The position numbers were made by a program, and so were the translations under genes. The notes below the pieces were generated by a model, which was not told the DNA's origin, ran no database searches, and saw nothing but the letters and a program-made list of their open reading frames with translations. From positions 1-32,186 of IMG/VR virus record IMGVR_UViG_3300009593_000071: 32,186 nt of DNA; one strand, given 5' to 3'. Below are positions 1 to 32,186 of this stretch, in pieces (position 1 is the first letter of the stretch; every line of letters begins with the position of its first letter). The DNA comes from a virus.

Positions 1-2
1 AC

Positions 3-770
3 TATATTGATGCAACATATAACCCTATGAGCATTAATGAGGATTACTTCTTTCCGCAAACAGCAGAAGGAAGAGGATCTAAAGTTGATACACTACCGGG
101 TGGTACTAACTTAGGTGAGATAGATGACCTTAAATTCTTTACAAACAAACTGTTTAGAGGTTTAAGAATACCAAGTTCATACTTGCCAACTGGTCCAGAT
201 GACGGACAACAACAGTACAATGACGGTAGAGTAGGAACTGCGTACATCCAAGAACTAAGATTCAACAAATATTGTATGAGATTACAAAATATGATTGCTC
301 CTATGTTTGACGAAGAATTTAAATTTTGGATTAAATCTAAAGGTTACAACATTGATAGTTCAATGTTTGAAGTTAAACTTAATCCACCACAAAACTTTGC
401 ACAGTACAGACAAACAGAAATGGATCAAGCAAGAGTCCAAACATTCACACAGGTAGCGGAACTGCCATATATGAGTAAACGTTTTGCGTTAAAAAGATTC
501 TTAGGTTTGAGTGAAGAGGAAATGGCAAGAAATGCTGACTTATGGGCAGAAGAAAATGCAGTACCTCAGAAAAAACAAAGCAAGGCAACACAATTAAGAG
601 CAGGTGGAATAACACAAGGTGGTATCACTTCTGATTTAGACCAGTTTGAAAACCCAGAAGCACCAGATGACGCACCACCGGCCGAAGGAACACCAGGACA
701 AACACCACCAGCAGGTGGCGGAACTACCGGAGGTACCGGCGGAGGAACCGGCGGAGGAACACCAGTTTAA
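3..770 (+). CDS. 20: Portal vertex protein gp20, C-terminal part (5' truncated by window edge)
   Basis: Last 255 residues of the T4-type portal protein, which forms the dodecameric ring at the capsid vertex through which DNA is packaged and to which the neck attaches. The frame is open to the window edge, so the ATG at 27 is internal. The stretch with SINEDYFFP, GRGSKVDTLPGG and the GEIDDLKFF segment matches the conserved portal region. The C-terminus departs from the T4 pattern: it ends in a Pro/Gly-rich tail of about 40 residues (GGGTTGGTGGG type) written in unusually GC-rich codons, probably a flexible extension. It is followed at once by a late promoter and the next head gene, in the T4 order 20-(67)-(68)-21-22-23. 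The family assignment is secure; the role of the Gly tail is unknown. Confidence 0.93.
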   Translation, partial: YIDATYNPMSINEDYFFPQTAEGRGSKVDTLPGGTNLGEIDDLKFFTNKLFRGLRIPSSYLPTGPDDGQQQYNDGRVGTAYIQELRFNKYCMRLQNMIAPMFDEEFKFWIKSKGYNIDSSMFEVKLNPPQNFAQYRQTEMDQARVQTFTQVAELPYMSKRFALKRFLGLSEEEMARNADLWAEENAVPQKKQSKATQLRAGGITQGGITSDLDQFENPEAPDDAPPAEGTPGQTPPAGGGTTGGTGGGTGGGTPV

Positions 771-771
771 G

Positions 772-779
772 GTTAAATA
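772..779 (+). promoter_or_regulatory. Late promoter motif GTTAAATA
   Basis: T4-type late -10 element ending 5 nt before the ATG at 785. With the T4 start-site spacing the transcript would begin at or within a base or two of the ATG, so the mRNA would be leaderless. No Shine-Dalgarno is present. Confidence 0.6.
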
Positions 780-784
780 CGATT

Positions 785-1027
785 ATGAAACTGATGGAAA
801 TTTTTAGATACGGTGAAGATGGGTTTGAACAGGACAAATCATATGATCCTGAGCAAGATATATCAGTTTTAGATAAAAACGACACTAGAAAAACACGTCT
901 TACTCTCAAAGACATTAACAAAATGAGATTAGCATCAGAAGAACACGACGAACGTCAACAGGACGAAGCAGTATTTGTCCAAAAAATGTATGGAGCTCAA
1001 GCAACAGACGATAACTTACAGTTGTAA
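785..1027 (+). CDS. Small conserved head-cluster protein between portal and protease (gp67-position)
   Basis: An 80-residue charged, soluble protein with no signal peptide or membrane segment. The central block (SVLDKNDTRKTRLTLKDINKMR) resembles a small protein that I recall being conserved at this place in marine T4-like phages. In T4 the equivalent slot holds gp67, an 80-residue prohead core protein, but I see no convincing sequence match to gp67, so the analogy is positional. The start sits 5 nt after a late promoter motif without a ribosome binding site. Its stop codon overlaps the next ATG by one base (TAATG), so the downstream gene is probably translationally coupled. Confidence 0.72.
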   Translation: MKLMEIFRYGEDGFEQDKSYDPEQDISVLDKNDTRKTRLTLKDINKMRLASEEHDERQQDEAVFVQKMYGAQATDDNLQL

Positions 1028-1644
1028 TGAGTGAGACTATATTTGTTTTAGGTAACGGCGAATCCCGAAAAGGCATACAAATAGAAGATTTAAAACAGCA
1101 CGGCAAAGTATTTGCCTGTAATGGTGTGTATCGTACAGATACTCCTGATGTTTTAGTTGCAGTTGATCCTAAAATGTTACTCGAAATTGCAGAAGGTGAT
1201 TACATTATTAATAATAATGTGTGGTCTAATTTTAATCAGATGTATAAAAAGAACGATAAAATTATGAATCACGTACAATTCTTTCAACCGTCGTTGGGTT
1301 GGTCTTCAGGACCAACAGCATTGAAGTATGCCGCCGAGCATAAACCGAGAAAAATATATATTTTGGGTTTTGACTATCAAGGACATAACGATAAGCAACG
1401 AAAAATTTTTAATAATTTGTTTAAAGATACCAGAAATTACAAAAAATCTACAGAAGAGGCTACTTTTTTTGGTAATTGGTTGAATCAAACAAAGCGAGTT
1501 TTAAAGGATTATCCTGATACTGAATTCTGCAGAGTAGTGCCAAAGGAATGGTTCAAACCTAAAGATTTAGAGTGGAATAAAAACTTAAAGCACGTACATA
1601 TCGATGAATTTTTAAGGCTATATAACTTAAAAATTAAAATGTAG
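1027..1644 (+). CDS. MptE/DUF115-like nucleotide-binding protein (possible glycosyltransferase-type enzyme)
   Basis: A 205-residue protein. It starts with a Rossmann-like strand and glycine loop, IFVLGNGESRKG (residues 5-16), followed by ACNGVYR near 30-36. In the second half, GWSSGPTALKYAAE (91-104) leads into KIYILGFDYQG (109-119). This order (GNGxS, then SGxxA...A, then I-LG-D) is the pattern of the DUF115/MptE-like group and of related CMP-sugar-using transferases such as the GT42 sialyltransferases. It probably binds a nucleotide or nucleotide-sugar; the reaction is unknown. It sits inside the head operon, coupled by TAATG to the small upstream gene, where T4 has none. A possible diverged relative lies on the minus strand at 17338-17889. 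Confidence 0.55.
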   Translation: MSETIFVLGNGESRKGIQIEDLKQHGKVFACNGVYRTDTPDVLVAVDPKMLLEIAEGDYIINNNVWSNFNQMYKKNDKIMNHVQFFQPSLGWSSGPTALKYAAEHKPRKIYILGFDYQGHNDKQRKIFNNLFKDTRNYKKSTEEATFFGNWLNQTKRVLKDYPDTEFCRVVPKEWFKPKDLEWNKNLKHVHIDEFLRLYNLKIKM

Positions 1645-1653
1645 TCATAAAAC

Positions 1654-1677
1654 TGACAAAATCTGCCGTTTTTGTCA
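1654..1677. repeat. AT-rich inverted repeat after 1644
   Basis: TGACAAAA (1654-1661) pairs with TTTTGTCA (1670-1677), giving an 8-bp hairpin. No T-run follows, so it is a poor intrinsic terminator. It may mark the 3' end of the portal-side transcript. Confidence 0.45.
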
Positions 1678-1705
1678 TATATTACACCCCTAAACCCCTA
1701 TCTTT

Positions 1706-1738
1706 GTTAAATAGTTACTACTTAATTAAGTATAAATC
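1706..1738 (+). promoter_or_regulatory. Late promoter region for the head operon
   Basis: GTTAAATA at 1706-1713, with a second near-match TATAAATC at 1731-1738. Between them lies the perfect 12-nt palindrome ACTTAATTAAGT (1720-1731), which begins at the predicted mRNA 5' end of the first motif. A Shine-Dalgarno AAGGAG (1744-1749) precedes the ATG at 1761. This is the only clear late promoter before genes 68-like/21/22/23. Confidence 0.6.
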
Positions 1739-1760
1739 GATTAAAGGAGCTCGTTAATAA

Positions 1761-2693
1761 ATGACAAATCAAACTAATAAATTTGAATCATTGTTAGAAT
1801 TGCTAATCAACGAAGAGAATGATAAAGCAGAACAATTATTCCACGAAATCGTAGTTGAAAAATCTAGAGACATCTACGAAAATTTAGCGGATTCTGAGTC
1901 AGCACCTGCTGACGCAACTTCGGAAGAAGTAAAAGAAGAGGCTAAAGAAGAAACTAAAGAAGAAACTAAAGAAGACGCTAAAGAAGAAGTTAAAGAAACT
2001 GAAGCATCTGAAGAGGCTAAAGTAGAAGAAACTACTGAAGAAACTAAAGATGAAGAAGTTAAAGAAACTGAAACTCCTGCTAAAACAGACGAAGAAACTG
2101 TTGAAGCAATTGGTGGAGATGCTACTGACGAATTAGTCAAAGACATCACTGCTGATGAAGAAGGTGATGCTGATGCGGCCGCTGACGATATGGAACAAGA
2201 CATGGATGCAGACGGTGAAGCAGAAGGCGACACTGAAGAAAGAGTTGCTGATTTAGAAGACGCTTTAGATGAACTTAAAGCAGAATTCGAAAAAATGATG
2301 ATGGACAAAGGTGATGAAAAAGAAGAAGAATCTTTAGAAGCACCAATTACTCCAGAAACTGAAATTCAACCTATGGAAGCAAAAGCAGAAACTAAGGAAA
2401 CTGTAAAAGAATACAAGATCCAAAAATCTGCAGATACAGCCGACCACGCAGATGCTAAATCATCTCCAGTGGCTTCTAATGCAAAATCACCAAACGGTGC
2501 TAATGCAAAAGAAATTGCAAAAGGTGGAGCAGAAGAAAAAGGAAGACCTGCACCAACTGCCGCAAAAACAGAAGGCGATTTTGCTAACACAGGTGGAAAA
2601 GACAGTTTAAAAACTACAGAAGTTAAAGCAGACCACAAAGACGGTGCTGATGCTTCTGCTAAAAAATCTCCAGTAGTTGCCGCTAAAAAGTAA
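1761..2693 (+). CDS. Acidic prohead core protein (gp68-like)
   Basis: A 310-residue, extremely acidic, low-complexity protein. The N-terminal 40 residues (FESLLELLINEENDKAEQLF, then HEIVVEKSRDIYENL) match the conserved head of the prohead core protein found before gene 21 in marine T4-like phages. Residues about 50-110 are a degenerate EETKEE/EEVKET repeat, and 150-190 is an Asp/Glu stretch with a short coiled coil (VADLEDALDELKAEFEKMM). The C-terminal 100 residues are Lys/Ala-rich and look disordered. Proteins of this kind are packed in the prohead core and degraded by gp21 during maturation. It is much longer than T4 gp68 (141 residues), the extra being repeats. It has a clear Shine-Dalgarno. 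The name gp68-like rests on position and the N-terminal motif. Confidence 0.75.
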   Translation: MTNQTNKFESLLELLINEENDKAEQLFHEIVVEKSRDIYENLADSESAPADATSEEVKEEAKEETKEETKEDAKEEVKETEASEEAKVEETTEETKDEEVKETETPAKTDEETVEAIGGDATDELVKDITADEEGDADAAADDMEQDMDADGEAEGDTEERVADLEDALDELKAEFEKMMMDKGDEKEEESLEAPITPETEIQPMEAKAETKETVKEYKIQKSADTADHADAKSSPVASNAKSPNGANAKEIAKGGAEEKGRPAPTAAKTEGDFANTGGKDSLKTTEVKADHKDGADASAKKSPVVAAKK

Positions 2694-2721
2694 TAACTGG
2701 AAATTTGAGGAGTAGTAAACG

Positions 2722-3351
2722 ATGTCACTATATCTAAGAGAACATTTAACCTACGATCAGGCTAGAGTACAGATTCTACACGAGGGTGAAGAAGGTAAAG
2801 ATTTGTACATGAAGGGGATTTGTATTCAAGGAGGCATTAAGAATGCTAACCAAAGGATCTATCCAGTTAATGAGATAGGTAAAGCAGTTAAAACTCTTAA
2901 TGATCAGATCGGATCAGGTTATTCTGTTCTTGGAGAAGTAGATCATCCAGACGACTTAAAGATTAATTTGGACCGTGTTTCACATATGATTACTGAAATG
3001 TGGATGGACGGACCAAATGGATACGGTAAAATGAAAATTTTACCAACACCGATGGGTCAACTTGTCAAAACGATGTTAGAATCAGGAGTGAAATTAGGCG
3101 TTTCCAGTAGAGGTTCAGGTAATATGAACGAATACGGAAGCGGTGAAGTTTCAGATTTTGAAATAATAACGGTTGATGTTGTGGCCCAACCTTCGGCCCC
3201 AGGTGCTTACCCAACGCCAATATACGAACATTTGTTAAACACAAAAGGTGGTATGAAAGCGAAAGGTCTGGCGGAAGAAGTTCGAAATGACAAAAAGGCA
3301 CAAAGGTATCTAAAAGATGCCCTAACTAACATAATAAAGGACCTAAAATAA
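2722..3351 (+). CDS. 21: Prohead maturation serine protease gp21
   Basis: A 209-residue T4-type prohead protease (MEROPS S80 family, herpes-assemblin fold), which cleaves scaffold and capsid proteins after Glu in (L/I)xE sites during head maturation. The catalytic histidine is in GEVDHPDD (His75) and the nucleophile in LGVSSRGSG (Ser128/129). YMKGICIQGGIKNANQRIYP near the N-terminus is the conserved first strand and substrate region. Length matches T4 gp21 (212 residues). A Shine-Dalgarno GAGGAG lies before the ATG. The stop overlaps the gp22 start as TAATG, so protease and scaffold are translated as a coupled pair. Confidence 0.95.
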   Translation: MSLYLREHLTYDQARVQILHEGEEGKDLYMKGICIQGGIKNANQRIYPVNEIGKAVKTLNDQIGSGYSVLGEVDHPDDLKINLDRVSHMITEMWMDGPNGYGKMKILPTPMGQLVKTMLESGVKLGVSSRGSGNMNEYGSGEVSDFEIITVDVVAQPSAPGAYPTPIYEHLLNTKGGMKAKGLAEEVRNDKKAQRYLKDALTNIIKDLK

Positions 3352-4415
3352 TGATAGACGCAATATCAAAACTAGTAGAGTCAGGAGCAATTTCAGAAGA
3401 CGTACAAAAAAGTATATCTGAGGCTTGGGATTTGAAAGTAAAAGAAAATAGAGAAGGTGTGTCTGCAGAATTAAGAGAAGAATTTGCTAAAAGATACGAG
3501 CACGACAAGGCTAATATGGTTGAAGCAATTGACAAAATGATGACTGAGAAGTTATCTGGAGAGATCTCTAAATTCATAGAAGACAGAAAAGCACTTGCTC
3601 AAGAAAAACTATCCTACAAAGAAAACGTAGGCAAACATTCTGCAAAATTAGAGAGTTTTATACTTTCTAAATTGTCAGAAGAGTTAAAAGAACTACACAG
3701 CGACAGAAAAGGTGTTCACGAAAACTTCACAAAATTGGAAGAGTTCGTAGTAGGTGCTCTTGCAAAAGAAATTAAAGAGTTCCATGAAGACAAAAAAGGC
3801 GTTGTGGAAACGAAAGTCAAATTAGTAGCCGAGGCTAAAAAGCAAATGGCGAAAATGAAAGAGGCTTTCATTAAAAAATCTGCTAAAGTTGTAGAAAATG
3901 CAGTAGTGAAAAAATTGGGTGAAGAATTAACTCAATTAAAAGAAGATATCACTAAAGCAAGAAACGTCAACTTTGGTAAAAAAATATTCGAAGCATTTGC
4001 ATCGGAGTACCAGAATTCTTACTTAAATGAGAAGTCTGAGACTGCGAAATTGTTGAAAGTTGTTGATGAAACAGCTCTAAAACTTGCTGGTGCTGAGAAG
4101 GCTGTCGAAGAAAAACAAGCGGTGATTGAATCCAAAGAGGCGGAAGCCAAAAGACAATCGGATTTGATGGAACGTAAGGAAAAGATGGCTGAGATGCTCA
4201 AACCATTGGGCAAAAACAAGAGTGAAGTTATGAGTCAACTGTTAGAATCCGTTCAAACAGCAAACTTACAGGCTTCATTCGACAAGTATCTGCCTCACGT
4301 AATGGCTGACAAACCAGTAGTATCTGAGAAAAAAGTTATTTCAGAATCGGCTGGTGACAGACAAACGAGAGAAGATGCTGATATTAATAGTATCCGTAAA
4401 TTAGCGGGTATTTAA
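3351..4415 (+). CDS. 22: Prohead scaffold (core) protein gp22
   Basis: A 354-residue, highly charged, almost wholly helical and coiled-coil protein (long runs of K/E heptads across 20-320) located between protease and capsid genes as in T4. gp22 is the main internal scaffold on which gp23 assembles; it is then cut to small peptides by gp21. Many (L/I)xE candidate cleavage sites are visible (ISE, LRE, LSE, LKE, LEE). It ends in ADINSIRKLAGI, a typical C-terminus of marine gp22 that probably contacts the capsid protein. It is somewhat longer than T4 gp22 (269 residues). It starts inside the gp21 stop codon and has no obvious promoter of its own. Confidence 0.9.
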   Translation: MIDAISKLVESGAISEDVQKSISEAWDLKVKENREGVSAELREEFAKRYEHDKANMVEAIDKMMTEKLSGEISKFIEDRKALAQEKLSYKENVGKHSAKLESFILSKLSEELKELHSDRKGVHENFTKLEEFVVGALAKEIKEFHEDKKGVVETKVKLVAEAKKQMAKMKEAFIKKSAKVVENAVVKKLGEELTQLKEDITKARNVNFGKKIFEAFASEYQNSYLNEKSETAKLLKVVDETALKLAGAEKAVEEKQAVIESKEAEAKRQSDLMERKEKMAEMLKPLGKNKSEVMSQLLESVQTANLQASFDKYLPHVMADKPVVSEKKVISESAGDRQTREDADINSIRKLAGI

Positions 4416-4441
4416 CTAAACAAATAAGGGGAAAGATACAA

Positions 4442-5611
4442 ATGTCAGAAATATTTGAATCTAAATGGAGCGAAACTAAACAAGCTCTAACTGAAGGTTT
4501 AGAAGGCAACAAGAAAAAGACTATGGATGTAGTCTTAGAAAATACTAAAAGGTATTTGTCAGAGCAGGCGACTGCTGGGGCAACATCGGCTGGTAACGTT
4601 GCAACTCTAAACAGAGTGATTCTTCCTGTAATCAGACGGGTTATGCCGACTGTTATCGCTAACGAAATCGTTGGTGTACAGCCGATGACTGGTCCGGTTG
4701 GACAGATTCACACACTAAGAATAAGATATGCGGACACATCTGCTAACGATAACGTTATCGCTGGTGAAGAAGCATTATCTCCTTTCAAAATTGCGAGAGC
4801 ATACTCTGGTAACAACACTGAGTCTTCACCAAAAGCGGCATCAACTGCGGCTAAAGAAGGTACAGCGGGTAACAGATTATCAATCCAGATTTTGAAACAA
4901 CCTGTTGAAGCCAAGTCAAGAAAACTATCTGCAAGATGGACTTTTGAAGCGGCTCAAGATGCACAAGCACAACAAGGTATCGATGTAGAAGCAGAAATCA
5001 TGGCGGCATTAGCTCAAGAGATTACTGCTGAGATCGACCAAGAAGTAATTGGTTCTTTAAGAACATTGGCTGGTTCAGACGATGAATCTTTTGACCAATC
5101 TGCTGTATCTGGTACTGCAACGTTCGTAGGTGATGAACACGCGGCGTTATCTGTATTAATCAACAGAGTAGCAAACTTAATTGCGGCAAGAACAAGAAGA
5201 GGTGCTGGTAACTACGCAGTTTGTAGTCCACAAGCATTAACAATTCTTCAATCTGCAACAACATCGGCATTTGCTAGATCAACTGAAGGTTCTTTTGAAG
5301 CACCTACTAACACTAAATTCGTTGGTACGTTAAATGCTTCTATGAGAGTATACGTTGACTCATATGCGGCTGACGATACATCAGTATTAGTTGGTTACAA
5401 AGGTTCAAGTGAAGCAGACGCTCCGGCGTTTTACTGCCCATACATACCTTTAATGTCATCAGGCGTTGTTCTTGATCCATCAACTTTCGAACCGGTAGTA
5501 GGTTTCTTAACTAGATATGGTTATGTAGAGTTAACAAACACTGCATCATCTCTAGGTAATGCGGCTGACTACGTTGGAAGAGTTGGTATTTCAAACGTAA
5601 AATTCAAGTAA
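4442..5611 (+). CDS. 23: Major capsid protein gp23
   Basis: A 389-residue HK97-fold major head protein. The region RVILPVIRRVMPTVIANEIV followed by GVQPMTGPVGQIHTLRIRY is the signature used to recognise marine gp23. The N-terminal 41 residues are charged and helical, like the T4 delta domain. LSE-Q at residues 39-42 fits the gp21 (L/I)xE rule and is the likely maturation cleavage, with LTE-G at 16-19 an alternative. It is shorter than T4 gp23 (521 residues), with less inserted material. It has a Shine-Dalgarno (GGGGAAAG) and is followed by a strong terminator. High expression would come from the operon promoter at 1706, as no separate late motif is clear. Confidence 0.95.
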   Translation: MSEIFESKWSETKQALTEGLEGNKKKTMDVVLENTKRYLSEQATAGATSAGNVATLNRVILPVIRRVMPTVIANEIVGVQPMTGPVGQIHTLRIRYADTSANDNVIAGEEALSPFKIARAYSGNNTESSPKAASTAAKEGTAGNRLSIQILKQPVEAKSRKLSARWTFEAAQDAQAQQGIDVEAEIMAALAQEITAEIDQEVIGSLRTLAGSDDESFDQSAVSGTATFVGDEHAALSVLINRVANLIAARTRRGAGNYAVCSPQALTILQSATTSAFARSTEGSFEAPTNTKFVGTLNASMRVYVDSYAADDTSVLVGYKGSSEADAPAFYCPYIPLMSSGVVLDPSTFEPVVGFLTRYGYVELTNTASSLGNAADYVGRVGISNVKFK

Positions 5612-5634
5612 TCTTAGATTACGAATTTCATTCA

Positions 5635-5667
5635 AAAGGGCGGCTTTTATTAGTCGCCCTTTTTTTT
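5635..5667 (+). terminator. Strong intrinsic terminator after gp23
   Basis: AAAGGGCG (5635-5642) pairs with CGCCCTTT (5655-5662), followed by an 8-T run. The sequence is nearly the same as the terminator at 21701-21731. The next late promoter starts 5 nt downstream. Confidence 0.9.
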
Positions 5668-5671
5668 GTGG

Positions 5672-5679
5672 CTTAAATA
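5672..5679 (+). promoter_or_regulatory. Late promoter motif CTTAAATA
   Basis: Ends 6 nt before the ATG at 5686, with no Shine-Dalgarno. The predicted transcript begins at the start codon. It directly follows the gp23 terminator. Confidence 0.6.
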
Positions 5680-5685
5680 TCGTAG

Positions 5686-6354
5686 ATGCAGAAGATATTT
5701 TCAAATGGTTGCAGTTTCTTAACACCAAGACCCAAAGATGGTGTACACACATTCGTAAGTGATATAATTTCTAAAAAACTTAACAGTGAATTAACAAATC
5801 TTGCCATGGGAGGCAGGGGAAATAACAGAATAAGTTTCTCTACCAAGGTATGGTTCGAACAAAATAATAAAGAAAACACGTTTGCTATCATAGGCTGGTC
5901 CAGTAGTCATAGAAATGATTATGTTACCAACGATGGTTGGAAGAAAGGACGTGTACCTCAAACAGATCTTACGTGGAGAACCTGGAAAACATTGGACAAT
6001 GTAACTTTCATAAGACAAAAACAGGGTTGGGACATTGAAAATCACGCCACAATGAACTTTTTAGATAATATTTTTGACTTACAAAATTATTTTGAACGTA
6101 ATAAAATTCCATATGTCATGTACAATGCTCTACCAAACAATTTAAATGTAGATGTTCACGATTTTAATGTTATAAAAAATAGTTTGAACATGAAAAGATT
6201 CTTCAAACCTGAAATTAGTCATTACGAATATGTGCTTGACCGAAAGTTAATTGTCAGTCCCAATGATCCTCATCCAAGTTTAGAAGGTCACCAGCAGTGG
6301 GCAGATATGTTGTTTGAATTTGCAAAATCTAATAATTTATTTGAAATTAACTGA
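5686..6354 (+). CDS. SGNH/GDSL-like hydrolase, first copy
   Basis: A 222-residue protein with the block layout of the SGNH hydrolase superfamily. SNGCSF (6-11) would carry the nucleophile serine. GGRGNNRIS (42-50) resembles the oxyanion Gly/Asn blocks. NDPHPSLEGHQQWAD near the C-terminus contains Asp194 and His196, a DxxH-like catalytic pair with shortened spacing. Such enzymes act as esterases, often removing acetyl or acyl groups from sugars; the substrate here is unknown. No signal peptide is present. Translation appears leaderless. A second, very divergent SGNH-like gene lies at 6808, separated by a small membrane protein gene. Activity is inferred, not certain. Confidence 0.6.
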   Translation: MQKIFSNGCSFLTPRPKDGVHTFVSDIISKKLNSELTNLAMGGRGNNRISFSTKVWFEQNNKENTFAIIGWSSSHRNDYVTNDGWKKGRVPQTDLTWRTWKTLDNVTFIRQKQGWDIENHATMNFLDNIFDLQNYFERNKIPYVMYNALPNNLNVDVHDFNVIKNSLNMKRFFKPEISHYEYVLDRKLIVSPNDPHPSLEGHQQWADMLFEFAKSNNLFEIN

Positions 6355-6427
6355 CGCTATAATTATTTTTTTCCATACGTATACGATTCAAAGACCAAAT
6401 AAGGTAGTTTTATTCATAAATTAGACT

Positions 6428-6435
6428 TCTAAATA
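6428..6435 (+). promoter_or_regulatory. Late promoter motif TCTAAATA
   Basis: About 45 nt upstream of the ATG at 6480. The predicted mRNA begins at the hairpin 6442-6459, and a strong Shine-Dalgarno AAGGGAGG (6466-6473) follows. Confidence 0.65.
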
Positions 6436-6441
6436 TTTGAC

Positions 6442-6459
6442 AGGTTCACACATGAACCT
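6442..6459 (+). promoter_or_regulatory. 5'-terminal leader hairpin
   Basis: AGGTTC (6442-6447) and GAACCT (6454-6459) form a 6-bp stem with a 6-nt loop, starting 6 nt after the promoter motif, that is, at the predicted transcript 5' end. Confidence 0.55.
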
Positions 6460-6479
6460 ACAATCAAGGGAGGTCCAAC

Positions 6480-6713
6480 ATGGATTATCTTAGTAAAATA
6501 AAAGGATGGGCAAAAGGAATTGCTGACGTAGGTGTTTCACTTATCGCATTAGGAATTGTTTTAGAAATCCTTTTTAACGGACAAGGTATTCCGTTCTGGC
6601 CAAATGTTTCTGTAATAGGAAATGTCCAGGGCGTATTGCAAGGCTTTTCAGATCAAGGTCTGATAGGTTTAGTAGCAGTTTGGATTCTATATCACATCTA
6701 CAATAGAAAATAA
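6480..6713 (+). CDS. Small two-segment membrane protein conserved in marine T4-like phages
   Basis: A 77-residue protein with a first hydrophobic helix (VGVSLIALGIVLEILF, about residues 18-33) and a second near the C-terminus (LIGLVAVWILYHIY, about 61-74), separated by a loop containing GQGIPFWPNVSVIGNVQGVL. Similar short membrane proteins occur near the capsid genes of cyanophages and related phages, where some have been called virion proteins. Size and topology would also allow a holin-like role, but no lysis gene is nearby. It has its own late promoter, leader hairpin, strong Shine-Dalgarno and terminator, so it is a single-gene, probably highly expressed unit. Function not established. 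Confidence 0.75.
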   Translation: MDYLSKIKGWAKGIADVGVSLIALGIVLEILFNGQGIPFWPNVSVIGNVQGVLQGFSDQGLIGLVAVWILYHIYNRK

Positions 6714-6743
6714 TATAGATAACAAAATAATACTGTAAGCCAT

Positions 6744-6790
6744 TAGGGTGGTGTAACTAGCATAAAAACTTTTACATCACCCTATTTTTT
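6744..6790 (+). terminator. Intrinsic terminator after the small membrane protein
   Basis: A 13-bp stem with one G-U pair: 6744-6756 with 6772-6784, followed by six T (6785-6790). A late promoter motif begins 4 nt later. Confidence 0.85.
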
Positions 6791-6793
6791 AGT

Positions 6794-6801
6794 TTTAAAT
6801 A
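6794..6801 (+). promoter_or_regulatory. Late promoter motif TTTAAATA
   Basis: Ends 6 nt before the ATG at 6808, with no Shine-Dalgarno. A leaderless transcript is predicted. Confidence 0.6.
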
Positions 6802-6807
6802 CAGTAT

Positions 6808-7515
6808 ATGACAAGAATAATAATTGCTGGAGACAGTTGGGGAGCTCATAGTTATGAAAGGAACTATGTACACAAAGACCTTGAGGGATTTAAATGGAAG
6901 CCATCTAAAAAGTATGTGCTGTATCCAGGTCCTGGAGACTTTTTATCTAAATTAATTAACAATGAAGTTGTTACTATTGCCGATCACGGAGTATCTAATA
7001 CCGAGGCATTAGATAATCTTAATAAACTTGATTGCACGAACGATATTGTTGTATTCTATAAAACAGGGTTGTTGAGAGAAGTATATAAAGCATATTTAGA
7101 TAAAACAGATACACACAATACCAAAGATTGTAAAGCAGATTTTGAACATTACTCTAAAACATTTTATAAAAGGTGCTCAACAATAAAAGCGAAACATTTT
7201 TGTTTAATGGGAGGGTGTTCCGAAATACAGATGGACCAAGCAAAAAAATATAATATTAATGTTTTGGAACAAAGTGTTACAAAGTGGTTAATGCCCAAAG
7301 CAGATTTTACAGATAATATTTTTGATCCAACGGTATATTGGTTAGAATATCAATATAAATGTGATTATTTTAAAAAAGCAGTAGTACAATCATACGATAA
7401 AATAGAATTTTGGAATACACACATAAAGCAATTTTGTAAAAAACATCCTACAGTAGAATCAAACAAGAAAATTGCTAATAGAATTTACGAATACGTTACG
7501 GATAAATTAGATTGA
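6808..7515 (+). CDS. SGNH/GDSL-like hydrolase, second copy
   Basis: A 235-residue protein opening with IIIAGDSWG (residues 4-12), the block I motif of SGNH hydrolases with Ser10 as nucleophile. DHGVSNTEAL (59-68) fits block II, MGGCSEI (134-140) may stand for block III, and KKHPTVESNKKIA near residue 211 provides the C-terminal histidine (His213). The aspartate usual three residues before that His is missing (Cys). No signal peptide. The N-terminal YPGPGDFLSKLI stretch suggests a nearby substrate loop. It is not closely similar to the 5686 protein, so the two are probably different enzymes. The last 31 nt overlap the end of the convergent radical SAM gene. Confidence 0.62.
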   Translation: MTRIIIAGDSWGAHSYERNYVHKDLEGFKWKPSKKYVLYPGPGDFLSKLINNEVVTIADHGVSNTEALDNLNKLDCTNDIVVFYKTGLLREVYKAYLDKTDTHNTKDCKADFEHYSKTFYKRCSTIKAKHFCLMGGCSEIQMDQAKKYNINVLEQSVTKWLMPKADFTDNIFDPTVYWLEYQYKCDYFKKAVVQSYDKIEFWNTHIKQFCKKHPTVESNKKIANRIYEYVTDKLD

Positions 7516-8498
7516 TTTGCAACATTAGTTTGTTGGGCAACTACACCTTGCTTATGGCTGTCACTCCATTTAAATCTTGCTCTAGCACAGGTATTACATA
7601 TTAAATTTTCTTTTGCTTTTGAATATGTTTTATCAAAAATTAACTTATGTGCTGAACGTAGGTTATTCCAAACACCTTGTATTCCTATTTCAAAAACGTT
7701 ACCGTAGTTGGTTTTCCCGTCAACATCATCACAACATAATACAGCAGTACCGTCGACTAAAACTTCTAGTCTTCTAAAAATTTTTCCAAAATCCATTGCA
7801 CACCCTTGAACAAAAGTCTTCTGACTTATTGCAAACTCTTTGTGTTCAACCCATTTACCATCGCCATCGCCCAAACGATTGTTTAGCCAATTGGTTTTAA
7901 CCTTTACAATACCTAAAGTATATCTTTGAAAATCATTTCTTAATTTACTTTTCATAGCATTATCTATTGTTTGATGATCTCTATGCTTCAATCCAATTCG
8001 CATAAGTTTAGATACTTCGGGATAATCTTTTTTTACTTTTAATAGTCTTTGTTTTGTTACTTCCCAATTTACACCCATTTGTTCTCTTATTTCTTTATCA
8101 TTAAAACCTATAATTGATATGTTTAATTTTTTAATTAAATGTTTGTATTTGTCTATAATTTTACAATTTTTTTCTGTGAATGAAATACCATTTGTTGTTA
8201 TTATTACTTGAATTTTATTTTTATCTGCCATCTCACAAATCATTTCTAAATCTTTACATACCAAAGGATCGGAATATCTCCATGGTTGTATGTGTGCAGT
8301 CCATGGTGCAACATTATGTTTTTTGAGTAACCCAGCAAAGTCATTCATTAATATTTCTATTTGTTCATGCGACATTTTTTTTGATGTGTAATTTTTATCT
8401 TCACCCAACCAAGAATATGGACAACAAAAACATTTTGCGTTGCATAAGTTTACAGGTTCAAATGCTATTTCAGTGGGTATTGGTAAATGAGGATACAT
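7485..8498 (-). CDS. Radical SAM protein with SPASM-type C-terminal domain
   Basis: A 337-residue protein. NLCNAKCFCCP (17-27) holds the Cx3Cx2C cluster motif (Cys19, 23, 26) that binds the [4Fe-4S]/S-adenosylmethionine centre. The barrel continues through ITTNGISF (99-106). A C-terminal SPASM/twitch-like region carries further cysteines at 233, 255/256, 301 and 304 (GCAMDFGK, VLCCDD, ICNTCARARF) and would hold auxiliary clusters. SPASM proteins often modify peptides or carbohydrates; no substrate peptide is apparent next to it. It starts 1 nt after the stop of the 2OG oxygenase gene and lacks a Shine-Dalgarno, so the two are probably one coupled unit. The 3' end overlaps the convergent SGNH gene by 31 nt. 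Confidence 0.85.
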   Translation of the reverse strand: MYPHLPIPTEIAFEPVNLCNAKCFCCPYSWLGEDKNYTSKKMSHEQIEILMNDFAGLLKKHNVAPWTAHIQPWRYSDPLVCKDLEMICEMADKNKIQVIITTNGISFTEKNCKIIDKYKHLIKKLNISIIGFNDKEIREQMGVNWEVTKQRLLKVKKDYPEVSKLMRIGLKHRDHQTIDNAMKSKLRNDFQRYTLGIVKVKTNWLNNRLGDGDGKWVEHKEFAISQKTFVQGCAMDFGKIFRRLEVLVDGTAVLCCDDVDGKTNYGNVFEIGIQGVWNNLRSAHKLIFDKTYSKAKENLICNTCARARFKWSDSHKQGVVAQQTNVANQSNLSVTYS

Positions 8499-8499
8499 A

Positions 8500-9105
8500 T
8501 TAATCTAAAAAATATTCTTTTGTTTTATATCGTTGTTTAATAAAAAAGTTTAATGTAATTCTGTTTGATTGTTCAGTACTGTTGTAACTATGCCAAGTTT
8601 GATTGTCTTGGCCACAAAAATTAAATGTTGAATTTGGTTTCCATTCTACTTCTTTTACAAAGGCATCTTTTGAATTTTCGGTGTATAATTTTGTTCCAGC
8701 ATTTGTTTCTGGTGTAACATATGTTACCGATGACCAAATCTTTGCTCCTGTTTCATAATGAATTTTGAACTCATATGGTTTAGGAGGAGTTACACCAATG
8801 TAAGAATGAATAACGTGGTCTCCCCACCATCTATATTTTGGATAAACTTCGACAAGTTGTTTAACATTATCTAACAACTTACGACTAATTTCATATATTT
8901 GATCATACCAATTTATGTTATGCTTTTTAAAATCTCTTGGCAAAACATAAAACAATTTGTCAGTTTTTATGTTTAGTAGTTGTTGACAGTCTTCTTGTAG
9001 TATTTTAAATTGAGATTCTTCTATGTGGTTTTCAATTATCTGATGCGGCCACGGATCATTAATTAATGGTGTGTCAATACTTTTTGTAAAATAACTCTCT
9101 AACAT
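8500..9105 (-). CDS. 2-oxoglutarate/Fe(II)-dependent oxygenase-like protein
   Basis: A 201-residue protein whose C-terminal half fits the double-stranded beta-helix of 2OG-Fe(II) oxygenases. IHYETG gives the HxE metal pair (His116, Glu118), NAGTKLY (135-141) is the following conserved turn, TWHSY holds the distal His172, and SNRITLNFF holds Arg182 that would bind 2-oxoglutarate. This is a complete facial triad plus arginine. Such enzymes are frequent in marine T4-like phages; substrates include proteins, lipids and nucleobases. First gene of a two-gene minus-strand unit with the radical SAM gene. A late motif AATAAATA ends 5 nt before the ATG, so translation is probably leaderless. Confidence 0.8.
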   Translation of the reverse strand: MLESYFTKSIDTPLINDPWPHQIIENHIEESQFKILQEDCQQLLNIKTDKLFYVLPRDFKKHNINWYDQIYEISRKLLDNVKQLVEVYPKYRWWGDHVIHSYIGVTPPKPYEFKIHYETGAKIWSSVTYVTPETNAGTKLYTENSKDAFVKEVEWKPNSTFNFCGQDNQTWHSYNSTEQSNRITLNFFIKQRYKTKEYFLD

Positions 9106-9110
9106 ATTAA

Positions 9111-9118
9111 TATTTATT
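9111..9118 (-). promoter_or_regulatory. Late promoter motif AATAAATA (minus strand)
   Basis: 5 nt before the ATG of the 2OG oxygenase gene, with no Shine-Dalgarno. Confidence 0.6.
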
Positions 9119-9142
9119 GGTGATCTATTAATGAAAATAATT

Positions 9143-9227
9143 GCTAAATAGCAGTGTCTATATAAGAGCCAACAATTAAGTTGGACTTATGCGGAACCAA
9201 CCGCGTAGACCTAGAACGTCAAGGAGG
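9143..9227 (+). promoter_or_regulatory. Late promoter and structured leader of gene 9236
   Basis: GCTAAATA at 9143-9150. The leader then folds as ATAAG..CCAAC/GTTGG..CTTAT (9162-9190, with a small internal loop) and GCGG/CCGC (9191-9204), before the Shine-Dalgarno AAGGAGG (9221-9227) placed 8 nt from the ATG. Confidence 0.6.
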
Positions 9228-9235
9228 ACAATAAA

Positions 9236-9670
9236 ATGGGAAGACCAGTAAAAAAAGAAAGATTCGGATCAAGTGCAGGTGACATAGAAGTCACTGGTGC
9301 ATTTGCTACGGGTACAACACAACCAGACGGTTCAGGTGCTGAATCAGTATCAACTGCAACAGGCAACTATATCGTAGCTCAAAGAGGAAGTACACAATTC
9401 AAAGTTAACTTTCTTTCTGCAGATGGTTCAACAAGACTTACGCAAGTACTAACTTTAACAGCAGTAGCACCGGGTTCATTAACAAACGGTCAATTCTGTG
9501 TACAAGTTATATTAGATGACTCAACTGTTGCTTACGTAGAGAAATTCTACAACAACACGATTCACTATGTAACGGCAGGTGGTGCAACAGGTAACATACC
9601 TTACACACTTGGAGCAGAAGGCGATGACGAAGGTCAATCTTCTGGAAAAGGTAGTATCGACGTAATCTAA
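9236..9670 (+). CDS. Structural protein of the MGRP-K-FG family
   Basis: A 144-residue, beta-rich protein. The opening MGRPVKKERFG resembles the first residues (MGRPLNKRYFG type) of a group of virion proteins common in cyanophages; the rest is Thr/Gly/Ala-rich with alternating hydrophobic residues and an acidic Gly-rich end (GAEGDDEGQSSGKG). It is a single-gene unit with a strong Shine-Dalgarno, a hairpin leader and a terminator, suggesting a high-copy virion component. Whether it sits on the head or tail cannot be told from sequence. Confidence 0.65.
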   Translation: MGRPVKKERFGSSAGDIEVTGAFATGTTQPDGSGAESVSTATGNYIVAQRGSTQFKVNFLSADGSTRLTQVLTLTAVAPGSLTNGQFCVQVILDDSTVAYVEKFYNNTIHYVTAGGATGNIPYTLGAEGDDEGQSSGKGSIDVI

Positions 9671-9695
9671 TCGATTTACGTATAATACGAGCTTA

Positions 9696-9726
9696 TAGGG
9701 GGAGTATATTGCTCCCCCTAATCTTT
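9696..9726 (+). terminator. Hairpin terminator after gene 9236
   Basis: TAGGGGGAG (9696-9704) pairs with CTCCCCCTA (9712-9720), a 9-bp stem with a 7-nt loop. The T-run is short (4 T after ATC), so termination may be partial. It is followed directly by a late promoter. Confidence 0.7.
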
Positions 9727-9734
9727 TATAAATA
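9727..9734 (+). promoter_or_regulatory. Late promoter motif TATAAATA
   Basis: Perfect T4 consensus 7 nt before the ATG at 9742, with no Shine-Dalgarno. A leaderless transcript is predicted. Confidence 0.75.
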
Positions 9735-9741
9735 ATAGTAA

Positions 9742-10584
9742 ATGGCAAAAACAGTTAGAACTTCAGGTGATTATACCATAAAAACAGGAGCGGGTTCAGG
9801 CGGCTCAAATGCTATTTTTCTTAATTCACAAAGAACGGTTGTTGAGGGAAATTTAGAAGTTAAAGGTACGCAAACCAGTGTTGATTCAACATCATTAAAA
9901 GTTGAAGACAATTTTATAATTGTAGCAAGAAATAATTCAGGACCGGCAGATATTGATGCTGGTATCATGGTAGAAAGAGGTGCGGCAAACAACGCGGCTT
10001 TCTATTGGAACGAAGGTGACGATGTTTTCAAAGCAGTAGTTACGGCTACATCAGCAGGATCAAACAATGCAATCGCAGACACGGCTTTAGCAAAAGTGAG
10101 AGTAGGCGAGCCAGCAAACTCATCAGATGCGGCTACAAAAAATTATGTAGATAGTCAAGTAGCAGGTGGCGGATTTAACATATCTTTCAGAGGTGATGAT
10201 TCAACAGTAGTTGCAGTTACATCAGGTAACGCAGTTGATATTGCTGGAGGCACAAATATTTCAACAGTAGCGTCAGAGCCAGACACTGTAACAGTGAGTT
10301 TAGACAGAGATTTAAATGGAATAGATTCTATCAGCACTGATAGATCAAACCAAGATTTATTATTAACAGCCAACGGTACAGCATCAGTAGTAATAGAAGA
10401 TGTATTGACATTCTCAAATGCGGCAAGTACACCAGCGGCGACGGCAATTACCAAAATTTACAACAAAACAGCGGCAGGAGGAGGTACAGGATTGTACTTT
10501 AATAACTCTGCAATTAAATCAGGAACGGAAGACGAACTGATAAGTAAGAGTAAGGCAACTGCATTAGCAATAGCACTAGGATAA
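9742..10584 (+). CDS. Fibre-like structural protein with VEDNFI module
   Basis: A 280-residue, Ser/Thr/Ala-rich beta protein. Residues 30-85 carry a module shared across this window: LEVKGTQTSVDSTSLKVEDN, then FIIVARNNSG, a MVERG turn and FYWNEGDDVFKAV. Relatives of it occur at 12299, 17982 and 20663. A KNYVDSQVAGGG hinge (about 133-144) is followed by GTNISTVASEPDTVTVSLDR, a further beta domain typical of marine phage fibre or baseplate appendage proteins. Likely part of the adhesion apparatus. First gene of an operon with 10589 and 10923, whose starts follow its stop by a few bases. Confidence 0.68.
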   Translation: MAKTVRTSGDYTIKTGAGSGGSNAIFLNSQRTVVEGNLEVKGTQTSVDSTSLKVEDNFIIVARNNSGPADIDAGIMVERGAANNAAFYWNEGDDVFKAVVTATSAGSNNAIADTALAKVRVGEPANSSDAATKNYVDSQVAGGGFNISFRGDDSTVVAVTSGNAVDIAGGTNISTVASEPDTVTVSLDRDLNGIDSISTDRSNQDLLLTANGTASVVIEDVLTFSNAASTPAATAITKIYNKTAAGGGTGLYFNNSAIKSGTEDELISKSKATALAIALG

Positions 10585-10588
10585 AACA

Positions 10589-10918
10589 ATGGCGATAACA
10601 CAAAGAGTATGTAATTCAAGTTTAGTAGCATCATCATATGCCTTCAAAGCGACGGCAGGAGTTGCAGTTACAACAATTCATTTATGTAATATCACATCAA
10701 CAGATGCAACATTGAATATCTATCTTTTAAAGAGCGATGGATCAACAACTGTTCCTACAGAAAATAATAAACTTTACAATACTTTGACCATAAAAGCCAC
10801 TGACACATACATTGTCGACACTGAAAAATTAATTTTAGAAACCGGTGATGCAATTTGGATAGAAACGCCAGACTCGGCCGGAAGTGTAGTAGCCACTATC
10901 TCAACAATAGGATTATAA
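10589..10918 (+). CDS. Small beta-rich structural protein
   Basis: A 109-residue protein with alternating hydrophobic strands (TIHLCNITSTDATLNIYLLK, TLTIKATDTYIVDTEKLIL, then GDAIWIETPDSAGSVVATIS). This fits a small jelly-roll or beta-sandwich virion subunit. I do not recognise a named family. An AGGA Shine-Dalgarno lies in the last codons of the upstream gene, 4 nt separate the two genes, and the next gene starts 4 nt after this one. Position between two fibre-like genes suggests an accessory of the adhesion complex. Confidence 0.6.
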   Translation: MAITQRVCNSSLVASSYAFKATAGVAVTTIHLCNITSTDATLNIYLLKSDGSTTVPTENNKLYNTLTIKATDTYIVDTEKLILETGDAIWIETPDSAGSVVATISTIGL

Positions 10919-10922
10919 TACC

Positions 10923-11330
10923 ATGGGTAGATTTGTAAAAAACCCAGTAGCATCAGGAAGCTCGGTATCATCTCAATTAGTAACTGGATCAACTTCAAAT
11001 AGACCTGCAAGTGCTTCGGCTGGTGAATTAAGATTTAATACTACGTTGAATATGCTTGAATTTTATAATGGAAGTGCTTGGGTACAACTGCGTGGCGGTA
11101 CCAATGGTAAAGCAACAATCACAGTAGATACACATACTCTAGACGGATCAACATCTGCTCATGCTATGTCAATAACTCCAGAGCATGAAAGAAATTGTTT
11201 AGTATTCATTGAAGGTGTGTTCCAGAAACACAGTACATATTCAGTTGCAGGTTCTACTATTACAGTATCAGTTACAGGTGCTGACGCAGGTAAGATTTTA
11301 ACTATCTTACACGGATTTGATATAGTTTAA
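10923..11330 (+). CDS. Small fibre-module protein (tip-domain paralogue)
   Basis: A 135-residue protein made of two modules seen again in larger fibres of this window. Residues 25-58 (NRPASASAGELRFNTT, then LEFYNGSAWVQL) are the 'RFNTT...GSxW' unit. Residues 70-135 (LVFIEGVFQ, STYSVAGSTITV, ILHGFDIV) are the 'vfIdgvfQ...Y...i.I.hGF' unit also found at the ends of the 347- and 840-residue proteins. It starts with MGRFVKNPV. It thus looks like a stand-alone copy of a fibre tip domain. Its stop shares the palindrome TTAA with the stop of the convergent minus-strand fibre gene. Confidence 0.62.
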   Translation: MGRFVKNPVASGSSVSSQLVTGSTSNRPASASAGELRFNTTLNMLEFYNGSAWVQLRGGTNGKATITVDTHTLDGSTSAHAMSITPEHERNCLVFIEGVFQKHSTYSVAGSTITVSVTGADAGKILTILHGFDIV

Positions 11331-12241
11331 GAAATTTCTCCAAAATGTCGCCAAGTTCCAGGCGCACCAGATTTAACACATACCCAACCTAAAGGCTTTC
11401 CAGGTTCAGGCTCTGAATTCCAAACAATGTCTCCACGTTCATGACTGCCATTAACAGGTTCATCATTTAAGTATTGGTGTGTTTGTCCTTGATATCTTAT
11501 TGGTCCGGCAACATCTAAATCTTGTTTCGGACTTTTAACTTTTATTCCAATTTTATTATCGTGTGAAACAAACAAAGTTGGTTCTCTGTTTGTACCAATG
11601 CTGAATCTATCTGAAGTGTTTGTGCCAACAAAAGGTGTTGAACCTACAACATCTATAACAACTTCTAGTCCATCTTTGGCTACACCAAATGTTCCTCCTG
11701 GTTCAAGTGTATTAACTCCTGCTTTGCCTCCCTCAACAATTAATGTATCTGAAACATTTAAAGTTTTAAGAACTCCAACTTCTACTAATTTTGAAAATTT
11801 TACTGAATTTCCTAGTCTATCTTTCCATAAAACTTCGTTACCATCTATCCTAACACTTTTAGTAAGATCTATATCTGTTGCTACTGCTCCTTGATAATAA
11901 AGTGTATCACAATTTATTTGTCCTTTAACATAAAGATCTTTTTCAACAGTAATTTTTTCGTCATTGATTGATAATTTTGTGCTATTTGCTTCATCTTTTA
12001 TACCTGTTGACGAAAATGTTGTTATCGTTCCGCCATCTATCTTGTCGCCGGATACCTCGTTATCAAACAAATCATTATTTCTTGTTTTCAAACGATCCAG
12101 TGTTTCTGTAAGTTTTTTTTCTGTCCAATCAACCCTTGTCTGTAGACTGTAATTTTCGCTAGATTGTCGGTCAAGTAGAGGTTTAACCGTCTTTTTGACT
12201 TGTTCTTCTATTATTTCTCTTATGCTTGATTCTAACGACAT
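11327..12241 (-). CDS. Trimeric fibre-like protein with N-terminal coiled coil
   Basis: A 304-residue protein. Residues 1-55 form a charged coiled coil (SSIREIIEEQVKKTVKPLL, then VDWTEKKLTETLDRLKTR). After that come beta-repeat fibre segments (EKDLYVKGQINCDTLYYQG, SVRIDGNEVLWKDRLGN, RFSIGTNREPTLFVSHDNKIG). The C-terminal domain has GDIVWNSEPEPGKPLGWVCV, then GTPGTW-like GAPGTWRHFGEI, a tip motif found in many phage fibre and spike proteins. It is encoded opposite to the surrounding fibre genes. Late motif TATAAATA lies 6 nt before its ATG, without a Shine-Dalgarno. The opposite orientation suggests an independently acquired or inverted fibre gene. Confidence 0.68.
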   Translation of the reverse strand: MSLESSIREIIEEQVKKTVKPLLDRQSSENYSLQTRVDWTEKKLTETLDRLKTRNNDLFDNEVSGDKIDGGTITTFSSTGIKDEANSTKLSINDEKITVEKDLYVKGQINCDTLYYQGAVATDIDLTKSVRIDGNEVLWKDRLGNSVKFSKLVEVGVLKTLNVSDTLIVEGGKAGVNTLEPGGTFGVAKDGLEVVIDVVGSTPFVGTNTSDRFSIGTNREPTLFVSHDNKIGIKVKSPKQDLDVAGPIRYQGQTHQYLNDEPVNGSHERGDIVWNSEPEPGKPLGWVCVKSGAPGTWRHFGEIS

Positions 12242-12247
12242 TTTGAA

Positions 12248-12255
12248 TATTTATA
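12248..12255 (-). promoter_or_regulatory. Late promoter motif TATAAATA (minus strand)
   Basis: Perfect consensus 6 nt before the ATG at 12241, no Shine-Dalgarno. It diverges from the motif at 12281-12288 on the plus strand. Confidence 0.75.
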
Positions 12256-12280
12256 GCAGTGTTAATATGGTCATAACAAA

Positions 12281-12288
12281 AATAAATA
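12281..12288 (+). promoter_or_regulatory. Late promoter motif AATAAATA
   Basis: 10 nt before the ATG at 12299; the spacer contains the palindrome CCTATAGG and no Shine-Dalgarno. The leader would be only a few bases. Confidence 0.6.
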
Positions 12289-12298
12289 CCTATAGGTT

Positions 12299-15200
12299 AT
12301 GGCAATACAAAGAATACCAGGTGAATTATTACAGACGAATCTGACGCGGAGTGGCGTAGATCTTGCGTTTGAAACGAACCTTTTGTACTTAGATGTAACA
12401 AATATGAGGGTAGGGATAGGTACGTCCTCTCCGGGTGCATACAAATTAGATGTATCAGGTGATGTTAGGATCACTGGGGACTTATCAGTAGTAGGTACAA
12501 CTACCACTATCGACTCTAATAATTTAACTGTAGAAGACAATATTTTAACATTGAACTCCGGTTCAAGCCAAGCAACATCTTCAGGAATACTAATCAATAG
12601 AGGATCATCGAATCCTGCTGTATTATATTGGGATGAAGCAAACGACAAATTTAAAGTAGTAACAACAACATCAGATGGGTCAACGACATCAGTCATAACC
12701 GACTCAGCATATGCCAAAATGGCAGGTGCAGATCCATCTGCCGCTGACGACTTTGTAACAAAAAGATATTTTGAGGCAAATGCCGCTGGCGGATCAGTTG
12801 TTGGAACAAGTGTCACTCTTGGCACTCCTACTGATTCAAGTTTTGGTGATGGCTCACTGACAACACTAGGGTCTGCATCTTCTGTAACCGACGCCCTAGA
12901 CGATCTAAACGAAACAATGGAGAACATAAGAAATAGCACTTATGTAAAATCCGTTAATTTCACTGCCGACGTAACAACTGGATCTGCCGGTCTAGTTGTG
13001 ACCTTAACCATAACCACAGTTGGCGGTGGAGCAAATAGATACGACATCACCTGGGGGGACGGCGACACGACTTCTGCTACGACAGATTCAACGCCGTCTC
13101 ATACCTATTCAACTAACAGTGGTTCACCTTTTGATGTCACAGTCAAAGCATACAACAGTTCAGCAACTGCAAACTCATCTGGTTCATTCGCAACAAAGAC
13201 TAGAGAAGATTTTGTTACTATCTACACTGCACAACCGGTACCGAATTTCTTTATATATGCGGCTTCGTCAGGTGGATCTCCTATAACTTTAGCAGATACA
13301 GGTGCAACAGTATATCTAAAGAACGAAACAACAAATACATCAATGGGTTCTGTAACATACGAAGTCGATTGGGGAGATACAACAACATCAACTATCGCTA
13401 GTGACTCAGCGGCTGGTGGTGTAGGTGCGGCAAGACTATCACACACATACAATAATAGTGCAGGTGATGATGGATCTACTGTTGGTACAGGAACAGGTGA
13501 CACAAGATATACAATTAAATTAAAATTATTAACACACACTACGGCTGACCCATCGGTCATACCGGCCAACACAACTAAAAGTTTTGATGTTTACTCAACA
13601 CATACAGTTGCTTACTCTGTTGCAGATTCAACAATCAGAGGAATCAACGAGGAAAGTACATCAGGATTCCCTGTAACATTTACAAACAACACAGCAACCA
13701 ATCCAGGTGCTCAGTCAACTTTTACTAGCAACGTATACAGTTGGAACTTTGGAGAAGGTGCAGGAAATCAAAATGTTAATGTTGGATCTAATGCAAGTGG
13801 AGATACAAGTAGAACTATTGCAAACACATTTAATTTATCAACAGGACAACAAAATGCTAAAACTACTGTAACTTATACCACTTCTTTAAGTTTAGCAAAT
13901 GGTCACAGCACATCTCCGTTTGCGGCTGATATGAAAATTATTGTTGAACCCGACCTAAGAGCAAACATTGCCGCGACAGCAGATATTGTATCTGGAGGTT
14001 CTGGAGACAATCAATATACAGTCTACGATGTTATTGACCTAGATAGTGCCAACAGAGCATTAACAACATTTACAAATACATCACAACACGCAGAAAATTA
14101 TTTTTATGATTTCAAAGATGACTCATCAGACACACTATCAATAGTTGAAGATGGATCAACAGCAGGAACAATAGGTGCAACTTTATCTAAAAACTGGGCA
14201 GGAGTATCTGCTGGTTCATACACAACAAGATTTAGAGCATCTGGTACACCAGATACAATATTCCAGGATGATGATGAGACACTTACAATTACAATGAAAT
14301 CAACTCCAAGTGCTCCGGCAAACTTGTCTGCAAAAAGTTTAACATTGAGCGATTCAGCACAAGGTACATCACCAAAATTATGTCATGGATTCACAGACAA
14401 TACAAGTTCGTTCACAACACAATCAGCAGGAGATTCGTTGAGCACAACAACTGCAAGGCGTTATACAAGTGGAACAATAGACACAAACACAGTTACAAAT
14501 TTCTTAACGAACAATTCAAACGGAACAGGTGCAACAGTTAACCAAACTGTTACAGCGAAAATTAACAATGGAGCCAAAGGTGCAAGAACTTTTACAACAT
14601 CTGAAGGTGGCGGAAACAATACAACAGACGACACACTTGTAACAACAAATCACAGAGACTATGATGAAGTTGATGGTGCATATCCTCAAAGAATGTATCT
14701 TGTGGCCACTGCAAAAATTACAGAAGCATTAACAGATTACAGCGTAGGATCTAATGCACAAAGAATAGAAAGTTCAGCAGGTGGTAACACGAACATTGTA
14801 CACGTTGTCAGAGACGATGTAACAGCATCTCCAACAGCAACCATAGGAACCGTTACGCAAAATGCGGCAGGAAACTTGAGATATATTTCTGGTGTACCGT
14901 ATTACAATGATGGTTCTCCAAGTTTAACAGTAACAGGATCAACTATTGCAAACTTTACAGGACAAGCATACAGAGATACAAGTTCTCCAGTTGAAATAGA
15001 TCCAGGTACTAACCATGAATCAACATCTGGAAGCATTATCAGTAACACAAACTTTACATATGCAAACGTGGACGGATCAACTACAATGTTAAGCAGTGGA
15101 ACTCCAAAAGCAAACACAGGTGTAGGAGGTGCATACACATTAGGAGCACTCACAGTATCTCTTTTAAATACTCAAAGACGTTCAATTCAATCGATAAAAA

Positions 15201-15943
15201 TGAGAGCAAGTAACTGTAATGGTACTAGTGCATATTCAGAAAATGCAACAAAAATTCAGATGTATTCAAACACTTTATTAACAATGGACAACGAGCAAGG
15301 TGGTATTACAGTTTCTGATTCATTGGGTGCAACATACGATGATGACGCTTTGAGAATATATGACTTTGCAAGTGATACAACAGACACTCCATCTTATACT
15401 GGATCAACAAATTTCTATACAAACAATTTATTCACAGGAGCAAAAACTGTGGCAGGTACAAGAGAAGCAATTTGTAGATTTGGAACTATAAGTCATTTCA
15501 CAACAGATTTGAGCAGTGGATATCTACCTGTAGGTCCTGACCTAAACACAGGAAGATCAAATGCACAATATTATACTTTTGCATTTAGAAGAGCAACAGT
15601 ATCTCAATTTTCAATCACTTTATCAGGTAAAGTATCGGGTGCCTTTATAGCATTACCGGGTTCAGGAACTGACACATCATCAGGAGCAAACGGTTGGCTG
15701 GATTGTTCTACACAGTACAACGGTGCTGGACAACCTGGATCAGGCACAGGTGGTAACGGATCAGATGGTGTTGCAAAAACTGGTGGTGACAGAATTATTG
15801 ATAACACAACATATTCATCACAAACATTTGACATAACACTTGGAACAGAAAGTATGTCCAACACAACTGGAAATGTTTGTTTAGTAAGATTTAAATTAGA
15901 ATCAGGAGATAGTATAACAGCACTATCTATAGGAACAGTATAA
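12299..15943 (+). CDS. Large fibre/adhesin with PKD-like repeats
   Basis: A 1214-residue structural protein. Residues 1-50 (MAIQRIPGELLQTNLTRSG, LAFETNLLYLDVTNMRVGIG) are an N-terminal segment shared with the proteins at 17982 and 21828, probably the anchor to the virion. Residues 67-125 hold the TTTIDSNNLTVEDN module. From about 240 come PKD/Ig-like domains: YDITWGDGDTTS with PSHTYS (241-290), YEVDWGDTTTS with LSHTYN (345-400), YSWNFGEGAG (about 480) and YFYDFKDDSSD (about 600). The rest is Thr/Ser/Gly-rich beta sequence ending in a compact domain with YYTFAFRRATVSQFSITLSG. PKD domains are common in carbohydrate-binding and surface proteins. Its stop overlaps the next start (TAATG). Confidence 0.78.
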   Translation: MAIQRIPGELLQTNLTRSGVDLAFETNLLYLDVTNMRVGIGTSSPGAYKLDVSGDVRITGDLSVVGTTTTIDSNNLTVEDNILTLNSGSSQATSSGILINRGSSNPAVLYWDEANDKFKVVTTTSDGSTTSVITDSAYAKMAGADPSAADDFVTKRYFEANAAGGSVVGTSVTLGTPTDSSFGDGSLTTLGSASSVTDALDDLNETMENIRNSTYVKSVNFTADVTTGSAGLVVTLTITTVGGGANRYDITWGDGDTTSATTDSTPSHTYSTNSGSPFDVTVKAYNSSATANSSGSFATKTREDFVTIYTAQPVPNFFIYAASSGGSPITLADTGATVYLKNETTNTSMGSVTYEVDWGDTTTSTIASDSAAGGVGAARLSHTYNNSAGDDGSTVGTGTGDTRYTIKLKLLTHTTADPSVIPANTTKSFDVYSTHTVAYSVADSTIRGINEESTSGFPVTFTNNTATNPGAQSTFTSNVYSWNFGEGAGNQNVNVGSNASGDTSRTIANTFNLSTGQQNAKTTVTYTTSLSLANGHSTSPFAADMKIIVEPDLRANIAATADIVSGGSGDNQYTVYDVIDLDSANRALTTFTNTSQHAENYFYDFKDDSSDTLSIVEDGSTAGTIGATLSKNWAGVSAGSYTTRFRASGTPDTIFQDDDETLTITMKSTPSAPANLSAKSLTLSDSAQGTSPKLCHGFTDNTSSFTTQSAGDSLSTTTARRYTSGTIDTNTVTNFLTNNSNGTGATVNQTVTAKINNGAKGARTFTTSEGGGNNTTDDTLVTTNHRDYDEVDGAYPQRMYLVATAKITEALTDYSVGSNAQRIESSAGGNTNIVHVVRDDVTASPTATIGTVTQNAAGNLRYISGVPYYNDGSPSLTVTGSTIANFTGQAYRDTSSPVEIDPGTNHESTSGSIISNTNFTYANVDGSTTMLSSGTPKANTGVGGAYTLGALTVSLLNTQRRSIQSIKMRASNCNGTSAYSENATKIQMYSNTLLTMDNEQGGITVSDSLGATYDDDALRIYDFASDTTDTPSYTGSTNFYTNNLFTGAKTVAGTREAICRFGTISHFTTDLSSGYLPVGPDLNTGRSNAQYYTFAFRRATVSQFSITLSGKVSGAFIALPGSGTDTSSGANGWLDCSTQYNGAGQPGSGTGGNGSDGVAKTGGDRIIDNTTYSSQTFDITLGTESMSNTTGNVCLVRFKLESGDSITALSIGTV

Positions 15944-16986
15944 TGGCAATAACTGACGCAAAAAAACTTGATTATCTTTGGAAGAAAATTGGTTATGGTG
16001 CGACCAAAACGGACACCAACGCGGCCAAGGCGGCACCCAACGAAGCCATTGCATCTCCTTTATTATTAAGAGGTGACAAGGTTTGGAACCAAGCGAGTAG
16101 TATTCCAGGAACACAACCAGGAGCGACAGCAGGAGTGGTTACGGTATATCCAACATCAGCACCTGATGAAACAACTGCAGACAACACAGCAACAGCAAAC
16201 AGAACTTGGAAGACAGGTTTAACTGATTGGATACCACCAGAGTTTGGTGCGACATACGGTGTTAAAATTTATATTCATACATCAGGCGATGCCGGCAATG
16301 CCGCAGGATCAGGCACAAGAGTTTTCCCAGGTGGTTCAGGAAATAATGACGAATTCTTTTTTGATTATCAATCTGGTGTGTTACACTTTATTGGTACAAA
16401 CTTACCTAACGGTGTAAACTTTTCAGGTAAAGCAGTTTACGTTGCAGGAGCAAGGTACACAGGTGAACAAGGAATACAAAACGTATCAGGTGGGGGCGGT
16501 GGCTCAATGGGTAACTTTACATTCACTGGCTCAACAATTAATCAAGATACAACAAATGCTGACTTTACATTAGATACCTCGGGTACAGGTAACTTTGTTT
16601 TTGATACAACAAGCAGTATTAAAATACCTTCAGGTACAACAGCACAAAGACCAACAGCGGCCGCTGGTATAATAAGATTCAATACTACTACAGGAAAATA
16701 TGAAGTTTCAGAAGATGGATCTACTTTTTCATCTTTAAGAACAGAACACACATCACAGGAAGTTAAAAAAGATGTGTTTACTGGAGACGGATCAACAAGA
16801 CTTTTCACTTCAGCCAATGTTGCTACAGATTCTAAAAATTTAATTGTCTACATAGACGGAGTTATGCAGGAACCTACTGAAAACTATACCACTGATGGAT
16901 CAACATCATCTATAACAATCAGCGAAGCACCACACTCTGGAGCAAGAATAGTTGTGATGTCTGGTTTTGCTGAAGCACAAACCTAA
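15943..16986 (+). CDS. Structural protein with 'DYLWKKIGYG' N-terminal domain and fibre tip modules
   Basis: A 347-residue protein. Residues 1-175 (TDAKKLDYLWKKIGYGATKT, then NEAIASPLLLRGDKVW, RTWKTGLTDWIPP, FFFDYQSGVLHFIGTNLP, AVYVAGARY) form a domain I recognise from unnamed cyanophage virion proteins. A Gly-rich hinge (about 180-190) leads to the shared modules 'SGTTAQRPTAAAGIIRFNTT' (about 228-247) and 'NLIVYIDGVMQEPTENY..SGARIVVMSGF' (300-343). The DNA encoding the RPTAAAG module is nearly identical to that at 19813-19865. Coupled by TAATG to the PKD fibre, so the two are probably made together, perhaps as shaft and tip. Its stop overlaps that of the convergent gene (CTAA). Confidence 0.72.
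   Translation: MAITDAKKLDYLWKKIGYGATKTDTNAAKAAPNEAIASPLLLRGDKVWNQASSIPGTQPGATAGVVTVYPTSAPDETTADNTATANRTWKTGLTDWIPPEFGATYGVKIYIHTSGDAGNAAGSGTRVFPGGSGNNDEFFFDYQSGVLHFIGTNLPNGVNFSGKAVYVAGARYTGEQGIQNVSGGGGGSMGNFTFTGSTINQDTTNADFTLDTSGTGNFVFDTTSSIKIPSGTTAQRPTAAAGIIRFNTTTGKYEVSEDGSTFSSLRTEHTSQEVKKDVFTGDGSTRLFTSANVATDSKNLIVYIDGVMQEPTENYTTDGSTSSITISEAPHSGARIVVMSGFAEAQT
16625..16677 (+). repeat. Near-identical DNA repeat, copy 1 (RPTAAAG module)
   Basis: This 53-nt stretch matches 19813-19865 with two differences by eye. It encodes PSGTTAQRPTAAAGIIR in two different fibre proteins, so it is a likely site of recombination or gene conversion. Confidence 0.75.
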
Positions 16987-17360
16987 ACTACAATAAATCC
17001 TGTTGGTTGATAAACCAAATCAAAAGTTTTATATTCACCTGTTAAAGAATTGATAGTAGAAATGTGAGGATGAATCTCCCATTCAAATTCTGGTTGCCTC
17101 ACAATAAATTCGTACAAGTCTTGTCCTGATTCAAAAAGTATTTTTATACCTGAAATATGAAACTTATCTTCAATTTTATGTTCCTTCTTTAAAATTAATT
17201 TACATACTCTTTCTAATTTTTCTCTAAAATGATTCATTTCTTGAACAATATCCGGTCTTTCTTGGAGAGTTTCTACAGATCTATTTCTAGCAACTTGCGG
17301 CCACCTTAAAGTAACAATGTATTTGAAAAATGTTTCTTTATTTTGTGTTTTCTTCTGCAT
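16983..17360 (-). CDS. Unrecognised 125-residue protein
   Basis: A soluble, charged protein with a helical middle (IVQEMNHFREKLERVCKLILKK) and aromatic, beta-like C-terminus (FEWEIHPHISTINSLTGEY, FDLVYQPTGFIVV). I recognise no family. The start overlaps the end of the upstream minus-strand gene by 23 nt, and the two form a minus-strand pair inserted in the plus-strand fibre cassette. Codon use looks like the neighbours. The N-terminus might be shorter, since no Shine-Dalgarno marks this ATG. Confidence 0.55.
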   Translation of the reverse strand: MQKKTQNKETFFKYIVTLRWPQVARNRSVETLQERPDIVQEMNHFREKLERVCKLILKKEHKIEDKFHISGIKILFESGQDLYEFIVRQPEFEWEIHPHISTINSLTGEYKTFDLVYQPTGFIVV

Positions 17361-17889
17361 ATTTTTTAAATTCCTTATAGTCCATCACTGATACATTTGG
17401 CAAATGATCAAACAATTTAATTTTATTTGCGTTTGGTTTCCTACAATAATATATTTGTATGTGAGGATTGTTTGCCGCAACACGGATTAATAATTCTCTT
17501 TCGTTTAAATCTTCAATGTTATAACCAAACAAGAATACTTTATTATACTCGCACCATATACTGCATAACAATGACAGCAGTTGTGTTGAACAACTATCAA
17601 TATCTATGTGTAATTTTTGTTCATCAGGGAAACTGGGTAGATAATCAACGTTATTAAAAAACAAATATTTTTTATATAATGTTAGCGGTGTTAATATTAT
17701 ACTATTTTTTAAATTAATATTGTTTATCATACGTTGCAATTCTGATTCATTATTTGTAATAGAAAACTTGGTGTTTAATGGTTTATTGATATCCCCGCTG
17801 GCCACTATATCTCCCAACTTATTACACCATTTATAGTCGTAATCAATGGATACGTTGCCCACTAGAGTTATGTGCGTATATTTCTGCAT
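17338..17889 (-). CDS. Unrecognised protein, possibly a diverged MptE/DUF115-like relative
   Basis: A 183-residue protein beginning THITLVGNVSIDYDYK, a hydrophobic strand and Gly-Asn like the IFVLGNGES start of the protein at 1027. Later, SCSTQLLSLLCSIWCEYNKV then FLFGYNIEDLNE aligns by eye with SSGPTALKYAAE..KIYILGFDYQGHND in that protein. The canonical GNGxS glycines and the SG pair are lost, so if related it may no longer bind the same ligand. Rich in Asn/Lys/Tyr, no membrane segment. Preceded 7 nt upstream by the late motif AGTAAATA and no Shine-Dalgarno, so a leaderless start is likely. The relationship is a hypothesis; otherwise function unknown. Confidence 0.55.
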   Translation of the reverse strand: MQKYTHITLVGNVSIDYDYKWCNKLGDIVASGDINKPLNTKFSITNNESELQRMINNINLKNSIILTPLTLYKKYLFFNNVDYLPSFPDEQKLHIDIDSCSTQLLSLLCSIWCEYNKVFLFGYNIEDLNERELLIRVAANNPHIQIYYCRKPNANKIKLFDHLPNVSVMDYKEFKKYAEENTK

Positions 17890-17896
17890 TTTATTG

Positions 17897-17904
17897 TATT
17901 TACT
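17897..17904 (-). promoter_or_regulatory. Late promoter motif AGTAAATA (minus strand)
   Basis: 7 nt before the ATG at 17889, no Shine-Dalgarno. Confidence 0.5.
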
Positions 17905-17924
17905 GCGATATTTCCACTGGTTCC

Positions 17925-17973
17925 AATAAATAACTCATATAATATATATTGTAACTTTCGAAAGTTTAAGGAG
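17925..17973 (+). promoter_or_regulatory. Late promoter and leader of the 840-residue fibre gene
   Basis: AATAAATA at 17925-17932. The leader contains the perfect 14-nt palindrome AACTTTCGAAAGTT (17953-17966) just before the Shine-Dalgarno AAGGAG (17968-17973), 8 nt from the ATG. Confidence 0.6.
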
Positions 17974-17981
17974 AAAATAAC

Positions 17982-20504
17982 ATGGCAATAGGACGTATAT
18001 CAGGACAGATGCTTAAATCAAACCTGTCAAGATCAGGTACTGATTTAACATTTGAAACAAATCTATTAGCATTGGACGTAACAAATAGTAGAGTAGGGGT
18101 TGGAACTGCAAGTCCGGCCGTGAAATTACATATTTCGTCAACAGATGCAATTAGAGTTCCGTCAGGAACAACAGCTCAAAGACCCGGTTCACCAGCAAAC
18201 GGTGATATCAGATACAACTCTACAACTTCAAAAATTGAAGGATACTCAAACTCAGGTTGGGCATCTATGGTTGGATCTGGTTTAGGAAACATATCAGAAG
18301 ACACTTCACCACAATTAGGTGGAAATTTAGATGTCGTAGGTTTTGATATTGTATCTGCAAGGTCAAACGAAAACATTAACATTACTCCAAACGGTACTGG
18401 TTCAGTAGTAATATCTAAAGCAGATATTAACTCAGGAACATTTGACGGTACAGTTGGAGGTACTACGCCAGCGGCAGGTACATTTACTACGTTAACAGCG
18501 AACGGTAATACTGTACTTGGAGATGCTTCAGGTGACAGCACAACTTTAAATGGTGGATCATTAGTATTAGGTAACAACGTAACAGTTACTGGTACTTTTG
18601 CAAACCTAGGTGCTGTAACAACAGTTGACATCAACGGTGGTACAGTCGACGGCGCAACAATTGGTGGTGCATCAGCAGGTGCTGGTACATTTACAACATT
18701 GACAGCAACAACAGGTGTAAACCTAGATGACGGTGGCGATGGAGCCATTGACGGTTGTGTAATTGGTGGTAACACACCGGCGGCAGGTACATTTACAACA
18801 TTAGCAGTAAACAGTAACGCAACAATATCAGGAAACTTAACAGTTAACGGTACTACAACAACAATTGATAGTGCAACATTAACTATTGAAGATCCGATGA
18901 TTCAATTAGCGAAGAATAACTCAGGTGGAGCGGCTAACACGTTTGACCAAGGTTTATTCATGAACAGAGGTTCGGCTGATAACGTTTCATTCCTTTGGGA
19001 TGAATCAGCAGACGAATTTGTTGCGGCAGTTACATCAGGAGAAGATGGAACAACTTCAGGTAACGTAACAATCGACAGTTATGCAGGAATGCAAGTCGGA
19101 GTTGCTAAAGCATCAGAAGTAAGAACTGGTACAATCAAAGCGGCAGACGGCACAGCAAGTTCAACAATAGCAAACTCAACAGGTGTACACACAATAGCAT
19201 CAGCGGTTTTAACAACTGCAGATATTAATGCAGGTACAATTGATAACGTTACTATTGGTGGTGCAACAGCAGGTGCTGGATCATTCACAACAATTAACTC
19301 ATCAGGTAACGTTGTTTTTGGTGATGCAACAGGTGACTCTGTAACAATTACAGGTAACTCAATTGTATTATCAAACACGCCAACTGTAACAGGTACATTT
19401 GCAGACTTAGGTACTGTAACAACTGTAGACATTAACGGTGGTACAATTGATGGTGCGGCAATCGGTGGAGCATCTGCTTCAACTGGTGCATTTACTACAA
19501 TTGATGCTTCACAAGGTATTGACATTACTGCTGACTCTCAAGCATTGAGAATTGGTGCAGGTAATGACTTATCAATATCGCATGATGGTACAAATACAGG
19601 AATCACTAACGCAACTGGTAACTTAACAATTACTACTGCGGCAAGTTCAAGTGTTGTAATTAACGAAGGATCAGCAGACGTAGACTTCAGAGTAGAATCA
19701 AATGGTAATACTCATGCTATATTTGTTGATGCAGGTAACGACAGAGTTGGTATTGCAACATCATCACCATCTTTTGTTTTAGATGCTTCAGGTTCAACTG
19801 ATGCAATCAAACTACCTTCAGGTACAACAGCACAAAGACCAACAGCGGCGGCTGGTATCATAAGATATAACTCACAAACTTCAAAATATGAGGCTTGTAA
19901 CGATGGTTCAACTTACGTTGAGTTAGCGATAGCAGGTGACACACCTTCTATTTCTAAAGTGTCAACAACAGGAGACGGATCAACTACAACATTCTCAGGT
20001 TTCTTTAGCTCGGCTCCAGAAACTGTGAACAACGTCCTAGTGTTTATTGATAACGTTTTCCAAGAACCAACTGAAAACTACACAGTATCTTCAACTAACA
20101 TAACATTTACTTCTGCTCCTCACTCAGGTGCAAGAATATTTGCTATGACTGGTTTTGATAATACTGCGTTAGCATCAAGTGGTGTTGCGAGAACACAAAC
20201 ATCGTCAGTATCTTTTGAATCAAGTGCAACAAACATTATGACTTTCAACGGTGCGTCATACAGATCAGCAGAATTAATGATTACACTTAATGATGCTAAC
20301 AACACTGAATACGCAACTATGAAAGCAATGGTTGTTCACAATGGTTCAACTGCATTCGGAAACGTTTACAGTATTGTTAACACTGGATCAACAGACTTAG
20401 GTACTATTACATTCAACTATAACTCAGGTACAGTTGAAGTTAAAGCAGTAAGTACAGGTGGCGCACAAACGGCACTAGTACAGTACTCTTTACAAGCAGT
20501 ATAA
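17982..20504 (+). CDS. Fibre protein with GG-FTT repeats
   Basis: An 840-residue structural protein. Residues 1-50 (MAIGRISGQMLKSNLSRSGT, LTFETNLLALDVTN) share the N-terminal anchor of the 12299 and 21828 proteins. Five copies of a unit of about 24 residues, 'DINgGTiDgatIGGasagaGtFTTL', lie between about 147 and 510, separated by GDAsGDsvTi stretches. Residues about 285-345 contain the TTTIDSATLTIEDP module. The C-terminal part has 'SGTTAQRPTAAAGIIRYNS' (about 610), the 'NVLVFIDNVFQEPTENY...SGARIFAMTGF' tip unit (about 680-725) and a final beta domain (SAELMITLNDANNTEYATMK). Repeats of this sort form long triple beta-helical fibres in marine phages. Strong Shine-Dalgarno and terminator. Confidence 0.78.
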   Translation: MAIGRISGQMLKSNLSRSGTDLTFETNLLALDVTNSRVGVGTASPAVKLHISSTDAIRVPSGTTAQRPGSPANGDIRYNSTTSKIEGYSNSGWASMVGSGLGNISEDTSPQLGGNLDVVGFDIVSARSNENINITPNGTGSVVISKADINSGTFDGTVGGTTPAAGTFTTLTANGNTVLGDASGDSTTLNGGSLVLGNNVTVTGTFANLGAVTTVDINGGTVDGATIGGASAGAGTFTTLTATTGVNLDDGGDGAIDGCVIGGNTPAAGTFTTLAVNSNATISGNLTVNGTTTTIDSATLTIEDPMIQLAKNNSGGAANTFDQGLFMNRGSADNVSFLWDESADEFVAAVTSGEDGTTSGNVTIDSYAGMQVGVAKASEVRTGTIKAADGTASSTIANSTGVHTIASAVLTTADINAGTIDNVTIGGATAGAGSFTTINSSGNVVFGDATGDSVTITGNSIVLSNTPTVTGTFADLGTVTTVDINGGTIDGAAIGGASASTGAFTTIDASQGIDITADSQALRIGAGNDLSISHDGTNTGITNATGNLTITTAASSSVVINEGSADVDFRVESNGNTHAIFVDAGNDRVGIATSSPSFVLDASGSTDAIKLPSGTTAQRPTAAAGIIRYNSQTSKYEACNDGSTYVELAIAGDTPSISKVSTTGDGSTTTFSGFFSSAPETVNNVLVFIDNVFQEPTENYTVSSTNITFTSAPHSGARIFAMTGFDNTALASSGVARTQTSSVSFESSATNIMTFNGASYRSAELMITLNDANNTEYATMKAMVVHNGSTAFGNVYSIVNTGSTDLGTITFNYNSGTVEVKAVSTGGAQTALVQYSLQAV
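18420..19512 (+). repeat. Five-copy internal repeat in the 840-residue fibre
   Basis: Units coding for DINSGTFDGTVGG..FTTL, DINGGTVDGATIGG..FTTL, DGGDGAIDGCVIGG..FTTL, DINAGTIDNVTIGG..FTTI and DINGGTIDGAAIGG..FTTI. Units 2 and 5 are preceded by near-identical 'VTVTGTFANLGAVTTV / PTVTGTFADLGTVTTV' stretches, suggesting duplication of a larger block. Confidence 0.75.
19813..19865 (+). repeat. Near-identical DNA repeat, copy 2 (RPTAAAG module)
   Basis: Second copy of the 16625-16677 stretch. A more diverged third version lies near 18165-18190. Confidence 0.75.
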
Positions 20505-20518
20505 TACTAATTAAATTT

Positions 20519-20551
20519 AAAGGCCCTGTAGCAATATGGGGCCTTTTTTTT
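20519..20551 (+). terminator. Strong intrinsic terminator
   Basis: AAAGGCCC (20519-20526) pairs with GGGCCTTT (20539-20546), with an 8-T run (20544-20551). It ends the 840-residue fibre transcript. Confidence 0.9.
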
Positions 20552-20591
20552 GCGGCAAAATTAAAGTATAACACAAATTATCCAAAACATT

Positions 20592-20652
20592 GGTAAATAG
20601 TACTGTTAAACGAAGAAGTTTAACATTAACATTAACAACAATCATGTGGGAG
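20592..20652 (+). promoter_or_regulatory. Late promoter and hairpin leader of gene 20663
   Basis: GGTAAATA at 20592-20599. GTTAAAC (20605-20611) pairs with GTTTAAC (20618-20624), a 7-bp stem with a 6-nt loop that starts 5 nt after the motif, at the predicted +1. GGGAG (20648-20652) serves as Shine-Dalgarno. Two short upstream ATGs (20644, 20655) lie in the leader, and the second gives a three-codon ORF whose TGA overlaps the gene start. Confidence 0.65.
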
Positions 20653-20662
20653 ACATGGAACC

Positions 20663-21676
20663 ATGACAGCAAAAAACTTTAGAGTTAATAACGGTTTAGA
20701 AACGGGTGACGTAACTATAACAGCATCTTCAAATGCAGTTACAGGTGTTAGTTCAATTACATTGGACAACTCAAACGCACCAGGTGCCAACGCCGTATTG
20801 GCTAATAAAAAATATGTTGATGATCAATTGACTGCTAAGGCTAGCATCATTTCTGGATCAAACAACGTAACTGTTGGTGGATCTTCTGTAACACTAGACA
20901 TAGGTGGAACTGACGAACTTACTGTAACTTCAGGTCACGTAAGAATAGCAGGAAACTTAACTGTTGACGGAACAGAAACAATCACTAACACAAACACACT
21001 TTCAGTGGAAGATAACATTATCGAATGTAACAGAAACGTTTCTTCTAATGCTGGTATGCCTAGTTTTACAGGCTTAAAAGCAAACAGAGGTGGAACATCT
21101 TCGGCTACAGAACAAGACTTGTTCTGGGTTTGGGATGAAACATTCGCAGATGACGGAACAACTACTCACGGTAACGCGGGTGGTGCCTGGTCTGCATTTA
21201 GATCTGCAAACGATTTAAATGACAAATCACTAGTTGATATAAGAGCAAACATTGTACACGCACAAGCGACTTCGGCGTCATACGCGGACGTTGCCGAGCG
21301 TTTCGAAGCAGACGCTCCTATGTCAGAAGGTGCAGTTGTATCACTAGGCGGTGAAGCAGAGATCACAGAAGTAAACGGTGAATTATCTGATACTGTATTT
21401 GGTGTTATTTCTACACAACCAGCATTCATGATGAACTCAGACGCAGGTAACAGCGAATCTCATCCATTTGTTGCAATGACAGGTAGAACTCCAGTTAGAG
21501 TTATCGGTCAAGTAAACAAAGGTGACAGATTAGTTAGTTCAACTGTAAAAGGTACTGCAAGAGCAATCACAGGTGCTGACAGCATTAATCCATTCCACGT
21601 TATTGGTAGAGCTTTAGAGGCGAAAACTGATGACGGTATTGGACTTGTAAATGCAGTTGTAAGAACAAACAACTAA
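20663..21676 (+). CDS. Fibre protein with C-terminal self-cleavage/chaperone-like (peptidase G2-type) domain
   Basis: A 337-residue protein. The N-terminal part is a fibre segment with a KKYVDDQLTAKASI hinge (about 49-62) and the shared module TETITNTNTLSVEDNIIECN (about 104-130). The C-terminal 130 residues begin SASYADVAERFEADAPMSEG, then AVVSLGGEAEIT, FGVISTQPAFMMNSDAG, MTGRTPVRVIGQVNKGDRLV. This pattern (YADvAErF..dap...G.vv.lGG, GViSt.Pa.mmN, GR.pv.v.G.v..GD.lv) is the domain found at the ends of many phage fibres and related to the peptidase G2/autoproteolytic group. It may help trimerise the fibre and may cut itself off; no catalytic residue can be assigned from sequence alone. It has its own promoter and terminator. 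Confidence 0.72.
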   Translation: MTAKNFRVNNGLETGDVTITASSNAVTGVSSITLDNSNAPGANAVLANKKYVDDQLTAKASIISGSNNVTVGGSSVTLDIGGTDELTVTSGHVRIAGNLTVDGTETITNTNTLSVEDNIIECNRNVSSNAGMPSFTGLKANRGGTSSATEQDLFWVWDETFADDGTTTHGNAGGAWSAFRSANDLNDKSLVDIRANIVHAQATSASYADVAERFEADAPMSEGAVVSLGGEAEITEVNGELSDTVFGVISTQPAFMMNSDAGNSESHPFVAMTGRTPVRVIGQVNKGDRLVSSTVKGTARAITGADSINPFHVIGRALEAKTDDGIGLVNAVVRTNN

Positions 21677-21700
21677 TTTTAAGCAAAATACTATAATTTT

Positions 21701-21731
21701 AAGGGCGGCTTTTTAGTCGCCCTTTTTTTTT
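21701..21731 (+). terminator. Strong intrinsic terminator (copy of the gp23 one)
   Basis: AAGGGCG (21701-21707) pairs with CGCCCTT (21718-21724), followed by 9 T. Almost the same sequence as 5635-5667. Confidence 0.9.
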
Positions 21732-21736
21732 AGGCG

Positions 21737-21819
21737 TATAAATACTATTACTGCTGTCAGCCGGCAATGTAAACGAGGCTGTGTATGGCGTTTGCTGTAC
21801 TAACATTATTATAAAGGAG
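21737..21819 (+). promoter_or_regulatory. Late promoter and leader of gene 21828
   Basis: Perfect TATAAATA at 21737-21744, only 5 nt after the terminator T-run. CAGCC (21758-21762) pairs with GGCTG (21777-21781) near the mRNA 5' end. AAAGGAG (21813-21819) is 8 nt from the ATG. Confidence 0.75.
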
Positions 21820-21827
21820 TACCTAAT

Positions 21828-24155
21828 ATGGCCATAGGTCGTATATCAGGGTCGGTACTAAAGTCCAATCTAACTAGGAATGGCGTCGACCTTGCATTTG
21901 AAACAAACCTGTTATACCTCGATGTAACAAACTCGCGAGTAGGTATTGGTACTTCAGAACCAGCAACAACATTTCACGTAAACGGAACAATTAGAGGATC
22001 AGGCATTAACGTCAATAATGCTTACACTCTTCCTACATCTGATGGGTCAGCAGGACAGCAACTTACAACAGATGGTTCTGGAACTGTTACTTGGGCAGAC
22101 AAAGATGGTTCAGCAGACATTTCAATAGCAGGAAATGAAATAAAAACTACAACATCAAATTCAAATTTAGAACTATCAGCAAACGGTAGTGGAAAAGTTT
22201 CTCTTTATGGTGCATACACATTACCAACATCAGACGGAAATGCTAATCAAGTTTTAGGAACTGACGGTTCTGGTACTTTAAGTTTTGTTAACAACACAAT
22301 AGACACAGAAATTTCAGACGATACTACAATACAAATATTGAATAAAACAGGAATAAGAACTACTGCAACAACATTCGACTCATACGCAACAGGAAATTTT
22401 GATTCTTGCTTGTATTATGTTGTGTCAAGAGACGAAGTAAATGGTCAGATCGCAACACAAAAGATATTAACAGTCCACAACAACACAACACCTTTTGTTT
22501 CAACATCGAGTGTTACAAGATCAGATTCAACAGCAGGACAATCATTTGATGCCGCAATATCAACAGGAACACTGAGCCTACAAGCAACAGGTAACGCAAA
22601 TGTAAACAGTTTGTCTGCATACAAAATAAGTTTAGGTGATAACAGTTCGGCCGCTACAAGTGGTAACACCAAAGTTATCATAAATGCAGATGTTGACTCT
22701 GCTATCGAAAATTTAGATACTTTTACACACGCATCTCACAGAGGAGCAAAATATTTTATTTCAGTAAATGACACAACAGACAATGAATTAGAAGCAATAG
22801 AATGTATGGTCGTACACAACGGCAATGCATCTAAAATTGTTTCTTACAACTCAACAAGAACAGGTTCAACATCTCTTATAACACTGTCAACAGACATAAG
22901 TGGCAATGACGTTAGGTTAAGAGGTACAGGTGCTAGAGCAAATTTAAATGTTAAAATGCACAGAATATTGTTGACTGATTCAGAGAATCAAACAACAGGA
23001 ATCAACTACAAAAAGATAGGTGCCACAACAGTTTCATCTAGTTCTACATCACTCGACACATTCAATTTATCCAATGCACACGGTGCCTTTTATTATGTTG
23101 TAGCACACAACAGTTCAGAAGACGAAAGTAGTATATCAGAAGTTTCGGTTGTAAGTGATGGCACAGACGCATACGTTTCTACAGGTCCAACACTTTCAAC
23201 TAAAGGCACAGACCAATTAACATTTACAGCCGCACTATCAGGTGATATTGTAACGTTGAGTGCCGCTTCATCAAGTGGTGGATCAACTACTGTAAATGCA
23301 TATAGAATAAATTTAAAAAGAGAAGTTTCAAGTCCAGGTACAGACGTATTAACAGAGTCTAGCACACCAACAATTACAGGACACTACACATTTAATGACA
23401 GTGTTGAGATAAGACTTGGTTCAGATGCAGATGCAAATATAAAACACACGGGTACTAATCTTAATGTCAACGAAACAACAGGTGATATTAACATCAGAAC
23501 TTATGCCAATGACAAGGATGTTGTAATTTCGACAGATGACGGCAGTGGTGGAATAACTGAGTATGTTGTAGCAGATGGTTCAACTGGTGCAGTTAAATTA
23601 AAACATTATGGCACAACTGTTTTTGAAACAACAACTACAGGTGCATCAATCACAAACACATCAACGGATGACGCTTTATTAGTTACTACAACAGAAGATT
23701 CAAGTTCAGCAGGACCGGTAATATCGCTAAAAAGAAACAGTTCAAGTCCGGCAGATGCAGACTATCTAGGACAGATCAAATTCAAAGGTGAGAATGACAA
23801 CGATCAGGAAGTAAACTACGCAAAAATATCAGGTAAGATACTAGATGCATCAGATGGATCTGAGGACGGAATATTAGAGTTTGCATTCATGAAGAATGGA
23901 TCGCAAAACATATCAGGAAGATTTAGATCAGACTCATTACAATTATTAAATGACACAAATTTAAGAGTATCAGGTCACGTAGAACTAGGTGTATTGGCTA
24001 GTGATCCATCAACAACTGCCAACTTTGCACACATATACGCCAAAGATGATTCATCAAGTGCTGAAGTATTTGTGCAAGACGAAGCAGGAAACGTTACAAA
24101 ACTTTCACCACACAACGAAAAAGGAAATTGGGAATACTTCTCAAAAAATACATAA
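21828..24155 (+). CDS. Fibre protein, apparently truncated by an in-frame TAA
   Basis: A 775-residue protein. Residues 1-60 (MAIGRISGSVLKSNLTRNGV, LAFETNLLYLDVTNSRVGIG) match the shared N-terminal anchor. A 'YTLPTSDGsaGQqLtTDGSGTvtW' unit occurs twice (about 65-90 and 126-152). Then come three repeats of a beta domain recognised by 'FDSCLYYVVSRDEVNGQ', 'HRGAKYFISVNDTTDNELEA' and 'HGAFYYVVAHNSSEDESSIS', with GDNSSAAT/RTGSTS loops (about 185-490). The C-terminal third has LGSDADANIKHTGTNLNVNE and 'SSAGPVISLKRNSSSPADAD', the latter shared with the next gene. It ends SPHNEKGNWEYFSKNT and then TAA, but the same frame continues 28 codons to the TAATG junction at 24242 with what looks like the normal C-terminal tail. 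Confidence 0.78.
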   Translation: MAIGRISGSVLKSNLTRNGVDLAFETNLLYLDVTNSRVGIGTSEPATTFHVNGTIRGSGINVNNAYTLPTSDGSAGQQLTTDGSGTVTWADKDGSADISIAGNEIKTTTSNSNLELSANGSGKVSLYGAYTLPTSDGNANQVLGTDGSGTLSFVNNTIDTEISDDTTIQILNKTGIRTTATTFDSYATGNFDSCLYYVVSRDEVNGQIATQKILTVHNNTTPFVSTSSVTRSDSTAGQSFDAAISTGTLSLQATGNANVNSLSAYKISLGDNSSAATSGNTKVIINADVDSAIENLDTFTHASHRGAKYFISVNDTTDNELEAIECMVVHNGNASKIVSYNSTRTGSTSLITLSTDISGNDVRLRGTGARANLNVKMHRILLTDSENQTTGINYKKIGATTVSSSSTSLDTFNLSNAHGAFYYVVAHNSSEDESSISEVSVVSDGTDAYVSTGPTLSTKGTDQLTFTAALSGDIVTLSAASSSGGSTTVNAYRINLKREVSSPGTDVLTESSTPTITGHYTFNDSVEIRLGSDADANIKHTGTNLNVNETTGDINIRTYANDKDVVISTDDGSGGITEYVVADGSTGAVKLKHYGTTVFETTTTGASITNTSTDDALLVTTTEDSSSAGPVISLKRNSSSPADADYLGQIKFKGENDNDQEVNYAKISGKILDASDGSEDGILEFAFMKNGSQNISGRFRSDSLQLLNDTNLRVSGHVELGVLASDPSTTANFAHIYAKDDSSSAEVFVQDEAGNVTKLSPHNEKGNWEYFSKNT

Positions 24156-24242
24156 ACAGGTAAAGTTGTGAGAATTGATATGGAAGAGATGATTAAAGAT
24201 CTTGAACAATTAACAGGTAAAAAATACATTAAGGAGGAATAA
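24156..24242 (+). other. In-frame continuation of the fibre gene beyond TAA (lost or read-through tail)
   Basis: After the TAA at 24153-24155 the same frame stays open for 28 codons: TGKVVRIDMEEMI, then KDLEQLTGKKYIKEE, and stops at 24240-24242, overlapping the next ATG. 'HN.kG.WEYfSkN.kTGKv.riNME.mi.dlE.ltGk.yi' is the usual tail of such fibre proteins as I recall them, so the TAA probably replaces a sense codon (AAA to TAA is one change). The tail also contains the Shine-Dalgarno AAGGAGGAA of the next gene. A separate start at GTG 24168 or ATG 24180 is possible but less likely. Confidence 0.6.
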
Positions 24243-24877
24243 TGCCAAAGCGATATAGTTTGATGAAAGTTGAAGATGACGATTCTACCGGTAAACCGGT
24301 AACGGATAAAGATAGTGACTTTCACAAAAAACAAGTATTAGAAAAACTTGTTGTAAAAAATACATCAACTAGTGAAAATAATATATTGATGATCACTAAA
24401 GCAGACACTTCTGCCGCTGGTCCTCATATGACGTTTCATAGAGATTCTACCAGTCCAGCACAAGGTGATCAAATAGGAAAAATACAATGGAAAGGCATGA
24501 ATGATGACGGTGAGCAAATCAGATATGCAAGTATTCATTCAGTAATTAAAGACGCAAGAAAAGGCACAGACGATTCTAACTTAACATTTACGATAAGAGT
24601 TGGTGGACAACATAAGTCAATGTTGGTTGTACAAAACGATGGAGTACTTGTTCATGTAGACAAACCGTTAATGTTACAAACAACAGGATATAAAAAAACA
24701 AGATTATACGGAACTGCCGCAACGGCAAGAAGAGATATTGTATTTCCTGATCAAAGTGGTACTGTAATGGTTAACGAATCAGGTAAAGTAATGGCAACTG
24801 ACTTGCCTACAAGTGATCCCAACAATGCGGGTCAACTTTGGAACGATTCTGGTACTGTAAAAATTAGTGCTGGTTAA
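24242..24877 (+). CDS. Fibre-associated structural protein
   Basis: A 211-residue protein. Residues 45-115 (MITKADTSAAGPHMTFHRDS, DQIGKIQWKGMNDDGEQIRY, ASIHSVIKDARKGTDDSNL) repeat the module in the C-terminal third of the upstream fibre (SSAGPVISLKRNSSSPAD.. LGQIKFKGENDNDQEVNY). The end, LPTSDPNNAGQLWNDSGTVK then ISAG, is a very common C-terminus of marine phage tail and fibre proteins. Start overlaps the stop of the open frame extension (TAATG) with Shine-Dalgarno AAGGAGG just upstream, so it was built to be coupled to a full-length upstream fibre. Its stop shares TTAA with the convergent Nudix gene. Confidence 0.72.
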   Translation: MPKRYSLMKVEDDDSTGKPVTDKDSDFHKKQVLEKLVVKNTSTSENNILMITKADTSAAGPHMTFHRDSTSPAQGDQIGKIQWKGMNDDGEQIRYASIHSVIKDARKGTDDSNLTFTIRVGGQHKSMLVVQNDGVLVHVDKPLMLQTTGYKKTRLYGTAATARRDIVFPDQSGTVMVNESGKVMATDLPTSDPNNAGQLWNDSGTVKISAG

Positions 24878-25302
24878 ACAATTAAATCTAAAACAGTCTG
24901 TAACTTACCTCTAATTGATTTATTATTAAGAGTATTTTTTAGTCCGGCGTGTAAGTTTTTTGGCCAACATTCAAAAGCACACCAACAATATCCCGAATGT
25001 TCTCCGTTTAGTTTTGGAAGAAATTCATTTTCAATAGCAATTAGATAGGTATTAAATTTAAACTTTTGATCGTTTGATGTAAACAATTCTAAAGGAATTA
25101 CTTTCTTGAATGATGGAGTTTTACCAACTTCTTCCTCTACTTCTCTTTTTAAACCGTCAAATGCTGATTCATTGTATTTGGTCATTCCGCCGACCAATCC
25201 CCAAGCACCTTTGGTTTTACTGTCTGTTCTTTGTAAAAATAAAAATCTTTTCGTGCTTGTTGCGTAAAATAATGCACCAGAACATATTATACTATTTGAC
25301 AT
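24874..25302 (-). CDS. Nudix hydrolase
   Basis: A 142-residue protein with a complete Nudix box, Gx5Ex7REUxEExGU, at residues 39-61 (Gly39, Glu45, Arg53-Glu54, Glu57-Glu58, Gly60). The preceding FLFLQRTDSKTKGAWGLVGG is the usual substrate-side strand and loop. These enzymes hydrolyse nucleoside diphosphate-linked compounds such as oxidised dNTPs, ADP-ribose or dinucleoside polyphosphates; the substrate cannot be told here. T4 also has a Nudix protein (NudE), but direct orthology is not claimed. No late motif at the usual leaderless spacing and no Shine-Dalgarno is visible, unlike most neighbours. Tail-to-tail with the fibre protein, sharing TTAA. Confidence 0.88.
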   Translation of the reverse strand: MSNSIICSGALFYATSTKRFLFLQRTDSKTKGAWGLVGGMTKYNESAFDGLKREVEEEVGKTPSFKKVIPLELFTSNDQKFKFNTYLIAIENEFLPKLNGEHSGYCWCAFECWPKNLHAGLKNTLNNKSIRGKLQTVLDLIV

Positions 25303-25333
25303 AATTTATTATAACAATATTATTTTTTTAAGT

Positions 25334-26770
25334 CTATGGATTATTAACGTCTGTGCTTGGATCGTATTGTGAACTACCGCCATCTAATACCATAGTCCAT
25401 TTACCGGCTATGTAAACGCCTTCGTATGATTTTAACCATTCAACACCATTCCATTTGTATTGAATTCCTGTGTTTAAATTGGTTACATAGTGTTGTGTAG
25501 AATCAGGATTTGATGCATCAAACACAACAGACCATTTTGATGTGCTTGAGTTGTATTGAATAATATCATTTACACTTGCCTCTATATCACCCCAAGATGT
25601 TGTTGAATCTCCTAGTTCGTCAATTATCAAATATCTTGTACCATTTGCAACTGTGCCAGGATTAAATGTTAAAGGATTAACAATTTTGTTTACTGATGTT
25701 AATGTATTACCAGGAATTGTATCAGAATCAATATTAAAAAGTAAAATAGTTTCATCTAATGTTGATGTAGAGATTGTACCAACTACTTCATTTCCATTTT
25801 CTTGTTGTAATTTAATTTGCGATGTTCCATTTGTGATTTGGCCATATTGTGCAAGTAAAATGTTCCAATTTAATGGTGGACCAAATGTTTCAAAAGGATC
25901 TAAATTTGTTTTGTTTGTAGTACCTGAATAATATCCTGGGCCTGCTGATGTACTATCTTTTAATCCTGTTGATCCTAACAGTCTCAATTGATTACCCATT
26001 AATAAAATGTTGTATTGTTGCGGTGTGATATAACTTCTCGATATCAGTGTTCCGTCTATTAATCCTTTATTCATAGCACCTGTGCCTGAATCGTCATAGA
26101 TACTCATAATAATTTTTTGTATTACACCCAATTTAGAAACTTTGACCGGTGGAGATAACCATATCGGCATTGAAAAAGTCAATGTAGCAACATCTATTTC
26201 TGTATCAGCACCAACTGGAATCGTTCTTGAACTGAATGTTACTCCAGTTAATTCGATATAACTTAAACTTGTCCAATCAATGTAGTTGTCTGATTTTTGT
26301 ATCTCAAAGTCTGGATTGAATAGATATAAAATTTGCTCCATAATTTGTAATTTCATATCAGTATTTGTAGAAAAAATATCTGCTGTTACATTCAATCTAA
26401 ACGGAGAAGGCATAACTTTTTCAACTGTATAACCTGCACCTAATTTATTTGTATACTGTTTAGTAGTTTCGTCGTAGTGTCTTTCTTTTAAATGTTGTTT
26501 CTCAATATGGTAAGGATTCTGCATTCTTTCTCTGTCGTATTCTAAGCCAGAAACATATGCGGCAATTCTTGGTGCAGATTGTAAAAAGTTTTCTGAATTA
26601 TTTTTAATAATGTTTGCTACCTGTCTGGTCATATCTCCGTAAATTACAGGTACTTGTCTTAAATTAATTTGTCCATCTTTTGCTTTTCCTGTTTCCACAG
26701 AAAAATTACTCAATACTCTAATAAATTGAGTGACAAATTTTCGTATTTGACCTTCGTAAAAGTGTAGCAT
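25334..26770 (-). CDS. 15: Tail sheath stabiliser/completion protein gp15
   Basis: A 478-residue protein. The first about 215 residues follow T4 gp15: HFYEGQIRKFVTQFIRVLSN, INLRQVPVIYGDMTRQ, QSAPRIAAYVSGLEYDRER, VMPSPFRLNVTADIFSTNTD, MKLQIMEQILYLFNPDFEIQ and ATLTFSMPIWLSPPVKV. gp15 caps the head-proximal end of the tail and joins it to the neck. The C-terminal about 200 residues, including DIIQYNSSTSKWSVVFDAS and GIQYKWNGVEWLKSYEGVYI, are absent in T4 gp15 (272 residues) but resemble extensions in marine homologues. The start overlaps the gp14 stop (TAATG), so gp14 and gp15 are coupled. Confidence 0.85.
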   Translation of the reverse strand: MLHFYEGQIRKFVTQFIRVLSNFSVETGKAKDGQINLRQVPVIYGDMTRQVANIIKNNSENFLQSAPRIAAYVSGLEYDRERMQNPYHIEKQHLKERHYDETTKQYTNKLGAGYTVEKVMPSPFRLNVTADIFSTNTDMKLQIMEQILYLFNPDFEIQKSDNYIDWTSLSYIELTGVTFSSRTIPVGADTEIDVATLTFSMPIWLSPPVKVSKLGVIQKIIMSIYDDSGTGAMNKGLIDGTLISRSYITPQQYNILLMGNQLRLLGSTGLKDSTSAGPGYYSGTTNKTNLDPFETFGPPLNWNILLAQYGQITNGTSQIKLQQENGNEVVGTISTSTLDETILLFNIDSDTIPGNTLTSVNKIVNPLTFNPGTVANGTRYLIIDELGDSTTSWGDIEASVNDIIQYNSSTSKWSVVFDASNPDSTQHYVTNLNTGIQYKWNGVEWLKSYEGVYIAGKWTMVLDGGSSQYDPSTDVNNP

Positions 26771-27936
26771 TAATTGTCAGCCTTTGGTTTTAATGCGTCA
26801 GTCAAACTTTGTCTCTGTTCAACAGTTAAACCGTTGATAGTAGTAGATCCTGATGCATTAACAAATTTAGTTTTCCAATTCTTTCTTGTGTCGTCGTTAG
26901 TTGTAGTTAACCTTATAGAATCTTCAACCTTAACCCATCTGGTACCATCATAACGGAATAATCTATTTGGTAAAAAGTCAGTTCTCAACCAATAATCTCC
27001 ATTGTTAACATTTGATGTAGGAAACGAAGTTCCAAAACCTGAAGGGTATCCATTAGGTGCCTGGCCGTCTCCATCGTAGTAAAATCCATAAGTTGAACTT
27101 GCCGGTGTATCTATTGTTGCATTTATTGGCTTGTTAGTTGCTATTCTTTCAGTAGAATTGACATTATCAGTTCTAACATTACCTCGTTCATCTATTGGTG
27201 TTACATAATATTGTTTAAAATTAAATCCTGATTTAGGTGCATCTGCTTCTGCTTGATTAACTATTGAATCATTAATTTCTTTTTCTTTGTTAAACGAACT
27301 CATATAACTTGCAAGTGAACCTTCTGTTGTTGCATCTCCAACAATGTCTCTGAATTCTTGCGAGTCTACTAAAGTTTTACATTTTAATCTTAATAGATGT
27401 GGCCACCAAGTTTGTGAAAATCCTTCTGCGGCTCTGTTTACATCTTCAATTACATAGTATCTTTTTAGTGCAATTGGTATGGTCTCATCTAATGAATAAT
27501 CCTCTTTCATATGAGGGAATTCTAATACATCTCCTGACATAGGTTTTCTACCTATTCTTTCAACTACATCATTTAAATGCACAGTAACAAAAATTGTATC
27601 GTTCTGTAAAAACATACCAAATTGTGATAGGTTAAAATCTATATCTTGAACGTTGTATATGCCTCTAACTGAATAGATATCTGATGAATATTTTCTATCT
27701 CTGTTCTCTAAAAATAATAAATCTTGTATTGTTAATTCATTAACTTTGTTATCGGTATAGTTTGGCTGTGTTGGTGATGCTGGACCATCTTTGTTAGTTT
27801 CTCCTTGGTCATACGGTCCTAAATACTTGTGAAAATTTAGGTCTGTTCCACCCACTTGAAACATCTCATTTATGTTGCGATCAAAAAACTTGTAATCGTT
27901 TCCTTTTTCCGGTTTAAAAATAGATAATCTTGGCAT
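26770..27936 (-). CDS. 14: Neck protein gp14
   Basis: A 388-residue protein matched to T4 gp14, which with gp13 forms the neck that joins packaged head to tail. The recognisable core is IDFNLSQFGMFLQNDTIFVT, then LNDVVERIGRKPMSGDVLEF and PHMKEDYSLDETIPIALKRY, parallel to the T4 FGMQVQDEVTL...GKEPKEGDLIYFP region. Length exceeds T4 gp14 (256 residues), with a C-terminal part holding DGTRWVKVEDSIRLTTTNDD. A GTG at 27942 could extend it by two codons, but the ATG at 27936 is 7 nt from a perfect late motif, which is the usual spacing here, so ATG is chosen. Divergent from gp13. Confidence 0.82.
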   Translation of the reverse strand: MPRLSIFKPEKGNDYKFFDRNINEMFQVGGTDLNFHKYLGPYDQGETNKDGPASPTQPNYTDNKVNELTIQDLLFLENRDRKYSSDIYSVRGIYNVQDIDFNLSQFGMFLQNDTIFVTVHLNDVVERIGRKPMSGDVLEFPHMKEDYSLDETIPIALKRYYVIEDVNRAAEGFSQTWWPHLLRLKCKTLVDSQEFRDIVGDATTEGSLASYMSSFNKEKEINDSIVNQAEADAPKSGFNFKQYYVTPIDERGNVRTDNVNSTERIATNKPINATIDTPASSTYGFYYDGDGQAPNGYPSGFGTSFPTSNVNNGDYWLRTDFLPNRLFRYDGTRWVKVEDSIRLTTTNDDTRKNWKTKFVNASGSTTINGLTVEQRQSLTDALKPKADN

Positions 27937-27943
27937 ACACACA

Positions 27944-27974
27944 TATTTATAGATACTACAAGAACTTATAAATA
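27944..27974. promoter_or_regulatory. Back-to-back late promoters of gp14 and gp13
   Basis: TATAAATA on the minus strand at 27944-27951 and on the plus strand at 27967-27974, separated by 15 nt. The two ATGs are only 43 nt apart and both transcripts would be leaderless. Confidence 0.8.
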
Positions 27975-27979
27975 TGAGT

Positions 27980-28741
27980 ATGTCAGAACTACAAACAGGA
28001 CAACAAGATATATTCGATTACGTTAAAAATAACCTAGGTGAGGGTATGATTGACGTTGAATTAGACCCAAAACATTACCAAACTGCGTTAGATCGAGCCA
28101 TTAACAGATATAGACAAAGATCGTCGAATGCTGTGGAAGAATCTTATGCTTTTTTAACACTGAAAAAAGACCAGAACAAATATATTCTTCCGGATGAGAT
28201 TATTAACGTGAGAAGATTACACAGAAGAACGGTAGGCTCTCGTACAGAAGGTGGCCAAGGTGGTACACTTTTTGAACCGTTCAATCTTGCATACACTAAC
28301 ACTTACTTGTTAAGAGCAGGAGCAACGGGTGGACTAGCCACTTACTATGCTTTTGCATCTTATCAAGAGTTAGTTGGAAAAATGTTTGGTTCGTTCATAC
28401 AGTTCCATTTTGATGTAGCAACAAAAACTTTAACAATTACACAAAGACCAAGAGCAGACAACGAATCTATTTTGTTACATACTGATAATTACAGACCTGA
28501 CATAACATTGTTCAAAGACATCTATTCTAAACCTTGGATAAGAGATTATACTCTTGCAGTTTGTAAAGTTATGCTAGGACAAGCAAGATCCAAATTCCAA
28601 ACAATCGCTGGACCACAAGGTGGTACAACACTGAACGGTGATGCACTAAAAAATGAAGGTACAGCAGAAATTGAAAGACTAGATCAAGAAGTTAATAATT
28701 TCTCTGAAGGCGGCACACCACATAGTTTTGTGATAGGTTAA
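27980..28741 (+). CDS. 13: Neck protein gp13
   Basis: A 253-residue neck protein homologous to T4 gp13 (309 residues), acting with gp14 at the head-tail connector. Features: IFDYVKNNLGEGMIDVELDP, HYQTALDRAINRYRQRSSNA, YILPDEIINVRRLHRR, then FGSFIQFHFDVATKTLTITQ and YRPDITLFKDIYSKPWIRDY followed by a helix with CKVMLGQARSKF, the typical gp13 layout. An ATG at 27974 lies two codons further upstream, but it overlaps the last base of the TATAAATA motif and would not be in the mRNA, so ATG 27980 (5 nt from the motif) is chosen. Confidence 0.85.
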   Translation: MSELQTGQQDIFDYVKNNLGEGMIDVELDPKHYQTALDRAINRYRQRSSNAVEESYAFLTLKKDQNKYILPDEIINVRRLHRRTVGSRTEGGQGGTLFEPFNLAYTNTYLLRAGATGGLATYYAFASYQELVGKMFGSFIQFHFDVATKTLTITQRPRADNESILLHTDNYRPDITLFKDIYSKPWIRDYTLAVCKVMLGQARSKFQTIAGPQGGTTLNGDALKNEGTAEIERLDQEVNNFSEGGTPHSFVIG

Positions 28742-28757
28742 TTCATTACCTAAAATT

Positions 28758-28765
28758 TTTAAATA
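28758..28765 (+). promoter_or_regulatory. Late promoter motif TTTAAATA
   Basis: 8 nt before the ATG at 28774, with no Shine-Dalgarno. Confidence 0.55.
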
Positions 28766-28773
28766 ATATTACC

Positions 28774-28974
28774 ATGGCAAGAGTAACAGTACAAGTACAA
28801 TCTGACGGAAAGAAAAAAGGTGTTAGTAAGTTAAACTACAACGAACTAAATCAATTGGTAAATCAACTAGAGTCAGATGTTAATAAAGCAAAAAATAATC
28901 CTAATCTACAGAAACAAATATTAAATCAAGTTTCAGACGCAAAAACAGAGATTGCAAAACGTATCATAAAGTAG
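28774..28974 (+). CDS. Small helical protein of unknown function
   Basis: A 66-residue basic protein: short beta start (MARVTVQVQSDGKKKGVS), then one long helix with heptad-like spacing (YNELNQLVNQLESDVNKAKN, LQKQILNQVSDAKTEIAKRI), likely a coiled-coil hairpin. I do not recognise a family. It lies between gp13 and the dNMP kinase, with a late promoter motif of its own. Confidence 0.6.
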   Translation: MARVTVQVQSDGKKKGVSKLNYNELNQLVNQLESDVNKAKNNPNLQKQILNQVSDAKTEIAKRIIK

Positions 28975-28986
28975 TATAATCTATAA

Positions 28987-29601
28987 ATGCTTATAGGTAT
29001 TTGTGGATTAATAGGTTCAGGAAAAGACACAGTCGCAGAAAGACTGGTTAATGAACACAGTTATAAAAGAGATTCTTTTGCAAAAAGTTTAAAAGATGCA
29101 GTAGCATCAATGTTTAATTGGGATAGAGATCTTCTAGAAGGCAGAGGACAATCCAGCAGACATTGGCGTGAACAACCTGACAAGTTTTGGAGCGAACGTT
29201 TTGGCAGAGAAGTTTCACCAAGATCAATATTACAACAATTTGGCACAGAAGTTATGCGTGGGCAAATGTATGACGGCATATGGGTTGACAGTTGCATAGG
29301 TAGATACAAAGGTGAAAATACTGTTATATCTGATACAAGATTTCCTAATGAAATTAAAAGAATAAAAGAATGTGGTGGAGTAATTTTACTAGTAAAAAGA
29401 TTTAAAGATCCGGATTGGTTTACAAGTTATGTTGAGGGCAATATAGAACCTAAAGGTATACATTCTTCAGAATATATGTGGGCAAAATCCGAGTTTGATT
29501 ATATCATTGAAAATAACGGAAGTTTAGAAGAACTAAATGAGAAGGTCGATAGTTTTATACATCGGCTTCAAGATCCCCAACTTTCCAACGCAGTTTCCTA
29601 A
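28987..29601 (+). CDS. 1: Deoxynucleoside monophosphate kinase (gp1-like)
   Basis: A 204-residue P-loop kinase: IGICGLIGSGKDTVAE (residues 3-18) is the Walker A with the 'GSGKDT' typical of phage dNMP kinases. RDSFAKSLKDAVASMFNWDR is the helix binding the monophosphate, and SILQQFGTEVMRGQMYDGIW is the strongly conserved gp1-family segment, followed by VISDTRFPNEIKRIKECGG as Walker B region. It makes dNDPs from dNMPs for phage DNA synthesis. A little shorter than T4 gp1 (241 residues). The ATG lies inside a late-like TATAAATG, so that motif cannot drive this start; it is probably read from the upstream transcript or an unseen early/middle promoter. Tail overlaps the HNH gene by 47 nt. Confidence 0.88.
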   Translation: MLIGICGLIGSGKDTVAERLVNEHSYKRDSFAKSLKDAVASMFNWDRDLLEGRGQSSRHWREQPDKFWSERFGREVSPRSILQQFGTEVMRGQMYDGIWVDSCIGRYKGENTVISDTRFPNEIKRIKECGGVILLVKRFKDPDWFTSYVEGNIEPKGIHSSEYMWAKSEFDYIIENNGSLEELNEKVDSFIHRLQDPQLSNAVS

Positions 29602-29914
29602 CACTTGCTAGTCGTTGGCAATTAGCACACACAGTTTTTAAATTTACTTCATTAACATTATTCTTATTTCCGTCTATAAAAATAACATCTAGTTGGATAT
29701 GTTCTATTGCTTTAAAACTGCATAATTCACATCTTTTCTTTTTAACATAACCAGATCTTTGTAGCGGAGTTACACCACCTATCCTAAGATTTTTTGCTTT
29801 TCTAATACAAGTATCGCACTGCTTACGCCAGTATATTTTTTTGCCTTTTTTATAAGCATAAGCTCTTGGCTTTTCCTTGCATTTAACACACAACGGTCTA
29901 GTTCCAATATCCAT
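29555..29914 (-). CDS. HNH-like zinc protein with altered catalytic positions
   Basis: A 119-residue protein with four CxxC knuckles: Cys9/12, Cys33/36, Cys62/65 and Cys96/99. The segment LDVIFIDGNKNNVNEVNLKT then VCANCQRL (75-102) has the beta-beta-alpha-metal layout of HNH nucleases (IDGN..NN..NL.T.C.NC), but the position where the catalytic His stands in active enzymes (H before IDGN) is Phe79, and the last His of the motif is Gln100. Zinc binding is thus kept while nuclease activity is doubtful; it may be a DNA- or RNA-binding protein. Related proteins near structural genes of cyanophages are annotated as HNH endonucleases. Late motif GTTAAATA lies 8 nt before the ATG. Convergent to gp1 with a 47-nt overlap. 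Confidence 0.7.
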   Translation of the reverse strand: MDIGTRPLCVKCKEKPRAYAYKKGKKIYWRKQCDTCIRKAKNLRIGGVTPLQRSGYVKKKRCELCSFKAIEHIQLDVIFIDGNKNNVNEVNLKTVCANCQRLASVRKLRWKVGDLEADV

Positions 29915-29922
29915 AGTAATCG

Positions 29923-29930
29923 TATTTAAC
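29923..29930 (-). promoter_or_regulatory. Late promoter motif GTTAAATA (minus strand)
   Basis: 8 nt before the ATG of the HNH-like gene, with no Shine-Dalgarno. Confidence 0.5.
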
Positions 29931-29947
29931 GTCGCCTATATAGGTAC

Positions 29948-29966
29948 CAAAATTAGGTTAATTTTG
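29948..29966. repeat. AT-rich inverted repeat between the HNH-like gene and gp18
   Basis: CAAAATTA (29948-29955) and TAATTTTG (29959-29966) with a 3-nt spacer. Role unknown; no T-run suggesting a terminator on the plus strand. Confidence 0.4.
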
Positions 29967-29986
29967 TCATAAAAACAGCAATCACT

Positions 29987-30031
29987 ACTAAATAACGTAT
30001 AACATTAATATTAATGTGAATTTGCGAGGAG
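29987..30031 (+). promoter_or_regulatory. Late promoter and hairpin leader of gp18
   Basis: ACTAAATA at 29987-29994. A perfect 16-nt palindrome, ACATTAATATTAATGT (30002-30017), starts 7 nt after the motif at the predicted mRNA 5' end. Shine-Dalgarno GAGGAG (30026-30031) is 10 nt from the ATG. Confidence 0.7.
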
Positions 30032-30041
30032 ATTAAACAAT

Positions 30042-32186
30042 ATGGCAACATTAACTAGTCCAGGAGTAGACGTTTCAGTAATAGATGAAAGTTTTTACGT
30101 ACCGGCGGACGCAGGTACTACACCTTTATTCATAGTAACTTCAGCAGAAGATAAGAAAGCCGGATCAGGCACAACTACTGCTGTTGGAACACAATCAACA
30201 AACGCAGGTACAGTATACCTCGTAACATCACAAAGAGAATTAACAGAGACTTTTGGTGATCCAAAATTCTACACAGATGCATCTGGAAATCCATTAAATG
30301 GTTACGAACTAAATGAGTATGGATTACAAGCGGCATACTCTTTCTTAGGAGTGGCAAACAGAGCATACGTTCTAAGATCAAACTTAGACATTTCAAATTT
30401 AACTGGTAGTGCAATAGCACCTACTTCAAATCCAACTGACGGAACATATTGGCTAGATCTCGCAAGTTCTAAATTTGGTATATTTGAATGGTCATCAACT
30501 GATCAAGCATTTACAACTAAAACTCCAACTTTAATTACAAGTGTAAGTTCATTGGCTGGAAATGTTTCAACAGGAGCACCTAAACAATCAGTAGGTAACA
30601 TTGGTGATTATGCTATTAACACAACTCACGTAACAAATAAAATTTACTTTAAAAATGACGCAAATGCTTGGGTACATTTAGGATCAACTGCATGGCAAAT
30701 TTCACATCCAACTATTACAAGTTCAAAAACAAATAGTGGAACAAGTGTAACATCAGGTCATTCTATTACAATCAACGGTACAAGTGTATCATCGTCAGCA
30801 ACAACTTTAACAAACGTTGCGGCAAGAATTAATGCGGCATCAATTACAGGTATAACAGCGGCAATCGATTCAACAACAGGTTTCTTAGAAATTTATTCAG
30901 ATGGAACATCTGCATCAGATGGTTCAACAGTTGATGGTAAAATCACTATTGCTAACGCATCTGGAACATTGATGACTGACGCAGGATTAACTGCTGGTAC
31001 ATATGCGGCACCGAAGTTTTTACAATCACCGCACACATCAAGACCTGAATGGAAATCAGCGGATACAACTCCAAGACCAAATGGTTCAGTTTGGTTTAAA
31101 ACAACAAGTCCAAACTCAGGAACAGATATTAAAATTAAATTGTATAGTTCTTCAACAGCAAGTTTCAGTGCTGTATCATCTAATATGTATGCTAACAATC
31201 ATTCAGCAATTTACAATTTAGATACTACAGGTGGAACTTCAATATCAGTTGGAACTTTATACGCACAATACAATGTAACAGAACAAGGTGGTTTAGATGC
31301 AACTCCAAATGTTGGTGACTTCCAAATATTTAGATATGAAGGTGGAACAACAGTTGTTTCATCTAAAAGTACTTTCCCATCATTCACACACAATGAAACA
31401 TTTAGCATTCAAGAAAGTGTTAAAAATTCAAGTACACTAGCAAGTGCAAAAACTGTAACTGTAAAAAGTTTAGATGGATCAACAGCGGCTGACAACGAAG
31501 ACTTTGTTGCGGCAGTTAATGGTGCAGGCTTAACAAACGTTACAGCAGAAGTAATCACTTCAGGTGTATATGCAGGTGCAATTAAAATGACACACAAACT
31601 TGGTGGCGACTTTAGAATGGTTGACACATCAGGTACACCTTTAGCAGATGCAGGATTTAGCAACTCAACAGCTCACTCTTATGGAACATACACAGCAAAC
31701 TCAAGCACATTAATTGATAACTTGTATGATGCTCCAACTGGTGAGGCAATGGACTCATCAGCAAACAATGCCGTTGTAGCAACGAACTGGAAGAGATTAT
31801 CTTACAGTGCTTCAACTACAACTCCTTCAAATGAAGCGGCAGACGGAACATTATGGTACAATACTAATTTAGAAGCAGACATAATGGTTCACAACGGAAC
31901 TACTTGGAAAGGTTACGTAGAAGTTTACGGATCAACTGATCCAAATGGTCCTCAATTTTCTGCAAGTGCACCAACTACACAATCAGATGGTTCAGCACTT
32001 GTTGACGAAGACTTATGGATTGATACAAGTGATTTAGAAAACTTTCCAAAACTTTACAAATATAACACATCTGCAACAATATCAAATTCAACTTCAGGTG
32101 TAGCAGTTACAACAACTGGTGCGGCTTGGGAATTAGTTGACAACGCAGACCAAACTACAGAAAATGGTGTAGTTTTTGCAGATGCA
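30042..32186 (+). CDS. 18: Tail sheath protein gp18, N-terminal part (3' truncated by window edge)
   Basis: Open from ATG 30042 to the window end, 715 codons without a stop. The opening MATLTSPGVDVSVIDESFYV then PADAGTTPLFIVTSAEDKKA is the conserved N-terminus of T4-type contractile tail sheath proteins, followed by the ELTETFGDPKFYTD region and GLQAAYSFLGVANRAYVLRS, typical of the sheath core. GTYWLDLASSKFGIFEW (about 134-150) is typical of marine homologues and recurs in weaker copies (GSVWFKTTSPNSG, GTLWYNTNLEADIMVHNGTT, EDLWIDTSDLENFPKLYKYN). T4 gp18 has 659 residues in all. Here 715 residues pass without reaching the C-terminal core, so a large repeat-bearing domain is inserted on the outside of the sheath. 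Strong leader and Shine-Dalgarno fit its high copy number. Confidence 0.88.
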   Translation, partial: MATLTSPGVDVSVIDESFYVPADAGTTPLFIVTSAEDKKAGSGTTTAVGTQSTNAGTVYLVTSQRELTETFGDPKFYTDASGNPLNGYELNEYGLQAAYSFLGVANRAYVLRSNLDISNLTGSAIAPTSNPTDGTYWLDLASSKFGIFEWSSTDQAFTTKTPTLITSVSSLAGNVSTGAPKQSVGNIGDYAINTTHVTNKIYFKNDANAWVHLGSTAWQISHPTITSSKTNSGTSVTSGHSITINGTSVSSSATTLTNVAARINAASITGITAAIDSTTGFLEIYSDGTSASDGSTVDGKITIANASGTLMTDAGLTAGTYAAPKFLQSPHTSRPEWKSADTTPRPNGSVWFKTTSPNSGTDIKIKLYSSSTASFSAVSSNMYANNHSAIYNLDTTGGTSISVGTLYAQYNVTEQGGLDATPNVGDFQIFRYEGGTTVVSSKSTFPSFTHNETFSIQESVKNSSTLASAKTVTVKSLDGSTAADNEDFVAAVNGAGLTNVTAEVITSGVYAGAIKMTHKLGGDFRMVDTSGTPLADAGFSNSTAHSYGTYTANSSTLIDNLYDAPTGEAMDSSANNAVVATNWKRLSYSASTTTPSNEAADGTLWYNTNLEADIMVHNGTTWKGYVEVYGSTDPNGPQFSASAPTTQSDGSALVDEDLWIDTSDLENFPKLYKYNTSATISNSTSGVAVTTTGAAWELVDNADQTTENGVVFADA

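Follow-up and report, generated by a model that had tools for sequence, protein, structure and literature searches.

A premature TAA in the fibre-like gene of an uncultured T4-superfamily phage: probably a young single-base lesion or a base error

The locus considered here raises a simple question: why does the reading frame of a phage fibre-like protein stop 28 codons short of the point at which the same frame meets the next gene? Within the window, that is, the whole stretch of 32,186 nt that was analysed, the ORF of this virion protein (21828–24155, plus strand) encodes a repetitive, fibre-like sequence of 775 residues and terminates at an in-frame TAA (24153–24155, plus strand). Behind this stop the frame stays open for another 28 codons (24156–24239, plus strand), reading TGKVVRIDMEEMIKDLEQLTGKKYIKEE, and closes at a second TAA (24240–24242), which overlaps the ATG of the following gene at 24242 by 1 nt (TAATG, 24240–24244, plus strand). 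The preliminary description of the locus was exact in these coordinates, and it was also right that such an overlap is found elsewhere in the window, like arrangements being present at 1027, 3351 and 15943. Judging from comparison with homologous sequences, we consider it highly probable, at roughly nine chances in ten, that the premature TAA is a one-off and very young single-base lesion, arising either from a true nonsense substitution among the phages sampled or from a base error of the contig. The odds between these two are roughly even.

The window itself covers 32 kb of a T4-superfamily myovirus genome, in which portal, prohead protease, major capsid protein, head–tail adaptor and tail sheath proteins can be recognised. 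Its major capsid protein (4442–5611) is ~70% identical to those of large phages such as Sinorhizobium phage Phosso (469 kb) and Pseudomonas phage PA5oct (~287 kb), the closest among isolates, and this likeness suggests that the fragment may come from a large T4-superfamily phage. Relatives of the fibre sit on IMG/VR contigs, some of them 196–273 kb long. A marine origin of these relatives seems plausible from the likeness to Synechococcus phage and marine roseophage fibres, taken together with general knowledge. Upstream of the fibre gene, two strong intrinsic-terminator-like hairpins (20519–20546 and 21701–21724) flank a gene (20663–21676) whose product has a weak likeness, below the curated cut-off, to Peptidase_G2, an autoproteolytic chaperone domain.

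The codons behind the premature stop had been proposed to fit the usual end of this class of fibre, and the homologues bear this out. When X was placed at the stop column of the query, 44 loci were retrieved, all of which run on past that position and carry I, K, N, L or R there. Wider profile scans, one of them built from the pre-stop part alone so as to catch tail-less relatives, brought the set to 115 distinct IMG/VR homologues. Every one of the 115 runs on in frame through the stop column, with no stop ahead of the tail's end; in 112 of them the fibre ends at the same column as the second stop of the window. The preliminary description had itself named a stop shared by all homologues at this position as an outcome that would speak against it, and the finding thus withstood this check. 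Nine tail residues are invariant, being common to 16 aligned relatives. Since these residues are shared and all homologues continue in frame, the resemblance goes far beyond chance, and by homology the continuation behind the TAA is a real tail of the fibre.

A single base is enough to account for the stop, as had been suggested: the lysine codon AAA, one change away from TAA, is the commonest codon at this column (74 of 115 homologues). Overall, ~4.8% of the single-base changes in the fibre ORF would yield a stop. The stop has the context TAAA, in which six other ORFs of the window also end. Written as a degenerate DNA pattern, the junction occurs once in the window, against an expectation of 0 in shuffled sequences. 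With a stop at the column the pattern had no matches in IMG/VR or in GTDB genomes, and with a sense codon there it was found in at least 120 stretches. A tight DNA pattern recovered no near-identical contigs from IMG/VR with either base at the site. By these comparisons, no sequence examined other than the window has the stop, and the frame that follows it encodes a conserved and undamaged homologous tail.

What the stop would remove is part of a conserved C-terminal domain of ~76 residues (24012–24239, plus strand), which is present in its complete form in the homologues and is described in our alignment (A5) by the motif HIYAKD..SSAEVFVxDEAGNVT.ISPHN..GxWxYxSxN..TGK.VR.NME.MI..LE.LTG. This end-domain occurs in more than 100 distinct IMG/VR sequences, where it terminates fibre proteins of phage contigs whose open frames differ greatly in length, from 252 to 1321 aa. 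The records of ten relatives hold one copy each, and elsewhere in the window there is no second copy able to substitute. AlphaFold2 applied to L001, a relative in which the frame is intact (48 aligned sequences), gave a confident C-terminal region; the end-domain modelled alone (76 residues, 45 sequences) reached a mean pLDDT of 88.6 in the best model and 73–80 in the other four. The predicted fold has strands at 6–13, 16–23, 28–32, 41–45 and 52–56 and a C-terminal helix at 57–68, and the stop column falls into the 46–51 turn that links the fourth strand (WEYYS) to the fifth (VVRI). The 28 severed codons would correspond to the last strand, the C-terminal helix and a short end, so that truncation is predicted to take away somewhat over a third of the domain. 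Since the site lies in the turn ahead of the last strand and helix, the stop would cut a folded domain according to the model, and we infer that such a truncation would prevent proper folding or assembly.

The end-domain has no clear counterpart in the resources that we searched: there was no Pfam match above cut-off, PHROGs gave weak matches only, and a PDB sequence search gave none. Foldseek on PDB returned nothing at E 0.001 with either a 180-aa model or the 76-aa domain. The best structural match by VIA-align (Z 5.8, rmsd 3.6, 64 residues) is within the background range, and polo-box and KhtT domains, for which the VIA-align matches are only middling, were not accepted as structural relatives. 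Partly similar predicted viral structures were found in BFVD with the 180-aa model. At E 1e-5 the last 59 codons had no match among isolate phage records, and a query with a remoter member of the family found chance matches only. Being conserved and without a clear match in curated families or isolate phage records, the end-domain is a useful by-product of this analysis and a more lasting one than the stop.

How old, then, might the stop be? On the evidence of the sequences compared, its age is bounded solely by the absence of decay in the 28 codons. Over the 177 nt of the end segment (59 codons), the T at 24153 is the sole base of the window that has no match in any of the 115 homologues. The 84-nt tail has no window-private base, each of its residues occurs in relatives, and it differs from the tail of L001 by one residue. 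Relative to the closest relatives, the pN/pS of the tail is 0.11–0.37, which is of similar order to that of the codons ahead of the stop; in this stretch of the fibre end the nearest relatives are ~10% different from the window. Since a long functionless period should have left its marks, the undecayed tail argues that the stop is either young or an error.

The T may stem from a true nonsense substitution in the phages that were sampled, tolerated or selected, leading to a fibre with a shortened end-domain; we give this close to an even chance. It is consistent with a contig that is otherwise clean. Where relatives cover the window, i.e. apart from 5609–6455, 6718–9217 and 28739–32186, we found no other supported in-frame stop or frameshift, and among ~1,900 columns at which the relatives are all alike the window departs from them at 5, with 4 of these differences being synonymous. 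Moreover, a broken tail-fibre gene can be viable, as in the kayvirus mutant 812K1/420 (PMC6445280). However, there is no second example of such a stop in the 115 homologues or in the pattern scans, and the domain that would be cut is one confidently predicted to fold.

The other possibility, to which we assign a probability slightly short of one half, is that the T is a sequencing or assembly mistake and that the true population encodes a full-length fibre. In favour of an error, the T is the sole private base in 177 nt and would break a domain kept by all relatives. In addition, the gene lies in a mosaic region in which strains share blocks, and in such a setting mixed-strain assembly can go wrong. 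The scarcity elsewhere of broken genes and of window-only bases at invariant columns counts to some extent against this explanation, as it indicates that the contig is generally sound. Yet a generally sound contig is compatible with a true mutation and with an isolated error alike: the clean sequence speaks mildly against a contig full of errors, and a single error would still fit it. Two of the three options that had been put forward for the TAA, namely recent nonsense mutation and sequencing or assembly error, fit everything that we found.

The mosaic nature of the region is apparent from the comparison with a single relative, L013. Over ~23.8 to 24.87 kb, a span that holds the fibre end together with the next gene, identity between the window and L013 is 63–84%, whereas the flanks of this cassette (23800–24877) are mostly 86–99% identical to L013, which is their best match; inside the cassette the best matches are instead L010, L011, L001 and L003. 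The fibre end and the gene next to it have thus been swapped together, as one unit. Such exchange is well known for phage adhesion genes. Variable host-recognition clusters have been described in marine T4-like phages (PMC7029224).

The next gene (24242–24877, plus strand) encodes a fibre-like protein of 211 aa and belongs to the same exchangeable cassette. Its ribosome-binding site, AAGGAGG (24231–24237, plus strand), lies inside the severed tail codons; GGAG or AGGA is found here in 22 of 22 distinct sequences with the TAATG overlap, the window included. The overlap as such is seen in just 22 of 116 distinct sequences, while 90 others are without a close ATG, so that a coupled neighbour is not found in all of them. 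Should the mutation be real, translation would end in the turn ahead of the last strand and C-terminal helix, and the fibre would be made without a complete end-domain. As AAGGAGG is kept, the next gene could still start by itself; it would be translated from its own intact site, presumably without the close stop–start coupling.

The third option of the preliminary description, regulated read-through of the TAA to give short and long fibre forms, did not hold up and appears very improbable. The tail past the stop is indeed intact and conserved, but the recency of the stop explains this equally well. Selection would have to keep a stop that serves read-through, yet no relative, whether among the 115 homologues or in the pattern scans, has a stop there. 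Furthermore, TAA is an ordinary terminator of this phage, ending 24 of the 30 other surveyed ORFs of the window (25 of 31 with the fibre ORF). Nor did we find a stimulatory RNA structure behind the stop, where the RNA folds no better than shuffled sequences (z = 0), or any tRNA in the window. Equally improbable is a stop that is real and functional in this lineage, with mostly short fibres and a smaller share extended by read-through to the whole end-domain, as a private variation of the fibre tip. An alternative code with a recoded TAA was ruled out: TAA is a common terminator, there is one supported in-gene TAA, and the window has no detected tRNA. Least probable of all is re-initiation at GTG 24168 (a 24-codon ORF) or at the internal ATG 24180 (20 codons), both of which are close behind the stop, to give the tail as a small protein of its own: inspection revealed no convincing ribosome-binding site for it, the segment belongs to the fibre in all homologues, and the Met encoded by the ATG is an invariant residue inside the tail.

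An isolated lesion or base error is, therefore, the reading that we prefer, and on its own it matters little, concerning as it does a single base in one uncultured phage contig. It is nonetheless instructive to set the locus beside known systems. The repetitive region ahead of the end-domain (residues ~620–739) resembles proteins annotated as tail fibre in Synechococcus phages such as S-B43 and S-H34 (up to ~58% identity), although in these phages the match ends ahead of the conserved C-terminal domain. Programmed alternative C-termini of phage tail proteins are exemplified by the E / E+E' frameshift of P2 (PMC3091744), and in the window, too, one start could conceivably give proteins of two lengths. 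However, the P2-type signal is a frameshift common to related phages, whereas the stop in the window is unique to one sequence. Finally, the premature stop of kayvirus 812K1/420 lies in the tail fibre complex gene orf119 and resulted from a 77-bp deletion in an isolated phage, whereas the stop described here is due to one base and is known from uncultured contig sequence alone; what the two have in common is a fibre gene broken by a premature stop.
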